DNA of 64,000 bases from Candidatus Melainabacteria bacterium (GTDB lineage: Bacteria; Cyanobacteriota; Vampirovibrionia; LMEP-6097), in the NCBI GenBank assembly GCA_005110385.1, contig DUDT01000016.1, positions 1-64,000 on the forward strand. Direction: 5' to 3'. How positions within the stretch are numbered: the first letter of the stretch is position 1; each line of letters opens with the position of its first letter. Under the pieces are notes generated by a model. It saw nothing but the letters and a program-made list of their open reading frames with translations. It did no database searches and was not told the origin of the DNA. Positions 1 through 64,000 of this stretch are shown piece after piece. The position numbers and the translations under genes are program-made.

Positions 1-169
1 GATAGTCATAACTCAAAGTCTGCTGTGAAAAGGATTTCCTGCATTTTTTACAGTAATATTTCTGAATTATTTTTCTATCTGATTTTCTCTCAAAAAAACC
101 ACGACGAATCACTGTTCCCTTAGCTTTACATATCGAACATTCATCAAGACCATGTACTCTTTCTCTCAT
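1..169 (-). CDS. Transposase N-terminus, zinc-ribbon type (cut by window edge)
   Basis: Reading leftwards from an ATG at 167-169, the minus strand stays open for 56 codons to the window edge. The peptide begins MRERVHGLDECSICKAKG and has two Cys pairs (CSIC near residue 11, CKKC near residue 43) followed by RKSFSQQ. A CxxC...CxxC pair with a basic segment and a (K/R)xF motif is typical of the DNA-binding N-terminus of several insertion-sequence transposases. The catalytic part lies outside the window, so the family cannot be named. The sequence at 202-223, just upstream of the start, may be the element's terminal repeat. It could instead be another zinc-ribbon protein. Confidence 0.55.
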   Translation of the reverse strand, partial: MRERVHGLDECSICKAKGTVIRRGFFERKSDRKIIQKYYCKKCRKSFSQQTLSYDY

Positions 170-201
170 TCATAATATTCTCCCTCCATAACCCCTCTGC
201 T

Positions 202-223
202 TTTTAGGGGTCATTTTTCCCCA
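202..223. repeat. Possible insertion-sequence end, 18-bp core shared with 50202-50219
   Basis: The core aggggtcatttttcccca recurs as a perfect reverse complement at 50202-50219. It lies about 35 bp upstream of the partial transposase start, where a terminal inverted repeat would be expected. The rest of 170-381 has no gene that I can support; it is AT-rich leader sequence before the next gene. Confidence 0.35.
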
Positions 224-381
224 GATTTATTTAAGTGAAGTTAATTGGGGCAGTTTAAAACTAATTATTAGGACATATTGAATTATTTATTAAAGAGTGT
301 TTATAATATTGTTAATTGCAAAGAGGCATCTAGTCCAAAGACGACTAAAATGGATTTAAATGTTTCTCACTAGTAACTAAT

Positions 382-894
382 ATGAAAAATGAGAATGATT
401 TGTCCTCTACGCCTTTCACTGCTGAAACCCAGTCTTACAGGGATGCTTTATCTAAAATAGATGTTTTTTTTAAGTCTAATACTGAGCGTATTTCTCAATT
501 ATGGGAGACTTATTCACCTATATCAGCCCTGTCATCTGGATTCAGATCACTAGAGGCTACTTTAATTGAAGCTTTCCCAGTAGAAAAATCTCTTAGAAAT
601 TTTGGGATTTTATCTCTAATAGCCTTAATAAGTAATCCAGCCTTTGGGGGTTCCCCTTTTTTACAAGGAAATATTTTTAGAATTTTAATGGATATGGTTT
701 TCCTTGTATCAGTAGTCGCAGCTTTCGTCTCCCTCTGTAATTATTCACACCGTGAATATACTACTTATCAAGCCCGTCTCCTACAAGAGAGAAGACGAAA
801 GTATTTATCAAAGGAGAGGGCCTGTCGTAGAGATAAGCCCATAAAACATCTTCACAGACTTGATCGTGAAAAGGTACTCACTAAGCAGTCTTAA
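382..894 (+). CDS. Hypothetical membrane protein
   Basis: This 170-residue protein has no family I recognise. Two hydrophobic stretches (about residues 72-90 and 98-120) look like a transmembrane hairpin. They are followed by a strongly basic tail rich in Arg and Lys (RRRKYLSKERACRRDK), which suggests that the C-terminus is cytoplasmic. The N-terminal 70 residues are polar. The start is the first ATG. It lies 31 bp upstream of the zinc dehydrogenase on the same strand and may be cotranscribed with it. Confidence 0.55.
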   Translation: MKNENDLSSTPFTAETQSYRDALSKIDVFFKSNTERISQLWETYSPISALSSGFRSLEATLIEAFPVEKSLRNFGILSLIALISNPAFGGSPFLQGNIFRILMDMVFLVSVVAAFVSLCNYSHREYTTYQARLLQERRRKYLSKERACRRDKPIKHLHRLDREKVLTKQS

Positions 895-925
895 ATATGC
901 ATGGATTAATGCGAAAATTAAGATT

Positions 926-2062
926 ATGAGCAGTCCCATGAAAGCCTTAGTCTATTCACCCGCTGCGGCAGCTACAGCTTTTTTAGATTTAATAGAGTAT
1001 GAAACACCTCAGGATACTGAATATTCTTGCTTGATAAAGGTTTTAGGCTGTGGAGTCTGTGGTTCTGATTTACTTAAATTAGAGAGAGCTTTAGTGAAAC
1101 CTAATACTGTCTTAGGTCATGAAATGGTCGGAGAGGTATTCGAAATAAATGAAGCTTTAAGCAGAAAATATAATTTAAAAAAAGGTGACAGAATAGTATC
1201 TTCGCATCATGTACCTTGCGGGAAATGTAATTATTGTCTTAATGATAAGGAAAGCCTCTGCTCACAGTTTAAATCAACGAATTTTAATCCAGGAGCCTTC
1301 TGTGAATATTTAGAACTCAGTGAAGATCATTTAAAACATACTGTAATAAAATTGAATGAAGAAACATCTAACCTCTCCGCAAGCTTCACTGAGCCAGTAG
1401 CCTGCTGCATTAAAGCGATAAAAAAATCTGGATTATTCGCACATAAAGGCTCTACTACTGTATTAATTCTAGGACTTGGTTCTATTGGTCTTATTATCGG
1501 TAGGCTTATTAATTATTATCGCAAGCATAAAGATCTTTTACACTCCTCCGTCTCAGAGTTGTATACCCAGCAAAACTACTATCAAGAAGGAATCAATCTC
1601 TACGGCTGCGACCCCATAGAAACTAAGCTAAAGCTCGCAGCAGAAAGCGGTTTTGATAAAGTCTTTAATGATATAGCTTTAATAAATAACGCTGAAAAAC
1701 CAGACTACATCTTTCTTTCAGCAGGTGCAAATATATGTATCGATTTAGCCATTAGCTATATCCGCGATGGCGGCACTATCGTCGTCTTCTCTAGTGTCCC
1801 CGATAGCGCTAAAGCCTTTACTAATAATGATATTTACTATAAAGAGTTAAGCATAATTAGCAGCTATTCACCGAATCTGAGTGATCTTAAAGAAAGCTAT
1901 CAGCTTATCTCAGAGAATAAAATCCGAGTCTCTGACCTAATTTCACACACCGCTAATTTATCTAATCTCGGTGAAATCATCGTGAAAGCTCGCAAGGATA
2001 ATGGTATTAAAGTCTACTTAGACCTTGGAGACCGTGCGGTCATTCGTCCTCCTCAGCCTTGA
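926..2062 (+). CDS. Zinc-dependent alcohol/polyol dehydrogenase family protein
   Basis: This is a medium-chain dehydrogenase/reductase, probably NAD(P)-dependent oxidation of an alcohol or polyol. Visible motifs in order: GCGVCGSD (catalytic zinc Cys), GHEMVGEV (zinc His-Glu), a structural-zinc cluster PCGKCNYCLNDKESLC, and a Rossmann GLGSIG segment. The length is normal for the family. The start MSSPMKALV is preferred over a 22-codon upstream extension that overlaps the previous gene. The last residues, GDRAVIRPPQP, and the stop codon are read from a truncated palindromic element (2027-2087), so the original C-terminus has been replaced. The substrate cannot be told from sequence; threonine and sorbitol dehydrogenases are relatives. 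Confidence 0.85.
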   Translation: MSSPMKALVYSPAAAATAFLDLIEYETPQDTEYSCLIKVLGCGVCGSDLLKLERALVKPNTVLGHEMVGEVFEINEALSRKYNLKKGDRIVSSHHVPCGKCNYCLNDKESLCSQFKSTNFNPGAFCEYLELSEDHLKHTVIKLNEETSNLSASFTEPVACCIKAIKKSGLFAHKGSTTVLILGLGSIGLIIGRLINYYRKHKDLLHSSVSELYTQQNYYQEGINLYGCDPIETKLKLAAESGFDKVFNDIALINNAEKPDYIFLSAGANICIDLAISYIRDGGTIVVFSSVPDSAKAFTNNDIYYKELSIISSYSPNLSDLKESYQLISENKIRVSDLISHTANLSNLGEIIVKARKDNGIKVYLDLGDRAVIRPPQP

Positions 2063-2087
2063 AACTGCACGTTGTGCAGCGGTCTCC
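2027..2087 (-). repeat. Palindromic element, internally deleted copy
   Basis: Both terminal arms are present (ggagaccg at one end, cggtctcc at the other) along with the left half of the core (the gaggaggacgaatgaccgc segment in sense orientation on the minus strand). About 60 bp of the right half seen in full copies is missing. It overlaps the 3' end of the zinc dehydrogenase and provides its stop codon. Confidence 0.8.
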
Positions 2088-2093
2088 CCTTAG

Positions 2094-3320
2094 TTAGCGC
2101 GTTAAGCAGTACTCTTGATAACTACGATAATTTCTCTGAATCTCTTCCATGCTATCAGCACCGAATTTCTCAAGAAAGGCTCTTGCGATAGTGAAAGCTA
2201 ACATCGCTTCTAAAACCACTCCAGCAGCAGGCACCACACAAACATCTGACCTTTCAAAATGAGATTTAGAATCATTTTGGGTTTCTAAATCAATAGAATC
2301 TAAAGTGGAAACTAATGTAGGAATAGGTTTTACGCCAACTTTACAAACTATCGGCTCACCATTACTCATACCACCCTCTATACCACCAAGGTTATTAGAC
2401 TTACGAGAATAACGAAATTCTTTATCTACCTTCTCTTTGGCAAGGAAAATTTGATCTTGAACTACAGAACCTGGATGTTCTCCTACTCCCTTCCCCATGC
2501 CGATCTCCACTGACTTAACAGTATGAACACTCATTAAAGCTTGTGCTATAAGACCATCTAATCTTCTATCCCACTGAACATGGCTACCTAAGCCTATAGG
2601 CACGCCCACAGCAAAAACTTCTACTGTACCACCTACAGTATCACCGCTTTTGCGGATTTTATTTATATATTCTTTCATCCGTGTCTCTGTTTCAGAAGTA
2701 TCGCAGATACGTAATTCTGAAGCCTCGACTTTATCTTTAAAGCTCTGATAATCAAGACTCTCTCTTAAAGCTTCTGCAGATTCACTCAGACCGATCTCAC
2801 CGATATTTAATACATGAGAAAATATATCTATTCCAAAATTCGCTAAAAATTTTCTGCAAATAGCCCCGACTACCACTCTAGAAGTGGTTTCTCTTGCAGA
2901 TGATCTCTCCAGAATATCTCTAACATCCGTGGCATGATATTTCACAGCACCAGCTAAATCTGCATGCCCTGGTCTTACCTTGGAAATGAATCTAGCCGTA
3001 AGCTGCTCACTTACCTCTGCGATAGATTCATCTACTGGAGCAGGGTTCATAGCATAAAGCCATTTTTCATGATCTTTATTAATAATCTTTATGCTTACAG
3101 GTGCTCCACCAAAGCTTCTTCCATGTCTCACACCACCAGTAAAGAAAGCCTGATCTTTTTCTATCTTCATGCGGGCACCTCTACCGTAACCGCCTTGGCG
3201 TCGCTTTAAATCTAAATCGATGTCTTCTTTTAAAAGTGACATATTCGAGGGAATCCCCTCTAGGATTATGTTTAATTCCGGTCCATGGGACTCCCCAGCT
3301 GTAAGGAATCTAAGAGTCAT
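2094..3320 (-). CDS. aroC: Chorismate synthase
   Basis: It converts 5-enolpyruvylshikimate-3-phosphate to chorismate, the last shared step of aromatic amino acid synthesis, with reduced FMN as cofactor. Family signatures are clear: GESHGPEL near the N-terminus, GVRHGRSFGG, the RSSARETTSRV segment, GIEGGMSNG, and RSDVCVVPAAGVV near the C-terminus. At 408 residues it is slightly longer than average. The start ATG overlaps the stop codon of the upstream MerR-like gene in a TAATG arrangement, so the two are probably translationally coupled. It is the last gene of the rpsR-rpmB-merR-like-aroC run. Confidence 0.95.
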   Translation of the reverse strand: MTLRFLTAGESHGPELNIILEGIPSNMSLLKEDIDLDLKRRQGGYGRGARMKIEKDQAFFTGGVRHGRSFGGAPVSIKIINKDHEKWLYAMNPAPVDESIAEVSEQLTARFISKVRPGHADLAGAVKYHATDVRDILERSSARETTSRVVVGAICRKFLANFGIDIFSHVLNIGEIGLSESAEALRESLDYQSFKDKVEASELRICDTSETETRMKEYINKIRKSGDTVGGTVEVFAVGVPIGLGSHVQWDRRLDGLIAQALMSVHTVKSVEIGMGKGVGEHPGSVVQDQIFLAKEKVDKEFRYSRKSNNLGGIEGGMSNGEPIVCKVGVKPIPTLVSTLDSIDLETQNDSKSHFERSDVCVVPAAGVVLEAMLAFTIARAFLEKFGADSMEEIQRNYRSYQEYCLTR

Positions 3321-4192
3321 TAGCTTTTAACCCAACGCAGAATCTGAATCCAGCTATTTAACATCTTAGCTCTACGGTCAAGAGAATCTAATAGATTAAG
3401 TCTCTCAACATGGGTCAGTTTACCCTTTTTTAATTTATTTTTAAGAAAATTAAGTGATTTAGTGTCATTAGCAATTTCACGCTGTATATATCTAAAGCTA
3501 AAAGCCTTATGGCGAATCTTACGTGGACGAAGACTATCTTTAGTGGTCGCTTCTGTCTCTTCTGTAAGTTCTATTTCATCTAAATCTCCGCCCTCTTCTT
3601 CAGCTAGAGCATCTAATTCGAGTGCCTCAGCCTGAACATCCTGCTGCTCTACGTCAAATTTAGCTTCGATTTCTTCACTTTCAATAAAATCCTGAATATA
3701 AGAAGGTTCCCTCTTAGCTTTCTTAATAAATGGCTCTCCCTCAGCATCTTTAGCTGAAAGTATAATCCCAGACTCAGAGACGGTTTCCTCGCTTAAATGT
3801 TCAGAACTAATTAGTGAATCATCTGCCTTCTCGGAATTAAAAGAATCAGACTCCTCTACAGATGTGTCTGAATTATCTTCTACGATATCTAGGCTAGCCT
3901 GAGCTACATCAGATGAATCCGTTTTCTCTGATTTTTTATTTCCCTCTAAAGCTTTCTTTTCTTTTTTACGCTCATCATCGAAAAGCTGTTTTATATCTTT
4001 ATTACGCTTCCCTTCTGCTTTAAGAGCCATGACTCTGCGCACGATAGCTACTACATCATCTGTAAGATGAATATTTCTTTTTACCTTTAAATTAGGAAGC
4101 TCAAAAAACTTCAAAAGCTTCTTCAGAACTAGATCCGTAATCTCTAATTCCGCAGCTAACTCTTTTACTGTTATTAAATCACTTTCTGACAA
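3320..4192 (-). CDS. MerR-like HTH protein with long acidic linker
   Basis: Residues 1-60 (VKELAAELEITDLVLKKLLKFF...) resemble a MerR-type winged helix-turn-helix. A long acidic Ser/Glu/Asp-rich middle follows (about 85-215), then a basic C-terminal domain containing RPRKIRHKAF and a predicted helical segment. The conserved effector domains of classical MerR regulators are absent. The apparent start is TTG. It sits between rpmB (11 bp upstream) and aroC (1-bp overlap), so it is cotranscribed with ribosomal protein genes. The function is unknown; DNA binding is inferred from the N-terminus only. Confidence 0.65.
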   Translation of the reverse strand: MSESDLITVKELAAELEITDLVLKKLLKFFELPNLKVKRNIHLTDDVVAIVRRVMALKAEGKRNKDIKQLFDDERKKEKKALEGNKKSEKTDSSDVAQASLDIVEDNSDTSVEESDSFNSEKADDSLISSEHLSEETVSESGIILSAKDAEGEPFIKKAKREPSYIQDFIESEEIEAKFDVEQQDVQAEALELDALAEEEGGDLDEIELTEETEATTKDSLRPRKIRHKAFSFRYIQREIANDTKSLNFLKNKLKKGKLTHVERLNLLDSLDRRAKMLNSWIQILRWVKS

Positions 4193-4203
4193 GATGTTTT
4201 ATA

Positions 4204-4464
4204 TTATGCAACGTTTCTAATACGTTTGTGTGCTCTTCCTTTTTTAAGCTCAGCACTAGTGATGCCAGACTTAAGATGAGGAAAGGTTTTAATAGCTTTA
4301 GTAGAAACTTTTATTTTCTGTTTTTTACCATCAATAATGGCAACGATAGTCTGAAGATTAGGCTCAAATCTTCTTTTAGCAGTAGGGTTATAGTGAGATC
4401 TTAAGAAAGCGTATCTCCAGCCTTTACCTGCTTTTTTACCTGTTATCGCACACACTTTTGACAT
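4204..4464 (-). CDS. rpmB: 50S ribosomal protein L28 (bL28)
   Basis: It is a structural protein of the large ribosomal subunit. The N-terminus MSKVCAITGKKAGKG and the segment TAKRRFEPNLQ match the L28 signature (C-x-TGK... K-RRF-PNLQ). The 86-residue length is normal. It follows rpsR by 35 bp on the same strand and precedes the MerR-like gene. Confidence 0.95.
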   Translation of the reverse strand: MSKVCAITGKKAGKGWRYAFLRSHYNPTAKRRFEPNLQTIVAIIDGKKQKIKVSTKAIKTFPHLKSGITSAELKKGRAHKRIRNVA

Positions 4465-4499
4465 AATACTTTTTCCTAAATTTCTTCCCTTAAAAACTC

Positions 4500-4745
4500 T
4501 TAGTGATTTACTGTAGTCGTGAAAGGCATTAAACCTACAGCTCTAGATCTTTTTATAGCTCTTTTAACTTTTCTAATTACCTTAGCTTTAAGACCGGCTT
4601 GGCGAAGGTTAAGTATTTTACCAGTGTTATAGTCGATAAAATTCTTAAGCACGTCAGTGTTTTTATAATCAACCTCTCTTTCATCTACCACGATGATTTT
4701 AGGGGTTTTCTTAAAGTTCTTAAATGGTTTTTTAGTGAAGGCCAT
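4500..4745 (-). CDS. rpsR: 30S ribosomal protein S18 (bS18)
   Basis: It is a small-subunit ribosomal protein that binds with S6 at the platform. The signature DYKNTDVLKNFIDYNTGKIL followed by RQAGLKAKVIRKVKRAIKRSRAVGLMPF matches the S18 core. The 81-residue length is normal. It is first in the run rpsR-rpmB-merR-like-aroC; no rpsF or ssb is adjacent. Confidence 0.95.
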   Translation of the reverse strand: MAFTKKPFKNFKKTPKIIVVDEREVDYKNTDVLKNFIDYNTGKILNLRQAGLKAKVIRKVKRAIKRSRAVGLMPFTTTVNH

Positions 4746-4800
4746 GAGAGTGAAAATTATAGCATTAGTTTTTATTGGTGTTAAGTGTTTCGGGGATCTT

Positions 4801-6225
4801 TTATTTTGAGTTTATTTTTTTAGATTGAGTCTTACCATTATCGCCCGCATTTACGCCTGAGGTACCAGCATCAACATTCTTAGCTCTCACTACTGAACCT
4901 ATGTGAACGAACCTAGAAATATCCTCTCCATGGTCCTTAGGACTATATTTTTCTCTCTTATTACCAGAATAAAGAGAAACTTCTGTAGGTTGTTTCCCTT
5001 GCATTAACTCACCTACTGATTTCTTATAATCAGGGTGCATTATTTTTCTGCCATCTTGGCGCAAAATTACGGCAACTTTTATGGGTGTTTCGGACTCGGG
5101 AACAGCTACTTCCTTAGCACCATTATTACTTGCTGCAGCAAATTCATCGCCAACTGTTACCCTGCGAGCTCCACCAGATAAGGCACTTAATTGTTTATTA
5201 GTAACAAATTCTCCAAGTGAACTTGCATGAGAAGTAACAATACCAGCAACTCCCTTATTCAGTGCAGCAGCAATGGCTTCTTGTACTTTAGAATTCACTT
5301 CATCAAAAACAATTATCTGGGCTCCATGATTTTCAACAGCTTGCTTAACTACAGTTTCATAGTCTCCACCTGGTGGAACAGACATTCTAATTACACTGTT
5401 ACCCAAAACCGAATGAGGCTTAGGCGAGGCACCACCTACTTCATTTGCCCCTCCTTCAATGAGAACAACTCTTTTTTTCTGGGAAACTGTCTCTATAAGT
5501 GTTCGAAGTAAAGAGGTTTTACCTGTGCCCGGAGGACCTAGAAGAATGATTGATTTACCATGCTCTGCATAATCTCGCAAATCATTTACAAGCTTCAAAT
5601 CTTGCTGAGTAAAAGCTCTTCCAGGACGAAGAGTGAGGACAAAATTCTTAACTGAAGCAAATGCTCTCTCAAAAGGATTCTTAGTCTTTGCACTCTTCTC
5701 ATCAACTGGCAAATCACCCGAAGAGAACCAAGACACTCTATGTAAATCTTCTATCTCACCACTACTATCTGTAGATGGCTTAAGGTTAATCCGCCCTGTC
5801 TCAAGGTTTTGTGGGGTACCTAATTTACTCTTAATCTTAACCATATCCTCCTCAGAGATTGGATCGTTAGGCAATATTATTTTAGGTTCACGATTAATGA
5901 CAGTTAATAATGGTCTGCCTACTTGTACGGTAATTTCCGTTATCCCAGATTCATATTCTTTAAGTGCTGCCTTCTGTTTTTCTGGCAAGACATCGAGAAG
6001 TTTACCGAGTTCGCGAGCATTGAGAGCAGCTATATCTTGAGGAGGGAGCCCTGCAAGAACCTCTGCTGTGGTTCTACCTTCTTGTTCGCGAGCTTTTTTT
6101 AATTGCTGCTGCAATTGCCTAAGTGTCTCATCAGACACAGGTAATGCTTGTTGCAATCGCTCATCATCACCTATTTCGTTAGGAAATTGTGTTGTTGTTT
6201 GTGGTTGATTAATACTAAAATCCAT
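4801..6225 (-). CDS. Ycf45-like AAA ATPase
   Basis: This 474-residue protein resembles the Ycf45 / R3H-associated ATPase family of cyanobacteria and plastids, related to SpoIIIAA-type P-loop proteins. The N-terminal region (to about 200) contains ITEITVQVGRPL...VNREP-like sequence typical of the family. The ATPase core has Walker A GPPGTGKTS (about 230-238), a sensor-like GGANEVGGA segment, Walker B IIVFDEV (about 304-310) and a VTSHASSLGEF motif. I do not see the C-terminal R3H nucleic-acid-binding domain of long relatives; the tail is low-complexity. No operon partner is evident. The cellular role of the family is not settled. Confidence 0.75.
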   Translation of the reverse strand: MDFSINQPQTTTQFPNEIGDDERLQQALPVSDETLRQLQQQLKKAREQEGRTTAEVLAGLPPQDIAALNARELGKLLDVLPEKQKAALKEYESGITEITVQVGRPLLTVINREPKIILPNDPISEEDMVKIKSKLGTPQNLETGRINLKPSTDSSGEIEDLHRVSWFSSGDLPVDEKSAKTKNPFERAFASVKNFVLTLRPGRAFTQQDLKLVNDLRDYAEHGKSIILLGPPGTGKTSLLRTLIETVSQKKRVVLIEGGANEVGGASPKPHSVLGNSVIRMSVPPGGDYETVVKQAVENHGAQIIVFDEVNSKVQEAIAAALNKGVAGIVTSHASSLGEFVTNKQLSALSGGARRVTVGDEFAAASNNGAKEVAVPESETPIKVAVILRQDGRKIMHPDYKKSVGELMQGKQPTEVSLYSGNKREKYSPKDHGEDISRFVHIGSVVRAKNVDAGTSGVNAGDNGKTQSKKINSK

Positions 6226-6371
6226 CCACCCAATTTTATATCAAGTAAGACATATTTTTCAAGAGAAAAAATATAATATTATCTAGAGTTTTATGATAAT
6301 AATTTAACATTTAATTTCTTAAGCACAAAAATGAAACTATAAGCTAACCTCTAAAAGCTAAACTTCTATTT

Positions 6372-7148
6372 ATGCCTCTATATTTAATCGCTACTCCTAT
6401 TGGAAATTTAGAAGATATCACTCTGCGTGCCTTAAGGCATCTTCGCGAGGCGGATTTAATTTACAGTGAAGATACACGTGTCAGCATAAAGCTTTTAAAT
6501 CATTTCGAAATTACCGGTAAAAAACTTATTAGCTGCAATAAAGAAAATGAATTTAGGCGCACAGCAGAGATAAAATCCTCTTTAACAGAAGGGAAAAATA
6601 TAGTTCTTATCTCAGATGCTGGCACACCACTCATCTCAGATCCAGGTTCGCTTATACTTCAAGAACTTTGGGGATTATCTGAAGAAAGCTTTATTCATGA
6701 AAATCGAACACCTCATGTAGTTCCGGTAGGAGGTATCTCTTCTTTAACATCCGCACTTAGTGCATGTCCGTTAGACACTTCTCGTTTCGTCTTTGAAGGC
6801 TTTTTACCACATGGCGGGAAACAGCGTCGCAGAGTTTTAAAGAGACTCTTAAATGAAGAAAGACCTATAGTTTTTTTTGAAAGCCCTCACCGAGTGATGG
6901 ATACACTAGAAGATTTAGAAAAGCTTTTTAACGCTGAGGCTGAGACAGTAGCAGATCAAGAAAAATTATTTCCTGAAAATACTTCGCTTGTTTTTATCGC
7001 ACGTGAAATGACTAAACTCCATGAGGATTTTTTCCTTGGCGCCCCTATAACCGCAATCAAATGGCTTCAAGATAAATTTCCCACTGGTAAAATCCAAGGT
7101 GAATTTGTGCTAATTTTTAAACATGCTTTTCGTAACGAATCACGCTAA
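6372..7148 (+). CDS. rsmI: 16S rRNA (cytidine1402-2'-O)-methyltransferase
   Basis: It methylates the ribose of C1402 in the decoding centre of 16S rRNA using S-adenosylmethionine. Tetrapyrrole-methylase-fold signatures are present: MPLYLIATPIGNLEDITLRAL at the N-terminus, YSEDTRVSIKLLNHF, SDAGTPLISDPG and FFESPHRV. At 258 residues it is a little short at the C-terminus. It overlaps the next gene by 26 bp, which suggests cotranscription. Confidence 0.95.
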   Translation: MPLYLIATPIGNLEDITLRALRHLREADLIYSEDTRVSIKLLNHFEITGKKLISCNKENEFRRTAEIKSSLTEGKNIVLISDAGTPLISDPGSLILQELWGLSEESFIHENRTPHVVPVGGISSLTSALSACPLDTSRFVFEGFLPHGGKQRRRVLKRLLNEERPIVFFESPHRVMDTLEDLEKLFNAEAETVADQEKLFPENTSLVFIAREMTKLHEDFFLGAPITAIKWLQDKFPTGKIQGEFVLIFKHAFRNESR

Positions 7149-8088
7149 GAAAAATGGCAGAGCATCAGAAATAGATAAACCATTTATTTTTGAGCAGGGT
7201 GATAATGAAGTCGGGCAGCATATATATTTTTGTGAAGATAAAAACGGCATTCAGACTGAGATCGGCTCAAATAAGCTGTTAACCAAGCTCAGAGAAACAG
7301 ATGCGCAGGAGTTATTAATTTATTTTCATGGCTTTAATGTTCAGCCAGCTCAAGCCATCGAGCATGGACGCAAAATGCAGGGGTTTTTCACCCAAGTAGG
7401 TGCTTCTATAAAAGTAGTACCTTTTATATGGCCCTGCGGTGATAAAACTGGAATCATTCGAGATTATTATGACGATCAAGACTCAGCGAATGCAAGTGCT
7501 ATTGCGTTTGCTAGAATGATGGCTAAATTTATGGACTGGCAAGAAAAAAACCGAGATGAGGGAATCGCCTGCATGAAAAGAGTAAACATTTTATCTCACT
7601 CCATGGGTAACAGAGTTTTTAGAAATAGCATGGCTTACTGGCTCAAAAACTACTCTAAAACAGCAAATGCTCCTTTTTTGTTTCGCAACGTCTTTATGGT
7701 AGCTGCTGATATAGCGAATCAGTCTTTAGAAAAAACTCAAAACGGTTATGTAATCTGTGAAGCCTCAAGAAATGTCATCACCTACTTCGCAAGTGATGAT
7801 CAGGCACTTAGAGGTAGTAAAGTCGCCAATGTAAAACGTGGACAACTTACACGTAGATTAGGTCATACAGGGCCAGAAGACATGAAAAAATCTAATAGCC
7901 CAGTGCCAGATAACGTCTTTGCGGTAGATTGTAGTGACGTAAACAGTGAATATGACAGCCCCATGGGGCATTCATACTTTATAGATGATAAAAATGGTAA
8001 ACCTAATAAAGTTTTCCTGCATATCGCTGAAACTATAAAAATGGGCAGAATAAAAGCTGACCAGCATAGGATTTTAGTAATCGAGTAA
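7123..8088 (+). CDS. Alpha/beta hydrolase, DUF900-like
   Basis: It is a probable serine hydrolase. YFHGFN near residue 67 is the oxyanion strand and LSHSMGN places the nucleophile at about Ser160. Aspartate and a C-terminal His (DSPMGHSYF near residue 290) can complete the triad. The overall layout matches the DUF900 hydrolase family of unknown substrate. No signal peptide is visible. It overlaps rsmI by 26 bp and is followed 11 bp later by an unknown gene on the same strand. Confidence 0.75.
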   Translation: MLFVTNHAKKNGRASEIDKPFIFEQGDNEVGQHIYFCEDKNGIQTEIGSNKLLTKLRETDAQELLIYFHGFNVQPAQAIEHGRKMQGFFTQVGASIKVVPFIWPCGDKTGIIRDYYDDQDSANASAIAFARMMAKFMDWQEKNRDEGIACMKRVNILSHSMGNRVFRNSMAYWLKNYSKTANAPFLFRNVFMVAADIANQSLEKTQNGYVICEASRNVITYFASDDQALRGSKVANVKRGQLTRRLGHTGPEDMKKSNSPVPDNVFAVDCSDVNSEYDSPMGHSYFIDDKNGKPNKVFLHIAETIKMGRIKADQHRILVIE

Positions 8089-8099
8089 GTTAATTCGTA

Positions 8100-9323
8100 A
8101 TGTCTGACTTGAGCAACCTACCATTAATTTACCTAGAACGCAGAGATGGGGGAAAATACCTTACAGCCCCTTCTATTAAAGAGGCTTTACGGCTAGGTGC
8201 TGCAATACATCAAGCAAGGAAAGATGCTCTCATAAAAAAGCTTGAAGCTAGACGGAAATTCCATAGATTATCCACAGAGACGCCTCAAGAAACTAATAGA
8301 CTCTTTTTAGAATCCTTGCAAGACTCTCTATGGGAAAACATTTTAAGCCTTAAAGCATTGAGCGAACTTAATCAGCATAATCATAGTTCTGAAAATATAC
8401 TTAATGAAGAGAAGTTTGCTTTATTAAATAATCTAAAAAAAGCTCAATCTTTAGGTCTCTTAAAAGTAATCCCAGACCTAAACGAAGAATCTGGCACAGA
8501 ATTTACTCGCGGTGAAATTAAATTACACCGCTCTATTGACCCTAGTTATTCAATCGGCAGTGGTGATAGATCTAAATTGTACTTTATGTTAATGAATAGC
8601 GAGAATTCACAGTTAGTCTCGAAACCCTTATTAAGAATCTTCTCGAACGAAAGAAATCGCCAAAACCCCTTCTACCACTTGAATATAGAATTTACAGGTA
8701 CTCCTAAAAAGAATATTAGTCTTGTTAATACTCTTTTCAGAAATACCAATAAGGCAGAAACTAGACTAGAATTTGAAGAGTCTCGAAATAGGCATAGCCG
8801 CGTTTTAAAATTATTTCAGGCAGAAAATAATATTTCAGAATACTTATTTGAAAATAAGTTAGGAAAAAAAGCATCGCCTAAGGATAATTTAAACCTTCTG
8901 AAATCTATAGTTGACTTGCTTTCAGTACAAAAAAGTCAACCAACAGCAAGAAGCGGTCAAATAGAATCAGGAGAAACATTTGAGGGTAAGCCTTTCTATA
9001 GAGATAAGCTTGTTAACACTTCTAGAAAACCCTTAGACTTTCATACTGGCTTTATTAGCACTGAAAACCTAGAAATTCAGTTCCTGATTTTCGATGATAA
9101 AGAGAGGAAAACTATACCTAAGCTAAACCTTAAACTAACTGATAAAATGAGGGGGCATTCTAAATTACTCTTGCTTGACGCAGAAAAGTTTTCTGAACTG
9201 AGAGATGATTTTCAAACCTATTTAAATAGTTTCTTATCCTTTATCCAGAAAAAGGAATCCAAGCTAACAACCTCGAATCCTCCAGAATTAAAGAAACCAA
9301 ATCCACCACCATCTAGGTCTTAA
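8100..9323 (+). CDS. Hypothetical protein
   Basis: This 407-residue soluble-looking protein belongs to no family I recognise. It starts MSDLSNLPLIYLERRDGGKYLTAP, is rich in Lys, Glu and Leu with several likely helices, and ends in a Pro-rich tail (ELKKPNPPPSRS). There is no signal peptide or membrane segment. It starts 11 bp after the DUF900-like hydrolase, so it is probably in the same transcript. Confidence 0.6.
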   Translation: MSDLSNLPLIYLERRDGGKYLTAPSIKEALRLGAAIHQARKDALIKKLEARRKFHRLSTETPQETNRLFLESLQDSLWENILSLKALSELNQHNHSSENILNEEKFALLNNLKKAQSLGLLKVIPDLNEESGTEFTRGEIKLHRSIDPSYSIGSGDRSKLYFMLMNSENSQLVSKPLLRIFSNERNRQNPFYHLNIEFTGTPKKNISLVNTLFRNTNKAETRLEFEESRNRHSRVLKLFQAENNISEYLFENKLGKKASPKDNLNLLKSIVDLLSVQKSQPTARSGQIESGETFEGKPFYRDKLVNTSRKPLDFHTGFISTENLEIQFLIFDDKERKTIPKLNLKLTDKMRGHSKLLLLDAEKFSELRDDFQTYLNSFLSFIQKKESKLTTSNPPELKKPNPPPSRS

Positions 9324-9340
9324 AGGTGTGCCGTTTCTTC

Positions 9341-9928
9341 TTAAATAATCCCCTTAGTAGTCCTAACCGTATCTTTTATACGATCATCTACCTGCTTCGC
9401 TGCATCAAAAGCTAAAGCAAAGGCTTTAAAAGTTCCTTCTATGATGTGGTGACTGTTCACTCCTGTAATCTTATGAAAATGAGCACAGATAGCCGCTCCC
9501 TGAGTTAATGCACGCCAAAACTCAATACAGAGTTCAGTTTCAAAAGTATTAATTCTTTCTTTATCTACTGGCACATCATAAACCAGATACGGTCTAGTAC
9601 CTAAGTCTAAATCACAGGTAAGCAAAGCCTCATCCATCGGTACTCTTGCACTAGCATAACGTTTAATACCTTTACGGTCCCCCAAAGCCTCTTTAATAGC
9701 CAAGCCTAGGACTATACCAGTATCTTCTACGCTGTGATGGTCATCTATATGATAATCCCCGACTGTTTTTACAGAAAGATCTATAAAAGAGTGTCTTCTG
9801 AACTGTTCTAGCATGTGATTAAAAAAGGGCACTCCAGTGTCTATGACACCTTGGTTACAGCCATCTAAATTAATCTCCACAGAGACTGAAGTTTCCTTCG
9901 ATTCTCGCTTTATGCTAGCTTTTCTCAT
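9341..9928 (-). CDS. hisB: Imidazoleglycerol-phosphate dehydratase
   Basis: It dehydrates imidazole glycerol phosphate in histidine synthesis. The metal-binding motifs are visible: GVPFFNHMLEQF, DYHIDDHHSVEDTGI, and the second repeat AICAHFHKITGVNSHHIIEGTFKAFA. At 195 residues it is the monofunctional dehydratase without the phosphatase domain. Its start overlaps the stop of the upstream secreted-protein gene (ATGA). No other his gene is in the window. Confidence 0.95.
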   Translation of the reverse strand: MRKASIKRESKETSVSVEINLDGCNQGVIDTGVPFFNHMLEQFRRHSFIDLSVKTVGDYHIDDHHSVEDTGIVLGLAIKEALGDRKGIKRYASARVPMDEALLTCDLDLGTRPYLVYDVPVDKERINTFETELCIEFWRALTQGAAICAHFHKITGVNSHHIIEGTFKAFALAFDAAKQVDDRIKDTVRTTKGII

Positions 9929-10455
9929 CTTGGTTCAATAATATCATTTATATCTTTTATCTCTTTTTTAAGGCTAGTCATAAATCTAGTGATTGGTGTG
10001 TCTAATTTAGGACTAAGCTGAACTATCTCTGCGTGCACACTTGATAAAGTATTAAAGGAGTAATCGAAAAGATCTCTTGCTTTTGTATGATTAGGTTTAC
10101 TAACTTTATCTAAAGCATAAGAACCGATTAAATAAGCTTGCAAAGCGTTATTTACAGCTTGATAGTTTTCTATAGCTTTAGCTTGAGCTGGATTAATCTC
10201 CATTTCTCTATCCCAGTAACGTTTTACTTGAAGTAAATTCGCATGAGCTTTTTCCCAAGAATCTTGGCTGACAGTGATAAAACTTTTAGTTACCACATCT
10301 GCATAAATATCTGAATCCACTCCAGCACTTAGTGCTGTGGTTTCATTTTCTGGACTTTTAATAAGCTCTTCAGCTATGGCAGAATTAATGCCTAAAAGTA
10401 ATCCAAGTAAAGGCAATAAAAATAATGATTTTTTGAATGATTTAAAAAATCTCAT
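9925..10455 (-). CDS. Secreted hypothetical protein
   Basis: The N-terminus (KSFKKSLFLLPLLGLLLGINSAIA) is a good Sec signal peptide with cleavage after Ala-Ile-Ala. The 150-residue mature region looks helical (repeated Ala, Lys and Leu) and has no motif that I recognise. It overlaps hisB by 4 bp, so the pair is cotranscribed although no functional link is evident. It is divergent from the creatininase-family gene, with only 34 bp between the starts. Confidence 0.65.
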   Translation of the reverse strand: MRFFKSFKKSLFLLPLLGLLLGINSAIAEELIKSPENETTALSAGVDSDIYADVVTKSFITVSQDSWEKAHANLLQVKRYWDREMEINPAQAKAIENYQAVNNALQAYLIGSYALDKVSKPNHTKARDLFDYSFNTLSSVHAEIVQLSPKLDTPITRFMTSLKKEIKDINDIIEPR

Positions 10456-10489
10456 AGCTATTAGTCTTAATTCCCATAAAATTAAGCTT

Positions 10490-11290
10490 ATGCCAAATAT
10501 TTATGAAGAAAAACTTCAAAAAATCCTAGAGAAACCAGAGGATATAATGAATCCCGCTTTAAACCTTAATCTTCTTGCGAATATGAGCTACAACCAAGTA
10601 AGAGAAAGGCTAAAAACAGATCAAAGAATTATTCTCCCTATTGGCAGCACTGAGCAACACGGGCCAGACGGGATTCTTGGTGTAGATCACATTACAGCTA
10701 CAGGCTTAGCTTATGCAGTATCAGCGATAACTGGAATCATTTCAGCACCAGCACTGAATTATGGAATGGCTGTGCATCACCTAGGCTTTACTGGCACTAT
10801 GGCACTAAGGCCTACTACTTATATAAATGTGATCGTAGATTTGATTTTTAGCTTAAAATCTCATGGGTTTAAAGAAATTATCGTTATTAACGGCCACGGC
10901 GGTAATAAAGGACCTTTCTTAAATGCACTTCAAGAAAAATATAATGAGTTCGCTGATTTAAATTTTAAATTTATAAACTGGTGGGTAATGCCTCAGCTAG
11001 AAGAAAAAATTATTAAAAAATATTTCGGTGCTAAAGAAGGCTATCACGCTACACCGACGGAAATATCTCTGAGCATGGCTTTAGTTCCAAATAGCATAAA
11101 GCTACCAGATTCTTACACCTGCCCGCAGAAAGAAGTTAAAAATGAGAACTGTAACTGGGTCATGCCGGCTAATTTTAAAGATCTTTACCCTGATGGAGTT
11201 ATGCGGGCTGACTATAGCCTTTCTAGTGAAGAAAAAGGTGTCGAAATTTTAAAAGTAGCAGTAGAAGAAATAATTTCTTTACTAGTTTAA
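10490..11290 (+). CDS. Creatininase-family amidohydrolase
   Basis: It is a metal-dependent amidohydrolase of the creatininase family. Visible motifs: LPIGSTEQHGPDGILGVDHI (metal ligands Glu, His, Asp), the central TGTMALRP segment, INGHGGNKG, and a later Glu in TPTEISLSMAL. The start at MPNIYEE is chosen because an upstream extension would run into the opposite-strand secreted-protein gene. The substrate is unknown; the family also includes formamide deformylases and peptidases of cofactor maturation. Confidence 0.85.
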   Translation: MPNIYEEKLQKILEKPEDIMNPALNLNLLANMSYNQVRERLKTDQRIILPIGSTEQHGPDGILGVDHITATGLAYAVSAITGIISAPALNYGMAVHHLGFTGTMALRPTTYINVIVDLIFSLKSHGFKEIIVINGHGGNKGPFLNALQEKYNEFADLNFKFINWWVMPQLEEKIIKKYFGAKEGYHATPTEISLSMALVPNSIKLPDSYTCPQKEVKNENCNWVMPANFKDLYPDGVMRADYSLSSEEKGVEILKVAVEEIISLLV

Positions 11291-11356
11291 GCATTTTTCA
11301 GCGGATCATTAAGGATTTTCTAGTCTATAAATTAGCTGCATGATAATATTTAGGAT

Positions 11357-11881
11357 ATGGTTCTGAAAAATTTCACTAAATTGTCTTTACTAGCCCTAGT
11401 TTCACTCAGTTTAAATACTGCTGTTAACTCTAAAACTGTGGTTAAAGAAGGGGATAAAGTCGAGGTTAAGTATTCTGGTTACTTAAAAGATGGCCGAGTT
11501 TTCGATTCTAATCTTTACCAGAAGGATAAAATTCTCAGTTTCGTAGTAGGCTCTGGATCTGTTTTAGAAGATTTTAATAACGCTGTTCTAGGTTTAGCTA
11601 AAAAAGAAAGTACTACTATCGCTATTCCAGCCGTTAAAGCCTATGGCAACGTGGACACTAATAAAATTATTAAACTAAACGCTAGCCAGCTACCTGCTGA
11701 TTCTCAGCCGGGTAAAAGACTAGAGCTTAAGTCTTTAAATCGTACTATCCCAGTTAGATTAGTTGAACTGGAAGGTGATACGGCTTATGTAGATGCGAAT
11801 CATTTACTTGCTGGAAAAGATCTAAATTTTGATATTAAAGTATTAAAAATTGAAAAAACTAAGATCGCTAAAGATAATTAA
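11357..11881 (+). CDS. Periplasmic FKBP-type peptidyl-prolyl isomerase, SlyD-like
   Basis: It begins with a signal peptide (FTKLSLLALVSLSLNTAVNS), followed by an FKBP domain: VKEGDKVEVKYSGYLKDGRVFDSN, the VLEDFNNAVLGLAKKE segment, and a SlyD-type ending with VDANHLLAGKDLNFDIKVL (compare the NHPLAGK motif). The IF-type insertion typical of SlyD chaperones appears to be present. It probably assists folding outside the cytoplasm. It stands alone between short intergenic gaps. Confidence 0.85.
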   Translation: MVLKNFTKLSLLALVSLSLNTAVNSKTVVKEGDKVEVKYSGYLKDGRVFDSNLYQKDKILSFVVGSGSVLEDFNNAVLGLAKKESTTIAIPAVKAYGNVDTNKIIKLNASQLPADSQPGKRLELKSLNRTIPVRLVELEGDTAYVDANHLLAGKDLNFDIKVLKIEKTKIAKDN

Positions 11882-11997
11882 GACCTTAGTATAGTATTCA
11901 AACAATAAATTTACTAAAAATTAAAAACTTTTAATAAATTTATTAAAGAAATTAGGTTACCTGACCGATATACAAGGGTAAGACGGGGGGTCACTTA

Positions 11998-12375
11998 ATG
12001 GATAATAAGGTTGTTGAAACAAGAAGAATCGTAGAAAGTACAGCGGTAGCTGGACTTTTACAGCAAAGAAAGCAGGAAAGGCTTGAGCGGACTGCTGGTA
12101 AAAAGCGTAGAAGACCTTTTGGTAAGGATTCTTCTTATGTAAGTTTTGATGAACAAGAATCTTTTGAATTTGATGAAATAGAGTCTTATTTTCATTTCGT
12201 ATCGACTGCGGTAGAAAATTCACCTACTGCTAGACCATCAAAAATTAAAGCTTTAAAAGATATTCAAAAGAATACAAGAAATATTAATGATATTTATCCA
12301 GCAAAATCATTAGCAGATAAAAAATCTCTGCGAAAAATGCTATTCATTGATAGTAATGTCTTCCAAGATTCTTAA
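11998..12375 (+). CDS. Hypothetical basic protein upstream of gatD
   Basis: This 125-residue protein has no family I recognise. The N-terminus is very basic (LLQQRKQERLERTAGKKRRRPFG), followed by an acidic aromatic stretch (SFDEQESFEFDEIESYFHF). It overlaps gatD by 20 bp and so likely belongs to the gatD-rbgA transcript. A G6 run lies 7 nt before the ATG and may act as the ribosome-binding sequence. Confidence 0.5.
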   Translation: MDNKVVETRRIVESTAVAGLLQQRKQERLERTAGKKRRRPFGKDSSYVSFDEQESFEFDEIESYFHFVSTAVENSPTARPSKIKALKDIQKNTRNINDIYPAKSLADKKSLRKMLFIDSNVFQDS

Positions 12376-13213
12376 AATTGCACATTTCTATCCTGATCTT
12401 TTAAATCTCTATGGTGATTTCGGTAATATTCTCGCCTTGAAAAAACGAGCTGAATGGAGAGGGATAGAAGTTGAAATCGTAAATATTCATCTTAAGTCAA
12501 TGGGGACTGATAATGACAATAAAAAACATACAGAACTTAATTCTTGCGATATTGCTTTTATTGGTGGTGGTCAAGATAAGCAGCAAATGGACGTCGCTGA
12601 AGATTTTTTAGCTAAAAAGCCAGAAATTATCGAAGCGATAGAATCAGATATGCCGTTTTTAGCGGTATGTGGTGGTTATCAGCTGCTCGGTAAATATTAT
12701 GAAACATCTGAAGGGGAGCAGATAGCGGGATTAGACATCTTAGATATCGTGACTAAAGCCCAGAGAAGAGATTCTGGGAAAAAACAGAAAAGACTCATCG
12801 GTAATGTCGTCGCAGACTTGTATTTTCCGCTAAAGTTAGTTGAAGATCTTGATTTAAAGCTTTCTGAATATAAATCAGAGGCTGAAAATTGTTTTAGTTT
12901 AAAAACAGTGGTTGGCTTCGAAAACCATTCTGGGCAGACATTTATAGAAGAAAATTCTAAAACTAAACCCTTCGCTAAAGTAAAAACGGGCTTCGGGAAT
13001 AATGGCGAAGATGGTTTCGAGGGAGCTTATTATAAAAACCTTATAGGGACTTATCTTCACGGTAGTTTACTGCCTAAAAACCCTCATTTAGTAGATGAAC
13101 TGCTGTATCAGGCTTTAAAAAGACGAAATATTTTCTTAGACGCTAAAGAATGGTTAATACCGAATGATACACTTGAAGCAGAAGCTCACGAAAGGGCTTT
13201 AAGCCTACGCTAA
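12356..13213 (+). CDS. gatD: Lipid II isoglutaminyl synthase glutaminase subunit GatD-like
   Basis: It is a class I glutamine amidotransferase of the CobB/CobQ-like GatD type. The N-terminus ILKIAHFYPDLLNLYGDFGNILAL is the GatD signature; FIGGGQDKQQ and LAVCGGYQLLG (nucleophile about Cys105) follow, with LIGTYLHGSLLPKNP near the end. GatD works with MurT to amidate the D-Glu of lipid II, but no murT is adjacent here. The ATG at 12356 is preferred to an upstream TTG because the protein then begins at the conserved block. The stop overlaps the rbgA start (TAATG). Confidence 0.85.
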   Translation: MSSKILKIAHFYPDLLNLYGDFGNILALKKRAEWRGIEVEIVNIHLKSMGTDNDNKKHTELNSCDIAFIGGGQDKQQMDVAEDFLAKKPEIIEAIESDMPFLAVCGGYQLLGKYYETSEGEQIAGLDILDIVTKAQRRDSGKKQKRLIGNVVADLYFPLKLVEDLDLKLSEYKSEAENCFSLKTVVGFENHSGQTFIEENSKTKPFAKVKTGFGNNGEDGFEGAYYKNLIGTYLHGSLLPKNPHLVDELLYQALKRRNIFLDAKEWLIPNDTLEAEAHERALSLR

Positions 13214-14340
13214 TGAACTACGATTTTACGAAAAGACCGAAGCAAAAAAAGACCGAAGCAAAACTTGAAATCGCAGAAGAATCTGCTAAAGAAGGTTTTA
13301 TTCACAGCATAAACTGGTATCCCGGTCATATTGCGAAAGCGGAAAAACAGTTAAAAGAAAAAATCAGCATGATCGATTTCGTGATAGAAGTCAGGGATGC
13401 ACGTATACCATTCGCTAGTCACCATAAAGATCTTAAGGAATGGCTTTCTGGTAAACCTTATATAACTCTTTTAAATAAAAGTGACTTAGCTGATGCAGAA
13501 AAATGTAAAATAGCGAAAAGTATTATAGAAGCAGAAAAAGAAGCGAAAGCGGTGTATCTTGTAAACAGCCGTGCAAGCTCGCTACCTTTAGCCCTTATAA
13601 AAAGCATAGATGAACTAGGTGAAGCTGCGACTAGGAAATTTAAAGCTAAGGGCATACTCAAAAGAGCTGCGAGAATCATGATAGTAGGTTATCCTAATGT
13701 CGGGAAATCTACACTAATTAATAAACTTTCTAAAACCAGAAAAGCTAAAGTGGAAAACCGCCCTGGAGTCACTCAGAGACAGCAGTGGATTCAAGTTAAA
13801 ACTCAGCAAGAAATTCTCTTATTAGATACCCCTGGAATTATTCCGACTAAGCTTTATTCAGATGACCAAGGAGTTAAACTTGCTCTCTGCAACTGTGTTT
13901 CAGGCAAAGCCTACGACCCAATAGAGCTTTTAGTTCACGCAATTCCACTCATAGAAAGTCTTTACCCTAATGCGATTAATAATTACTATGGGGTGGAAAA
14001 TTATAAATCCTTACTAGATGAGGATGCAGTTAAAAAAATACAAACATCTAATAATTTAAATGCAAATAATGAACTCAATGAAACGCTAATTAATAAATTT
14101 TTAGAACTTATAGCTATTAAGAAAGGCTGGTTAAAAAAGGAGACCGATGCACAACGTACAGTTTCAAGGCTGAGGAGGACGAATGACCGCAGTGTACTTA
14201 CAGTACATGAGGATCATGAGGACGACGAAAACGCAGAAAATGGAGTTGTGCATCGGTCTGATGCTGATATGGAGAGGACTGCACTTAAGATTATTAATGA
14301 CTTTCGGGAACAGAAGTTTGCGTTGATGAATCTTGAGTAA
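13213..14340 (+). CDS. rbgA: Ribosome biogenesis GTPase YlqF/RbgA with in-frame element insertion
   Basis: It is a circularly permuted GTPase that helps mature the large ribosomal subunit. Motif order is permuted as expected: INWYPGHIAKAEK, the G4 LLNKSDL, then G1 GYPNVGKSTLIN, G2/switch RPGVTQRQQW and G3 LLDTPGII. At 375 residues it is longer than usual because residues about 310-349 are encoded by a palindromic element. Without it, the C-terminus would read KKGWLKK then DADMERTALKIINDF, the usual family ending. The insert sits in a surface-type linker just before the last helix, and the frame is kept, so the gene is probably functional. Confidence 0.92.
   Translation: MNYDFTKRPKQKKTEAKLEIAEESAKEGFIHSINWYPGHIAKAEKQLKEKISMIDFVIEVRDARIPFASHHKDLKEWLSGKPYITLLNKSDLADAEKCKIAKSIIEAEKEAKAVYLVNSRASSLPLALIKSIDELGEAATRKFKAKGILKRAARIMIVGYPNVGKSTLINKLSKTRKAKVENRPGVTQRQQWIQVKTQQEILLLDTPGIIPTKLYSDDQGVKLALCNCVSGKAYDPIELLVHAIPLIESLYPNAINNYYGVENYKSLLDEDAVKKIQTSNNLNANNELNETLINKFLELIAIKKGWLKKETDAQRTVSRLRRTNDRSVLTVHEDHEDDENAENGVVHRSDADMERTALKIINDFREQKFALMNLE
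14139..14260 (+). repeat. Palindromic element, full copy inside rbgA
   Basis: The copy is 122 bp with arms ggagaccgatgcacaac and gttgtgcatcggtct, which pair almost perfectly. The middle triplet of the arm (gat/atc) differs from other copies but still pairs within this copy. The core has the usual gaggaggacgaatgaccgc and acgcagaaaatggag segments. It is read in frame as RRTNDRSVL then VHEDHEDDENAENG. Confidence 0.92.
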
Positions 14341-14371
14341 TAAACTTCTGTATAAACGCTAGGCTTCAATC

Positions 14372-15886
14372 TCAATAGACGCTTCTTCTCTGCACCGCTA
14401 GCATTCTTCTCTGTAAATCATCTAAAGCCTCTTTAGGACTCATCTCTAAACGTAAAACCTTATCAAAAGCTTTTTTAATTTCACGTTTATATTCTTTAGA
14501 AAAACTTAAATGCGGGAAGTAGACAGCGTTTGAGCTCTCTGCTAAATCCATAAATACTTCTATGTAAGGGTTGGGATGCTTTTTAATAAACTCCCTCTTC
14601 TCAGATTCACTGAGTTTAAGTGGTGGAAACTTACTCTGTGAAAGGGCTAGGTAATTAATATTTTCTTTTTTCAGTAACCACAGCATAAAATATAATGCTT
14701 TATCAGAATTTTTAGCACCTTTTGGAATGGCTAAAGCATCTACCGCTATTTCAGTCGGTGCTTCGTGATTATTCACCCTCTTCAGCTCTGGAACGGTATT
14801 CTGTGCATCGATCTCTTGAGGACTAAAGCTCGGAAACGCTTTCACTTCTATCTGATAATTTGGTGAAAACTTTTTAGCGAAGCCATATTCCCAGACACCA
14901 TTCGTTTCTAATGTTACTTGCCCTGCATAGAAAGGATTATCTGGACTTTGATAAGCGATATTACCTTCTATAAAGCCCTGAAGCTTTTCTTGAGGAATTT
15001 TTTTTATAAAGTTCTCTAGAACCCATTCCCAAGCTTTAATGTTTTCTGGAGCATTAGCCGTAATTTTATAATCATATATTTTTTGAGACTTAGGCACAGC
15101 TCCATGTTTTGATGCGCTTTTCACATCAGTCTCTTTGTTATTAGGGCTAGTAGATCTTTCCGCCCACTTTCCAGTAAAAGCAGTCACTATAAACCTTCCC
15201 GACCATATCGGCCAAGTTGGCAACCAGCCGAACTCATTAAAATTACTTTTCTTAATTATGCTATCTGAGATGTAAATTAAGTCCTCTAAAGACTCTGGAC
15301 TTTTCAGATTATATTTATTTAAAAGAGTTTTATTTATATGTAGAGCTTCTACCGCAGGCATTACTGGCAAAGCCACCTGAAATCCTTTAATGAAGAGCAT
15401 TTCTAAATAATTAGGTAAAATTATTTTAGTAATATTTTTATAAAACTCTGCTAGATTAGTTTCGCCCTGATTCCTCAGCCTCAGATTTGCAGATTTGGCA
15501 ATAGTGCCGTCTTCTACTAATATCTTTTCAAGAGGCACTAAAGCATTTCTTAAAGCAAAATCCATTACCATATCACCATCTAAGAGAACTAAATCTGGTG
15601 GCACATTTGCGGCTATCGCCATCATTATTTTCTTGCGAGGTAAAGAAATGCTTTGCATTTCCACCGTAAAACCATGCTTTTCTTGATTAAATTTCTGAAT
15701 TAATTTAGTTAAGGCCTCTTTTTCTTCTCCCGCCCAATACTGCCAGAATTTAATGACAACGGCGTCAGTTCCAGCGTTTCCTGAAAGCTTAGGCTCCATA
15801 AGCCTTTTAGAATAAAGATCCACCCACAGAGGTATGGAGAAAAAAAGGATTATTAAGCAAGTATAAAAGAGATTTCTTTGATACAT
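14372..15886 (-). CDS. Extracellular solute-binding protein, sugar ABC type
   Basis: It is a family-1 type solute-binding protein (504 residues). An N-terminal hydrophobic segment (NLFYTCLIILFFSIPLWVDLY) acts as signal or anchor, with no clear lipobox. It is followed by IKFWQYWAGEEKEALTKLIQKFNQE, ANVPPDLVLLDGDMV, and the late FMLWLLKKENINYLALSQSKFPP typical of maltose-type binding proteins. It probably captures a carbohydrate for an ABC importer, but no permease or ATPase gene is next to it. It diverges from fabF, with 24 bp between the starts. Confidence 0.8.
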   Translation of the reverse strand: MYQRNLFYTCLIILFFSIPLWVDLYSKRLMEPKLSGNAGTDAVVIKFWQYWAGEEKEALTKLIQKFNQEKHGFTVEMQSISLPRKKIMMAIAANVPPDLVLLDGDMVMDFALRNALVPLEKILVEDGTIAKSANLRLRNQGETNLAEFYKNITKIILPNYLEMLFIKGFQVALPVMPAVEALHINKTLLNKYNLKSPESLEDLIYISDSIIKKSNFNEFGWLPTWPIWSGRFIVTAFTGKWAERSTSPNNKETDVKSASKHGAVPKSQKIYDYKITANAPENIKAWEWVLENFIKKIPQEKLQGFIEGNIAYQSPDNPFYAGQVTLETNGVWEYGFAKKFSPNYQIEVKAFPSFSPQEIDAQNTVPELKRVNNHEAPTEIAVDALAIPKGAKNSDKALYFMLWLLKKENINYLALSQSKFPPLKLSESEKREFIKKHPNPYIEVFMDLAESSNAVYFPHLSFSKEYKREIKKAFDKVLRLEMSPKEALDDLQRRMLAVQRRSVY

Positions 15887-15910
15887 ATCAAGAGCTATTA
15901 TATATACAAT

Positions 15911-17194
15911 ATGGACAGAAGAGTCGTTATTACTGGTATTGGACCTGTAACCCCAGTAGGTATAGGTTTAGATGATTTCTGGAGTTCCATGATATCAGGG
16001 AAATCAGGCATTTCTCTCATAGAAGGTTATGAAGAGTCTAAATTTAAACTTCCCGTTAAAATCGGCGGACAAGTTAAAAATTTCGACATTACTAAATACT
16101 GGGATGATCCTAAAAAAGTTAGATCTTTTAATAAGGATATGGACAGGGTAGCTCAATTCGCTGTAGTGGCTGCGAAGCTTGCTATAGAAGATTCTAATGC
16201 GACTATAGATGAGTTCGCTAAATACGGCATAGACCCCTTTAGAATAGCTACTTTCGTAGGCACTGGTATCGGTGGTATTTCTACTACTTGTGACGATGTT
16301 ATAACCCTTTATGAAAGAGGTATTAAGGCTGTAGGTTTAAGATCTATTATTAGGCTTATGCCAAATGCTGCTGCTGGTCACATCGGTATTCTTTGGGGTT
16401 ACAGAGGCAGAGCTAAAGCTGATTCTACGGCTTGTGCTTCTGGTTTAGATAGTGTCGTAGATGCTTACTGGCATATTAAAACTAATCAAGCTGACGCAGT
16501 TATCGCAGGTGGCTCAGAGGCTTGCTTAAATCCACTAGCCATTTCATCTTTTTATAATATGACAGCTCTTTCTAGAAGAGATGCTGAGACTACTGAAGCT
16601 AGCTGCCCATTTGATAAACGCCGTGACGGCTTCGTTATGAGTGAAGGTTCTACTATGTTCGTGCTAGAAGAACTTGAGTTAGCGAAAAAACGTGGTGCAA
16701 AGATTTATGCTGAGCTAGTCGGTGCTGGCGGTAGCTGTGATGCTTATCATATTACAGCTCCTTCTGAAGATGGTAGTGGTGGTGCTTTAGCGATAGAGAC
16801 TGCTTTGAAAACAGCTGGCTTAGAAGGAAATCGTGAAGCTATAGATTATATACATGCTCACGGCACTAGCACACCTTTAAATGATGCTAGAGAAACTAGA
16901 GGTATAAAGAGAGTCTTTGGGGATCATGCTTATAAACTCTGTGTATCTAGTACCAAGTCTATGACTGGTCATTTAATCGGTGCTGCGGGTCCTGTAGGGC
17001 TAGCTGCTGCGACGATGGCGACTATTCACAGTAAAATTCCTCCGACTATTAACTACAAAGAAGCTGATCCAGACTGTGATTTAGATTATGTACCTAATGT
17101 CGCTAGAGATAGGAATGTGGATTATGCTATGGTACAGGCTTTGGGCTTTGGTGGGCATAATACTGTGGCTATAGTTAAGAAGTTTATTAATTAA
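15911..17194 (+). CDS. fabF: 3-oxoacyl-ACP synthase II
   Basis: It is a condensing enzyme of fatty acid elongation. The catalytic Cys-His-His set is present: STACASGLDSV, HAHGTSTPLND and STKSMTGHLIGAAG, and the C-terminal GFGGHN loop is intact. MDRRVVITGIGPVTPVG is taken as the N-terminus rather than an 11-codon upstream extension. No acpP or fabG lies nearby. A short right-end element fragment begins just after the stop codon. Confidence 0.95.
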   Translation: MDRRVVITGIGPVTPVGIGLDDFWSSMISGKSGISLIEGYEESKFKLPVKIGGQVKNFDITKYWDDPKKVRSFNKDMDRVAQFAVVAAKLAIEDSNATIDEFAKYGIDPFRIATFVGTGIGGISTTCDDVITLYERGIKAVGLRSIIRLMPNAAAGHIGILWGYRGRAKADSTACASGLDSVVDAYWHIKTNQADAVIAGGSEACLNPLAISSFYNMTALSRRDAETTEASCPFDKRRDGFVMSEGSTMFVLEELELAKKRGAKIYAELVGAGGSCDAYHITAPSEDGSGGALAIETALKTAGLEGNREAIDYIHAHGTSTPLNDARETRGIKRVFGDHAYKLCVSSTKSMTGHLIGAAGPVGLAAATMATIHSKIPPTINYKEADPDCDLDYVPNVARDRNVDYAMVQALGFGGHNTVAIVKKFIN

Positions 17195-17224
17195 GGCCGC
17201 TGCATAAATCCATTTTCTGCGTTC
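17195..17224 (-). repeat. Palindromic element, right-end fragment
   Basis: In sense orientation the minus strand reads gaacgcagaaaatgga, then a diverged ttatgcagcggcc arm, matching the right end of full copies. It fills the gap between the fabF stop and the ruvA stop and overlaps the ruvA stop codon. Confidence 0.6.
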
Positions 17225-17819
17225 AAGAACTCTGTAAACAAAACCTAACAAGAAGCTCGCTAGAATCTTCTATATTAGAGGCTTTGGCTAGTCTAATTTT
17301 ATTATAAGCCTCTATTTCACTGAAACCTAAGTTCACAAGTATTCCAGTAACTTCATCTGCGCACTGATAAGCACTTTCCTGTGCTTGAGTATGAACTTGA
17401 TGATGAACATTAAATTTATGTAGCTTAGTATTCAGATCTAAAACTATTCTCTGAGCGGTTTTTAAGCCTATACCCTGAGCTGCACTTAATAACTTAGGCT
17501 TATCATTAAGAACTGCTGAGATAATATCCTGAATATCAAGTGCATCTAAAATATTCATAGCAGATTTAGGACCCACACCAGAAACGGATTGTAAGTGCTC
17601 ATACATCTCTTTATTTGCTTTATCTGCAAAACCAAATAGTTTAATTTCTTCTTCTTTAATAATGGCTTTTAAAAAAACTTTGACATTAGAATTCACTTCT
17701 AGATGGTTCATAGTCCGTAAATTAGTTTGAATTAAATAAGCGATGCCACCCTGTTCGACGACTAAGGTTTTATGAATTAAATCTTTTTCTACGAGAATGC
17801 CTTTAAGGTACTGATACAT
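17223..17819 (-). CDS. ruvA: Holliday junction branch migration protein RuvA
   Basis: It is the tetrameric Holliday junction binder that loads RuvB. The N-terminal OB-fold starts MYQYLKGILVEK; two helix-hairpin-helix motifs are visible (LQSVSGVGPKSAMNILDAL and AQGIGLKTAQRIVLDL). The C-terminal RuvB-binding domain ends NLGFSEIEAYNKIRLA. At 198 residues it has normal length. No ruvB or ruvC lies beside it; it is the last gene of a minus-strand run with tsaE. Confidence 0.93.
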   Translation of the reverse strand: MYQYLKGILVEKDLIHKTLVVEQGGIAYLIQTNLRTMNHLEVNSNVKVFLKAIIKEEEIKLFGFADKANKEMYEHLQSVSGVGPKSAMNILDALDIQDIISAVLNDKPKLLSAAQGIGLKTAQRIVLDLNTKLHKFNVHHQVHTQAQESAYQCADEVTGILVNLGFSEIEAYNKIRLAKASNIEDSSELLVRFCLQSS

Positions 17820-17828
17820 ATGTAAGGA

Positions 17829-18182
17829 TTATAGCAGCTTAGCCTTAGTTAATCTCTCTCCCATAAAAAAGTCGATAAAAAGCTTTTTATACCTAACAGA
17901 TAAATCATTACCACACATTATCGTGCAAGAACGCAGTAAGCGAACGTACTTACGGAAAATATTAAACTCTTCTTCCGTAAAATCTTTTTCTTGAACACCT
18001 ACAGGTTCACCATTAAAAGCCCTAAGATATCTATCACTTTGAGCTATATCTGTAAAACAAGATTTTAAATTAGAAGCTAATGCCTTAGAATTTTTCGCCA
18101 TTTCCTCTAGAATCGGCTCTAATTCTGCCATGATTTTATCATCATAGTCTTTAAGTTTTGAATTAAGAGTCTCAATATCCAC
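17829..18182 (-). CDS. Hypothetical helical protein
   Basis: This 117-residue protein has no motif that I recognise. It looks all-helical, with a charged N-terminal part (LNSKLKDYDDKIMAELEPILEEMAKN) and three or four Cys residues. It sits 9 bp before ruvA and 2 bp after the tsaE stop on the same strand, so it is cotranscribed with both. Confidence 0.55.
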   Translation of the reverse strand: MDIETLNSKLKDYDDKIMAELEPILEEMAKNSKALASNLKSCFTDIAQSDRYLRAFNGEPVGVQEKDFTEEEFNIFRKYVRLLRSCTIMCGNDLSVRYKKLFIDFFMGERLTKAKLL

Positions 18183-18184
18183 TA

Positions 18185-18802
18185 TTAGTTTAATTCCTGC
18201 TCAGACCATTTCAGAATTTCATTTTCTATATTTTCGTTGATTTCTTTTTCATTAAAATCACGAAATTCTTTGAAAGTCTCTCTAATATTTAATTTCCTCG
18301 CATCATCTTCGAGAATTTTCAGTTCTATGTCAAAAGTCTTTATATAAGGATGTTTCAGATAAAGGTAATCTAATATTTCCATATCTAATTTTTCCGACCA
18401 CTCTATCATCCATATTTGTGGTGAATCTGAATCCATCAGTTCTAAAACTGAATCTAAGTCAATATTCTTCTGATATAGATCTAAATGATAAAGCTGTATA
18501 TTCTGACGAGATTCACTTATAGAGTCTAATGAGCCTCTAGGCTGCAACGAAAAAGAATATTCATGCATCCCCATAAACGTTGGACTCGATGTTTCACTAT
18601 TTACGCCTAATGCTTTTATAAGCATAGAGATAGTAGTTGTCTTTCCAGCAGCTAAGCCTCCCTTAAATAATAGAAAAATATCTTTAGGAGACTTCTGAGT
18701 AACTTTATTTTCTAAGTTTTCTTCATTCTCTAGAAATGGTTTTAAAAATTCCGTAAAGTTTTTCGAAAATCTTTCTAGAGCTGCTAAATCTTTTATTATC
18801 AC
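18185..18802 (-). CDS. tsaE: tRNA threonylcarbamoyladenosine synthesis ATPase TsaE
   Basis: It is the ATPase that supports t6A37 modification with TsaB and TsaD. Walker A GGLAAGKTT (about 48-56), SPTFMGMHEY, the YHLDLYQ segment and MIEWSEKLD match the family in order. At 205 residues it is longer than the usual 150 or so, with extra residues before the P-loop and a long acidic C-terminus, so it is a divergent member. It starts 3 bp before the GerMN lipoprotein stop region on the same strand. Confidence 0.8.
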   Translation of the reverse strand: MIIKDLAALERFSKNFTEFLKPFLENEENLENKVTQKSPKDIFLLFKGGLAAGKTTTISMLIKALGVNSETSSPTFMGMHEYSFSLQPRGSLDSISESRQNIQLYHLDLYQKNIDLDSVLELMDSDSPQIWMIEWSEKLDMEILDYLYLKHPYIKTFDIELKILEDDARKLNIRETFKEFRDFNEKEINENIENEILKWSEQELN

Positions 18803-18805
18803 ATC

Positions 18806-19327
18806 TTATTGTAAATTAGAACCTAATGGCTGAGGAACTTCTAATCCCTCCCCACCAATAGTAGTAGCTTTAACTCCATCTATATAAAGATAAACTGGTC
18901 TGCCCTTAGCTAAATTAAGAGCCGTTTCCCTAAGCTGCCTAAATCTCACTTGCATAGTTTCAGAGCCACCACCCTTCATAAACTGACTACTAATATCAAT
19001 CTCTACTTGATTCGGAGTTTCTTTAACCTCAATCAACCTCACTCCCTCTGGAATTTCACTATTCAGTTTTAATCTTTCTCTTTCATCTAAAGTCGGTCCT
19101 AAGAATAGTTCTTTAAGTGCAGTTTCATAAGCCCCAGATTTTTTATCAATCGTCCTAAGCACTGGAATTAGTACCACGCCTAAATCATCACTAGCTTTAG
19201 TGTAATAAATAGTTACTTGAGCGTTAGAGCCAAGTAGATCTCCCTTATTGGATCCCGAGCAGGAAACTAAAGTAAGGGAAGCCAATAAAGCTACTAAAAT
19301 AGTTTTTAAGGGTCTCACTAAGAACAT
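18806..19327 (-). CDS. GerMN-domain lipoprotein
   Basis: This 173-residue protein starts with a lipoprotein signal (LKTILVALLASLTLVSC, lipidated Cys at about 23). A GerMN domain follows: VTIYYTKASDDLGVVLIPVLRTI, LKELFLGPT, EIPEGVRLIEVK and VYLYIDGVKATTIG. GerMN domains occur in spore germination proteins and in envelope lipoproteins; the exact role here is unknown. The start at MFLVRPLK places the signal at the N-terminus. It diverges from the first skp-like gene over 31 bp. Confidence 0.8.
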   Translation of the reverse strand: MFLVRPLKTILVALLASLTLVSCSGSNKGDLLGSNAQVTIYYTKASDDLGVVLIPVLRTIDKKSGAYETALKELFLGPTLDERERLKLNSEIPEGVRLIEVKETPNQVEIDISSQFMKGGGSETMQVRFRQLRETALNLAKGRPVYLYIDGVKATTIGGEGLEVPQPLGSNLQ

Positions 19328-19358
19328 TTTAACAATTCTTTGGCTATAATAATAGCTA

Positions 19359-19841
19359 ATGTTAAAGTCCAGACTTCTGTTAGTTCTAGCGTTCTGTGTA
19401 TTATCTTGCCTTCCTTGCTTCGCGGCTAGTGCTGAGGAGAAAAGCATTTTAATAGGTGTTGTAGATAGTAAAGAAATTTTAGAAAAATATTCTAGAGCTA
19501 AAGCTGTTCTCGTAGAGATAGCTAAAGAAGAAGCAGCCTTAAGTAAAAAATTTCAAGAAAAAAGAACCCAATTAGAAGCTGCTCGTAAAGCCAATAAAAC
19601 AGAGACAGAGATTCAGCTTTTAACTGAGCAGATAAGAACAGAATTAGAGCCAAGTGCTAAAAAATTAGAACTAGATTCTGCTGCTAAGAGTAAAGAAGTA
19701 GAGACTAATGTAAAAACTGCTATCGAGAAGATTAGAAAGAAAAATAAAATAGATTTAGTACTTTTAAAAGATGCTGTTTTAAGTGGCGGAACTGATATAA
19801 CAGCTGAGGTACTTAAAGAGTTAGAGACACAGAAGCCATGA
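19359..19841 (+). CDS. Skp/OmpH-family periplasmic chaperone, copy 1
   Basis: The signal peptide (LLLVLAFCVLSCLPCFAASA) is followed by an OmpH-like domain: IGVVDSKEILEKYSRAKAVLVEI, a long charged coiled-coil (EEAALSKKFQEKRTQLEAARKANK...), and the C-terminal strand IDLVLLKDAVLSGGTDIT. Skp holds outer-membrane proteins during transit. The stop overlaps the second skp-like gene by 4 bp, and lpxD follows, the usual skp-lpxD order. A TATAAT sits 8 bp before the ATG, so the leader may be very short. Confidence 0.85.
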   Translation: MLKSRLLLVLAFCVLSCLPCFAASAEEKSILIGVVDSKEILEKYSRAKAVLVEIAKEEAALSKKFQEKRTQLEAARKANKTETEIQLLTEQIRTELEPSAKKLELDSAAKSKEVETNVKTAIEKIRKKNKIDLVLLKDAVLSGGTDITAEVLKELETQKP

Positions 19842-20341
19842 TTTTGAATCGTAATTTTTTCAATCTTTGCTTATTTTTTATTTTATTTTTTTCACATTCG
19901 GTAATTTTCGCTGCGGAATCTTCGAATAAGTTATTTAAGTTTGCCGTGATAGATATGGAAAGAATTTTTTCTGAATATTCTTACATAAATCAAGCTTCTG
20001 AGGACATTGAAGTTAAAGAGATAGCCCTAAAAAAATTACTAATAGTCGCTAATCAAGAGCTAGATAAATTAACAGCTGAGTTAGATGCAGAGGATAATAA
20101 AGCAGAGCTAGATTTTAATAAGAAAAAGCAAGAGATTCAAGCTTCAGTAGATAAAGCCTTTTTAGAGCTTGAGGAAAAAAAGAAAGACTATAATCTCACT
20201 ATGAGTACTAGAATGACAATGACTCTAGATAAATTCGCTAAATCTGAAAAATATGATTTAATTTTAAATAAAGCTTACACGCTTGAGGAAGGTGCTGATA
20301 TTACAGACTCTTTTTTAAAGCAGCTTGAAGCTTTGAAATAA
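19838..20341 (+). CDS. Skp/OmpH-family periplasmic chaperone, copy 2
   Basis: It is a second OmpH-like protein with its own signal peptide (FNLCLFFILFFSHSVIFAAES). The KFAVIDMERIFSEYSYINQA segment, a long coiled-coil and the ending YDLILNKAYTLEEGADITDSFL match the family. It is only moderately similar to the preceding copy, so the duplication is old. It lies 6 bp before lpxD. Confidence 0.85.
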   Translation: MILNRNFFNLCLFFILFFSHSVIFAAESSNKLFKFAVIDMERIFSEYSYINQASEDIEVKEIALKKLLIVANQELDKLTAELDAEDNKAELDFNKKKQEIQASVDKAFLELEEKKKDYNLTMSTRMTMTLDKFAKSEKYDLILNKAYTLEEGADITDSFLKQLEALK

Positions 20342-20347
20342 AACTCC

Positions 20348-21475
20348 ATGCCTATTAAGATTACTCATATAGCAGAAAAATGTAATGGTGAACTAGTTGG
20401 TGACTTAGACACAGTTGTTAGTGCCTTAGCGAAACACCCGATAATTGCTATTCCATCTGAACTTGCTTTAATATTTTCTGATGTGCCAAGCCAAGCTTTA
20501 AAGATGATGAAAGAGAGCAAAGCTAATAATCTTTTAATTTCAGAATCACTTGTCTTGGACGAATCTTGTAAAAAATATATAGAAGAAAATGAAGATAAAA
20601 ATTTTATCCTTACAGCAAGACCAAGATTTAGCCTCCAGCAAATTATTAAGCTTTTTGATACTAGATCTTCTAAAAATAAATCTGAGATAAGTCACTTATC
20701 TCAGATCGCAAAATCAGCTCAATTAGCTAAAGGGGTTAGTGTTGCTGCTTTTTCTTCAATTGGGGAGAATGTTTCTATCGGCAAGAACACTTTAATTTAT
20801 GACAGAGTAAGCATCGCTAATAATGTTTCTATTGGTGAGGATTGTGTCATTTATCCAGGAGTGGTTATTTATGAAAATACTAAAATTGCTAATCGTGTAA
20901 CTATTCACTCTAATAGTGTTTTAGGCTCTGATGGTTATAGTTTTGTTACAGCAGAACCAAGTAATGTCGAAAAGCTTCAGAGTCGAGATTTTAATTTTAA
21001 TCTTGGTAGGCAAATTCAGGAAAAAATCGAATCTATTGGTGGTCTTGTCATTGACAATGATGTAGAGATAGGTGCTTGTACTACTATTGACAGAGGTACT
21101 ATTGGAGAGACTTTTATTGGTGAGGGTACTAAGATAGATAATCAGTGTCAAATCGCTCATAATGTGTATATCGGCAAAGACTGTCTGATAGTCTCTCAAG
21201 TAGGAATAGCTGGCAGTACAGAAATATCAGATAGAGTCGTGGTCGCAGGAGCTTGCGGGCTGGCTGATGGAATTAAAGTCGGTAATGATGTAGTAGTAGG
21301 CGCGATGAGTGGTGTTCATGGTGATTTAGATCCTTATCTTCCAGTAATGGGCATTCCAGCTATACCTTATGGTGAGTACATGAGTAGGCAGAAAGCTTTT
21401 GCAAGATTACCTAAATTAATTCAAGAGTTTAAAGAACTTAAAAAAGAATTAGCTGATAAATTTAAAGAGTCTTAA
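20348..21475 (+). CDS. lpxD: UDP-3-O-acylglucosamine N-acyltransferase
   Basis: It adds the N-linked acyl chain in lipid A synthesis. A family-specific N-terminal domain (to about 100) is followed by left-handed beta-helix hexapeptide repeats ([23 protein letters not shown]...), the substrate loop SDGYSFV, and [13 protein letters not shown] with the catalytic His. A helical C-terminus follows [21 protein letters not shown]. The length is slightly above the usual 340. Its presence implies lipid A and hence an outer membrane. Confidence 0.93.
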
Positions 21476-21499
21476 ATAAGTTAGAATCATAAACATCCC

Positions 21500-22369
21500 A
21501 TGAACTTGTCGTTCCAAGAAATTCTTTTTAGATTAAATAAATTCTGGTCTGATCAGGGCTGCATTATCATGCAACCCTATGATACAGAGAAAGGTGCTAG
21601 CACTATGAATCCAGCTACTTTCTTAAGAGTTTTAGATAATAAACCTTGGAAAATGGCTTGTATAGAACCATGTAGAAGACCTACAGACGGCAGATATGGT
21701 GAAAACCCTAATAGATTACAGCATTACTTTCAATACCAAGTCATTCTTCAACCTAACCCTAAATGCACTCAAGATCTTTACATAGAGAGCTTAAAAGCAC
21801 TTGGCATAAATCCTATCGAGAATGATATTCGCTTCGTAGAAGACAATTGGGAGAGCCCTACACTTGGAGCTTGGGGCTGTGGCTGGGAAGTCTGGTTAAA
21901 TGGCATGGAAGTAACACAATTTACTTACTTTCAGCAGGCTGGTGGTATAGAAGTAAAACCTGTAGCGGTGGAACTTACCTATGGTATTGAGAGGCTAGCC
22001 ATGTATATCCAAGGCGTAGACTCTGTATTTGACTTAGTTTGGCTTGAGGATAATGGTAGTAAAATTCTTTACGGAGATATATACCATCGTAATGAGGTCG
22101 AGCAGAGTACCTATAATTTTGAAGTTTCTAATGTTAAAAATCTTTTCTCACTTTATGAAATCTATAAATCAGAGGCGGAGACTTGTTTAGATAGAAAGCT
22201 TGCGATACCAGCTTATGACTACGTACTTAAATGCTCACATACATTTAATTTACTTGACGCAAGAAGCGCTATAAGTAAAGATGAAAGACAGAAGTATATA
22301 CTAGATATTCGTACTCTTGCAGAAAAGGCTGCTAAAACATACATAGATGCCCAAGTTATCGCCGCCTAA
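21500..22369 (+). CDS. glyQ: Glycyl-tRNA synthetase alpha subunit
   Basis: It is the catalytic alpha subunit of the bacterial (alpha-beta)2 glycyl-tRNA synthetase. It is highly conserved: [68 protein letters not shown] and the [18 protein letters not shown] block. The 289-residue length is standard. The beta subunit gene glyS is not next to it; instead glyQ overlaps the tonB-like gene by 23 bp. Confidence 0.96.
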
Positions 22370-23888
22370 ACTTATTGAAGATCTAGTCAGTGAAATTGAT
22401 TCGCCAGAGGCTCCTGTAGAAACTGGTTTACCACACCTATTATCTAATAAAGTTTATCTTTACTCTATTACATCAGTTATAAGCCTTTTAGTGATTGGTT
22501 TTACTATTTTTGTAAGTCAGCTCAGTCAAGAAAGTTTAGATCATATCAGTGGAATCTTAGATCGTATTGGTTTTATGGACTTGAAGCTTTCTTATAGTTT
22601 TGTTCAAGGATTTAAGCTTCCAAGTCCTGTCAGTATTCTGGTTATTGCGAGTAATTCAGCTTTTATTCTTTATGCTGTAAGTGATTCTATTAAAGATAGA
22701 AGTCGTTCTAAAAATCACTTTAAAGAATCTTATGCAGTCTCTTATGCGTTGCATTTATTGTTTTTATTAGTTCTGTTTGTAACTATATTTTTAGCTTATA
22801 CACCTAAGCCTAAAATAAAAGTTAATACTATAGAGTTCATTACTACTCAGGAAACGACTAAGCAAAAGCCACCACCAGAAACATCAAAAAAATCTGAACG
22901 ACCTTCTATAGATCAAGGAAAAAACGATCCTAATAAACCCATAAAGCCTGTAAATAAAAGCCTAGGTAAGCCACAAGAGCCTAAAAAACTAGTGCAGGCT
23001 GGTGATCCCAGTAAACCGAAGTCCCAAGCTGAGCCTCCAAAACCTAATCCTATGCCGAAGCCGAAAGGACTATCAGGTGGCTCTGTTAGTAGTGATTCTA
23101 AGCAGCCTCCTACTCCAGCTCCTAAAACTCGTTCTCAAACTAATGATAACAAGTTAGTACCTAAAGATATTAAAACAGATACCGCATCTGATTCTCTTGC
23201 CGAAAGGGCTATTTCTAAAATTCCTAGTCCTTCGTTACCTACTGGGTCTGGATCTGATTTTAAGCCTAATATGGCTAAACCATCAGGAAGCTTTTCTGGA
23301 GGAGGGGCAGATGGACTCCCTAGTCCTAAAAATTATAGCTACTCACGTGGCTCAGGTGGTGGTGTAGGCGGGGGGCGTGGTTCTGGTGGCGGTGGAACTG
23401 GCTCAGGCATTGGCACTCCTAAAGATGTAAGTCAGATAGCTGGACCTGGTGGTTCAGGTGGTCAAGATTTAATTGATAGGCTTGGTAATATTAAAGCTCC
23501 AGATAATATTGATGTGAGTTTTGGGAGTGATGGCTTAGGTAATCCTAATAAAAACCCTTATGGTGATAGACCCCCAAGTACAGCTTCTATTCCAGATGTA
23601 GCTTTTGGCCCATATATGGCACGAATTCAGGAAATGATTAAACAGCGCTGGAAACCCCCACGTGGTTCTGAATCAAAAAGAATAGTAGTTCACTTTGCCA
23701 TAAATAGAGACGGATCTTTATCTAATTTGAGGCTGATGCAGACTAATGGTGATACACTGGCTAATGAGGCTGCTCTTAATGCGGTTCGTAATGCGGCTGC
23801 GTTCCCACCATTACCAGCTGGTTCTGCACCTTCTATAGATATCGAATTTACTTTCGACTATAACGTATTCAAAAGGTCACGATACTAG
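22347..23888 (+). CDS. TonB-like energy transducer with three N-terminal membrane segments
   Basis: This 513-residue protein has hydrophobic segments at about 36-56, 92-110 and 130-152. A long Pro/Lys then Gly/Ser-rich periplasmic linker follows (about 160-400), and a TonB C-terminal domain (about 420-505, [40 protein letters not shown]...[16 protein letters not shown]). TonB normally has one anchor, so three is unusual. It is followed by exbB and exbD, which supply proton-motive-force coupling. It could act as TonB or TolA. Confidence 0.85.
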
Positions 23889-23909
23889 GTAAAATGGAGT
23901 TAGGAAAAT

Positions 23910-24725
23910 ATGTTGATCAATAGAGTTAATGCACAAGAATCTGCGGGCTTAGGCCTTGCTGAAGCTGCTGGTCTGACCCAAGATGGCGGAGAAGTACAGT
24001 TTAATTTTTTACAATCTTTCTGGGATTATTTTCAGGCAGATATGGTCTCTTCTATTCCCATAACCTTTGCTTCTATACTGGTTTTTGCGGTAATGATAGA
24101 AAGAGCTTTCTTTTATAATCGTAATAGCTGTGATATAGCTTTTTTACTAAATAATCTTCAAGCACAATTAGAAAAAAATGATTTAGATGGCGCTCGTAAT
24201 ATTGCTACGCAGTCAAGGAGTATAACTGGAGAAGTCGCAGAAGAAGGAATACGTTTACTTGCTGTTCAGAAAGAGGATTTTAGTAAGGCTTATGATATTA
24301 CTGTAAATATTGTGACAAGAAAACTGCAGCAGTACCTTCCTGTTTTAGGTACAGTTGGTGCTATTGCCCCCTTTTTAGGTCTTTTCGGGACAGTGTCTGG
24401 GGTTATTAAAGCCTTATGGAGAATGAGTTTGGGTGGTGGTGGTGGCTCACTTGAGATGGTAGGTGAAATCTCTAATGCTTTGATTGCGACAGGTTATGGT
24501 CTTGCCATTGCTATTGTGGCAGTAGTCTTTAATAATATTTTTAATAATATTGTTAAAAGATATGAAGATGATTTTTTACTCTTAAAACTCCTGTTTATGA
24601 GCTTTATGGAAGTTAATTTCTTTGAAACAGCTGTGGCCAGTGGATCTAGAGCAAGTGGATATTCTAAAAATCAATACGATCATGATGACGTAGATGATTC
24701 GTCGTATCCAGACTTTTTAAAATAG
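23910..24725 (+). CDS. exbB: ExbB/TolQ-family proton channel protein
   Basis: It is a MotA/TolQ/ExbB family inner-membrane protein. There is one N-terminal membrane segment (SIPITFASILVFAVMIERAFF) and the conserved pair GTVGAIAPFLGLFGTVSGVIKAL and SNALIATGYGLAIAIVAVVFNN. A Gly-rich insert (SLGGGGGS) lies between them. With ExbD it forms the channel powering the upstream TonB-like protein. The start ATG is preceded by a GGAG motif 8-9 bp away. Confidence 0.9.
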   Translation: MLINRVNAQESAGLGLAEAAGLTQDGGEVQFNFLQSFWDYFQADMVSSIPITFASILVFAVMIERAFFYNRNSCDIAFLLNNLQAQLEKNDLDGARNIATQSRSITGEVAEEGIRLLAVQKEDFSKAYDITVNIVTRKLQQYLPVLGTVGAIAPFLGLFGTVSGVIKALWRMSLGGGGGSLEMVGEISNALIATGYGLAIAIVAVVFNNIFNNIVKRYEDDFLLLKLLFMSFMEVNFFETAVASGSRASGYSKNQYDHDDVDDSSYPDFLK

Positions 24726-24737
24726 GAGATTAAGTCT

Positions 24738-25184
24738 ATGGGAATTTCAGGTGGTAGTGGTGGTAGTGATTTTTCTGAAATCAATATAACTCCTCTTACT
24801 GACGTATTTCTAATATTATTTTTAATCATGGTCGTTATCGCGCCTATGATTAATGAAACCTCTCTGCCGATTCAGCCTCCTCAAGCAAAAAATGGTGTTA
24901 GTGCAGATACGAAAGGAAAAGTTATTAATCTAGAAATATCAGCAGATGGTTTGATAGCGATTAATGGTAAAAAACTCAGCCCCGACCCCATCGCCCCAGA
25001 AAGGGTTAATGAAATGGTAACTGCTGAGTTAACTCTTCTAAGACAGGATGCAAGCTATATAGAAGCACCTTTGAATGTCGTAGCAGATGCTGAAACTAAA
25101 CAGAAGTATTTAGTTGGTGCATTAGATGCCGCTTCAGGACTTGGAATTAAAAAACTTAATATAGTTACTGTCGCTCAGACTTAA
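24738..25184 (+). CDS. exbD: ExbD/TolR-family protein
   Basis: It has a single membrane segment carrying the proton-path Asp in INITPLTDVFLILFLIMVVIAPMI, followed by a periplasmic domain (VINLEISADGLIAINGK...). The length is normal for the family. It completes a tonB-exbB-exbD operon with short gaps. Its stop overlaps the converging hypothetical gene by 4 bp. Confidence 0.9.
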   Translation: MGISGGSGGSDFSEINITPLTDVFLILFLIMVVIAPMINETSLPIQPPQAKNGVSADTKGKVINLEISADGLIAINGKKLSPDPIAPERVNEMVTAELTLLRQDASYIEAPLNVVADAETKQKYLVGALDAASGLGIKKLNIVTVAQT

Positions 25185-26119
25185 TTTGAAATTTCAGTAG
25201 ATTCTTGAAGAGAAATTATTGGATAGCCTCTAAAATAATACTGTCCATTTTTCTCTAAGCTTAAATCTTTAGTCTCAATAGATTTATCACCATATCTACT
25301 AGCTGTAGTAGTTTGCCAATCAGTACTGCCATCGCTGTTGATTTTAGTAAAATGTAACGAAAAAGCGTTATTGGTACTGTAGGTTGCCATAAGTAGATAA
25401 CCTTCTTCTGTTAAAGACGGTTCTAAATCTATCTTTTCGCCTATATTTAAATTATCTTTGAATCTATCAGTAATGCTAAAAGCTACTGTTGTGTTACGTA
25501 AAGATCTAATAGTATGATCAAAGTCTGCAAAAATCTGTAGAATTTTGTTCGAATTTAAAGGCTCTTGAGTATAATGAGGAGATTTAAATACTTGATCAAA
25601 CGATTGATGCTCCTCATTAAAATGTACTAAAAATTTCTGCTGATTAACTCCTAAACAAACTATTAAATTACTGTTTTCATCTAAGGCAGATCCAGTAGAT
25701 GATGGTAATAAGGATACTTTTGTGTCATTCGGCAAATATAAATCATTTTTGATCAAATTATAAATTTCTTCTTTCCTAAATTCCTGTAAAGAATCACCGA
25801 ATTTATTTTTTTGAAAGAACTTTACTAAATCTCGGTTTAACTTTTCTCGAGGGTTAATAAACCATAGGGCCTTTCTAACGTCATATTTAAGATTAATATC
25901 TGCTAACTCTGGTACGTTATCTAATTCCCAGCCAGTAACGAATTCCGACTCTGATAAATGATTATCTCTGGAATAACGATTTGACCAAGCTGATATTTTA
26001 TCTTTAATAGAGACACATTCCTCTTCAGATAATGGTTTCACTCTTTTTTGGTTAACCCTTGTCACTATTTCTTCAACTACGTACTCTACGGGAAAATTTT
26101 TCATGACCGCAATTTGCAC
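25181..26119 (-). CDS. Hypothetical protein
   Basis: This 312-residue soluble-looking protein belongs to no family I recognise. The N-terminal third is helical and charged; the rest has alternating aromatic and polar residues suggesting beta structure. There is no signal peptide. It converges on exbD with a 4-bp overlap. The 210-bp gap upstream (26120-26329) holds only a G6 run and the pgi leader. Confidence 0.55.
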   Translation of the reverse strand: MQIAVMKNFPVEYVVEEIVTRVNQKRVKPLSEEECVSIKDKISAWSNRYSRDNHLSESEFVTGWELDNVPELADINLKYDVRKALWFINPREKLNRDLVKFFQKNKFGDSLQEFRKEEIYNLIKNDLYLPNDTKVSLLPSSTGSALDENSNLIVCLGVNQQKFLVHFNEEHQSFDQVFKSPHYTQEPLNSNKILQIFADFDHTIRSLRNTTVAFSITDRFKDNLNIGEKIDLEPSLTEEGYLLMATYSTNNAFSLHFTKINSDGSTDWQTTTASRYGDKSIETKDLSLEKNGQYYFRGYPIISLQESTEISN

Positions 26120-26329
26120 TAGGTTAATTAAGGGAGAATTAAGGTGAAAATATCTTTTTTTTAATGATGGAAATATTTGGGTTTAAAAAAAGTGACAGCA
26201 ACTCCGAAATTCAGAATTGCTGCCTAACCAAGGGGGGTGGTTGTCTAAATTATATAAACCACGCGCAGATAAATATTCGCTAATTTATTTGAAGTATTTC
26301 GCTTAAATTATCTACAATGATAATCAGTT

Positions 26330-27727
26330 ATGCAACTGATAGATCAAAATCCAGAGTCCTTCAAAAGTTCGAAACCAGTTACCTTAATTGATGGAATCGA
26401 AATGATTTTTAAAGATCAAATTTCTACTTATAAAAGCAAGTACCAAGCTAAGTTTAAGGAATTACATAAAGTTCTTCTAGCTCAGGCTAAAGCTGAAACT
26501 CCTAAGCTTGAGTATTTTCAGTGGTTGAATTTTGACTATTTAAAAAATTTAAATGATCTAAAGACTAAGCCTTTAGCTAATAAGTTAAAAGCACAAGGTT
26601 ATGAGAATTTAGTAGTAGTCGGGATGGGTGGTTCAGGGATTAACAGCTTAGTTTTAAATAATGGTCTTCGTGAATTTACGAAGCTTGATGAATCTGCATT
26701 AAAAATATTTATCCAAAATAACTTAGATAGTAGCTCTATGCAAGCTCGTTTAGAGAGTTTAGGTGATGATATTGAAAAGACATTATTTGTAATTATTTCT
26801 AAATCAGGTGGCACTGATGAAGTTAGAAGAAATCTTTACAGTATTATTGCTTACCAGATCGCGAAAAAGCCAGAAAAATTAAAAGATCTCTATAGATCTA
26901 TAGTCTTAATCACAGAACCAGAGAGAGAAGGAAAGAAAAACTTTCTACATGAGTTTAAAAAAGAGATTAAGACTAAATTTGATGTAGATATACCAGTTTT
27001 AGAAAATCACCCTGAGATTGGCGGCAGATTCTCAATGTTTTCACCAGTAGGTATGTTTACCGCTGAATTAATCGGTTTAGACAGTAATGCTTTACTAGAA
27101 GGTGCTGAAGCCTGTTTTAACGATTTTGTGAACGAAGAAGAGCTGAATGACTCTAAAGTAGCGAATCTTGCCTTAATAGATATTATGCTTTCTGACTTAG
27201 CCTATGTTCATCGCTACAGCATGGTTTATGCTGATTCTTTAGAAGCAACGAATAAATTCAGAGCTCAGCTTAAAGGTGAATCACTTAATAAAAATGGCAT
27301 AATCTCTACAGTTCATGTCGCAGGTATAGGGACTGTAAATCATCATTCTGATCTAGAATTACTATTTAAGGATAATAATAATCTAATTCTTGAGCAGATT
27401 TATTTTGCGAAACCCGCTTATGAAGCAGTGAATCCTAAGATTAATTTAGAGATTCTTAAAGATCTCGAAAATGAATCGAACCACGTCTCACTAATTAAGA
27501 ATCATATTAAGCCTCTGAGGGCATACTTAATTGAAAAGGGAAATCCAGTATTAACTACTGTTTTAGCAGAACAGAATGAGTATAATTTAGCTTATTTCCT
27601 TTTTCAAGATATGCTTGTAACTATAGTGCAGGCTGGTATCCAAGACTCCATGGGTAGTTTTGAGAAATTGGATTTATCTATTCGCCAGTGGGAAGTGGAG
27701 AGATATAAGAAGAGCCTTAGTAAATAG
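26330..27727 (+). CDS. pgi: Glucose-6-phosphate isomerase
   Basis: It interconverts glucose-6-phosphate and fructose-6-phosphate. SIS-domain motifs are visible: VVVGMGGSGINSLVL, the phosphate-binding ISKSGGTDEVRRN, and the family signature ENHPEIGGRFSMFSPVGMF; a late active-site QAGIQDSMGSFEKLD is also present. At 465 residues it has bacterial length but is divergent. The 3' end abuts the tRNA nucleotidyltransferase-family gene. Confidence 0.85.
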   Translation: MQLIDQNPESFKSSKPVTLIDGIEMIFKDQISTYKSKYQAKFKELHKVLLAQAKAETPKLEYFQWLNFDYLKNLNDLKTKPLANKLKAQGYENLVVVGMGGSGINSLVLNNGLREFTKLDESALKIFIQNNLDSSSMQARLESLGDDIEKTLFVIISKSGGTDEVRRNLYSIIAYQIAKKPEKLKDLYRSIVLITEPEREGKKNFLHEFKKEIKTKFDVDIPVLENHPEIGGRFSMFSPVGMFTAELIGLDSNALLEGAEACFNDFVNEEELNDSKVANLALIDIMLSDLAYVHRYSMVYADSLEATNKFRAQLKGESLNKNGIISTVHVAGIGTVNHHSDLELLFKDNNNLILEQIYFAKPAYEAVNPKINLEILKDLENESNHVSLIKNHIKPLRAYLIEKGNPVLTTVLAEQNEYNLAYFLFQDMLVTIVQAGIQDSMGSFEKLDLSIRQWEVERYKKSLSK

Positions 27728-27776
27728 TTTGGGACTGCTTGCAAATTTACAAGAGGATTTAATTTACTCCTTGTCC

Positions 27777-28631
27777 ATGCTAGGAAAACTAGCCTATGAT
27801 TCTGGTTTTGAGTTATTTATAGTCGGTGGCGTTTCACGCAATTTAGTTTATCGAATTCTGCATCATAAGGACGACGAGAACGCAGAAAATGGAGGTTGTG
27901 AGGAGGAGACCGCGGCACAACGTGCAGTTTCAAGGCAGAGGAGGACGAATGACCGCAGTGTACTGCAGGTACATGAGGATCATGAGGACGACGAGAACGC
28001 AGAAAATGGAGTTGTGCCGCGGTCTCTAGAGAAGCAAATGCTTACAGAACCCCTAGGTAATGATATTGACTTACTTATTAATACTGCTGCTCTGCCTTGG
28101 CTAAGTTCAGTAAAAGAGAGGTTTAAGCTTTTAACTAAGCGAACACTAATTATTATTGAAGAATTTAAACCTTTTCAAACAGTAAAAGTAAAAATCTCTG
28201 GTCTTGATATTTATGATCTTGAGTTTGCAAGTGCAAGAACTGAGTCTTATTCACAGCCTGCTAGTTTCCCTCAGGTAACTCTTACATCGAGTATTAAAGA
28301 AGATATTTCACGGCGTGATTTTACAATTAATTCGCTATTAATTTCACTTGGTCCATTAAATTTCGCTGAGCTTATAGATTATTCCTCTGCTTTATCTGAC
28401 ATGAAAAAGGGTCTAATAAGAGCGTTTCACTCTAATAGTTTTATAGATGACCCGACGAGAATCTACAGAGCTTTTCGCTTTGCTTTAGAATATGGCTTCG
28501 ATATAGAGTTAAAAACAGCTGAATGGCTTAAAGCAGCCCTAAAAGATGAAAGATTCTCTCTCTGGTTTAAAAAAAGGAAAAATAGATTTAATATCGAACT
28601 GGAAAAATATCGTAGCTTAATTCCTCGCTGA
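27777..28631 (+). CDS. tRNA nucleotidyltransferase / poly(A) polymerase family protein with element insertion
   Basis: It has a class II CCA-adding/poly(A) polymerase head. FELFIVGGVSRNLVY corresponds to the G-G-x-x-R motif, followed after an insertion by LGNDIDLLIN (the DxD metal site), then SRRDFTINSLLIS and DDPTRIYRAFRFALEYGF. Residues about 29-84 come from a palindromic element plus an extra right-end fragment, placed between the GG and DxD motifs. The protein is short (284 residues), lacking much of the C-terminal body. The ATG is my choice; in-frame TTG codons at 27729 and 27660 would extend into or over the pgi end. Confidence 0.75.
   Translation: MLGKLAYDSGFELFIVGGVSRNLVYRILHHKDDENAENGGCEEETAAQRAVSRQRRTNDRSVLQVHEDHEDDENAENGVVPRSLEKQMLTEPLGNDIDLLINTAALPWLSSVKERFKLLTKRTLIIIEEFKPFQTVKVKISGLDIYDLEFASARTESYSQPASFPQVTLTSSIKEDISRRDFTINSLLISLGPLNFAELIDYSSALSDMKKGLIRAFHSNSFIDDPTRIYRAFRFALEYGFDIELKTAEWLKAALKDERFSLWFKKRKNRFNIELEKYRSLIPR
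27861..27900 (+). repeat. Palindromic element, right-end fragment before full copy
   Basis: It matches the right part of the element (aggacgacgagaacgcagaaaatgga...gttgtg) and lies 4 bp before a full copy in the same orientation. One extra G separates it from the consensus. It is read in frame as HKDDENAENGG. Confidence 0.8.
27905..28026 (+). repeat. Palindromic element, full copy inside tRNA nucleotidyltransferase-family gene
   Basis: The copy is 122 bp. The arms gagaccgcggcacaac and gttgtgccgcggtctc are perfect reverse complements; the middle triplet gcg/cgc differs from the rbgA copy (gat/atc), a compensatory change. The core is in frame and gives RRTNDRSVL then VHEDHEDDENAENG. Confidence 0.93.
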
Positions 28632-28645
28632 GTGAATAGATAGGC

Positions 28646-28674
28646 TTAGAATTCTTTAAGGGTTTAATTATAAT
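28646..28674 (+). promoter_or_regulatory. Putative promoter of duplicated gene, copy 1
   Basis: TTAGAA (28646-28651) and TATAAT (28669-28674) are 17 bp apart, 44 bp upstream of the ATG. The same pair is preserved in copy 2. Confidence 0.45.
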
Positions 28675-28717
28675 CTATGATAGTATTCTTTAAATAGTAT
28701 ATATACATCATTAATTA

Positions 28718-29710
28718 ATGATAGTAAACGCTCCTCCTGTTTCTCAAAATAGTAACTTCGCTATTCGTGAGGCTTCAGAGTCTGCGGATCTTCACTCACC
28801 AGAAGAGCCACTGAGCATTCAGGAAAAAAAGAATTTACATGTAAGTACGGAAGCGAATTCGGGGACTTTTATAGATAAAGCTTTGCCTATAATCACTTGC
28901 GGTAATGTTCTCATTAATTTACCTTCTCTTATTACGTCACTGATTGGTTTGAAAAAAGACGGCTTAGAGGATAAAGTTGCTAAATTGGAAAACTATGGTC
29001 TATATGCCACTAAAGCTCAAGCTGTGACAGCCGGAGCTAGTTTGATTGCGAACAGTCTTAAAACTAAAAATATAATACTATTGCTAGCTGGTTTAGCACA
29101 AGCTTTGAAATTACCATCTGGTTTTAATCGACTTATAAGGCTCTCTGGTATTCCTGCTTCTATCGGTCAAATTCCTTCTACTGCAAATCTTCTTACGGGT
29201 AAAGATACTTATGAAAGTTTCGGAGAAAGCTGGAAGGAAAATACTCGCGTATTAGGTGAAGTCTGGAATGAATTTAAAAATGATCCCAAGGGTTTTTTAA
29301 AATTCTTTAAACCAGATTCTCCACCTAATCATACTAAAGCTTTAGTTCCTTTAGCTGCTGCGATGATGACTGGGGCTATTTTAAGTAATTTAGTAGATTT
29401 TCCAATTTTTGGTCCACTGAGAAAACCTCTAGTAGCCATCACAGCTGGTCTTAGGCATATTGGCGGGTCTTTATCCGATTATATTCTATCTAAAGATGAT
29501 AAGAACCCTGATAATCAGAAGTCTGGGATTATCTATCTAATAGGTAGTGCTTTAGATTATGGTGCTTTTTTTACTAAAGAGAAAATTAGTCATGTAATGC
29601 ATCAAGCAGCCTGTTTATTACATCCTATCGGAGAAATGTTCTTGATAAAAGGTTCTACAAGAGGACATCAAGCAAATCATTTCACAGATCTAGTTCCTCA
29701 AGCTGCTTAA
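28718..29710 (+). CDS. Hypothetical membrane protein, tandem paralogue 1
   Basis: This 330-residue protein belongs to no family I recognise. A polar N-terminus (1-55) is followed by several moderately hydrophobic segments (about 56-75, 100-125, 210-235, 240-255), with Lys- and Asn-rich loops (YESFGESWKENTRVLGEVWNEFKNDP). It is collinear over its whole length with the next gene and has exactly the same length. Both lie in a 1127-bp tandem duplication. The function is unknown; membrane association is an inference. Confidence 0.7.
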   Translation: MIVNAPPVSQNSNFAIREASESADLHSPEEPLSIQEKKNLHVSTEANSGTFIDKALPIITCGNVLINLPSLITSLIGLKKDGLEDKVAKLENYGLYATKAQAVTAGASLIANSLKTKNIILLLAGLAQALKLPSGFNRLIRLSGIPASIGQIPSTANLLTGKDTYESFGESWKENTRVLGEVWNEFKNDPKGFLKFFKPDSPPNHTKALVPLAAAMMTGAILSNLVDFPIFGPLRKPLVAITAGLRHIGGSLSDYILSKDDKNPDNQKSGIIYLIGSALDYGAFFTKEKISHVMHQAACLLHPIGEMFLIKGSTRGHQANHFTDLVPQAA

Positions 29711-29772
29711 TATTCACTTTATTTTCGTGAAAAATATCGTAGCTTAATTCCTCGCTGAGTGAATAGATAGGC

Positions 29773-29801
29773 TTAGAATTTCTTAAGGGTTTAATTATAA
29801 T
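29773..29801 (+). promoter_or_regulatory. Putative promoter of duplicated gene, copy 2
   Basis: TTAGAA (29773-29778) and TATAAT (29796-29801) are kept with 17-bp spacing, as in copy 1. Confidence 0.45.
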
Positions 29802-29844
29802 CTATGATAGTATTCTTTAAATAGTATATATATATCATTGATTG

Positions 29845-30837
29845 ATGATAGTGAATCCATCTCCTATTTCTCAAAATAGTAGCTTAGCTACTAGTAAGGC
29901 TTCAGAGCCTACAGATATTCAAGCATTAGAAGAGCCACTGAGCATTCAGGAAAAAAAGAATTTACATGTAAGTACGGAAGCGAATTCGGGGACTTTTATA
30001 GATAAAGCTTTGCCTATAATGACTTACGGTAATTTTTTCATTAATTTACCTTCTCTTTTTATGTCACTGAGGGGTTTGAAAAAAGATGACTTAGAGAATA
30101 AAGCTGCTAAATTGGAAAACTATGGTCTATATGCTACTAAAGCTCAAGCAGTAACTGCTGGAGCTAATTTTATTGAGAAAGGGCTTAAAACAAAAAATAT
30201 AATCCTATTGATAACTGGTTTAGCACAAGCTTTTAAATTACCATCTGGTTTTAATCGACTTATAAGGCTCTCTGGTATTCCTTCTTCTCTTGATCAACTT
30301 CCTGCTGCTGTAAATCCTCTTACGGGTAAAGATACTTATGAAAGCTTTGGAGAAAGCTGGAAGGAAAATACTCGCGTATTAGGTGAAGTCTGGAATGAAT
30401 TTAAAAATGATCCTAAGAGCTTTTTAAAATTCTTTAAACCAGATTCTCCGCCTGATCACACTAAGGCATTAGTTCCTTTAACTGCCACTATTATGATTGG
30501 GGCTATTTTAAGTAATTTAGTAGATTTTCCGATTTTTGGTCTACTGAGAAAACCTCTACTAGCCATCACAGCTGGTCTAAGGCATGGTGGCGGAGCTTTA
30601 TCTGACTACATTCTATCTAAAGATGATAAGAACCCTGATAATCAGAAGGCTGGGATTATTTATCTAATTGGTAGTGCTTTAGATTATGGTGCTTTTTTCA
30701 CCAAAGAGAAAGTTAGTCATGTAATGCACCAAGCAGCCTGCTTATTAAATCCTATTGGAGAAATGTTCTTAATAAAAGGTTCTGCAAGAGGGGATCAAGC
30801 AAATCATTCCACAGATTCAGTTCCTCAAGTTGCTTAA
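29845..30837 (+). CDS. Hypothetical membrane protein, tandem paralogue 2
   Basis: This 330-residue protein is the sister of the preceding gene, with identical length and no net indel. Differences cluster at residues 1-28, 65-110 and 140-160; other blocks are identical. The ATG matching copy 1 is used rather than the TTG one codon upstream. Both copies keep an open frame and a promoter-like sequence, so both may be expressed. The function is unknown. Confidence 0.7.
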   Translation: MIVNPSPISQNSSLATSKASEPTDIQALEEPLSIQEKKNLHVSTEANSGTFIDKALPIMTYGNFFINLPSLFMSLRGLKKDDLENKAAKLENYGLYATKAQAVTAGANFIEKGLKTKNIILLITGLAQAFKLPSGFNRLIRLSGIPSSLDQLPAAVNPLTGKDTYESFGESWKENTRVLGEVWNEFKNDPKSFLKFFKPDSPPDHTKALVPLTATIMIGAILSNLVDFPIFGLLRKPLLAITAGLRHGGGALSDYILSKDDKNPDNQKAGIIYLIGSALDYGAFFTKEKVSHVMHQAACLLNPIGEMFLIKGSARGDQANHSTDSVPQVA

Positions 30838-30880
30838 TATTCACTTTATTTTCGTGCTTTTTATTTTATAATTCTCCTTT

Positions 30881-32254
30881 ATGCAAGTTTCAGGCGCTTT
30901 ATTTAGGAGGCTTCAAAGCTTAGCTAATAATTTTGTTAGCAAACAGCCCCAGAATCCCGCGCTCATTGGTTCAGAAAAACCAAGCCGTAATTCAATGAGT
31001 TTTTCTCCCGATATCACGCAAGTGCCAGTAAAGCTTACTCTTCAAGATGTCCAAACTTATAGAAGCAGCAAGTTTAATCCAAGTGAGCTTCAAGGAGAAT
31101 TAACAAAGACCTATGAAGGTAAAGTTAGAAAAAATTATTTTATTCGACCTGAAGAAGGAAAAATTTTAATTATCAGTGAAGCTTCAGATAGAACTTCCGC
31201 ATTCGATATACCGAACCTTATTCCTCAGGTTCCTTATAAAGGCAAGGTTTTAGATACTATAAGTAAACACTGGGCAGCTCGCATAGAAGGATGGGGCTAC
31301 AAAACAGATCTGGTAAAAGATCATGGTTTAAATTTTAATCCACATGCAGCTATTACAGTAAGAGAACCTTTAGAAACTTTGCCGATAGAATTTGTCGTGA
31401 GAAGGTATCTAACTGGTACTACTGATACTTCTTTATCAAGCCGTTATTTTAAAGATGGGGAAAGAGATTACGGAGATTTTAAATTAAAAGATGGTCTAGA
31501 ATTACATTCCCGCTTAGATAGAACGATTTTAACCCCGACTACTAAAGAGAAAGAAGATCGTAATGTAAATAAAGCCGAGGCTGTAGATTTTATTTTAAAG
31601 AAAGCTAAAGAAGATGAGCAGTTTAATCAAGCTCTAAATAAGGCTTTAAGTACATTACGAATTACTGATGAGAACTTAAAAGATTTATCTCTCGAAAACC
31701 CTGATCATAAAAAGCTTTTAGTAACTAGCCTCTATGAAAAAATAGAGAAAATGGTTATAGATGTTTTCAATAGAGCTGAGGGAGAATTAAAGGGTAGTGC
31801 TGTATTGCTTATAGATACTAAATTTGAGCTGGGTTTAGATAAAGATGGTGAAGTTTGCTTTATGGATGAGCTTTTAACTCCAGATAGCTCAAGATACTGG
31901 TCCAAACAGTCTCTTGAAGAAGCTCGTAAGCTCAATCAGGCTATAGTAAGGCAAAATCAAAGATTTAATATACCAGCGACTGCTAAAGATTTATTTTCTA
32001 TGCTGAAATTCCCAAGTTCAGTAGATAAGGATTTAATGCGTAATATCGCTCGTGCTAAACCTGAGGAATTCTCAGCATGGAAGGCCGAGAATCAAGATAT
32101 AATTAATCAAAATAAAACGAAAACAGCAGAGAAAGTATATCAACCTTATAAGTCACAGTTTTTTACTGATGCCGACGTACAAAAATTAGCGAATGGTTAC
32201 TTACACATACTTAAAATCATTACAGGCAAGGATTTAAACTTAAATAAGGAATAG
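30881..32254 (+). CDS. purC: Phosphoribosylaminoimidazole-succinocarboxamide synthase-like protein
   Basis: It is a SAICAR synthetase-fold protein of purine synthesis. Typical motifs: YEGKVRKNYFIRPEEGKILIISEASDRTSAFDI (the nucleotide loop and SAFD), LPIEFVVRRYLTGT, a VNKAEAVDFI segment and the metal-binding LLIDTKFELG...VCFMDELLTPDSSRYW. At 457 residues it is much longer than the usual 240-300, with an N-terminal extension of about 55 residues and a helical C-terminal extension. It could be a divergent PurC or a fusion. It is followed by an aspartate racemase 4 bp later. Confidence 0.82.
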   Translation: MQVSGALFRRLQSLANNFVSKQPQNPALIGSEKPSRNSMSFSPDITQVPVKLTLQDVQTYRSSKFNPSELQGELTKTYEGKVRKNYFIRPEEGKILIISEASDRTSAFDIPNLIPQVPYKGKVLDTISKHWAARIEGWGYKTDLVKDHGLNFNPHAAITVREPLETLPIEFVVRRYLTGTTDTSLSSRYFKDGERDYGDFKLKDGLELHSRLDRTILTPTTKEKEDRNVNKAEAVDFILKKAKEDEQFNQALNKALSTLRITDENLKDLSLENPDHKKLLVTSLYEKIEKMVIDVFNRAEGELKGSAVLLIDTKFELGLDKDGEVCFMDELLTPDSSRYWSKQSLEEARKLNQAIVRQNQRFNIPATAKDLFSMLKFPSSVDKDLMRNIARAKPEEFSAWKAENQDIINQNKTKTAEKVYQPYKSQFFTDADVQKLANGYLHILKIITGKDLNLNKE

Positions 32255-32258
32255 AGTT

Positions 32259-32957
32259 ATGAAGAAAATCGGATTATTAGGGGGAATGAGCTGGGAATCT
32301 ACGATAGAGTACTATCGCATTATAAATGAAGAAATTCGTAAACGCACTTCACCAGAGGTTTCTGCGAAGATCATTTTAAATAGCATGAATTTTAAAGAGA
32401 TCGCTGATTTACAACACGCAGGTAAATGGGATGAGTTATATGAAATGATGGTAAAAGCAGCTCTAGAGTTAGAAAGCATAGGTGTTGAGTCTATTTTTAT
32501 CTGTACTAATCTAATGCATAAATCAGTACCGACTATAGAATCCCGAATATCTATCCCCGTGATTCACATAGCCGATGCCGTCGCGAAAAAAGTGAAGAAA
32601 GATGGTTTTAAAAAGATTGGTTTACTCGGTGCTATTTATACAATGGAGCATGATTTTTATAAAAAAAGATTAGAGGAAAAACATAGTATCGAAGTAATAG
32701 TGCCAGAAAAAGCAGATCGAGATCTAGTCAGTGAAGTAGTTTACAAAGAACTCTGCTGTGGTATTCTTTCCGAGAAGTCTAAAGCCGAGTATTTAAGAGT
32801 TATCACTAATTTAGTAAAGCAAGGTGCTCAGGGAGTGGCTTTAGCCTGTACCGAAATTCCACTGTTAGTAAAAGATGGCGAAGCAGAAGTGCCACTTTAT
32901 GAAACTACTTATTTACATGCGATGGCTGCGGTAGATGAGGCTTTGAGTGATGAATGA
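32259..32957 (+). CDS. Aspartate/glutamate racemase family protein
   Basis: It is a cofactor-independent amino acid racemase. Both catalytic Cys are present (FICTNLMHKS near residue 82 and ALACTEIPLLV near residue 195), and the N-terminus KKIGLLGGMSWEST matches the aspartate racemase branch. The 232-residue length is normal. A good Shine-Dalgarno (AAGGA) precedes the ATG. Its stop overlaps the start of the defence-island helicase (ATGA), which ties it to that transcript. It may supply D-Asp or D-Glu. Confidence 0.85.
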   Translation: MKKIGLLGGMSWESTIEYYRIINEEIRKRTSPEVSAKIILNSMNFKEIADLQHAGKWDELYEMMVKAALELESIGVESIFICTNLMHKSVPTIESRISIPVIHIADAVAKKVKKDGFKKIGLLGAIYTMEHDFYKKRLEEKHSIEVIVPEKADRDLVSEVVYKELCCGILSEKSKAEYLRVITNLVKQGAQGVALACTEIPLLVKDGEAEVPLYETTYLHAMAAVDEALSDE

Positions 32958-35900
32958 ATAAAATTCTTGATAATAAAAAAAATAAAGTATCTGATGCTTT
33001 GATTGAGAATATAGAACAAGGTTCTAAACTTTCCATTACGTCTGCATACTTTACTATTTATGCTTATGACAAGCTCAAAAAGGCTTTAGGCAAAATTAAA
33101 GGATTAAGGTTTTTATTTTTAGAACCGACTTTCACTGAAGAGAAAGAAGAATTAAGGGAATTTTATATAAATAAACTAAGTAGAGAAAAGCAGCTCTCTG
33201 GCACTGAATACGAGATTAAATTAAGGAATGAATTAACTCAATCCCAGATAGCTAAAGAGTGTGCTGAGTGGATTGAAAATAAGGTCGAGTTCAGGTCTTT
33301 AAAAAGAGAAGATGTCTCGAATGCAAGAACTATACATGTCCAAAATCCAAATACAGAGTTTGTTATAACTGGCACTCTTGATTTTACTTCATCTGGATTA
33401 GGTTTCTCTAGCTCTAAAAAAATAGAAATGAGTTTAATGACTGATAATAAATCAGCTACCCAAGAAGCTTTAGAGTGGTTTAATGAGACATGGAATAATC
33501 CTAAGCTCGTAGAAGACGTTAAAGAGGAGGTGTTGAAAAATATTCAAATTATCTATAAGGAAAATACCCCAGAAACTATTTACTTTATTACTCTTTATAA
33601 TATTTTTAAAGATTATATTAACGACTTAGGGGAAGAAGCTGTAATTAAATCTAAGACTGGTTTTAAGGATACTCTAGTTTGGAATAAACTCTATAAATTT
33701 CAGAAAGATGCTGTAATCGGTGCGATTGAAAAATTAGAGAAGCATAATGGCTGCATAATCGCTGATAGTGTAGGTCTAGGGAAAACCTTTGAAGCTTTAG
33801 CTGTGATTAAATACTATGAACTCCGTAATGACAGAGTTTTAGTCCTTTGTCCGAAGAAGTTAAGAGATAACTGGCTGATTTATACTGTCAATGATAAGCG
33901 TAATATTTTAGATAGAGATCGCTTTAACTATGATGTTTTAAATCATACGGATTTAAGCCGAGAGAAGGGCTTTTCTGGAGATATAGATCTCAAGATGATT
34001 AATTGGGCTAATTATGATTTGGTGGTTATTGATGAATCCCATAATTTCAGAAATAACGATCCTCGTATAGATCGTAAAACTCGCTATAGAAGATTAATGG
34101 AAGATATTATTCAAGCTGGAGTTAAGACTAAGGTCTTGATGCTATCAGCTACACCAGTAAATAATAAGCTCAGTGATTTAAAGAATCAAATCGCTTTTAT
34201 TACAGAAGCAAATGATAAAGCCCTATCTGAGGAAGGGATTAATAGTATAGAAATTACACTTAGAAACGCTCAAATGCAGTTTAATCGATGGCTAGAAAAA
34301 CCTTTAGATGAGAGAAAATTAGAGACTTTACTGCCTCATCTAAATATAGACTATTTTAGATTATTAGATACATTAACCATAGCCCGCTCCAGGAGACATA
34401 TAGAGAAATATTATAATCTAGATGAAATCGGTAAATTCCCAGAGAGATTAAAGCCTGAGAATATTAAAGCTCAAATAGATTTAAAAAATGAGTTCCCAGA
34501 TTTTGAGACTATTAATGATTCTATTAGAAGGCTTACACTCGCTATATATTCACCATTAAAGTATGTAATGCCGCATAAAGCTGATAAATATGCAGAGCAG
34601 TATGACAAGAAAGTCAAAGGTGGTACCGCTAAATTTAGACAGATAGATCGTGAAAATAGCCTAGTGCACTTAATGCGTGTCAATATCCTTAAGCGGCTAG
34701 AGAGTTCTATATATTCATTCCATATCACTATAGATAGAATTATTAATAAGATAAGGGCTGAAATCGCTCGTATAGACAGCTATTCAGATGAAGCATTCTA
34801 TGAATTGAATACTGATGATGATGGGGTCATTTTATTTGAGAATGATGAACAGATGGAAGCTATGTTATCTGGCACTAAAACTAAGGTGTTTTTACATGAC
34901 ATAGATTTAGTTAGATGGAGAGAAGACCTAGAAAGCGATTTAGAAAAGTTAGTCGTATTATTTACTCAGTCAGAACTGATTAATGCCTCTAGAGATGCTA
35001 AGCTTGCTGACTTAAAAGCCCTTATTAGTCAGAAAATTACTAAGCCTATAAATTCAAATAATCAGAAAGTTATCGTGTTTAGTGCTTTCGCTGATACTGC
35101 TCAATACCTATATAAGAATATTTCTGCATGGGCAGAAGATAATTTTAAACTTAATTCGGCTTTAGTTACAGGGGGCGGTCCTAATCGCACTACAGCAGAA
35201 GCCATTCCTGCTGATCTAAACTCTATTCTAATTAATTTTTCTCCTCTATCTAAGGAAAAATCTAAAATTTATCCTGAGATAAAAGAAAATATTGATATTT
35301 TAATAGCGACGGATTGTGTTTCTGAAGGACAGAATTTACAAGACTGTGATTTTCTGGTTAATTATGATATTCACTGGAATCCAGTAAGAATTATTCAAAG
35401 ATTTGGACGTATAGATCGTATTGGCTCAAAAAATACTAGTATTCAGTTAGTAAATTTTTGGCCAGATATGGAACTTGATGAATATATTAAGCTAGAGCAG
35501 AGAGTGAGAGGACGTATGGTGCTACTGAATTCCTCTGCTACAGGGGAAGATGACATTATTAACGAGACAGAGCAAGACATCATGAATGATATAGAGTATC
35601 GTAAAAATCAGTTAGTTGAACTTCAAGAAAAAGTAGTAGATATAGAAGACATTTCAGGAAGTATTTCTATTACTGATATGACTATGAATGATTTTAAGAT
35701 GGATCTCATGGAATATCTTAAAGATCATAGAAAAGAATTAGAGAAAGCCCCCCTAGGCATGTATGCCATAGCATCAATAGAAGATATTAATAGAGATGAG
35801 TTAAATGATTTTAGTCCTGGAGTGATTTTTATCTTAAAGCAAACTAGCTTCTCTGAGATAGAAAGCTCTGAGCTAAATGCTTTATATCCATACTACTTAA

Positions 35901-36223
35901 TTCATATACAGGATGATGGTGAAATTAGGTTTACTTATTCACAAGCAAAATATATTTTAGATATTTTCAAAAAATTATCTCTAGGAAAAAGTTTCATAGA
36001 TCAGGATCTCGTAGAAGCCTTTAATCAAGAGACTAGAGAGGCTAGTGATATGTCTAAGTATTCTAAGCTACTGAAAGATTCTATCTATCATATTATCGGA
36101 CGTAAACAAGAAGAAGGTCTAGCACAGCTATTTAGCAAGCTAGGGAAAACTAATATCGCTAGTGACAGTCGTTTAAGTGGTTTAGAAGATTTTGAATTAG
36201 TGTCATTCTTGATTATTAAATAA
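32954..36223 (+). CDS. SNF2-type helicase with N-terminal PLD-like domain
   Basis: This 1089-residue protein has a phospholipase D-like N-terminal domain (about 1-185; SITSAYFTIYAYDKL and EFVITGTLDFTSSGLG, but without a clear HxK active site). A superfamily 2 helicase core follows: Walker A ADSVGLGKT (about 270-278), VVIDESHNFRN, LMLSATPVNN, and the C-terminal SEGQNLQDCDFLVNYDIHWNPVRIIQRFGRIDRIGS. This architecture is common in phage-defence islands. It starts a run with DUF4391 and type III restriction-modification genes. Confidence 0.85.
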   Translation: MNKILDNKKNKVSDALIENIEQGSKLSITSAYFTIYAYDKLKKALGKIKGLRFLFLEPTFTEEKEELREFYINKLSREKQLSGTEYEIKLRNELTQSQIAKECAEWIENKVEFRSLKREDVSNARTIHVQNPNTEFVITGTLDFTSSGLGFSSSKKIEMSLMTDNKSATQEALEWFNETWNNPKLVEDVKEEVLKNIQIIYKENTPETIYFITLYNIFKDYINDLGEEAVIKSKTGFKDTLVWNKLYKFQKDAVIGAIEKLEKHNGCIIADSVGLGKTFEALAVIKYYELRNDRVLVLCPKKLRDNWLIYTVNDKRNILDRDRFNYDVLNHTDLSREKGFSGDIDLKMINWANYDLVVIDESHNFRNNDPRIDRKTRYRRLMEDIIQAGVKTKVLMLSATPVNNKLSDLKNQIAFITEANDKALSEEGINSIEITLRNAQMQFNRWLEKPLDERKLETLLPHLNIDYFRLLDTLTIARSRRHIEKYYNLDEIGKFPERLKPENIKAQIDLKNEFPDFETINDSIRRLTLAIYSPLKYVMPHKADKYAEQYDKKVKGGTAKFRQIDRENSLVHLMRVNILKRLESSIYSFHITIDRIINKIRAEIARIDSYSDEAFYELNTDDDGVILFENDEQMEAMLSGTKTKVFLHDIDLVRWREDLESDLEKLVVLFTQSELINASRDAKLADLKALISQKITKPINSNNQKVIVFSAFADTAQYLYKNISAWAEDNFKLNSALVTGGGPNRTTAEAIPADLNSILINFSPLSKEKSKIYPEIKENIDILIATDCVSEGQNLQDCDFLVNYDIHWNPVRIIQRFGRIDRIGSKNTSIQLVNFWPDMELDEYIKLEQRVRGRMVLLNSSATGEDDIINETEQDIMNDIEYRKNQLVELQEKVVDIEDISGSISITDMTMNDFKMDLMEYLKDHRKELEKAPLGMYAIASIEDINRDELNDFSPGVIFILKQTSFSEIESSELNALYPYYLIHIQDDGEIRFTYSQAKYILDIFKKLSLGKSFIDQDLVEAFNQETREASDMSKYSKLLKDSIYHIIGRKQEEGLAQLFSKLGKTNIASDSRLSGLEDFELVSFLIIK

Positions 36224-36224
36224 C

Positions 36225-37010
36225 ATGAAGCAGCAAGCTATTAATCTCTTTAAGCTAAATAGAGACAGGGTTTTACAGGATCGTAGAATTTCTAAAAGTA
36301 CCTTCTATGATTTAGATGCTTTTAATACTGCTAAGAAAAGAATTTTTACTGAAGATATTAGTGAGATTAGTTTACTTGCGATATTAAATGAAGACACTAT
36401 TAATATCGCAGCCTATAAAGATATTGAGCTTAATTACAGTGAGATAGATATTCTTTATGTAGAGCTAAAAGGTATCAATAATCTAGGTATCATTATAGAA
36501 ACCATTCAGCAAAATATACCTAATCCAGTAATTTTAATTTTTAGTTACCAAGAATCCATTTTAATTCAAAGTAGCCGCAAGCGGCTTAATCAGATAGAGA
36601 CAGAAAAGCAAGTTATAGAAGAAGATTTTTCTACGCCGTGGCTAAATCTTCAGCAGCCTACAGATTTAGAGAATAGCTTTCTTGCTTGTTTAGATATATC
36701 TAAATTTAGCTTTGAAAATTTATACTCTTTCTATTTAGAATTTACTAGGCTACTTTATCAATCAATACTGATGCAGCTTTTAGGAGAGTTTAGATTTTAT
36801 AAGCATCTAGATACAGAGATAATCAAATCTGAGATTGAAAAATATCTAAATAAGGAAAAACTCATTAAGCATTTAAAAGCTGAGCAAATAAAGACTCTAG
36901 AGTTTAGCGATAAAATATCTTTAGAACAGAAAATAATTAATTTACAGGCAGAAGCAGAGTTAATTAAGGTGAGAATTCGAGAAGTTTTACTTATATCGAA
37001 AACCCTATAG
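36225..37010 (+). CDS. DUF4391-domain protein
   Basis: This 261-residue protein has the DUF4391 layout: FKLNRDRVLQDRRISKSTFYD near the N-terminus, a central beta-rich part (IDILYVELKGINNLGIIIETI, NPVILIFSYQESILI), and a helical C-terminus (EQKIINLQAEAELIKVRIREVL). DUF4391 is often found beside PLD/SNF2 helicases and methylases in defence clusters; its activity is unknown. It is 1 bp after the helicase gene. Confidence 0.75.
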   Translation: MKQQAINLFKLNRDRVLQDRRISKSTFYDLDAFNTAKKRIFTEDISEISLLAILNEDTINIAAYKDIELNYSEIDILYVELKGINNLGIIIETIQQNIPNPVILIFSYQESILIQSSRKRLNQIETEKQVIEEDFSTPWLNLQQPTDLENSFLACLDISKFSFENLYSFYLEFTRLLYQSILMQLLGEFRFYKHLDTEIIKSEIEKYLNKEKLIKHLKAEQIKTLEFSDKISLEQKIINLQAEAELIKVRIREVLLISKTL

Positions 37011-37494
37011 GCTTTTTAGAATCGTTTACTGGCTCCATTAATTCACGAATTGCATCAAAGACAATCTTAAATTGTTCATCATAATGAGATTCTAATGCCT
37101 CTAATCTCATCGCTAAATCTTTATTCGTATCAATTAATTCACGCAATTTAACGAAGGTTCTCATAATTTGGATATTTACCTGTATCGCTCTTTTACTGTG
37201 AAGAATGCTAGATAGCATGGCGACACCCTGTTCCGTAAAAGCATAAGGAGCATATCTATTACCTCCTGAACTTGAGATCACAAATTGTGATCTCAAGTTG
37301 TGAAACTCTTTTTCATTAAGCTGAAACATAAAATCATCAGGAAAACGTTCTAGGTTCCTTTTTACTGCCTGTATTAATTTTCTTGCTTCCGTCTCATAAA
37401 GTTCAGCTAAATCCGTACTCAGCATTACCTTATGACCTCGAAGCCAATAAACTCGCTTTTGAACTGTTTCTAATGATATTAAGTTCTCATTCAT
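36991..37494 (-). CDS. ORF6N-domain protein
   Basis: Residues 1-100 match the ORF6N DNA-binding domain (QKRVYWLRGHKVMLSTDLAELYETEARKLIQAVKRNLERFPDDFMFQLNEKEF...YAPYAFTEQGVAMLSSIL), often phage- or mobile-element-derived. The C-terminal part is a coiled-coil (TFVKLRELIDTNKDLAMRLEALESHYDEQFK). It lies opposite to the defence operon, overlapping the end of the DUF4391 gene by 20 bp and splitting the operon before the methylase. It may be a regulator or an insertion in the island. Confidence 0.85.
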   Translation of the reverse strand: MNENLISLETVQKRVYWLRGHKVMLSTDLAELYETEARKLIQAVKRNLERFPDDFMFQLNEKEFHNLRSQFVISSSGGNRYAPYAFTEQGVAMLSSILHSKRAIQVNIQIMRTFVKLRELIDTNKDLAMRLEALESHYDEQFKIVFDAIRELMEPVNDSKKPIGFSI

Positions 37495-37625
37495 GTATTT
37501 GATTTTATCTTCTGGTATCCAAAATCATGATTCTATATAGTGCATAGCGTAATGAATAAGAGGGCTAATTCATAGTGTCTTCAAATTAAGCTGATTATAT
37601 TTGAAATTGATTTTAAAATAAGATT

Positions 37626-38243
37626 ATGCTCAAACTAGATGGTAAAACCCAAGACCTAATATCAGAGAATATCACTAAGCTAAAAGACTTATTCCCAGAG
37701 GCTTTTACAGAAGGGAAGATCGACTTCGAGGCTCTGAGATTAATCTTAGGCGATGAAATAGAGACAGAAAATGAGCGTTATAGTTTTACTTGGCATGGTA
37801 AATCAGAAGCTATTAAGCTTGCATTAAAGCAATCCACTGGTACTCTAAGACCGTGTAAAAAAGAGAGTAAGCACTGGGACACTACTCAGAATCTATTTAT
37901 AGAGGGTGATAATTTAGAAGTCTTAAGAGTATTACAAAGCTCTTATAGAAACAAAATCAAGATGATTTATATAGACCCGCCTTATAACACGGGTAATGAT
38001 TTTATTTATGAAGATGATTTCAAGGATAATGTGAAACATTATAAAGAGAAAGTCTCAGAAGCAATGAAAGCTAATCCAGAAACGGCAGGTAGATATCATA
38101 CTAATTGGCTTAACATGATGCATCCACGCTTAAAACTAGCGAGAAATCTTCTCCGAGAGGATGGTGTGATATTTATTTCTATAGATGATAATGAGGTTCA
38201 TAATTTAAGAAAAATTTGTGATGACATATTCGGGGGGGGGTAA
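37626..38243 (+). CDS. mod: Type III DNA methyltransferase, N-terminal part (frame ends at G9 tract)
   Basis: This is the N-terminal 205 residues of a type III (beta-class) adenine methyltransferase. The catalytic motif DPPYNTGNDF lies at about 117-126 after FIEGDNLEVL. The frame reaches ICDDIFGGG and stops immediately after a run of nine G. The rest of the enzyme continues in the +1 frame from 38218. G8 or G11 would join the two parts into IFGGGNFVGNVIW, the expected family sequence, so the gene is either OFF in this genome copy or has a homopolymer sequencing error. Confidence 0.9.
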   Translation: MLKLDGKTQDLISENITKLKDLFPEAFTEGKIDFEALRLILGDEIETENERYSFTWHGKSEAIKLALKQSTGTLRPCKKESKHWDTTQNLFIEGDNLEVLRVLQSSYRNKIKMIYIDPPYNTGNDFIYEDDFKDNVKHYKEKVSEAMKANPETAGRYHTNWLNMMHPRLKLARNLLREDGVIFISIDDNEVHNLRKICDDIFGGG

Positions 38244-39477
38244 TTTTGTGGGGAATGTAATATGGGCCCGTAAAAGGGGAAAAGATAATTCGGCAAAATT
38301 TTTGAGTCGAAACCATGAATATCTTTTGTTATTTGCCAAAGATATTAATTTATTAAGATTTAATAGGTTAGAAATGCCAGATCAGACAAGATTTGCTTAT
38401 AAAAATCCTGATAATGATTTGCGCGGTGATTACCGAACGCTCGGTCTTTGGGCACGAGGTTCACAGGGGGGATCCAGGTATTCATTTACCACAAAAACAG
38501 GTCTCTTTCTTTCTGCAAGAGAATGGCTTGTTGGTGAAGAGACAATGTTTGAACTTGATCAGCAGGATAAGTTAATAATCAATGGAGATAAGGTTTATCG
38601 AAAAATGTTTCTTACTGAATATAAGGGGGATATTCCTGAGACTATTTGGGATGATGCCTCCAATGCTGCAAATGCCGCAGATGAGATTAAGTCTCTATTT
38701 AATTATCAAGTTTTTGATACTGCTAAACCAACTCCATACATTTCAAAACTTCTAAAAATCGCCACATTGAAAGACTCTATCATCCTCGACTTCTTCTCTG
38801 GCTCCGCCACCACTGCACACGCCGTAATGAAACTCAATGCTGAAGACGGTGGTAATCGAAAATATATTTTAGTTCAATTACCTGCACCCATAGATCCGAA
38901 GAAAGATACAGTAGCCTATGACTTTATAAAAAATGAATTAAAAGCAGAACCTACCATCGCAGAAATCGGTAAAGAACGCATCCGCAGAGCTGGAGAAAAA
39001 ATTAAAGCAGAAATGACAGAAAAAGATTCTCAGCAGTTAAGCTTGCTTGAAGATAAATCTCTTAAAGCTAATTTAGATATAGGTTTTAAAGTTTTTAAAT
39101 TAGATGAAACAAATTTTACACAGTGGGATGAAGAGACTACAGATCCTGCTGGGGCTTTACTAAGATCAGTACAGAGCATTAAACCTAATAGAACTTCAGA
39201 AGATGCTCTCTATGAGATACTTCTTAAATATGGAATAGATTTAACCCTTCCTGTAACTGAATTAGAGATAGATTCTAGAAAAGTCTTTTCATTAGCTGCT
39301 AATTATTTATTGGTTTGCTTAGAAAAGAATTTAAGTCTAAGTACCATAGAAGAGATAGCTAAATTAAAACCTCAGAGAGTAGTTTTTTATGATGATGCTT
39401 TTAAGGATGATGTCGTGAAGCTTAATGCAGAGCAGACTTTGAGAAAGTTTGGGGTGGAAGATGTTAGGGTTATATGA
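38218..39477 (+). CDS. mod: Type III DNA methyltransferase, C-terminal part
   Basis: It continues the methylase in the shifted frame: NFVGNVIWARKRGKD, a variable target-recognition region (about 30-180), then the SAM-binding motif LDFFSGSATTAHAVM and a C-terminal domain (IAEIGKERIRRAGEKIKAE, LDIGFKVFKLDETNF). The nominal GTG start overlaps the N-terminal part and is unlikely to be used; translation would depend on the G tract. It is followed by the DUF1016 gene with a 4-bp overlap. Confidence 0.88.
   Translation: MMTYSGGGNFVGNVIWARKRGKDNSAKFLSRNHEYLLLFAKDINLLRFNRLEMPDQTRFAYKNPDNDLRGDYRTLGLWARGSQGGSRYSFTTKTGLFLSAREWLVGEETMFELDQQDKLIINGDKVYRKMFLTEYKGDIPETIWDDASNAANAADEIKSLFNYQVFDTAKPTPYISKLLKIATLKDSIILDFFSGSATTAHAVMKLNAEDGGNRKYILVQLPAPIDPKKDTVAYDFIKNELKAEPTIAEIGKERIRRAGEKIKAEMTEKDSQQLSLLEDKSLKANLDIGFKVFKLDETNFTQWDEETTDPAGALLRSVQSIKPNRTSEDALYEILLKYGIDLTLPVTELEIDSRKVFSLAANYLLVCLEKNLSLSTIEEIAKLKPQRVVFYDDAFKDDVVKLNAEQTLRKFGVEDVRVI
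38232..38240 (+). repeat. G9 tract, candidate phase-variation switch in mod
   Basis: Nine consecutive G in an AT-rich gene lie exactly at the frame break of mod. Slipped-strand changes to G8 or G11 restore the frame. Confidence 0.8.
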
Positions 39478-40526
39478 GTGATCTAATTGAGCGAGAAGAT
39501 TATCATAGCTTGCTTCTTGAATTAAAATCTAAAATTCATCAATCACAAATTAGAGCAGCTTTAGCAGTTAATAAAGAGCTTGTATTGCTCTATTGGCAGA
39601 TCGGTAATTCTATACTGATAAAGCAAGAGAAAGAGGGTTGGGGTTCCAAGATTATAGAGCAATTAGCTAAAGATCTGAAGAGTGAATTTCCACTAATGAA
39701 GGGCTTTTCAGTGCGTAATCTTAAGTATATGCGTAGCTTTGCTGAAAATTATAGAGATTTAGAATTTGTGCAAGTGGTTCTTGCACAAATCACTTGGTAC
39801 CATAACATAACTCTTTTAGATAAAGTAAAAGACAGCACCGAAAGAAATTTCTATATTCAAGAAAGTATTAAAAATGGCTGGTCTCGTAATGTGATGGTGC
39901 ATCAAATAGAATCTAATCTTTACAAAAGACAGATTCAGGCAGAAAAAGTACATAATTTTCAAGAAACATTAAGTAAGCCACAATCGGATTTAGCACACGA
40001 GATACTTAAAGATCCTTATAATTTTGATTTTCTCAGTCTAGGAGAAGAGATTAAAGAAAAAGACTTAGAAAGTGCTTTAATAAAGCATATTACAAAGTTC
40101 TTGTTAGAGCTAGGAGCAGGTTTTGCTTTTATAGGAAAACAGTATCACGTAGAAGTTGCAGGGCAGGATTTTTATATAGACCTACTTTTCTACCATATTA
40201 AATTACGTGCCTATGTAGTCATTGAGCTTAAGGCTGGAGATTTTAAGCCAGAGTACGCTGGGAAATTGAACTTCTATCTCTCCGCAGTAGATAAAATTTT
40301 AAAAAGTGATGATGATAAACCATCTATTGGTATTATTCTCTGTAAATCTAAGAGTAAGATCATCGCAGAATATGCACTAAGAGACATTACTAAGCCGATA
40401 GGAGTTTCTGAATATATGCTTACAGAATCTATTCCAGAAAATTTCAAGGGTGAATTGCCGAGTATTGAAGATTTAGAAAAAAGTCTTAGTGATTATCAGA
40501 TAATTACTAAAGAACAGGACGAATAA
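39474..40526 (+). CDS. DUF1016 (YhcG-type) PD-(D/E)xK nuclease
   Basis: This 350-residue protein has the DUF1016 N-terminal domain (YHSLLLELKSKIHQSQIRAALAVNKELVLLYWQIGNSI, WGSKIIEQLAKDLKSEFP, FSVRNLKYMRSFAENY). The C-terminal nuclease fold has an IDLLFYH...YVVIELKAGDFKPEYAGKLNFYLSAVD segment (Asp, then E-x-K). Such proteins occur in restriction-modification and defence loci. It overlaps mod by 4 bp and precedes res by 6 bp, so it is part of the operon. Confidence 0.88.
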   Translation: MSDLIEREDYHSLLLELKSKIHQSQIRAALAVNKELVLLYWQIGNSILIKQEKEGWGSKIIEQLAKDLKSEFPLMKGFSVRNLKYMRSFAENYRDLEFVQVVLAQITWYHNITLLDKVKDSTERNFYIQESIKNGWSRNVMVHQIESNLYKRQIQAEKVHNFQETLSKPQSDLAHEILKDPYNFDFLSLGEEIKEKDLESALIKHITKFLLELGAGFAFIGKQYHVEVAGQDFYIDLLFYHIKLRAYVVIELKAGDFKPEYAGKLNFYLSAVDKILKSDDDKPSIGIILCKSKSKIIAEYALRDITKPIGVSEYMLTESIPENFKGELPSIEDLEKSLSDYQIITKEQDE

Positions 40527-40532
40527 TATAAA

Positions 40533-43505
40533 ATGCTAAAACTCAAATTTGATGCCAATCAAGCATATCAACAAGAAGCCATAAGCTCTATAGTAGATAT
40601 TTTCGAGGGGCAGAGATCTGTCCAATCGAGATTTACCGCTCTAGAGAGTGATAGAGGCTTAGTTGGAAAAATAACAGAGCTAGGCTATGCTAATAAATTA
40701 GACCTTATTGATGAAGATCTGATAAAGAATGTAGTTAAAATTCAAGACCGCAATAGCCTTAAACGCAGTATTAATCTAAAAGATGCAGAATATGGAGTGC
40801 CTAACTTCGCTATAGAGATGGAAACGGGTACTGGTAAAACTTATGTTTATAGCAGAACTATCATGGAACTTAATGCTAGATATGGTTTTACCAAATTTAT
40901 CATAGTAGTGCCTAGTGTAGCTATTAGAGAAGGTGTTTATAAATCTTTACAAATCACAGAAGAGCATTTTGGGGGATTATACACAGGGAGAGCTTTCCAT
41001 TATTTTATTTATAGCTCTTCTCGCCTTAATGAAGTAAGAGCTTTCGCTACTAGTGACGCTATAGAAATAATGATTATTAATATAGATGCCTTTCGTAAGG
41101 GTTTTGAGGAAGGGAAAGATAATGCTGCGACTGTAATTCATAAGCCCTCGGATAAATTAGAAGGACGCAAGCCTATTGAGTTTATTCAGCAGACTAGTCC
41201 TGTAGTTATTATTGATGAACCCCAGTCAGTAGATGGCACTCCTAAAGCTAAAGAAGCGATTAAAGCCTTAAACCCTCTCTGTATCCTTAGATATTCTGCT
41301 ACTCATAAAGATACTTATAATCTAATGTATAAGCTAGGTCCTATAGAGGCTTTTGAGAAAAGCTTAGTTAAGAAAATAGAAGTACTATCTATTGATAATG
41401 GAAGTTCTAATTCATCACGTATTAAACTTCTAAGTGTTTCGGAAAAATCGGGCTCTTACTCAGCTACAGTCATGCTGAACTGCATAGATAAAAAAGGTAC
41501 TCATAAATTTAAAGAGGTCTCTGTAAACACTAATAAGCGAAGCAGTCTCTATGTTGTTTCTGGGGAAAATGATGAGTATAAAGATCTTAATGTCAGCAAT
41601 ATCTGTGCTCAAACAGATAAAGAATACATAGAAATAAATCAGACTGAAATTATAAAAATCGGACAGGCAGAAGATGATTTAGTAAGTAAAAGAGCTCAGA
41701 TTCGCTGGACTATAGAAAGCCATTTAGATAGAGAGGCGATTCTGCTAGAGCAGGGTATTAAAGTACTATCTCTATTTTTTATAGATAAAGTTCATAATTA
41801 CAGGGAAGCAGCAGATACTAAGAAAGGTATTTATGCTGAGATATTTGAGGAAGAATATTTTAATCTAATTAAATTACCTAAATATAATCAGCTCTTCACT
41901 AAAGAAGAATTTAAAAGCTATGCTCTGAATCCTCGTGTAGATGAGGTTCATGCAGGGTATTTCGCCCAAGATAAAAAAGGTGCTTATAAAGACACTAAGG
42001 GAGATACTCAAGCCGATGAAAGTGCTTATGAGCTGATTATGAAGAATAAAGAGAGACTATTAAGCTTTGATACTTCACTCAGATTTATCTTCTCGCATTC
42101 AACTTTAAAAGAAGGCTGGGATAATCCTAATGTCTTTCAGATCTGTACTCTAGTAGAGAATCAGGATCTTATGACTAAGCGTCAGAAAATCGGTAGGGGC
42201 TTGCGTTTACCAGTGAATCAGGATGGAGAAAGGATTTTAGATGATAACATTAATGTGCTAACCGTAGTAGCTAATGAAAGTTATGATAGTTTCGCCGAAA
42301 ATTTACAGCGTGAAATAGAGAAAGATACGAATATTAAATTCGGAGTTATTACAGAAAGGTTATTTGAAACGATTCGTATACAGAGAGAAGGAGAGCATAC
42401 AGAGTTAGGCTATGAAGCTTCTCTAAGAATTTATAACTATTTAAAATTAGAAAAACTAATTGATAAAAATGGTAAACCTAGCTCAGAGCTCAAGGAAGCC
42501 TTAGTGATGGAATCTTTAACTTTGCCAGAAGAGTTTTTAGAAATTAAAAAAGAAATTATCAGTACTATAGTGCAGACTCAGAAGCGTTTACCAATACTCA
42601 ATAGAGCAGATAAAGTGAAATTAGAGCTTAATAAACAGGTTTATTTAAGTCCAGATTTTATTCAGCTGTGGGAGCGTATTAAATATAAAACTGTTTATAG
42701 GATTAATTTTAACAGTGATGAATTAATAGAAAGCTCAGCTAAAGCGATAGCAAGAATGCCAGAGATAAAAACTAATCCAGTAATAGGAAGATGGGTTAAG
42801 CTGCAAATGGATAAAAAAGGAATTTCGGCTAGCGATCCTTTACGCATTAGAACTTTAATTAGAGAAGAGTATGAGGATAAACGTTTACCAGATATATTAA
42901 AATATGTAGAAACTTATACTAGGCTTAAAAAGAGTTCTATTGCAGAAATTTTAATTAGATCTAAAACTCTTAATGCTTTTTATTCAAACCCTCAAGAGTA
43001 CATGGAAAGAGTGGTAGAAGCTATTAATGCAGAAAAACGTAAGATAGTTGTTAATGGTATTAAATATGAAAAAATCAGCGATCATGAATTCTATAAGCAA
43101 GAACTATTTGATGATAAAGAGCTAATAGGCTATCTGAAAAACAATGCCATTCCTGTATCTAAAAATGTTTACTCTTATGTGCTTTATGATTCTGAGGTGG
43201 AGAGGCTTTGGGCAGAAAGGCTTAATAATGATCGTGATATTAAATTATTTACTAAACTGCCTCGCTGGTTTAAAATTGAAACCCCACTCGGTGACTACCA
43301 TCCCGACTGGATGATCTTATTAGATAAAAATTCAGAGGAAAGACTTTATTTCGTAATTGAGACTAAAGGCTCCATTAAAGATGAAGACTTAAGGTATCTT
43401 GAAGATAAAAAGATTCAGTGTGGTGAAAAGCACTTTGAAGCTTTAGGTACTGGAGTGAGTTTTACCAAGGCTGACGATTATAATACTTGGCGAGCTGGGG
43501 TTTAA
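40533..43505 (+). CDS. res: Type III restriction enzyme Res subunit
   Basis: This 990-residue superfamily 2 helicase-nuclease has Walker A ETGTGKTYVYSRTI (about 97-110), a DEPQ box (VVIIDEPQSVDG), YSATHKD, and late motifs LKEGWDNPNVFQICTL and KRQKIGRGLRLPVN. The C-terminal endonuclease has HPDWMILL followed by YFVIETKGS (PD-ExK). It cuts DNA after translocation when sites are unmodified. With mod frameshifted, restriction activity would be unsafe unless both subunits are required for cleavage, as is known for type III enzymes. Confidence 0.92.
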   Translation: MLKLKFDANQAYQQEAISSIVDIFEGQRSVQSRFTALESDRGLVGKITELGYANKLDLIDEDLIKNVVKIQDRNSLKRSINLKDAEYGVPNFAIEMETGTGKTYVYSRTIMELNARYGFTKFIIVVPSVAIREGVYKSLQITEEHFGGLYTGRAFHYFIYSSSRLNEVRAFATSDAIEIMIINIDAFRKGFEEGKDNAATVIHKPSDKLEGRKPIEFIQQTSPVVIIDEPQSVDGTPKAKEAIKALNPLCILRYSATHKDTYNLMYKLGPIEAFEKSLVKKIEVLSIDNGSSNSSRIKLLSVSEKSGSYSATVMLNCIDKKGTHKFKEVSVNTNKRSSLYVVSGENDEYKDLNVSNICAQTDKEYIEINQTEIIKIGQAEDDLVSKRAQIRWTIESHLDREAILLEQGIKVLSLFFIDKVHNYREAADTKKGIYAEIFEEEYFNLIKLPKYNQLFTKEEFKSYALNPRVDEVHAGYFAQDKKGAYKDTKGDTQADESAYELIMKNKERLLSFDTSLRFIFSHSTLKEGWDNPNVFQICTLVENQDLMTKRQKIGRGLRLPVNQDGERILDDNINVLTVVANESYDSFAENLQREIEKDTNIKFGVITERLFETIRIQREGEHTELGYEASLRIYNYLKLEKLIDKNGKPSSELKEALVMESLTLPEEFLEIKKEIISTIVQTQKRLPILNRADKVKLELNKQVYLSPDFIQLWERIKYKTVYRINFNSDELIESSAKAIARMPEIKTNPVIGRWVKLQMDKKGISASDPLRIRTLIREEYEDKRLPDILKYVETYTRLKKSSIAEILIRSKTLNAFYSNPQEYMERVVEAINAEKRKIVVNGIKYEKISDHEFYKQELFDDKELIGYLKNNAIPVSKNVYSYVLYDSEVERLWAERLNNDRDIKLFTKLPRWFKIETPLGDYHPDWMILLDKNSEERLYFVIETKGSIKDEDLRYLEDKKIQCGEKHFEALGTGVSFTKADDYNTWRAGV

Positions 43506-43553
43506 GTACCATTGCAAAAGACCTAAAATCCCACTATTAAAACATCTCAGGGC

Positions 43554-45764
43554 TTACAGTATTCTACAGCCATTTTCATCACATTGATAAGTTGGTTTAA
43601 ATTCTAAAAGACTTTCTAATCCTACTAAAGCTTGACCATAACCCGTAGGGTACTGCTTCGTATTTGCGACCATAATCTTAATCATCGAATTTAACTTATC
43701 TAAATAAATATTCTTACTTGTTAGTTTAAACAGCTCAATTAAATTACCGAAAGCGATTGAATTTCCAGATGGTATAGCACCATCAAAAAATTCTTTATTG
43801 GCTAAAGGTAATTCCTGAGCTTCTTTATCAGCATAGAAAAAAGCACCATTTTGATCATCCCAGAATTTACGAAACATAATCTCCTGTGTATCTGTAGCAA
43901 TATTAATTAGCTTTTTAGTATCTAAAACCTCTGAAACAGCATATAGATCAAGTACTTTTTCCCCAGGAGCAGTATTATACAAAGATAGTGCTTTAATTAA
44001 TTCTATTAAAGCAAAGATGAAAAAGCTGTAATCATTTATACATGAGATATTTGGTGAACTAATACCAAGACGTGAGGATTTCAGTAGTTCACCATTAGGC
44101 TTGCGCATGATTTTTAAAAGTGAATCCGTAACTTTAAGAGCAAGATTTAAAAACTTAGTATCTTGAGTTGCCTGATAAGCTTTCGCTAAACCTGCCACCA
44201 TAAGTGAATTCCAGTCAGTGAGTATCTTATCGTCTTTTAATGGATGTATTCTACCTTTGCGGTGTGCATAAAGCTTCTCCACTCTTGGTACTGAAAAATC
44301 ATTTAAATCTTTTCGATGCAGAATATTTCTACCTGTTTTTTCCTTAGTGCTTTCATCTAAAAAATTTCCCTTTTCCTCTACCTGAAAGGTTTTTACTATT
44401 AGAGCTAACTCATCTTTATTTAATATCTCTTTAAGCTCTTTCATCGTCCAAGTGTAGAACAAGCCCTCTTCTCCCTCACTGTCGGCATCTTCTGCACTGA
44501 AGAAAAGATTTTCTGATGAAAGCATGTCTGTTACTAAATATTCATATATTTCATCCAAAACTCTTTTATATAGAGATATGTTATTTTTAAGTTTTTCCTG
44601 ATCTAAATTCAGATCTTTTACATTTATAGAGTTTTCACTCTTTTGAGAATAGAGTTTTTCTAAAACCATCACGGTATCACTATAAGCCAGCATAAGCGTA
44701 GCTTGGTCATATAGCATCTTCTCGAAATGTGGTAATAGCCACTCTCTATCTGTAGAGTAGCGATGAAAACCATAACCAAGCTGATCAAAGACACCACCAA
44801 GACGAAACTGTGTCAAGCTTTTAAGCACCATATCAAGAGCAGTCGAAAATTTTTCCTTAATTACAGATTTATCCTCAATACCACTTTCTTTATTTGCCTT
44901 GCCCTCATTCAAGAAGCTCTTCTCATAAGTATTTAAAAAGCGTTGATAATATTTCAACAAAAAAGAATATACATGCGGACTAAAGAATTTAGGCGCTGGT
45001 CCAAAACCACCATATTTATTATCAAACTGGTGACTTAACTGTATAAAAGCTTTATCTGATATCTCTTGAATCTCATTACGAAAAGCTTCTGAGCTTTCAT
45101 TTATTTCTAAATTAAATATCTCTTTTCCTATTTCAGATACTAGTTCTGAACTACTGTCTTCACCTAAATGATACTTTCTATAATTAACACTAATTTTTTC
45201 TGCGGTAGCCTCTAGCTTCTCTTTATCGTTTAACCACATATGACCAAGATGATGAGCGATTTGAATTATCCCAGGCATCTCATAGCCATTAGGATAGAGT
45301 TTACTTAATTTAGGGAAATAAGTCCCTGCATAGAATACATGCTTCTCTGGAGTAAGAAAAAGATTAAGAGGCCAGCCCCCTCTAGATATAAGCATTTGAG
45401 CTATACCCATATAAAGACTGTCTATGTCTGGTCTTTCCTCTCTATCGACTTTGATACAGATGAAATATTGATTTAAAACCTTGGCTACATCTTCATTCTC
45501 GAAGGATTCATGCTCCATCACATGACACCAATGACAAGTCGAATAACCAATTGATAAAAATATAGCTTTATTTTCTGCTTTAGCCTTAGCAAAAGCTTTT
45601 TCAGACCACGGATACCAATCTACGGGATTCGCAGCATGCTGTAATAGATAAGGACTTTTTTCGAATACCAGCCTATTCCACTTATCACCACCATCCTCCG
45701 GAATTTTTTTTAAATCCTCACCTTGAGGCAGGTCTTGAAGTACTTTTTCTATGGTGTAATTCAT
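43554..45764 (-). CDS. Thioredoxin-domain protein, DUF255/YyaL family
   Basis: This 736-residue protein begins with a DUF255 thioredoxin-like domain: [22 protein letters not shown], then [22 protein letters not shown] with redox CxxC at about 77-80, and [13 protein letters not shown]. An (alpha/alpha)6 glycosidase-like body follows ([42 protein letters not shown]). The catalytic role is unknown. It ends with a Cys-rich [10 protein letters not shown]. It is 19 bp downstream of the AsmA-like gene start region and in the same orientation. Confidence 0.9.
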
Positions 45765-45783
45765 TTAATAAAAATCTTAGCAA

Positions 45784-48700
45784 TTATAGCCAAGCAAAAC
45801 TCTCTTTAATAGACTGAGCTATAGCATCAGGATCACTAGCTTTACCTTTAGCTTTAAATTTAAAGAAACGCTTCTCAGATTTACGTAAGCCTAAATTCAG
45901 GTTAGCGACAGATGTTAAATTACCAAGATTAAGTTCTCCTACACCGAGCTTCTGAAGAAAGCTTTTAGAGTATTTCGGTATCACCCCTTGCCCACGAACA
46001 TCTTGGAAATCTTTATCTTTGTTGTAATCAACATAGCCCTTTGCCAAGATCTCTATCTGTGGTGCTTTCAATAAAAACTTTTCAGTACTTACTTTTCCAC
46101 GATTATAAGTAAGAGAACTAATTAGATGATCGAAACGACCACCTTCAAAAGTAATGAGAGTGTGTACTATATTATTCATATCTAAACTCTTTACAGTATT
46201 AATTGCTGAAAGTATACGCTGCATTAAACTTAACTGGCTGAGCTTACCATTCTTGATGATCAGATCAGCTTTACCCTCTAAGTTAAAGAAAACCTCATCT
46301 GGAAGCAGACCTTTAGTCTTACCCGTAAAATTAACATCCAGTAGACCACTTGGTATCTCAGAGCCTAATTTCCAAATGCTTTCTGCAATTTCATGAGCTG
46401 GTAGCTTATTACCATTAATTTTAAATACTGAATCGAAATTTAGATAATTAAAATCTATACTAGATTCAACGAAACCTTCTTTAATACGAGCTTTAAGGTT
46501 TCTTACTTTGGAGAATTGCTCATCTACCGCTAAGTGAAAGGATAGATCATTATAGGGTAAGCCGTTCCAGTCACCAGCAGTCATTCTCATCTGCATTTCA
46601 GCAGGTTTATTAACTACAGAAATGAATTCTATTTTAGAACTTTTACTATAGAGATCACCAATGCCAAACTGCTTTGCAGTTGCTGGTCCTAGAGTGAATT
46701 TACAGACAGATAATCGATCAAGATAGCTGCCATAAGTATCACAAAGGAAGTTACCATTATTAAATATTAAATTAAATGGTTTAATAGTGGCGATATGTGG
46801 CGAATATAGATTTAGATTATTTTTTACAGTTTCTGTCTCAGGAGGAGATTCGACAAGAATTTCATAATTTAATTTTTCTCTATTTCTGTAATCTTTTATT
46901 TGAAAGCGTCCGAATAGCTTAGCTTTATCGGCACCTTGTTTGAAAACAGCCTTGGCATCATTTGAACTAATCAAACTAGGAGTGATAGTGATTTTAGCCT
47001 TAAGTTTAGTGAGAATTTTTTTATCTAAATCTAGCCAAGTAGAAAATTTACAATATTTGAGTTCATTAAGAAAGACTTTAACATCTAGAACTTGCTTTGC
47101 TGGTCCTCCATTTAAAGCTAACTCTGAGCGGACTAATCCTTCATAATTCAAACTAGTTTTAATCGCAGGTGGAGAATATTTATTAAGCAAACTAGAGTGC
47201 AATTTTCCCTTGAACAGTAGATTAAATAATGGCTCAAAACTTCCTTTACCAATATTGTGAATCTCACCATTAAAGACTCCCGAACTAGCTCCAGAACTTA
47301 AGCCTAAATCCTGAAAAGTAAATTTATTATTTCTAAAGCTGAGTTTTCCATTTAAATTTTGCACTGGCTCTGAGAATTTTTCATGAACACTAGTCAGAGA
47401 AACATTTTTCAAAGTACTCTCGACTTCAAGACCAAGAGGATTATATTTAAGAACAATATTTAATAATCCATCTGGATCTACAATAAAATCCCTTATCTTA
47501 GGTACATTGAAAAGGCTCAAATAATAAAGGTCTTTCGCTAAAAGATTATTGGCTATTAAATCTATTGATTGTATATAACCACTAATATCTATAGCTCCTG
47601 TGCCTTTAATTTCAGCACCATTAATATTAGCTGAAAGGTTTTTAGAACTAATTAATGTTTTAGAGAGAATGATTTCACCGTTTACATTACTGATAATCGG
47701 CGTATCTTCATTGATTTGAAAATTAAGATCTTTAATATCGAAGCGTCCTTCCATATTGTAATCACCCTGATTAGGCGTCGTAATTTTCAGCTTGATATTT
47801 GTTAATTCACCGTAAAGACTGTCTGGGAGTATTTTTTTAAACTGAAATGAGTCTAAAGCACCAGACTCTAAAATCCCTGAAAGGTCTAATTTCTGTGCTA
47901 TAAAATCAAGTTTAATTTTAGGCTTAGCTGGTGCTGCTGGAAACTCTATTTCACCATTACTAGAAAAGAAACTACCATTAATAAAACCATTTAGCTGTTT
48001 GATTTTCAGGTCATTATTATCTATCTGTAAATCAGCATTTAATTGATTTACCGATAAAGGGTAATCCTGTTTTCTAAAGCGACCATCCGTGATTTTGGCA
48101 GACCCCTTAAGGAAGCTATCAGTTATTTGCAGATCTATAAAAGCAAAACCCCTTAAAGTCGAATTACTAAGATAGTTCTGATATTCTTTAAAAAAATTAA
48201 AACCATGAAAAATTCTTTTGAACTTCTCTATGGCGAAATCTTTAGTAAAAATTTTAATATCAAATTTTTTAGTCTTTGTATTAATCTTCCCTGTAACATT
48301 TAAAGCACTTTCATTAAAAGGAATGCTGAGATTAAGAATTTTAAAACTATGCCCTTCAAAACTCAGGTCAGCAGTAAGAAGCTTATCTAATACTTGAAAA
48401 GTCTTTTTAATTCTTTGCTTGAGATTTAATTTCAGCTTCACGGTTTTCTGCTTAATATTAGAGCTGTAACCGACTTCACCATTGAAAAGATCATTATAAT
48501 TAATGATTTTTATTTTACTTAGTATAGTTTTTAAATTTTCATTATCTATAAAAGTAAAATGATTTTGAACTAGGTTTAATAAATCGTTGTTATTGAGTTT
48601 TACTTTAATATTTATATCTGGGTTTTTACTCTGCCAGTTTTTAAAATCTCCAGTAATAGCAAATAACTCCTGATCAAAAGAAGTTTCAAGCTTATTTATA

Positions 48701-49614
48701 TGAATAGATTCACTTATATTTAAATCAGCGAGGATTTGAGTCTTTTTAAAACCACTAAAATTCTCTATATCTTGCCTGAGATTTATTCTCAGCTGATCTT
48801 TAATGCGATTGATTTTAATATCACCATCTAAAACGGCTTTCGCTGCTGAATATTTATTAATAGCTTCTTGTATTTTCTGAAATTCTTTATAGGGAAGAAA
48901 AGTTGCCAAGAAAAATTCTAAATGACTAATCGGTAAATGATGTAATTCAGTATTTAAAAAGAAATCTGGGTCTTTATGAAAATCCTTAGAAAAATTTAAA
49001 AGCCCATTTACACTAATGGAAGTACCTGTTTTATTGAGCTGCTGAGAATTCGGGCTCAGTTCTACAAGAAAGCGTTTATGTTTTTTCTCCTTCTTCCAGT
49101 TCAGAGTAAGGTTTTCATAAAGCACTTGATGATTCTGAATTTCATCTATAACTCTAATATTTATGTTATCGATTTTCAGTAAGTCTATTTCAGGCATTTT
49201 GCCTTTTTTCTCTTTCGCCTTAAAAATCTTATAGATATTCCATTCGCCTTTTTTATCTTTAATAACTCGCAGTTCTAATAAATCCGTTCTTAACGAATTA
49301 AACTTCACTTTAAATCTAAGTAAATTAGGCGTAGATAAAACAGCATTTAATTTATTCAGACTAAGAACCTCTGTGCGAGATTTATCTAAGATTTTTAAAT
49401 CCGTAACTGCGATATTCAGTGAGCTTGGTTTAAGTTCTAAACGAAGATCCTTAGCACTAATTTTTCCATCTAGCCTTTTATTAATTTCTTTAATTAGAAA
49501 TTTTTGAGCTTGTTTAGAAATATCATTATTCTGTGCATAAATAAATACTGAAATCCCGCCCACGACACTAATCGCAGCGAAAACGAGCAGAAAATTCAGG
49601 AGGTTTTTCATCAA
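45784..49614 (-). CDS. AsmA/YhdP-like large envelope protein
   Basis: This 1276-residue protein has one N-terminal membrane anchor (about 4-27) and a very long beta-rich region of repeating strands, the pattern of AsmA-like proteins. Typical segments include an N-terminal KISAKDLRLELKPSSLNIAVTDLKIL and a C-terminal GLLDVNFTGKTKGLL...LIIKNGKLSQLSLMQRILSAINTVKSL resembling the AsmA C-terminal domain. Family members bridge the periplasm and are thought to move phospholipids to the outer membrane. It is the longest gene in the window. The alternative second Met is equally possible as start. Confidence 0.8.
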   Translation of the reverse strand: MMKNLLNFLLVFAAISVVGGISVFIYAQNNDISKQAQKFLIKEINKRLDGKISAKDLRLELKPSSLNIAVTDLKILDKSRTEVLSLNKLNAVLSTPNLLRFKVKFNSLRTDLLELRVIKDKKGEWNIYKIFKAKEKKGKMPEIDLLKIDNINIRVIDEIQNHQVLYENLTLNWKKEKKHKRFLVELSPNSQQLNKTGTSISVNGLLNFSKDFHKDPDFFLNTELHHLPISHLEFFLATFLPYKEFQKIQEAINKYSAAKAVLDGDIKINRIKDQLRINLRQDIENFSGFKKTQILADLNISESIHINKLETSFDQELFAITGDFKNWQSKNPDINIKVKLNNNDLLNLVQNHFTFIDNENLKTILSKIKIINYNDLFNGEVGYSSNIKQKTVKLKLNLKQRIKKTFQVLDKLLTADLSFEGHSFKILNLSIPFNESALNVTGKINTKTKKFDIKIFTKDFAIEKFKRIFHGFNFFKEYQNYLSNSTLRGFAFIDLQITDSFLKGSAKITDGRFRKQDYPLSVNQLNADLQIDNNDLKIKQLNGFINGSFFSSNGEIEFPAAPAKPKIKLDFIAQKLDLSGILESGALDSFQFKKILPDSLYGELTNIKLKITTPNQGDYNMEGRFDIKDLNFQINEDTPIISNVNGEIILSKTLISSKNLSANINGAEIKGTGAIDISGYIQSIDLIANNLLAKDLYYLSLFNVPKIRDFIVDPDGLLNIVLKYNPLGLEVESTLKNVSLTSVHEKFSEPVQNLNGKLSFRNNKFTFQDLGLSSGASSGVFNGEIHNIGKGSFEPLFNLLFKGKLHSSLLNKYSPPAIKTSLNYEGLVRSELALNGGPAKQVLDVKVFLNELKYCKFSTWLDLDKKILTKLKAKITITPSLISSNDAKAVFKQGADKAKLFGRFQIKDYRNREKLNYEILVESPPETETVKNNLNLYSPHIATIKPFNLIFNNGNFLCDTYGSYLDRLSVCKFTLGPATAKQFGIGDLYSKSSKIEFISVVNKPAEMQMRMTAGDWNGLPYNDLSFHLAVDEQFSKVRNLKARIKEGFVESSIDFNYLNFDSVFKINGNKLPAHEIAESIWKLGSEIPSGLLDVNFTGKTKGLLPDEVFFNLEGKADLIIKNGKLSQLSLMQRILSAINTVKSLDMNNIVHTLITFEGGRFDHLISSLTYNRGKVSTEKFLLKAPQIEILAKGYVDYNKDKDFQDVRGQGVIPKYSKSFLQKLGVGELNLGNLTSVANLNLGLRKSEKRFFKFKAKGKASDPDAIAQSIKESFAWL

Positions 49615-49768
49615 GGAGGTTTTTTAAATCAGTTAAATAGAATGTTATTTAAGCTAGCTTATCCCTGTAGTTATTTTAGCTGTAATATGCACTTTATGCT
49701 GAGCAACCAAGGAACAACAGAGAGGGTTTAGGGGAGACGCCAACAAAGAACCGAAAAAGCTCATCGTA

Positions 49769-49776
49769 CCCCCCCC
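49769..49776. repeat. C8 (G8 on minus strand) tract in intergenic region
   Basis: Eight C on the plus strand. On the minus strand the G8 lies 4 nt before an ATG that opens only a short frame of about 36 codons. The same G8-4 nt-ATG layout occurs before the gene at 53654-54139. Coding potential here is doubtful. Confidence 0.5.
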
Positions 49777-49799
49777 GAAGGAACGTAAAAAACGATTTC

Positions 49800-49922
49800 A
49801 GAGACTGCAGCACAACTCCATTTTCTGCGTTTTCGTCGTCCTCGTGATCCTCATGTACAAATAGTACACTGCGGTCATTCGTCCTCCTCAGCCTTGAAAC
49901 TGCACGTTGTGCAGCAGTCTCT
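49800..49922 (-). repeat. Palindromic element, full intergenic copy
   Basis: The copy is 123 bp, sense on the minus strand. The arms agagactgctgcacaac and gttgtgctgcagtctct pair with one central mismatch. The core matches the in-gene copies except for a short segment (ctatttgtac instead of ctgcaggtac). It lies between the AsmA-like gene and tRNA-Ser. The rest of 49615-49961 shows no gene that I can support. Confidence 0.92.
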
Positions 49923-49961
49923 TTTAGTTTTTTTACTGGTGGATTCTCACTGACACCCTAC

Positions 49962-50007
49962 ATAAACGAGAAGACCACTTAAGTTCTTAAGTGGTCTTCT
50001 CGTTTAT
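49962..50007. terminator. Perfect 22-bp palindrome, probable terminator after tRNA-Ser
   Basis: ataaacgagaagaccactta pairs perfectly with its complement across a 2-nt centre, giving a long hairpin 5 bp beyond the tRNA-Ser 3' end. No clear T run follows on the minus strand, so it may be a processing or recombination site instead. Confidence 0.5.
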
Positions 50008-50012
50008 TGTAA

Positions 50013-50100
50013 TGGCGGACAGAGAGGGATTCGAACCCTCGGTAGCTTGCGCTACGACGGTTTTCAAGACCGCTCCGATCGACCACTCTGGCACCTGTCC
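50013..50100 (-). tRNA. tRNA-Ser (anticodon TGA), CCA encoded
   Basis: On the minus strand the acceptor ggacagg pairs with tctgtcc (one G-U pair), and the anticodon loop cttgaaa carries TGA between ggtc-type stem arms. A long variable arm (tagcgcaagcta hairpin) marks a class II serine tRNA. The T-loop ttcgaat is standard. G discriminator and an encoded CCA end at 50013. Confidence 0.95.
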
Positions 50101-50201
50101 ATTCAACATTTTACACTAAGCCCCTAAATGAAAATTAAATTTTTTCATAAAGTTTTCAGCACTGTTGCGGAACCTATAATTTCTGCATTTTTTCTCCTCT
50201 T

Positions 50202-50219
50202 TGGGGAAAAATGACCCCT
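50202..50219. repeat. Possible solo insertion-sequence end
   Basis: It is the reverse complement of the 18-bp core at the left edge of the window (around 206-223), next to a partial transposase. No transposase gene is present here, so it may be a remnant. Confidence 0.3.
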
Positions 50220-50254
50220 TAAAATTTCTAGGCTGATTTTGCAGAATCTTGTTT

Positions 50255-51688
50255 ATGCTTGATAATAAAAAACCTGAAGAAAAGCTAATCAGCCTAGCTT
50301 TACTATTCTGCACTCTGCTAATCTTCATTCTTTATCTATTAAATTACTCTGAGCTTAGTGCAAAATCCAATCCAGGACTAAATGAGACTGCTCGTAAACC
50401 TAAGTCCTTAAATTTACTCTCTAATCCAAGCACTAGGCAAACAAAAATCAATTCAGCCCAAGCTAGCGATTCTCCCCAAAAGATGATTACCAGTAAGCCT
50501 AAGTCTATGCTTGAAGATTCAAGACAGTTAAATATTAAACCTAGTATACTCTGGCAGCCTCCAAATGCCCGTTATGTACTTTATGAAATGAATAAATCTT
50601 TAAGTCAAGAGCGTGAAGAAAAGATTCTAGAACATTTAACACAGATAGAGCTTAGGCGAAATCCTCGCTTGAAAAGAGCCTTTAAGGTTTATAACGCCGC
50701 ATCTTTAAAACAGTTTTTTTATTTGATCGGCGGTTTTTTTAATAATAATGCTCAAATCAGTAATAGCAGAGGGGCTTATGAATATATTTCTAAAATTAGC
50801 CAAGAGCAGCTTAAATTAGTAAAAGAATATCTCAGCTTTTTTTCTAGTGATTTGAATTTTAAAAATATAGAAGCAGCTCATGAAAAGGAAGTTATAGAGA
50901 TTATTTCTAGGAAATATGGTTTTCAAACTCTGAACTATATTAATCATCTTTATTCACGCTTTCCTTATTATTATGAAACTAAAAATAAACGCAGTTTATC
51001 AAGTGTGGATGAGGATCTTGAGGGGGATGAAAGTCTAGATAATGAAGTAGTGTACCAGTCTATACTTAAAAATCACTCTCCTGAATTATGTCTTAACTAT
51101 GGCAGAATATTATTAATTTCCTTAGACTCGCTTAAAATTGACACATTTCTCGTCAGTGACGAATCTTTAGTTAAAGTCTATAAATTAAATACAAGTGTTC
51201 TTGCTGTGCAGGCACTTAGTAACAAAGGGACTGCTGAATTAATAATTAATACTAAGCAGGGTTTATTACGCTTTGATCTTAGTATAGGAAAAACTCACAG
51301 TGCTGATTTCAGCTTAGTGGAAAGAAACAAATCATACCAACCTGAGATTAATGACAGCGCAGAAACCAGAATTATGTCTCGGTCTCAATCCTATCAAGTA
51401 AAAACTTTAGCTAGTCGTGTTGTATCTGAGAACTCGTTACTTACCGTCAAACTTAACTCTAGAATAGCAGGATTAATATTGGCTTCTAACGCTGCTCTTC
51501 TAGAATTTAAACACCTAGTTAATAGTCAGGATGAGCAATTTTTAAAAATTTTTCTTTTGAAAATTAAAAATACCGCGGGAATCACTGATATCGTCGTGCC
51601 AGCAGAGAAAGTGGTTTATAAAGTTACTTTAGAAGTGAATACGGCTGCTGCCTTAAGGAGTGAGATTAATGAGATTTTTTTGGACTAA
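50255..51688 (+). CDS. Envelope protein with pilus/secretin N-domain-like region
   Basis: This 478-residue protein has an N-terminal membrane anchor (LISLALLFCTLLIFILYLL) and a Ser/Lys-rich linker to about 110. A helical middle follows, then at about 290-350 a segment GRILLISLDSLKIDTFLVSDESLVKVYKL...GTAELIINTKQGLLRFDLSI. That segment resembles the small beta domain at the N-terminus of some pilus-associated secretin proteins (Pilus_N type). This is a weak, pattern-level match. It is followed by two secreted proteins, forming a cassette. The start is the ATG two codons after a TTG. Confidence 0.55.
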   Translation: MLDNKKPEEKLISLALLFCTLLIFILYLLNYSELSAKSNPGLNETARKPKSLNLLSNPSTRQTKINSAQASDSPQKMITSKPKSMLEDSRQLNIKPSILWQPPNARYVLYEMNKSLSQEREEKILEHLTQIELRRNPRLKRAFKVYNAASLKQFFYLIGGFFNNNAQISNSRGAYEYISKISQEQLKLVKEYLSFFSSDLNFKNIEAAHEKEVIEIISRKYGFQTLNYINHLYSRFPYYYETKNKRSLSSVDEDLEGDESLDNEVVYQSILKNHSPELCLNYGRILLISLDSLKIDTFLVSDESLVKVYKLNTSVLAVQALSNKGTAELIINTKQGLLRFDLSIGKTHSADFSLVERNKSYQPEINDSAETRIMSRSQSYQVKTLASRVVSENSLLTVKLNSRIAGLILASNAALLEFKHLVNSQDEQFLKIFLLKIKNTAGITDIVVPAEKVVYKVTLEVNTAAALRSEINEIFLD

Positions 51689-52211
51689 ATTAAATATTAA
51701 TAAGAGCATTAAACTTTTAAACTTTTTGGTGATGCTAATGTTTTTCATTTTTGTAAAAAATTCTGCAGAGGCTGAGATCCGTAGTGAGTATATGACTTCA
51801 AGACAGAGCGAAATGAACGCCCGTAATATATCGCGGATAGATAACAGCGATTATAAGTTAACCTATTACGAAAAGCGACTGTATCCTAAACAGAATTTCA
51901 GTGGTGATACGGTATTAATGCGCATTGAACGTTTGGAGATAGCATTATTTGGAGTAATCTCAGATGAAGAACCACTTAGTGAGAGACTTTTAAAGATCGA
52001 ATCAGAGATGGCGCTTCTAGAGTTAAATTCACCAGAAATAAAGACTAAATTAGAAAATAAACAGTACGAGGAAAGAAGGTTAACTGAATTAAGGCAGGAA
52101 AGGGAAATGATGCGTGAAGCTAATTTAAGGCGAGAAAATAGAAGAAGAAATTACAGTATGATTAGTCCTCTTGTTCAAGGTGCTTCTCAGAGATTATTAA
52201 GGATGATGTAG
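51669..52211 (+). CDS. Secreted hypothetical protein
   Basis: The start ATG has a perfect AAGGAG 8 bp upstream, inside the end of the preceding gene. The N-terminus has a hydrophobic signal (IKLLNFLVMLMFFIFVKNSAEA). A central segment (NFSGDTVLMRIERLEIALFG...SERLLKIESEMALLE) looks like an oligomerising helix, and the C-terminus is rich in Arg and Glu (RQEREMMREANLRRENRRRN). I do not recognise the family. It overlaps the upstream gene by 20 bp. Confidence 0.65.
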   Translation: MRFFWTKLNINKSIKLLNFLVMLMFFIFVKNSAEAEIRSEYMTSRQSEMNARNISRIDNSDYKLTYYEKRLYPKQNFSGDTVLMRIERLEIALFGVISDEEPLSERLLKIESEMALLELNSPEIKTKLENKQYEERRLTELRQEREMMREANLRRENRRRNYSMISPLVQGASQRLLRMM

Positions 52212-52215
52212 CAAG

Positions 52216-52719
52216 GTGAAACGATTAATAAACTTAGAAAGCATAAAATTATCTACTCCAGTTTTAATTCTAGCTATCACACTAAACTTCTCTTCTGCAT
52301 TAGGTTATAGCAGTGGTAATACTACGATTATTGAGGTAGGGAGGAAATCGTCATATTCACTATTAGATAGAAAATTTATTTTTGATCAAGCTGAAAATAA
52401 AGTTAATTCTGAGAATTTTAAAAAATCTCAAGAGCTAAAGCCACAGAATTTAGCTTTATTTTCGCAGCTCAATTTGAAACCCATTAAGCAAGAGGAAACT
52501 AAAATAGTACCCCAAAAAAAAGTTATTACTCAAGCCAAGCAACAGTCCTTAAAAAACTCAGAAATTACAGGCGATATATCTAGGTGGAATAAATTTAAAG
52601 AATCTAATATGAGAGATGTTTCTATCGAAGAGGCTTTAAACGTAAATGCTCGCATACTTAAGACTGTTAATGAATCTATAAATTTTAATAGCGTTGTGGA
52701 AAAACCCGAACTACGCTAA
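52216..52719 (+). CDS. Secreted hypothetical protein
   Basis: This 167-residue protein starts at GTG and has a signal peptide (TPVLILAITLNFSSALGYSSG). The mature part is rich in Lys, Gln and Asn with no known motif. It is 4 bp after the previous gene, the third member of a cassette of unknown envelope function. Confidence 0.55.
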   Translation: MKRLINLESIKLSTPVLILAITLNFSSALGYSSGNTTIIEVGRKSSYSLLDRKFIFDQAENKVNSENFKKSQELKPQNLALFSQLNLKPIKQEETKIVPQKKVITQAKQQSLKNSEITGDISRWNKFKESNMRDVSIEEALNVNARILKTVNESINFNSVVEKPELR

Positions 52720-52760
52720 CAGTCCCAACATAGTTTTAAAAAAGCTAATAGAATATTAGT

Positions 52761-53486
52761 GTGCTTCAAATCGAAAATAAATCATTATTCATTAATCAAA
52801 TGTTTACAAGAATCGCAAAAAAATACGACTTCTTGAATAATATTATGACTTTTAATCTGCATCAGATTTGGAAAAAACAAGCCATTGAAAGTGCCTCGGT
52901 TAATATACCTTATTTAAAACACGCTAAAGTCTTAGACCTTTGTACCGGTACTGGTGATATGGCTCAAATGTGGGCTAAAAAACCACAAGTATCTAAAGTG
53001 ATGGCTATTGATTCTTGCCCTCCGATGTTAGAAGAAGCAGAAAAGCGTCAGCGAAAGATTAAAGAACCCTGGGCTACTAAAATCACGTTTATGCCAGGTG
53101 ATGCACTAGAATTACCTTTTCCTGATGATAATTTTGATGCTATTTCTGTAGGATTCGGACTTAGGAATGTAGCTGATCTAAGCAGAGCTATACAGGAGAT
53201 CTTCAGAGTTTTAAAACCTGGTGGTTTTATTGTTAGCTTAGATTTAGGTCATCCGGAACAGCCCTTTATTCAGAATATTTATAAAAATATTTTCCTAAAT
53301 TTCATACCACTTTTAGGCTCTATATTTGCTGGTGATAAATTAGCTTATAGATATCTAGTAGATTCTTTAGAAACTTGGCCTAAACAGAAAGAACTTTCAC
53401 AAATGTTCTGGGATCAGGGCTTCACTCGTAGTTATTTTAAAGATCTTATGTTCGGGACTATAGCTCTAGTAGTAGCACAAAAATAA
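52761..53486 (+). CDS. ubiE: Ubiquinone/menaquinone biosynthesis C-methyltransferase
   Basis: It is a SAM-dependent methyltransferase of quinone synthesis. Signatures: FTRIAKKYDFLNNIMTFNLHQIWKKQAIE, motif I VLDLCTGTGDMAQMW, GDALELPFPDDNFDAISVGFGLRNVADLSRAIQEIFRVLKPGGF, and the late PLLGSIFAGDKLAYRYLVDSLETWP. The length is normal. The start used is GTG; the ATG at 52800 is possible. Whether the substrate is demethylmenaquinone or a plastoquinone-type compound cannot be told. Confidence 0.92.
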   Translation: MLQIENKSLFINQMFTRIAKKYDFLNNIMTFNLHQIWKKQAIESASVNIPYLKHAKVLDLCTGTGDMAQMWAKKPQVSKVMAIDSCPPMLEEAEKRQRKIKEPWATKITFMPGDALELPFPDDNFDAISVGFGLRNVADLSRAIQEIFRVLKPGGFIVSLDLGHPEQPFIQNIYKNIFLNFIPLLGSIFAGDKLAYRYLVDSLETWPKQKELSQMFWDQGFTRSYFKDLMFGTIALVVAQK

Positions 53487-53533
53487 TCATCCCAAGAAAT
53501 CTTCAGTTAACTGACTTCAGCATAAAAAATAAA

Positions 53534-53557
53534 AAGCGGGAGCTAAAACTCCCGCTT
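53534..53557 (-). terminator. Rho-independent terminator
   Basis: A 9-bp stem aagcgggag/ctcccgctt with a 6-nt loop is followed on the minus strand by a T-rich run (tttttatttttt). It ends the transcript of the secreted-protein gene at 53654-54139, and may also act on the converging ubiE transcript. Confidence 0.8.
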
Positions 53558-53653
53558 AATAAAAGTAAAGCTTATAGAATTTAAATCTTAATTTTGAAGA
53601 AGAAAAGAAGAAGAACAAGAGATAAGATTTAAATTACTAAATTCCCCCTTTAC

Positions 53654-54139
53654 TTAAAGTTTTTTTAGATAAGAGATGGTTTTATAGTCACCAGTATAAC
53701 GTCCATTTAAATACTGTTCGACATCGCTCTCTGCTGTAATATAATCTCGATTCTGAATATTGAAGATATCGGTGGATTTAGCTACCCATAAGTGTTTACC
53801 ACGTTGAAGTTTATTCTCTCTTACCCAGAGAAGTTTATCGTCATCATTTAGCTTAAAAAGCCGGTTAGCTACCAGATCCCAGTCATGGTTATACCATTTT
53901 GGAACTAATTTACCATTTACTAAATGAAAACTTAGCTTAGAAGTACTTTTCAGACCTTCTTTGACATATTTACAGTCAGAATCTATGACTACTGTATGCA
54001 CTTCCCAAATTCCAAATAGTCTTGGATCATATGATTGAGCGCTAACAGATAATCTCACTGGAGCTAAAGCATTTAGCGAAGTCCCTGAGCTTAAAGCACT
54101 GAATAAAACTAAACCTGTGGTTAATACAACCTTTTTCAT
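53654..54139 (-). CDS. Secreted hypothetical protein with G8 tract at its ribosome-binding site
   Basis: This 161-residue protein has a signal peptide (VVLTTGLVLFSALSSGTSLNALA). The mature part has WEVHTVVIDSDCKYV, LSFHLVNGKLVPKWYNHDWDLV and several Trp, suggesting a small beta-rich domain of the lipocalin-like kind, but I do not recognise a family. A run of eight G lies 4 nt before the ATG, where a Shine-Dalgarno should be, so expression may vary with tract length. It is followed by a strong terminator. Confidence 0.7.
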   Translation of the reverse strand: MKKVVLTTGLVLFSALSSGTSLNALAPVRLSVSAQSYDPRLFGIWEVHTVVIDSDCKYVKEGLKSTSKLSFHLVNGKLVPKWYNHDWDLVANRLFKLNDDDKLLWVRENKLQRGKHLWVAKSTDIFNIQNRDYITAESDVEQYLNGRYTGDYKTISYLKKL

Positions 54140-54143
54140 TTAT

Positions 54144-54151
54144 CCCCCCCC
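54144..54151 (-). promoter_or_regulatory. G8 tract at ribosome-binding position
   Basis: Eight C on the plus strand read as G8 just upstream of the minus-strand ATG (4-nt spacer ataa). It may base-pair with the anti-Shine-Dalgarno and is a candidate slipped-strand control site. Confidence 0.5.
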
Positions 54152-54256
54152 GAGTAATTGACTTACAAGATTATTTATCGGCTGTTTAGGGGAGAACTTT
54201 AATTTTAATTTATAGAATTTTATAAATCATCATAAATCACTGTGCAGGACTATCTT

Positions 54257-55138
54257 CTACAGGAGATTAGCGTCAACTAGTTTTTTAAAATCATCTGGCA
54301 AGTCAGAAACAAGCTGTAAATTAACTCCCGTAACAGGATGTTTAAAGCTTAATTTATAAGCATGTAATAAATGCCTATCAAATATTTTTTTACATCTAAA
54401 TTTTTCACCATAGACAGTATCACCTAAAATCGGGTGACCTAAATAAGCTGCATGTACTCTGAGTTGGTGAGTTCTGCCTGTAAAAGGTCTTAGTTTAACG
54501 TAAGAATAGTCATTATAGGTTTTTATAAGTTCAAGCTCAGTAATAGCTTTCTTGCTAGGTTTGGTGCTATTTTTACTCTTAACTCCCCACTTTTGGCTAC
54601 TTTCACTTCTATCTATAAGCACAAGTTCATTATCTATACGGGTTTTACTTTTATTTATCGGTAAAATACCATCCATAATCGCAAGATATTCTTTTCTAAT
54701 CTCTTTATCAATGAACATTTCATTAAATTTAGAAGTGGTATCTTGATCTTTAGCAAAGATAATCAAACCACTAGTGCCTTTATCAAGCCGATGCACAGCA
54801 TATAATTTACGAAGCTTAAGCTGTTTTTTTAATTCTCCAAGAAGGTGAATTTGATTTTTAGAACTGGTCTCTATACTTGGATAGTAGCCTTCCTTATCGT
54901 AAATTAATAGATATTCATCCTCAAAAATAATGCGAGTTTTATTGATAACCAGTGGTTTTTTTACTGACTCTTTAACCTTGCGGTAAGCTATCTTATCTTT
55001 CAGTGGGTTAATTTCGCGACTAGCATATCTTTCGATTTTGCCGTTAACTGTACAGGCACCCATCTCTAGACTTTTTTTAATGACAAGATTAGAAAGGTCG
55101 GGGTATTTTTCTTTTAAATAATTTCTTAAGGAAACCAT
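54257..55138 (-). CDS. RluA-family 23S rRNA/tRNA pseudouridine synthase
   Basis: This 293-residue protein has an N-terminal S4 RNA-binding part (LRNYLKEKYPDLSNLVIKKSLEMGACTVNGK). The catalytic motif is YAVHRLDKGTSGLIIFAKD with the nucleophile Asp, followed by RPFTGRTHQLRVHAAYLGHPILGDTVYG. These place it in the RluA family; which uridine it modifies cannot be told. It stands alone on the minus strand. Confidence 0.92.
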   Translation of the reverse strand: MVSLRNYLKEKYPDLSNLVIKKSLEMGACTVNGKIERYASREINPLKDKIAYRKVKESVKKPLVINKTRIIFEDEYLLIYDKEGYYPSIETSSKNQIHLLGELKKQLKLRKLYAVHRLDKGTSGLIIFAKDQDTTSKFNEMFIDKEIRKEYLAIMDGILPINKSKTRIDNELVLIDRSESSQKWGVKSKNSTKPSKKAITELELIKTYNDYSYVKLRPFTGRTHQLRVHAAYLGHPILGDTVYGEKFRCKKIFDRHLLHAYKLSFKHPVTGVNLQLVSDLPDDFKKLVDANLL

Positions 55139-55246
55139 TGGGGCTTAATACTTTTCTTTAGTTTTCTACATGATAAAGTATTGCTTAGGGAAGTGATGGA
55201 AAATAGAACTTTTACTTAAGAAATAATAGCAAAAGGAGATCAAACA

Positions 55247-56572
55247 ATGGTGTTTGATGAGAAGGCAATAACGATGGTACTTGATGAAACAATAATAGGC
55301 TCAGATTATACATTAGGCGGGAAAACCTGTTACGATGCGGCGTCTGCATTTTCATTAAATCGAAGACAAAATCTGCATGGCAAAGAGATTAATGATCAAA
55401 TACTCTCCTATTTAAATACCTGCAAAAGAGAGATTCTTATGGAGATTCCTTTAAGATTGGATGATGGTAGCCTATTGCCCGTTCATGCTTACAGAGTTCA
55501 GCATAATAATGCTCGCGGCCCTTTTAAAGGTGGCATAAGATATCACGAAGAAGTTAATCTACAAGAAGTTAGAGAGATGGCGAACCTAATGACCTGGAAA
55601 ACGGCTTTGGTGGATATTCCTTTCGGTGGTGCTAAAGGTGGAGTCGCGATTAATCCTAAAAAACTTTCTTTTCATGAACTGAGAAGGCTTACCAAGGCTT
55701 TAGTTTCACATCTAGGTGATAATATTGGTCCTTACGTAGACATTCCTGCACCCGATGTGAATACCAATCCACAGGTTATGGCTTGGATTTATGATGAATT
55801 TTCTAAATCTCATTCTAATAATTCCCTAGCAGTGGTTACGGGAAAACCTCTTGAGGTGGGTGGTTCCCAAGGACGCTTAGAAGCTACCGGAAGAGGCGTG
55901 GCTATCTGCATGCGTGAAGCATGCAAATATAGAGGTTACGATCCAAAAGATCTGACTGTTGCTATTCAGGGATTCGGGAATGTCGGTTATTTTAGTGCGA
56001 AAATTATTTCAGAAGAATTAGGGGCAAAGGTTATTGGCATCAGTAATGCTGTTAGTGCGGTCTATAATCCTAATGGTATAAATATAGAAGATTTAAAGGC
56101 TTATGCTGATAGTCATAATGAATCTTTAGATGGTTTCGAGGGAGCTACTAGTATTCCCCGTGATGAGCTTCTAATGCTTGACTGTGATGTATTAGTACCA
56201 GCAGCATTATCTAAGGCTATTACTGGGAAAGTCGCTAAGAATGCGAAGAATCTTAAAATACTTTTGGAAGCAGCTAACGCCCCTACTACCCCAGAAGCTA
56301 ATGCGATTCTATTTGAGCAGGGCGTTCTGATAGTTCCTAGTGTTTTAGCGAATGCTGGTGGTGTAATTTGTAGCTATTTTGAATGGGTACAGAATTTACA
56401 ACAATTCTACTGGACTTATGAAAGAGTCGCTCAAGAATTAGAAAACTATATGATGAGAGCTTTTCAGAATGTAACCAAATTAGCTCGAGAGAAAAACATA
56501 GGTCTTAGACAGGCAGCTTATTGTATAGCTCTAAATCGTGTAGCATCGGCTCTTATTATTAGAGGCTTCTAG
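55247..56572 (+). CDS. gdhA: Glutamate dehydrogenase (Glu/Leu/Phe/Val family)
   Basis: It is a reversible oxidative deamination enzyme linking glutamate and 2-oxoglutarate. Visible motifs: RVQHNNARGPFKGGIRYHEEVNLQEVREMANLMTWKTALVDIPFGGAKGGV (catalytic Lys), PAPDVNTNPQVMAWIYDEFS, the Rossmann VAIQGFGNVG, and EAANAPTTPEA. At 441 residues it is the hexameric type. A strong AAGGAG precedes the ATG with ideal spacing. Confidence 0.93.
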   Translation: MVFDEKAITMVLDETIIGSDYTLGGKTCYDAASAFSLNRRQNLHGKEINDQILSYLNTCKREILMEIPLRLDDGSLLPVHAYRVQHNNARGPFKGGIRYHEEVNLQEVREMANLMTWKTALVDIPFGGAKGGVAINPKKLSFHELRRLTKALVSHLGDNIGPYVDIPAPDVNTNPQVMAWIYDEFSKSHSNNSLAVVTGKPLEVGGSQGRLEATGRGVAICMREACKYRGYDPKDLTVAIQGFGNVGYFSAKIISEELGAKVIGISNAVSAVYNPNGINIEDLKAYADSHNESLDGFEGATSIPRDELLMLDCDVLVPAALSKAITGKVAKNAKNLKILLEAANAPTTPEANAILFEQGVLIVPSVLANAGGVICSYFEWVQNLQQFYWTYERVAQELENYMMRAFQNVTKLAREKNIGLRQAAYCIALNRVASALIIRGF

Positions 56573-56605
56573 ACGCTTAGATTATGAGCGTAATATAATA
56601 CATCT

Positions 56606-56722
56606 ATGATGGCAATTGCAATATTTGGAACACTTACAGTAATTATAGGGACTGTTCTTTTTTTAATGCTTAAAGCTAATAAAGCTGCGGAGCATGATGA
56701 AACTGGAGAGCATGACGAGTAA
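56606..56722 (+). CDS. Small single-span membrane protein
   Basis: A 38-codon frame begins ATGATG and has one hydrophobic segment (AIAIFGTLTVIIGTVLFLML), then a short charged tail (KANKAAEHDETGEHDE). It runs into the trpA start region, overlapping it by about 11 bp, so it would be translationally coupled. The composition is typical of real small membrane proteins rather than chance, but there is no homology evidence. Confidence 0.5.
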   Translation: MMAIAIFGTLTVIIGTVLFLMLKANKAAEHDETGEHDE

Positions 56723-57521
56723 TATGTTAGGTATTTTTGTTACCGCCGCTTATCCTTCAGAAGACGCGTGTATTAAGGCTTTAAAGATACTGCACGAAGA
56801 AAAGGTTTCTTTGATTGAGCTTGGCATACCTTTCTCTGACCCTCTTGCTGATGGCCCCGTAATTCAGAATGCGAGTTTTAAAGCTTTAGCTAATGGAATT
56901 AATATAGATAAAATTTTTGATCTTGTCGCTCAAGCTCGATCAGAAGCTGGTTTAGTAGACTCTTGTAATTATGGATTAAATAATATTATTTTCTTCACTT
57001 ACTATAATCCTGTCTACGTCTATGGTATAGAGAAATTAGCTAAAAAGTGTTCAGAATATGGCATTAAAGGCTTACTCATTCCAGATCTGCCAGTGGAAGA
57101 AGCTGAGACCGTTTCTAAAATTTTAAAAACCTATGGACTTACTTTAACTTTACTAGTAGCCATAACTAGCTCAGAGCAGCGAATTGAAAAAATTGTAGAG
57201 CTATCAGAACCATTTATATATTTAGTGAGCCGTATTGGTATAACTGGCTCTGATAGTGATATCACAAAATGGCAAGGAACTAATGCCATTCTAAAGCAGA
57301 AAATAGCTGAAATTCATAAATATGCTCCAGATAAGCCGATTGGCTTAGGATTCGGCATAGATAGTGCTACTAAAGTACGCGATACTTTAGATTTAGGTGT
57401 AGAGATAGCCATTATCGGCACCAAAGCAATTTGCGTCTTAGAAGAAGATCAGAGTCCTGATTTAGAAATATTTAGGGATTTTATAAGATCGGTTAACACT
57501 TCTAAAATAGAGAACGTTTAG
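56712..57521 (+). CDS. trpA: Tryptophan synthase alpha chain
   Basis: It cleaves indole-3-glycerol phosphate to indole, passed to the beta chain. Signatures: IELGIPFSDPLADGPVIQNASFKAL (catalytic Glu and Asp) and IKGLLIPDLPVEEAE, LVSRIGITGS and IGLGFGIDSATKV. The N-terminal helix before the first strand is nearly missing, and starts at 56694, 56712 and 56724 are all possible. No trpB is adjacent. A right-end element fragment starts at its stop codon. Confidence 0.93.
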   Translation: MTSNMLGIFVTAAYPSEDACIKALKILHEEKVSLIELGIPFSDPLADGPVIQNASFKALANGINIDKIFDLVAQARSEAGLVDSCNYGLNNIIFFTYYNPVYVYGIEKLAKKCSEYGIKGLLIPDLPVEEAETVSKILKTYGLTLTLLVAITSSEQRIEKIVELSEPFIYLVSRIGITGSDSDITKWQGTNAILKQKIAEIHKYAPDKPIGLGFGIDSATKVRDTLDLGVEIAIIGTKAICVLEEDQSPDLEIFRDFIRSVNTSKIENV

Positions 57522-57558
57522 ACGAAAACGCAGAAAATGGAGTTGTGCAGCGGTCTCT
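57521..57558 (+). repeat. Palindromic element, right-end fragment
   Basis: It reads gacgaaaacgcagaaaatgg, then agttgtgcagcggtctct, the right end of full copies. It fills the gap between trpA and the short-chain dehydrogenase, and its last base belongs to the stop codon of the latter. Confidence 0.85.
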
Positions 57559-58406
57559 TAAATGTCTAATCCAGCTGTGATATTGATTTGCTCGCCAGTG
57601 ATTCCTTTAGCTGGTTCGGAAAGTAAATAACTAATAGCATGTGCGATTTCTTCAGGTTCTATCCAGCGATTCTGTAAAGTCGCTCCGAGACTGTTTTTAA
57701 CACTATCTTCATTAGGCATCTGATTTAATGCCATATCAGTCTTAACCCAACCTGGACATATACTATTAACTGTAATTTTGTATTTAGCGAACTCCAATGC
57801 AAGACTCTTTGCTAAAGCGATTAAAGCAGCTTTACTTGCACTATATGCTGGAGCATAAAGTTCACCAGTATAGGCACTGACGGATGAGATGAAAATAATT
57901 CGTGAGTAGTCTTTTGGATTAAGCTCGGTATAAGTTTTTAACAGGGGTAAAGCTGCCTTAACTAAATGAAAGGCACCATTTAAATTAACATCTAAAACCC
58001 TCTGCCAGTCATTAAAGCTGTATTCCTCAAAGCATGAACTGTGATATACACCAGCATTTACTATAAGTCCATAGAGGGACTGCTCGCAATCTTCAATTTC
58101 TGCGTTTTCGTCGTCCTCATGATCCTCATGTACCCGCAGTACACTGCGGTCATTCGTCCTCCTCAGCCTTGAACTTGTACGACTGTGAGCAATCCCTTCA
58201 AGATACTGCTCGCAATCTTCAATTTCTGCGTTTGAGAAATAATCTTGGACAGATTTTTCAGAACTTTGATCTAATTCTTGCGAACTCGGTGCTAAGACCT
58301 TATAATCAGACCGACTAAGTAAATAAGCGGCGGACTTACCGATTCCTCGGGAGCCGCCGCTTATTAATATGTTTTTTTTAAACTTAGTTTTCTCTGAATC
58401 ACTCAC
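57558..58406 (-). CDS. Short-chain dehydrogenase/reductase with in-frame element insertion
   Basis: It is an NAD(P)-dependent SDR close to 3-oxoacyl-ACP reductase (FabG). Motifs: ILISGGSRGIGKSAAYLL, LYGLIVNAGVYHSS, the catalytic Ser in FISSVSAYTGELYAPAYSASKAAL (Tyr and Lys of YxxxK), and WVKTDMALNQMP. The length is 282, about 40 more than usual, because residues 59-110 are encoded by a palindromic element and a repeated flank (NAEIEDCEQ on both sides). The insertion sits just before the NAG motif. Confidence 0.9.
   Translation of the reverse strand: MSDSEKTKFKKNILISGGSRGIGKSAAYLLSRSDYKVLAPSSQELDQSSEKSVQDYFSNAEIEDCEQYLEGIAHSRTSSRLRRTNDRSVLRVHEDHEDDENAEIEDCEQSLYGLIVNAGVYHSSCFEEYSFNDWQRVLDVNLNGAFHLVKAALPLLKTYTELNPKDYSRIIFISSVSAYTGELYAPAYSASKAALIALAKSLALEFAKYKITVNSICPGWVKTDMALNQMPNEDSVKNSLGATLQNRWIEPEEIAHAISYLLSEPAKGITGEQINITAGLDI
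58075..58197 (-). repeat. Palindromic element, copy inside short-chain dehydrogenase with different arms
   Basis: The copy is 123 bp, sense on the minus strand. The core from ttcaaggctgaggagg to acgcagaaa matches other copies, but both arms are different: agggattgctcacagtc and gattgcgagcagtccct. They still pair with each other with two G-U pairs and one mismatch. Frame and orientation match the other in-gene copies. Confidence 0.9.
58205..58233 (-). repeat. Direct repeat of the element's right flank
   Basis: The sequence aaacgcagaaattgaagatt (continuing gcgagcagt) recurs here and at the right end of the adjacent full copy, making direct repeats flanking the insertion. Both are read in frame as NAEIEDCEQ. 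Confidence 0.8.
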
Positions 58407-58435
58407 AAGAATAACCTAGTTCCAATTTACAGATA

Positions 58436-58663
58436 TTAAACTAACTGTAATTCTGGTTTTTCTTCGTCTAATATAGCACCTTCTATCGGGCAAGCAGATA
58501 AGCAAGCTCCGCAGTCGATACAAGTCGAATGATCGATGTATGGATACTTAAATCCTTTTTCATTAGTTTTACCTGATTCAGGCCAGTGAATGCAGTCTAC
58601 CGGACAGACAGGTATACAGTCTGCTGCGCCTTCACAAACTTCAGAAACTATAGTGTATGGCAT
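58436..58663 (-). CDS. Bacterial-type ferredoxin with two iron-sulfur clusters
   Basis: This 75-residue electron carrier has a first Cys group in VCEGAADCIPVCPVDCIHW, and a second in STCIDCGACLSACPIEGAI with the CxxCxxCxxxCP pattern. The spacing in the first group suggests a 7Fe or 8Fe type. The start at MPYTIVSEV has a good AGGGAG 8 bp upstream; a longer upstream frame is not needed. A Fur-like box lies about 80 bp upstream. Confidence 0.9.
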   Translation of the reverse strand: MPYTIVSEVCEGAADCIPVCPVDCIHWPESGKTNEKGFKYPYIDHSTCIDCGACLSACPIEGAILDEEKPELQLV

Positions 58664-58745
58664 AATAATCTCCCTTTTTACGGTTCTACCAAGCGATTGT
58701 TCCCCGTATGAATTTGATCTTATCAATATGAAGCCAAAAAATAAT

Positions 58746-58764
58746 TAAATGAGAATCATTCTTA
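58746..58764. promoter_or_regulatory. Fur-like iron box
   Basis: The palindrome aatgagaatcatt differs at one base from the core aatgataatcatt of the classical Fur consensus. It lies between the divergent ferredoxin and the small gene at 58799, so either could be iron-regulated. No fur gene is in the window. Confidence 0.5.
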
Positions 58765-58798
58765 CGTCAAAAAAAAATAAAAACTAATTTATATTTAC

Positions 58799-59068
58799 AT
58801 GAGCTCAAGTGGAATGACGCAGCTAAGTCTGGGTCTCATCGACACCTTGACTAAGCTCGAATTTGGTAAGAAGGAAATTAATGAAGAATATGCTATATTA
58901 CTGAACTCTTATACGCTTCTTTTAAAGAGTATGTCCATAATGCTTGATAAAATCGAGAAGGAAAAGAATGAAAAAATGCATGTGGCGCATAAGAATCAGG
59001 AGCTGAAAAATAATCTTCATTATATTAAAAGTCTTGCCCTTGGTCTGTCTCTGAATAGACCGTGCTAA
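58799..59068 (+). CDS. Small hypothetical helical protein
   Basis: This 89-residue protein looks all-helical with a likely coiled-coil (SMSIMLDKIEKEKNEKMHVAHKNQELKNNLHYIKS). I do not recognise a family. A Fur-like box lies 35 bp upstream and a stem-loop terminator follows closely, which supports a real single-gene unit. Confidence 0.55.
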   Translation: MSSSGMTQLSLGLIDTLTKLEFGKKEINEEYAILLNSYTLLLKSMSIMLDKIEKEKNEKMHVAHKNQELKNNLHYIKSLALGLSLNRPC

Positions 59069-59081
59069 AACGAAAAAGCCC

Positions 59082-59135
59082 GCCTGTGAGTAGATCTTGA
59101 TATGCCAAGACATAAGTTACTCACAGGCTTATTTT
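59082..59135 (+). terminator. Stem-loop terminator
   Basis: gcctgtgagta (59082-59092) pairs with tactcacaggc (59118-59128), with an inner stem tcttg/caaga, followed by ttattttt. It ends the small gene upstream and faces the ilvE transcript. Confidence 0.75.
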
Positions 59136-59177
59136 TAAGCTACTGTAAGGAATATACAAGTCTTAAGTTTAAAGCAG

Positions 59178-60134
59178 TTAGGCAAGTACATTTTGATAAT
59201 TAATCGGAGTTAATTGATCTGCATATTTAGAATTCTCACCCTGACAAATACTGCGATGAATTTCCTGTAACTTAAGTGTTATAGAGCCAGCTTTACCATT
59301 ACCGATAACATAATTATCGATAAGACCGATAGGTGCTATCTGTGCTCCAGTGCCAGCAAAGAATGCTTCATCTGCTAAATAAAGCTCTGTACGATTGATT
59401 TGTCTAAATTCCACTTCTAGCCCCAGCTCCTCGCGAGCTAAACGTGCAACAAAAGAACGAGTAATACCTTCTAGAATATTATCCGAAGCTAAAGAAGTAA
59501 TTAATTTACCACCTCTAATCATAAAAAAGTTCATAGCAGAGCCTTCTGAGACATAACCTTCTTCTGTAAGAAATATAGAATCATCAAAACCAGCAAGCAT
59601 AGAATTAGCTTTAGCTAAAGCAGTATTCACATAACTGCCATTAACCTTGGCACGAGGCGGAATAGCATTATCAGACACCCTTCTCCAGCTAGTGACCTCC
59701 ACGCTGAGACCTTTCTGGGTATCAAGGTAGTCACCTAAATCTAAAGAAGTTACAACAAAAGATTCATCATGCTCAGCGTCAGCCCCTTTAGTTACCAGAG
59801 AAGGTCCTATGCGAAGAGCTGATTTAAACCAGCTTGGTCTAATGTATGCATCAGTTTCAGGTTTATTTTTTTTCATTAATTCGATGATAATATTTAACAT
59901 CTCATCAACACTGTAATAAGGCTGAATGCGTAGAATTTTACAGCTATTCATAATCCTCTCTAAATGTGGTCTAGCTTGTAAAAGATTTAACTGTTCTTTC
60001 TTAGGATTCCAGTACGCCCTAATACCTTCAAAGACAGCTGTTCCATATAAAAAAGCATGCGTCATAACGCTGATTTTAGCGTCCTCAAACTTAACAAAAT
60101 CTTTTCCTAGGAAAGAATATTCATGAATTGCCAT
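59178..60134 (-). CDS. ilvE: Branched-chain amino acid aminotransferase
   Basis: It is a fold-type IV PLP enzyme for the last step of Val, Leu and Ile synthesis. Signatures: HAFLYGTAVFEGIRAYW, the PLP Lys in PPRAKVNGSYVNTALAKANSMLAG, EGYVSEGSAMNFFMIRGG, DNILEGITRSFVARLARE and FFAGTGAQIAPI. At 318 residues it has the usual length. It lies 83 bp after acs on the same strand. Confidence 0.94.
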   Translation of the reverse strand: MAIHEYSFLGKDFVKFEDAKISVMTHAFLYGTAVFEGIRAYWNPKKEQLNLLQARPHLERIMNSCKILRIQPYYSVDEMLNIIIELMKKNKPETDAYIRPSWFKSALRIGPSLVTKGADAEHDESFVVTSLDLGDYLDTQKGLSVEVTSWRRVSDNAIPPRAKVNGSYVNTALAKANSMLAGFDDSIFLTEEGYVSEGSAMNFFMIRGGKLITSLASDNILEGITRSFVARLAREELGLEVEFRQINRTELYLADEAFFAGTGAQIAPIGLIDNYVIGNGKAGSITLKLQEIHRSICQGENSKYADQLTPINYQNVLA

Positions 60135-60217
60135 AGATTAAGTATAGAATATTTTTTACGGGTATAGTTCGGGTTTAATACGGGTATAGTTATACCTCAA
60201 ATGCAATAATAGCACTA

Positions 60218-62206
60218 TTACTGTTTCAACTTCGCTACAGCTAAGAGCTTAGCCACCACATCTCTATCTTCTAAAGTCGATAAATCTCCCTCTGGGAGTC
60301 TGTCTTGAGCTATGTCTTTAAGTAATCTGCGCATAACCTTGCCTGAGCGAGTTTTAGGTAAAGCCTCGCAGATGATGATACGCTCAGGTTTTGCATGTGC
60401 ACCTATTTCACTTGCCACATGCTCTTTTAAAATACGCTCTCTCTCCTCTGCAGATCTATGACTTTGCTGACTATCAGTAGTATTCATTAAACCCTGTTTT
60501 AGAACGACAAAAGCTATTATGCCCTCTCCCTTTATTGCATGAGGAATCGCGATTACCGCAGATTCATTTATAGTCTGATGTTTCGCTAAAGCTGTTTCAA
60601 TTTCAGCCGTCCCAAGCCTATGCCCAGACACATTAATGACATCATCATTCCGCCCGCCAATTTTAATATAGCCCTCTACGGAAATATCAGCAAGATCACC
60701 AGGAAGATAAGAATCTGGAATCTTAGTCCAGTAGCCTTTTATATATCTATCAGGATTCTTATAGACACCCTTAAGCATAGATGGCCAAGGTTTAGAGATG
60801 TGCAAAAGACCTTCTGGGTTTACTTCAGTAGAAATGCCTGCTAATGCTGGTCCTGCCGTTCCTGGAATCATATAATTCACACCAGGTAAAGTACTTATCA
60901 TAATCCCACCTGTTTCAGTCTGCCACCAAGTATCGACTATAGGACATTTAGACTTACCTATATTTTGATAAAACCATTTCCATGTTTCGGTGCCGATCGG
61001 CTCCCCTACAGAACCTAATAAGCGTAAAGAACTCAGATCATGTTTTTCTATATATTCTAATCCCCAAGCCTGAAAGCTGCGTATCGCAGTAGGCGCAGTA
61101 TAAAAGATATTTATTTTATATTTCTCGATTAAAGCCCAGTATCTATCAGCTTCTGGGAAATTCGGTGCACCTTCGTAAATAAATACCGTCGCTCCATTAG
61201 CGAGCGGACCATAAGCTACATAACTATGACCTGTTATCCAACCAATATCAGCAGTACACCAATACACATCCTCGTCTTTAAGGTCAAATACCCATTTCGA
61301 GGTAAGTTTAGCCCAGAGCAGATAACCAGCGGTATTATGCTCTATGCCTTTAGGTTTACCAGTACTACCACTAGTGTAAAGTATAAAAGAAGTATCATTC
61401 CCTGAAAGCCATTCAGGGCTTTGTTCGAGAACCTCATGAGTATTAAAATTTAAATTCTTAATAGTTAAATTTACAAGATCTTTAAGTTCCCCCTCTACAT
61501 CATGGATTTGAATTTTTAATGAGCTTTGTAAGCTTAAGGGTTCTTTTACCCTTTTAAAAATCAGTAAATCCTCCACTGGACTGTTTTCACTTATAGCTTC
61601 AGTAGCGACTTCTAGTAAGTCAACCTTTTTACCACGGCGGTAAAAACCATTTTGGGTAATTAAAATTTTCGCAGAAAGCTCATCTATGCGATCTCTCAGA
61701 GCATGAGCGGCAAATCCAGCAAAAACTACACTATGAATAGCTCCGATACGAGTACAGGCATGCATAGCTATAATAGCTTCAGGGCAAAGAGACATATAAA
61801 TGCAGACCCTATCACCTTTCTTCACCCCTAAATTTTTAAGATAGGCGGTAAATTCACAAACCCTTGCGTGCAATGCTTTATAGCTAAGAGTCTCTGACTC
61901 TCCAGCTTCATCTTCAAAGATGAGGGCAGCTTTCTCCCCTCGATCTTGTAAATGAATATCTAAGCAATTATAAGAAATATTAGTTTCACCATCTGGAAAC
62001 CATTTATAAAAAGGTTTATCACTATCATCTAAAGTCTGTGAAAAATCTTTATGCCAGAACAGCTCTTCTTTAGCGAGTTTTGCCCAAGTACCTAAATAAT
62101 CTTGCTGAAAAGAAGCTTGAAGATCTTTATAATTTTCTAAATTAAAATTAGCATGGGTTTTAAAATTTAAGGGTAGCGCAATGATCTCTTCTGAATTGGT
62201 TTGCAT
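60218..62206 (-). CDS. acs: Acetyl-CoA synthetase
   Basis: It activates acetate to acetyl-CoA through an acetyl-AMP intermediate. Signatures: the N-terminal YLGTWAKLAKEELFWHKDFSQTLD, adenylate-forming motif SFILYTSGSTGKPKGIEH, WWQTETGG, and the C-terminal KTRSGKVMRRLLKDIA with the Lys that is acetylated in regulated relatives. The 662 residues match the family. No regulatory acetyltransferase is seen nearby. Confidence 0.95.
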   Translation of the reverse strand: MQTNSEEIIALPLNFKTHANFNLENYKDLQASFQQDYLGTWAKLAKEELFWHKDFSQTLDDSDKPFYKWFPDGETNISYNCLDIHLQDRGEKAALIFEDEAGESETLSYKALHARVCEFTAYLKNLGVKKGDRVCIYMSLCPEAIIAMHACTRIGAIHSVVFAGFAAHALRDRIDELSAKILITQNGFYRRGKKVDLLEVATEAISENSPVEDLLIFKRVKEPLSLQSSLKIQIHDVEGELKDLVNLTIKNLNFNTHEVLEQSPEWLSGNDTSFILYTSGSTGKPKGIEHNTAGYLLWAKLTSKWVFDLKDEDVYWCTADIGWITGHSYVAYGPLANGATVFIYEGAPNFPEADRYWALIEKYKINIFYTAPTAIRSFQAWGLEYIEKHDLSSLRLLGSVGEPIGTETWKWFYQNIGKSKCPIVDTWWQTETGGIMISTLPGVNYMIPGTAGPALAGISTEVNPEGLLHISKPWPSMLKGVYKNPDRYIKGYWTKIPDSYLPGDLADISVEGYIKIGGRNDDVINVSGHRLGTAEIETALAKHQTINESAVIAIPHAIKGEGIIAFVVLKQGLMNTTDSQQSHRSAEERERILKEHVASEIGAHAKPERIIICEALPKTRSGKVMRRLLKDIAQDRLPEGDLSTLEDRDVVAKLLAVAKLKQ

Positions 62207-62276
62207 AATACTAATCGTTTTCTGAAAGTATTTTTTACTTTAACTTTCTTCCAATAAATTAACACGCTTTAGGCTA

Positions 62277-62867
62277 TTAACATACTTCTTGAGGAGTTTT
62301 ATAACCGCTAATAATCTCCTTGAGAGAGTTTTGGAAAAATAATTGATTTATAATCATTCTAAATTTATTTAATAAATCTGCTCTGTGTTCCTGTTCCTCA
62401 ATCGTTTTAGGCTCTCTACCTGACATATTTACATCATGAAGACTAAAAATTTTATGCTTAGTTTCCAAGTCACCATCTGAAGGATGACCATTCTGCTCTT
62501 CTTTTATTTCAGCTGAAATAGTATGTGGCGCAGTACCGCCTGGATGCATAAAAGTAAAATTTGCTATTGTTTCCGCTATTTTTCTATCTGCTGTAACAGG
62601 AAATCTTATAAATTCAAATTTAGCTGGTGAGTTAGGTGATATAAGTGAAAGAACCTTAGAATGAAGATCCTCGGGATTTTCTCTAACTTCATGCATCTTA
62701 GTATTAAGGATAAGCTTAGTGCTAGGCGTATTACCAGCATCAGTTTTAGGTTGTTCTGAAGCAAGGAGATCAAGCCAATTAAATAAAATATCTAACTTCG
62801 CATTAATATTTCTAGGAAATACTAACGGATCAACAGGAAAGCTATTTGACTCTGCCCTAATACTCAT
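62277..62867 (-). CDS. Hypothetical protein
   Basis: This 196-residue soluble-looking protein has no known motif. It contains Pro-rich and charged segments (PVDPLVFPRNINAKLDILFNWLDLLASE; GREPKTIEEQEHRADLLNKF). There is no signal peptide. The length equals the hypothetical gene at 63310, but I see no convincing sequence similarity between them. Confidence 0.5.
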   Translation of the reverse strand: MSIRAESNSFPVDPLVFPRNINAKLDILFNWLDLLASEQPKTDAGNTPSTKLILNTKMHEVRENPEDLHSKVLSLISPNSPAKFEFIRFPVTADRKIAETIANFTFMHPGGTAPHTISAEIKEEQNGHPSDGDLETKHKIFSLHDVNMSGREPKTIEEQEHRADLLNKFRMIINQLFFQNSLKEIISGYKTPQEVC

Positions 62868-62965
62868 ATTTTACTTTTACGGTGATTAAGATTTTTGCAA
62901 ATTATGGCAATAATAACTATTAAAAAAAATTAACACTCATACTTCGATCATGTTTAATATATTAA

Positions 62966-63157
62966 AATGGTGGACCCGAAGATGTGGATTCTTGACAAAG
63001 AATCCAGCGAAAAGATCAACACTCGTGTTCGAGTCACTTCGATCAAGTTTAGTTTATTAAAATGGTGGACCCGAAGATGTGGATTCTTGACAAAGAATCC
63101 AGCGAAAAGATCAACACTCGTGTTCGAGTCACTTCGATCAAGTTTAGTTTATTAAAA
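62966..63157. repeat. 95-bp tandem repeats carrying tRNA-Ala 3' end
   Basis: Two near-identical 95-bp units start at 62967 and 63062 and run up to the real tRNA-Ala at 63157. A degenerate earlier unit is visible before 62967. Each begins with the tRNA 3' end (atggtggacccgaag) and contains a hairpin (ggattctt/aagaatcc) and an inverted T-arm-like sequence (gtgttcgagtcacttcg). Short open frames here are an artefact of the repeats. Confidence 0.92.
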
Positions 63158-63233
63158 TGGTGGACCCGAAGTGATTCGAACACTCGACCTCCTCGGTGCA
63201 AACGAGGCGCTCTACCAACTAAGCTACGGGCCC
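63158..63233 (-). tRNA. tRNA-Ala (anticodon TGC), CCA encoded
   Basis: On the minus strand the acceptor gggcccg pairs with cgggtcc, with an A discriminator and encoded CCA. The D-arm has agcttagttggtagagc, the anticodon stem cctcg/cgagg encloses tttgcac (TGC), and the T-loop is gtgttcgaatcac. Its 3' end is tandemly repeated downstream (62966-63157). Confidence 0.96.
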
Positions 63234-63309
63234 GTGAGATATCATTCTAATCAATTTTCACCCTTAAAAACATAAAAATATTTTTTTTTAGTTTTTACTT
63301 AGAATTTAG

Positions 63310-63900
63310 TTATAGTTTTTCGTCTAAAGCTTCCGCTAATTCTCTTCTCAAATGTAGTTCTGATTTATATTCTGGTTTATCTTTTGACGATGAATAAGCT
63401 ATTTGCAGGTTAGCATTAGCTTTTTGAATAAATGACTCGAGTTGAATTATAGGAGCGGAATTATATCGTCGTGGATAACTTATTTTGGTATCAATACCAA
63501 TATCACCTAAAGAGAGATAAAGATGGGTAATTTTATGGAAGGGGTGAAATAGTTGTGAAATGCCCTCTGGAGTAGGTTTTTCTAAAGGTGTTAAGACGCT
63601 TGGAAAGGTTTGATCGTTAATTTTTATAATTTCCATTAAGTGTAGATTATCGATTATGGACCTAAGTATTTTTTCTGCATTATCTTGATGTGGTTGTTTT
63701 AGAAAATCTGTTAATGTTTTTTTCAAATCTGCTTCAGCTTTTCGGGCACTATCCATAATAGCTGCCGATAGCTGCCTTGCCTGATCAGGAGTCAAAGCAT
63801 CATCTGAAGAGTTAGGTCGTTGAGTAGCAGGATGATTTTCAAGACCATATTTACTTAAATAATGTTCCCTATGAGAATCACTAGGATTTACAAAACTCAT
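63310..63900 (-). CDS. Hypothetical protein
   Basis: This 196-residue protein has no known motif. It is likely helical (TPDQARQLSAAIMDSARKAEADLKKTLTDFL), with a C-terminal Lys/Glu-rich segment (KPEYKSELHLRRELAEALDEKL). There is no signal peptide. The gap between it and tRNA-Ala (63234-63309) is AT-rich and holds no gene. Confidence 0.5.
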   Translation of the reverse strand: MSFVNPSDSHREHYLSKYGLENHPATQRPNSSDDALTPDQARQLSAAIMDSARKAEADLKKTLTDFLKQPHQDNAEKILRSIIDNLHLMEIIKINDQTFPSVLTPLEKPTPEGISQLFHPFHKITHLYLSLGDIGIDTKISYPRRYNSAPIIQLESFIQKANANLQIAYSSSKDKPEYKSELHLRRELAEALDEKL

Positions 63901-64000
63901 AGAAGTATAGTATAATCCTGTATTTATTTAAAATCAATCTTTACTTTTATATTTTCTTTATAATTTTCAATTAACCCCAAATCTAAAAATCTCTAATAAA

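Follow-up and report, generated by a model that had tools for sequence, protein, structure and literature searches.

The gene rbgA in the window (the whole stretch of 64,000 nucleotides analysed here) carries a palindromic segment that is read in frame, and related segments lie in two other, unrelated genes. This raises the question of what these segments are, how they came to be dispersed, and how their host genes accommodate them. The genome concerned (G000; 1.91 Mb in 25 contigs, 88.5% complete) is from an uncultured lineage that is related to cyanobacteria but not photosynthetic and is Caenarcaniphilales-like, within the Vampirovibrionia, as judged from its relatives, among which G001 and G002 belong to the same genus. 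The answer that we consider likely is that the segments are copies of a palindromic mobile element, 121 bp long and of a non-autonomous, MITE-like kind, which behaves like the palindromic elements of Rickettsia (RPE) and Wolbachia (WPE), forms a family separate from them, and is tolerated where it has been inserted in frame.

The three elements first proposed, in rbgA, a PolyA_pol-head gene and an SDR gene, were recovered both by BLAST within the window and by the covariance model (Table 1). They had been described as near-identical; their presence was confirmed, whereas their identity is about 91%, and the copies of the window differ chiefly in the apical loop and the paired arms at either end. 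Translation of the hosts showed all three in sense orientation and in one frame. The insert of rbgA does fall between conserved blocks, with relatives aligning without it, and that of the PolyA_pol-head gene between the two motifs given in Table 1.

Table 1. Copies and remnants of the element, and the genes that hold them, in the window.
Feature	Position	Strand	Evidence or remark
Full-length element in rbgA	14139-14260	+	Element proper ~14140-14260; arms GAGACCGATGCACAAC / GTTGTGCATCGGTCT
rbgA/ylqF (ribosome biogenesis GTPase), host; insert close to C-terminus	13213-14340	+	TIGR03596, 259 bits
Full-length element in PolyA_pol-head (CCA/poly(A) polymerase family) gene, between VGG and DID motifs	27905-28026	+	BLAST, 91% identity; covariance model
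5'-truncated copy (right part only), in frame, abutting the 27905 copy upstream	27862-27900	+	92% over 39 bp
PolyA_pol-head host gene of the 27905 copy	27660-28631	+	PF01743
Full-length element with GGGA-type arms in SDR gene	58075-58197	-	91% over central 91 bp; terminal arms differ
SDR-family host gene of the 58075 copy	57558-58406	-	PF13561 / PF00106
Remnant of earlier copy (AAACGCAGAAATTGAAG), just upstream of the 58075 copy	58217-58233	-	BLAST; common to G001 and G002
Fourth full-length element, intergenic, ~90 bp from tRNA-Ser (50013-50100)	49802-49921	-	BLAST, covariance model
Solitary left half of element	2035-2087	-	51/53 identical
Right end of element at two-gene junction	57521-57556	+	35/36 identical
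Right-end remnant between two convergent ORFs	17194-17223	-	26/30 identical

The copy in the SDR gene has an orthologous copy in both G001 and G002. Truncated right-end copies often sit immediately upstream of full ones, as at 27862-27900 and 58217-58233 and at loci L022, L023, L047 and L081, as if insertion or tandem duplication recurred at one place.

A search of the whole genome and of its relatives showed a larger phenomenon than the earlier note had recorded. The covariance model, built from 37 copies, detected about 58 full-length copies in G000 and many truncated ones, a count that rests on searches, and a 28-nt core was matched exactly or near-exactly at 66 places in this genome versus none for a reversed control pattern. 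In nearly all full copies, the distance from outer end to outer end is exactly 121 bp. Orthologous copies occur in three separately assembled genomes, which speaks against an assembly artefact.

The element is predicted to fold strongly, with a minimum free energy of -50.1 kcal/mol (z = -7.6) for the sense strand and -40.1 (z -5.7) for the other one. A 16-bp terminal stem lies outermost. Inside it come a 3+3-bp helix interrupted by a G-A mismatch, then the internal loop CAAGGC/AACGCAG and a helix made of Watson-Crick pairs in alternation with tandem GA/AG mismatches; beyond these, a short stem bearing a bulged A leads to the apical hairpin GTAC-N5-GTAC, whose loop is variable. Compensatory changes involving both sides were found at 14 of the 16 pairs of the terminal arms, with 95% of cells paired. 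Over the whole structure, 130 double-change cells were counted, compared with a mean of 39.7 after shuffling and with 7-27 in slid registers, and 96.2% of cells were paired versus 29-44% in slid registers. Variation within the family supports the alternating helix. The pairs between its mismatches vary (42-82 is CG, UA, GC or AU; 36-88 is GC, CG or UA; 39-85 is GC or AU, in a comparison of 16 rows, two of which are displaced by one base in this region), whereas the GA/AG positions beside them are mostly invariant, the four tandem mismatches being GA/GA in about 90-97% of distinct rows among same-genus copies.

The earlier note knew of no such family in a genome with this gene content. The folded core itself crosses phyla and is not peculiar to this genome. 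A shared core (CAAGGC..CCGSAGTnnAC-N5-GTnnATGAGG..AACGCAG) was found in at least six other phyla, and a pattern of about 22 fixed bases matched at no fewer than 115 places, with an estimated chance expectation of about 0.1 match in that collection. Among the matches listed are records from Bacteroidota, Chlorobiota, Pseudomonadota, Bdellovibrionota-type, Troglogloeales, Peribacteria and Caenarcaniphilales. Compensatory changes occur at 14 of the 22 predicted pairs in 45 diverse cores, a set in which the invariance of the searched motifs is given by construction and the covariation is not. The genus covariance model alone, with no pattern selection, detected the element in all nine f1 genomes, in three f8 genomes and in one f3 genome.

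In addition, the core coincides with a catalogued RNA. The consensus of sX9 in Rfam (RF02228), AUGuaCCACuCGuaCACUccGGuUCC, is the reverse complement of the apical hairpin of the element, ACCGGAGTGTAC-N5-GTACAT. The sX9 match in Polaromonas (46.5 bits, above the gathering threshold of 44 bits) is itself a copy of the element, and matches below threshold in Chlorobium ferrooxidans (Chlorobium up to 42 bits) fall on element copies. No sX9 hit was obtained in the window element or in its own genome, and the window copy gave only sub-threshold chance hits to Rfam. Judged on sequence, sX9 is an opposite-strand fragment of the core of the element: the Xanthomonas sRNA is defined as a 76-nt RNA from the other strand, with neither terminal arms nor mobility. 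This RNA, third in a review table of the most prevalent bacterial sRNAs (PMC9029176), would be recast as belonging to a family of dispersed repeats that has terminal arms and here and there bears marks of insertion.

The signs of mobility lie at the borders of the 121-bp unit. In a first count in G000, a perfect 5-bp direct repeat was found immediately outside 13 of 58 copies versus 0.74 expected, four of the 13 belonging to tandem arrays with 126-bp spacing. A recount of exact 5-bp flanking repeats gave 11 of 54 in G000 (0.63 expected), 14 of 46 in G001 (0.89) and 6 of 22 in G002 (0.57), and flanking repeats of 4 or 6 bp showed no excess in these three same-genus genomes. Several tandem copies are spaced by 126 bp, that is, 121+5 bp. 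The three copies first reported from the window retain no clear target-site duplication (TSD). In other phyla, the pooled set of TSDs was not significant, the element ends being fuzzy, and repeats of 4-5 bp are visible by eye in copies from Chlorobiaceae and Prevotellaceae. Solitary arms and truncated copies were numerous in a search with the TIR pattern.

These borders weigh on the idea that the copies are RNA structures useful to the host (an mRNA stabiliser, a terminator, or an sRNA such as sX9) that spread by recombination and not by transposition. A core conserved over phyla with compensatory changes, the listing of sX9 among sRNAs, and orthologous copies that are less diverged than their own flanks would all agree with it. 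However, exact 5-bp flanking repeats require insertion through a staggered cut, and the copies lie in unrelated genes, are often deleted in sister genomes and are accompanied by the many solitary arms and truncated copies, so we regard this explanation as unlikely.

A mobile element explains these borders better. Given the 5-bp duplications, a transposase supplied in trans and cutting with a 5-bp stagger would be the agent. An autonomous partner with matching ends was not found in a search with one arm class in two draft genomes; a single arm pair of about 1.5 kb, considered as an autonomous IS, encloses host genes only and no transposase. Multicopy IS elements are often absent from MAGs. The same core occurs with several classes of arm, which would be unusual if a transposase read the arm sequence. 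One arm of the rbgA copy resembles the empty target, a single case that proves nothing about target-templated arms. A plasmid collection gave no DNA-level match to the element. In the genome of Anaerophaga thermohalophila (L173, G060; 4.3 Mb), one arm pattern is matched more than 260 times, which suggests well over 100 related copies, and among 268 arms counted there no IS-sized pair was seen at the places listed.

REP units are 20-40 bp long and carry a GTAG or CGTC tag at one end. Movement of the present element as a REP, in single-stranded form and by a RAYT (Y1) transposase, would suit its strand-asymmetric features, namely tandem G-A pairs on one strand only and a terminal stem with somewhat more G-U than A-C (73 vs 47), and both are palindromic repeats found in part inside ORFs. 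Nevertheless, the element is 121 bp long and flanked by 5-bp TSDs, its alignment shows neither tag as a constant feature of the ends, and PF01797 (RAYT, Y1_Tnp) had no hits in G000, G001 or G002, while it was found in G004, G006 and the controls. Such an origin appears improbable.

Some copies depart from the standard form. Internally deleted hairpins of about 57-86 bp, consisting of the two arms only, were seen in G000 at C4:110424-110480, C11:31829-31905, C20:3057-3133 and C14:349643-349720. A subfamily whose apical loop holds a further palindromic insertion of 81 bp, in frame and encoding ISSDAENASHVSGSYSSKQKYKLDLSS, is found in the same genome at C12:86413-86616 (L083), C14:263375-263578 (L107) and C11:52586-52746 (L101), and forms about as long occur in G001 and G002 too.

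The apical pentaloop (alignment columns 60-64) is identical in 16 of 20 orthologous pairs, with flanks that are 86-100% identical, and hypermutation of the loop in situ is thereby ruled out. Paralogous copies with identical 62-nt cores share the same loop in only 77 of 913 pairs, with a mean of 2.65 of the five bases differing. In genus g5 (G006; L393-L402) the loop is nearly constant, almost always TGGAA. Either the loop is renewed upon copying of the element, or it drifts with the core held by selection or gene conversion, long-term neutral drift around a conserved core being possible; both readings can be held, since TSDs are partly eroded and the loop is nearly constant in G006.

How often genes are entered differs between lineages. 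Long ORFs contain 57 of the 122 copies in the three same-genus genomes, 54 in sense and three in antisense, in contrast to 4 of 85 in other phyla (Fisher p ~4e-12). The full-element copies within ORFs of G000 read frame +1, a uniformity that is partly a matter of definition, as only copies in long ORFs enter this test, and the antisense -1 frame is likewise open in many copies. Of about 65 copies outside ORFs, only 4 would yield a spanning ORF once the element is removed. This leaves no hidden class of out-of-frame insertions, and the suggestion that inserts might be spliced out fails on this point. With about 92% of the window coding and one frame of six permitted, random insertion and subsequent loss of the copies that break a frame would roughly produce the almost equal shares of genes and spacers that were observed, an estimate that assumes such random insertion.

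The host genes are essential and varied. By profile, they include RbgA, MurQ-like, AcrB, GlyS, LexA, PepA, PolyA_pol and SDR proteins, as well as TrmD, photolyase, GltX, TsaC, ValS, glycerol-3-phosphate dehydrogenase/oxidase, TruA and PhoX. A flank search in G000 matched no second genomic copy of TrmD, GltX, TsaC or TruA. At L022:1124-2248 (G000:C17), a single ORF joins an HPPK (FolK) domain with a GNAT acetyltransferase domain, and the element lies within the GNAT part. At L108:10670-11662 (copy G000:C16:70803), it comes right after the signal peptide of a protein with a penicillin-binding-protein transpeptidase domain.

Sister genomes show several states of these sites. The rbgA target is uninterrupted in G001 (GGATACTGATGC), and the net gain over this empty site is 114 bp, not 126. 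In the protein, the insert has the conserved ..IAxxxGW.. segment on one side and the C-terminal DxxRTA..DFREGK helix on the other, and it is missing in every other relative aligned; that these residues belong to an ordinary domain is contradicted by the empty site in a genome of the same genus. Full orthologous copies were found in the SDR, GlyS and GltX genes (GltX in G001), and in-frame trimmed remnants in MurQ, TrmD, PepA, AcrB, TsaC and GltX of sister genomes (GltX in G002). The differences in length between the hosts of G000 and those of G001 or G002 within coding sequence (114, 126, 81, 93, 54, 99, 75, 222 and -30) are all multiples of 3.

The conservation of the frame suggests that the element is translated within its host proteins. 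The resulting peptide would have about 42 residues (..SSRLRRTNDRSVLxVHEDHEDDENAE..), with segments such as TNDRSVL and VHEDHEDDENAE (RbgA/TrmD/GltX). Its GRAVY is -1.3 to -1.5, compared with -0.05 to -0.7 for the frame-1 peptide of the antisense strand, which has several Phe/Leu. A Watson-Crick partner of GAN codons reads NTC (Phe/Leu/Ile/Val); both arms can be purine-rich because tandem G-A pairing replaces Watson-Crick pairing. G004 and G006 have the G-A helix as well, with few of the copies sampled there lying in genes, and for this reason our hypothesis is that the helix probably arose before genes were invaded and was then exapted. In an AlphaFold2 model of RbgA (28 sequences), pLDDT is >90 for the last helix and the greater part of the core and about 47-64 for the insert, which would fit a flexible protrusion.

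The earlier note likened this behaviour to that of the Rickettsia elements, and the likeness stands: the copies are dispersed, palindromic, both intergenic and intragenic, with one open frame and the host unbroken. RPEs are palindromes of about 100-150 bp, found between genes and in frame within them, with one preferred frame (PMC10969869). Such insertions had already been described outside Rickettsia for WPE, palindromes in frame within genes of Wolbachia (PMC4224334), for REPs located within ORFs in several genera (PMC3733652), and for the enterobacterial RU/ERIC sequences, of which RU elements are intragenic and have ORFs (PMC2759123). By description, the present element is like RPE and WPE in being palindromic, dispersed, in frame in unrelated genes and tolerated by its hosts, and differs from them in its phylum, its 5-bp TSDs, its tandem G-A stem pairs and its cross-phylum core. 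True membership in the RPE/WPE family through horizontal acquisition would explain the similar behaviour, size and preferred frame. However, the core is ancient in this lineage, being present in all f1 genomes searched, and its structure is common to Chlorobiota, Bacteroidota and Pseudomonadota, with no Rickettsiales record among the matches listed, so we give this possibility very little credence. A mini-intron or ribosome-bypassing element that leaves host proteins normal is scarcely credible: it would suit the strong, conserved, RNA-like sense fold, but removal needs no open frame, yet genic copies use the single open sense frame, few of the non-ORF copies would regain an ORF on removal, the remnants are all multiples of three, and no relevant self-splicing intron or ribozyme was matched in Rfam (E up to 10 for the window stretch, up to 1 for distant copies).

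Miniature elements of the MITE type (e.g., ERIC/RU, Nezha) are short, have terminal inverted repeats of about 10-40 bp, produce a target-site duplication and lack a transposase. The element described here is comparable in its 16-bp inverted arms, 5-bp TSDs and length of 121 bp, its coding content being the readthrough frame only. In contrast to bacterial MITEs, its interior is conserved across phyla in both sequence and structure while the arms vary, and no autonomous partner was found with the one arm class searched. Our verdict is that it works like the palindromes of Rickettsia and Wolbachia and is built like a MITE, in a distinct family that spans several phyla, includes sX9 and is set apart from RPE and WPE by description.

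Under this mobile-element reading, a copy landing within a gene in the open sense frame would add 42 codons (121 + 5 = 126 bp), and since one sense frame is open, the host would gain a strongly hydrophilic peptide of about 42 residues, which would fold out of the protein and be tolerated. Insertions within genes in other frames or in the other orientation would be lost by selection, and subsequent in-frame deletions would trim the inserts to remnants. The hairpin would be what selection has kept across phyla, most probably because it is the folded strand that the mobility machinery recognises or because the RNA fold is itself of importance. A bolder version, which we offer only tentatively and think doubtful as a whole, takes all of these sequences as one ancient mobile folded family in at least seven phyla, with sX9 a fragment of it; in Caenarcaniphilales, the family would have escaped the coding conflict of a palindrome through tandem G-A pairs, which keep the structure and let both arms be purine-rich and encode hydrophilic residues, and the pentaloop would be re-randomised at each transposition and act as an insertion tag.

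In conclusion, these genomes offer a natural, large-scale experiment in tolerated insertion, in which one peptide of about 42 residues has been accepted in RbgA, TrmD, GltX, GlyS, ValS, TruA, LexA and other proteins, in a lineage distant from Rickettsia and with empty, full and trimmed states seen in sister genomes. The 126-bp unit, the single open hydrophilic frame and the G-A stem together make up a concrete proposed route by which a selfish palindrome may become protein sequence.
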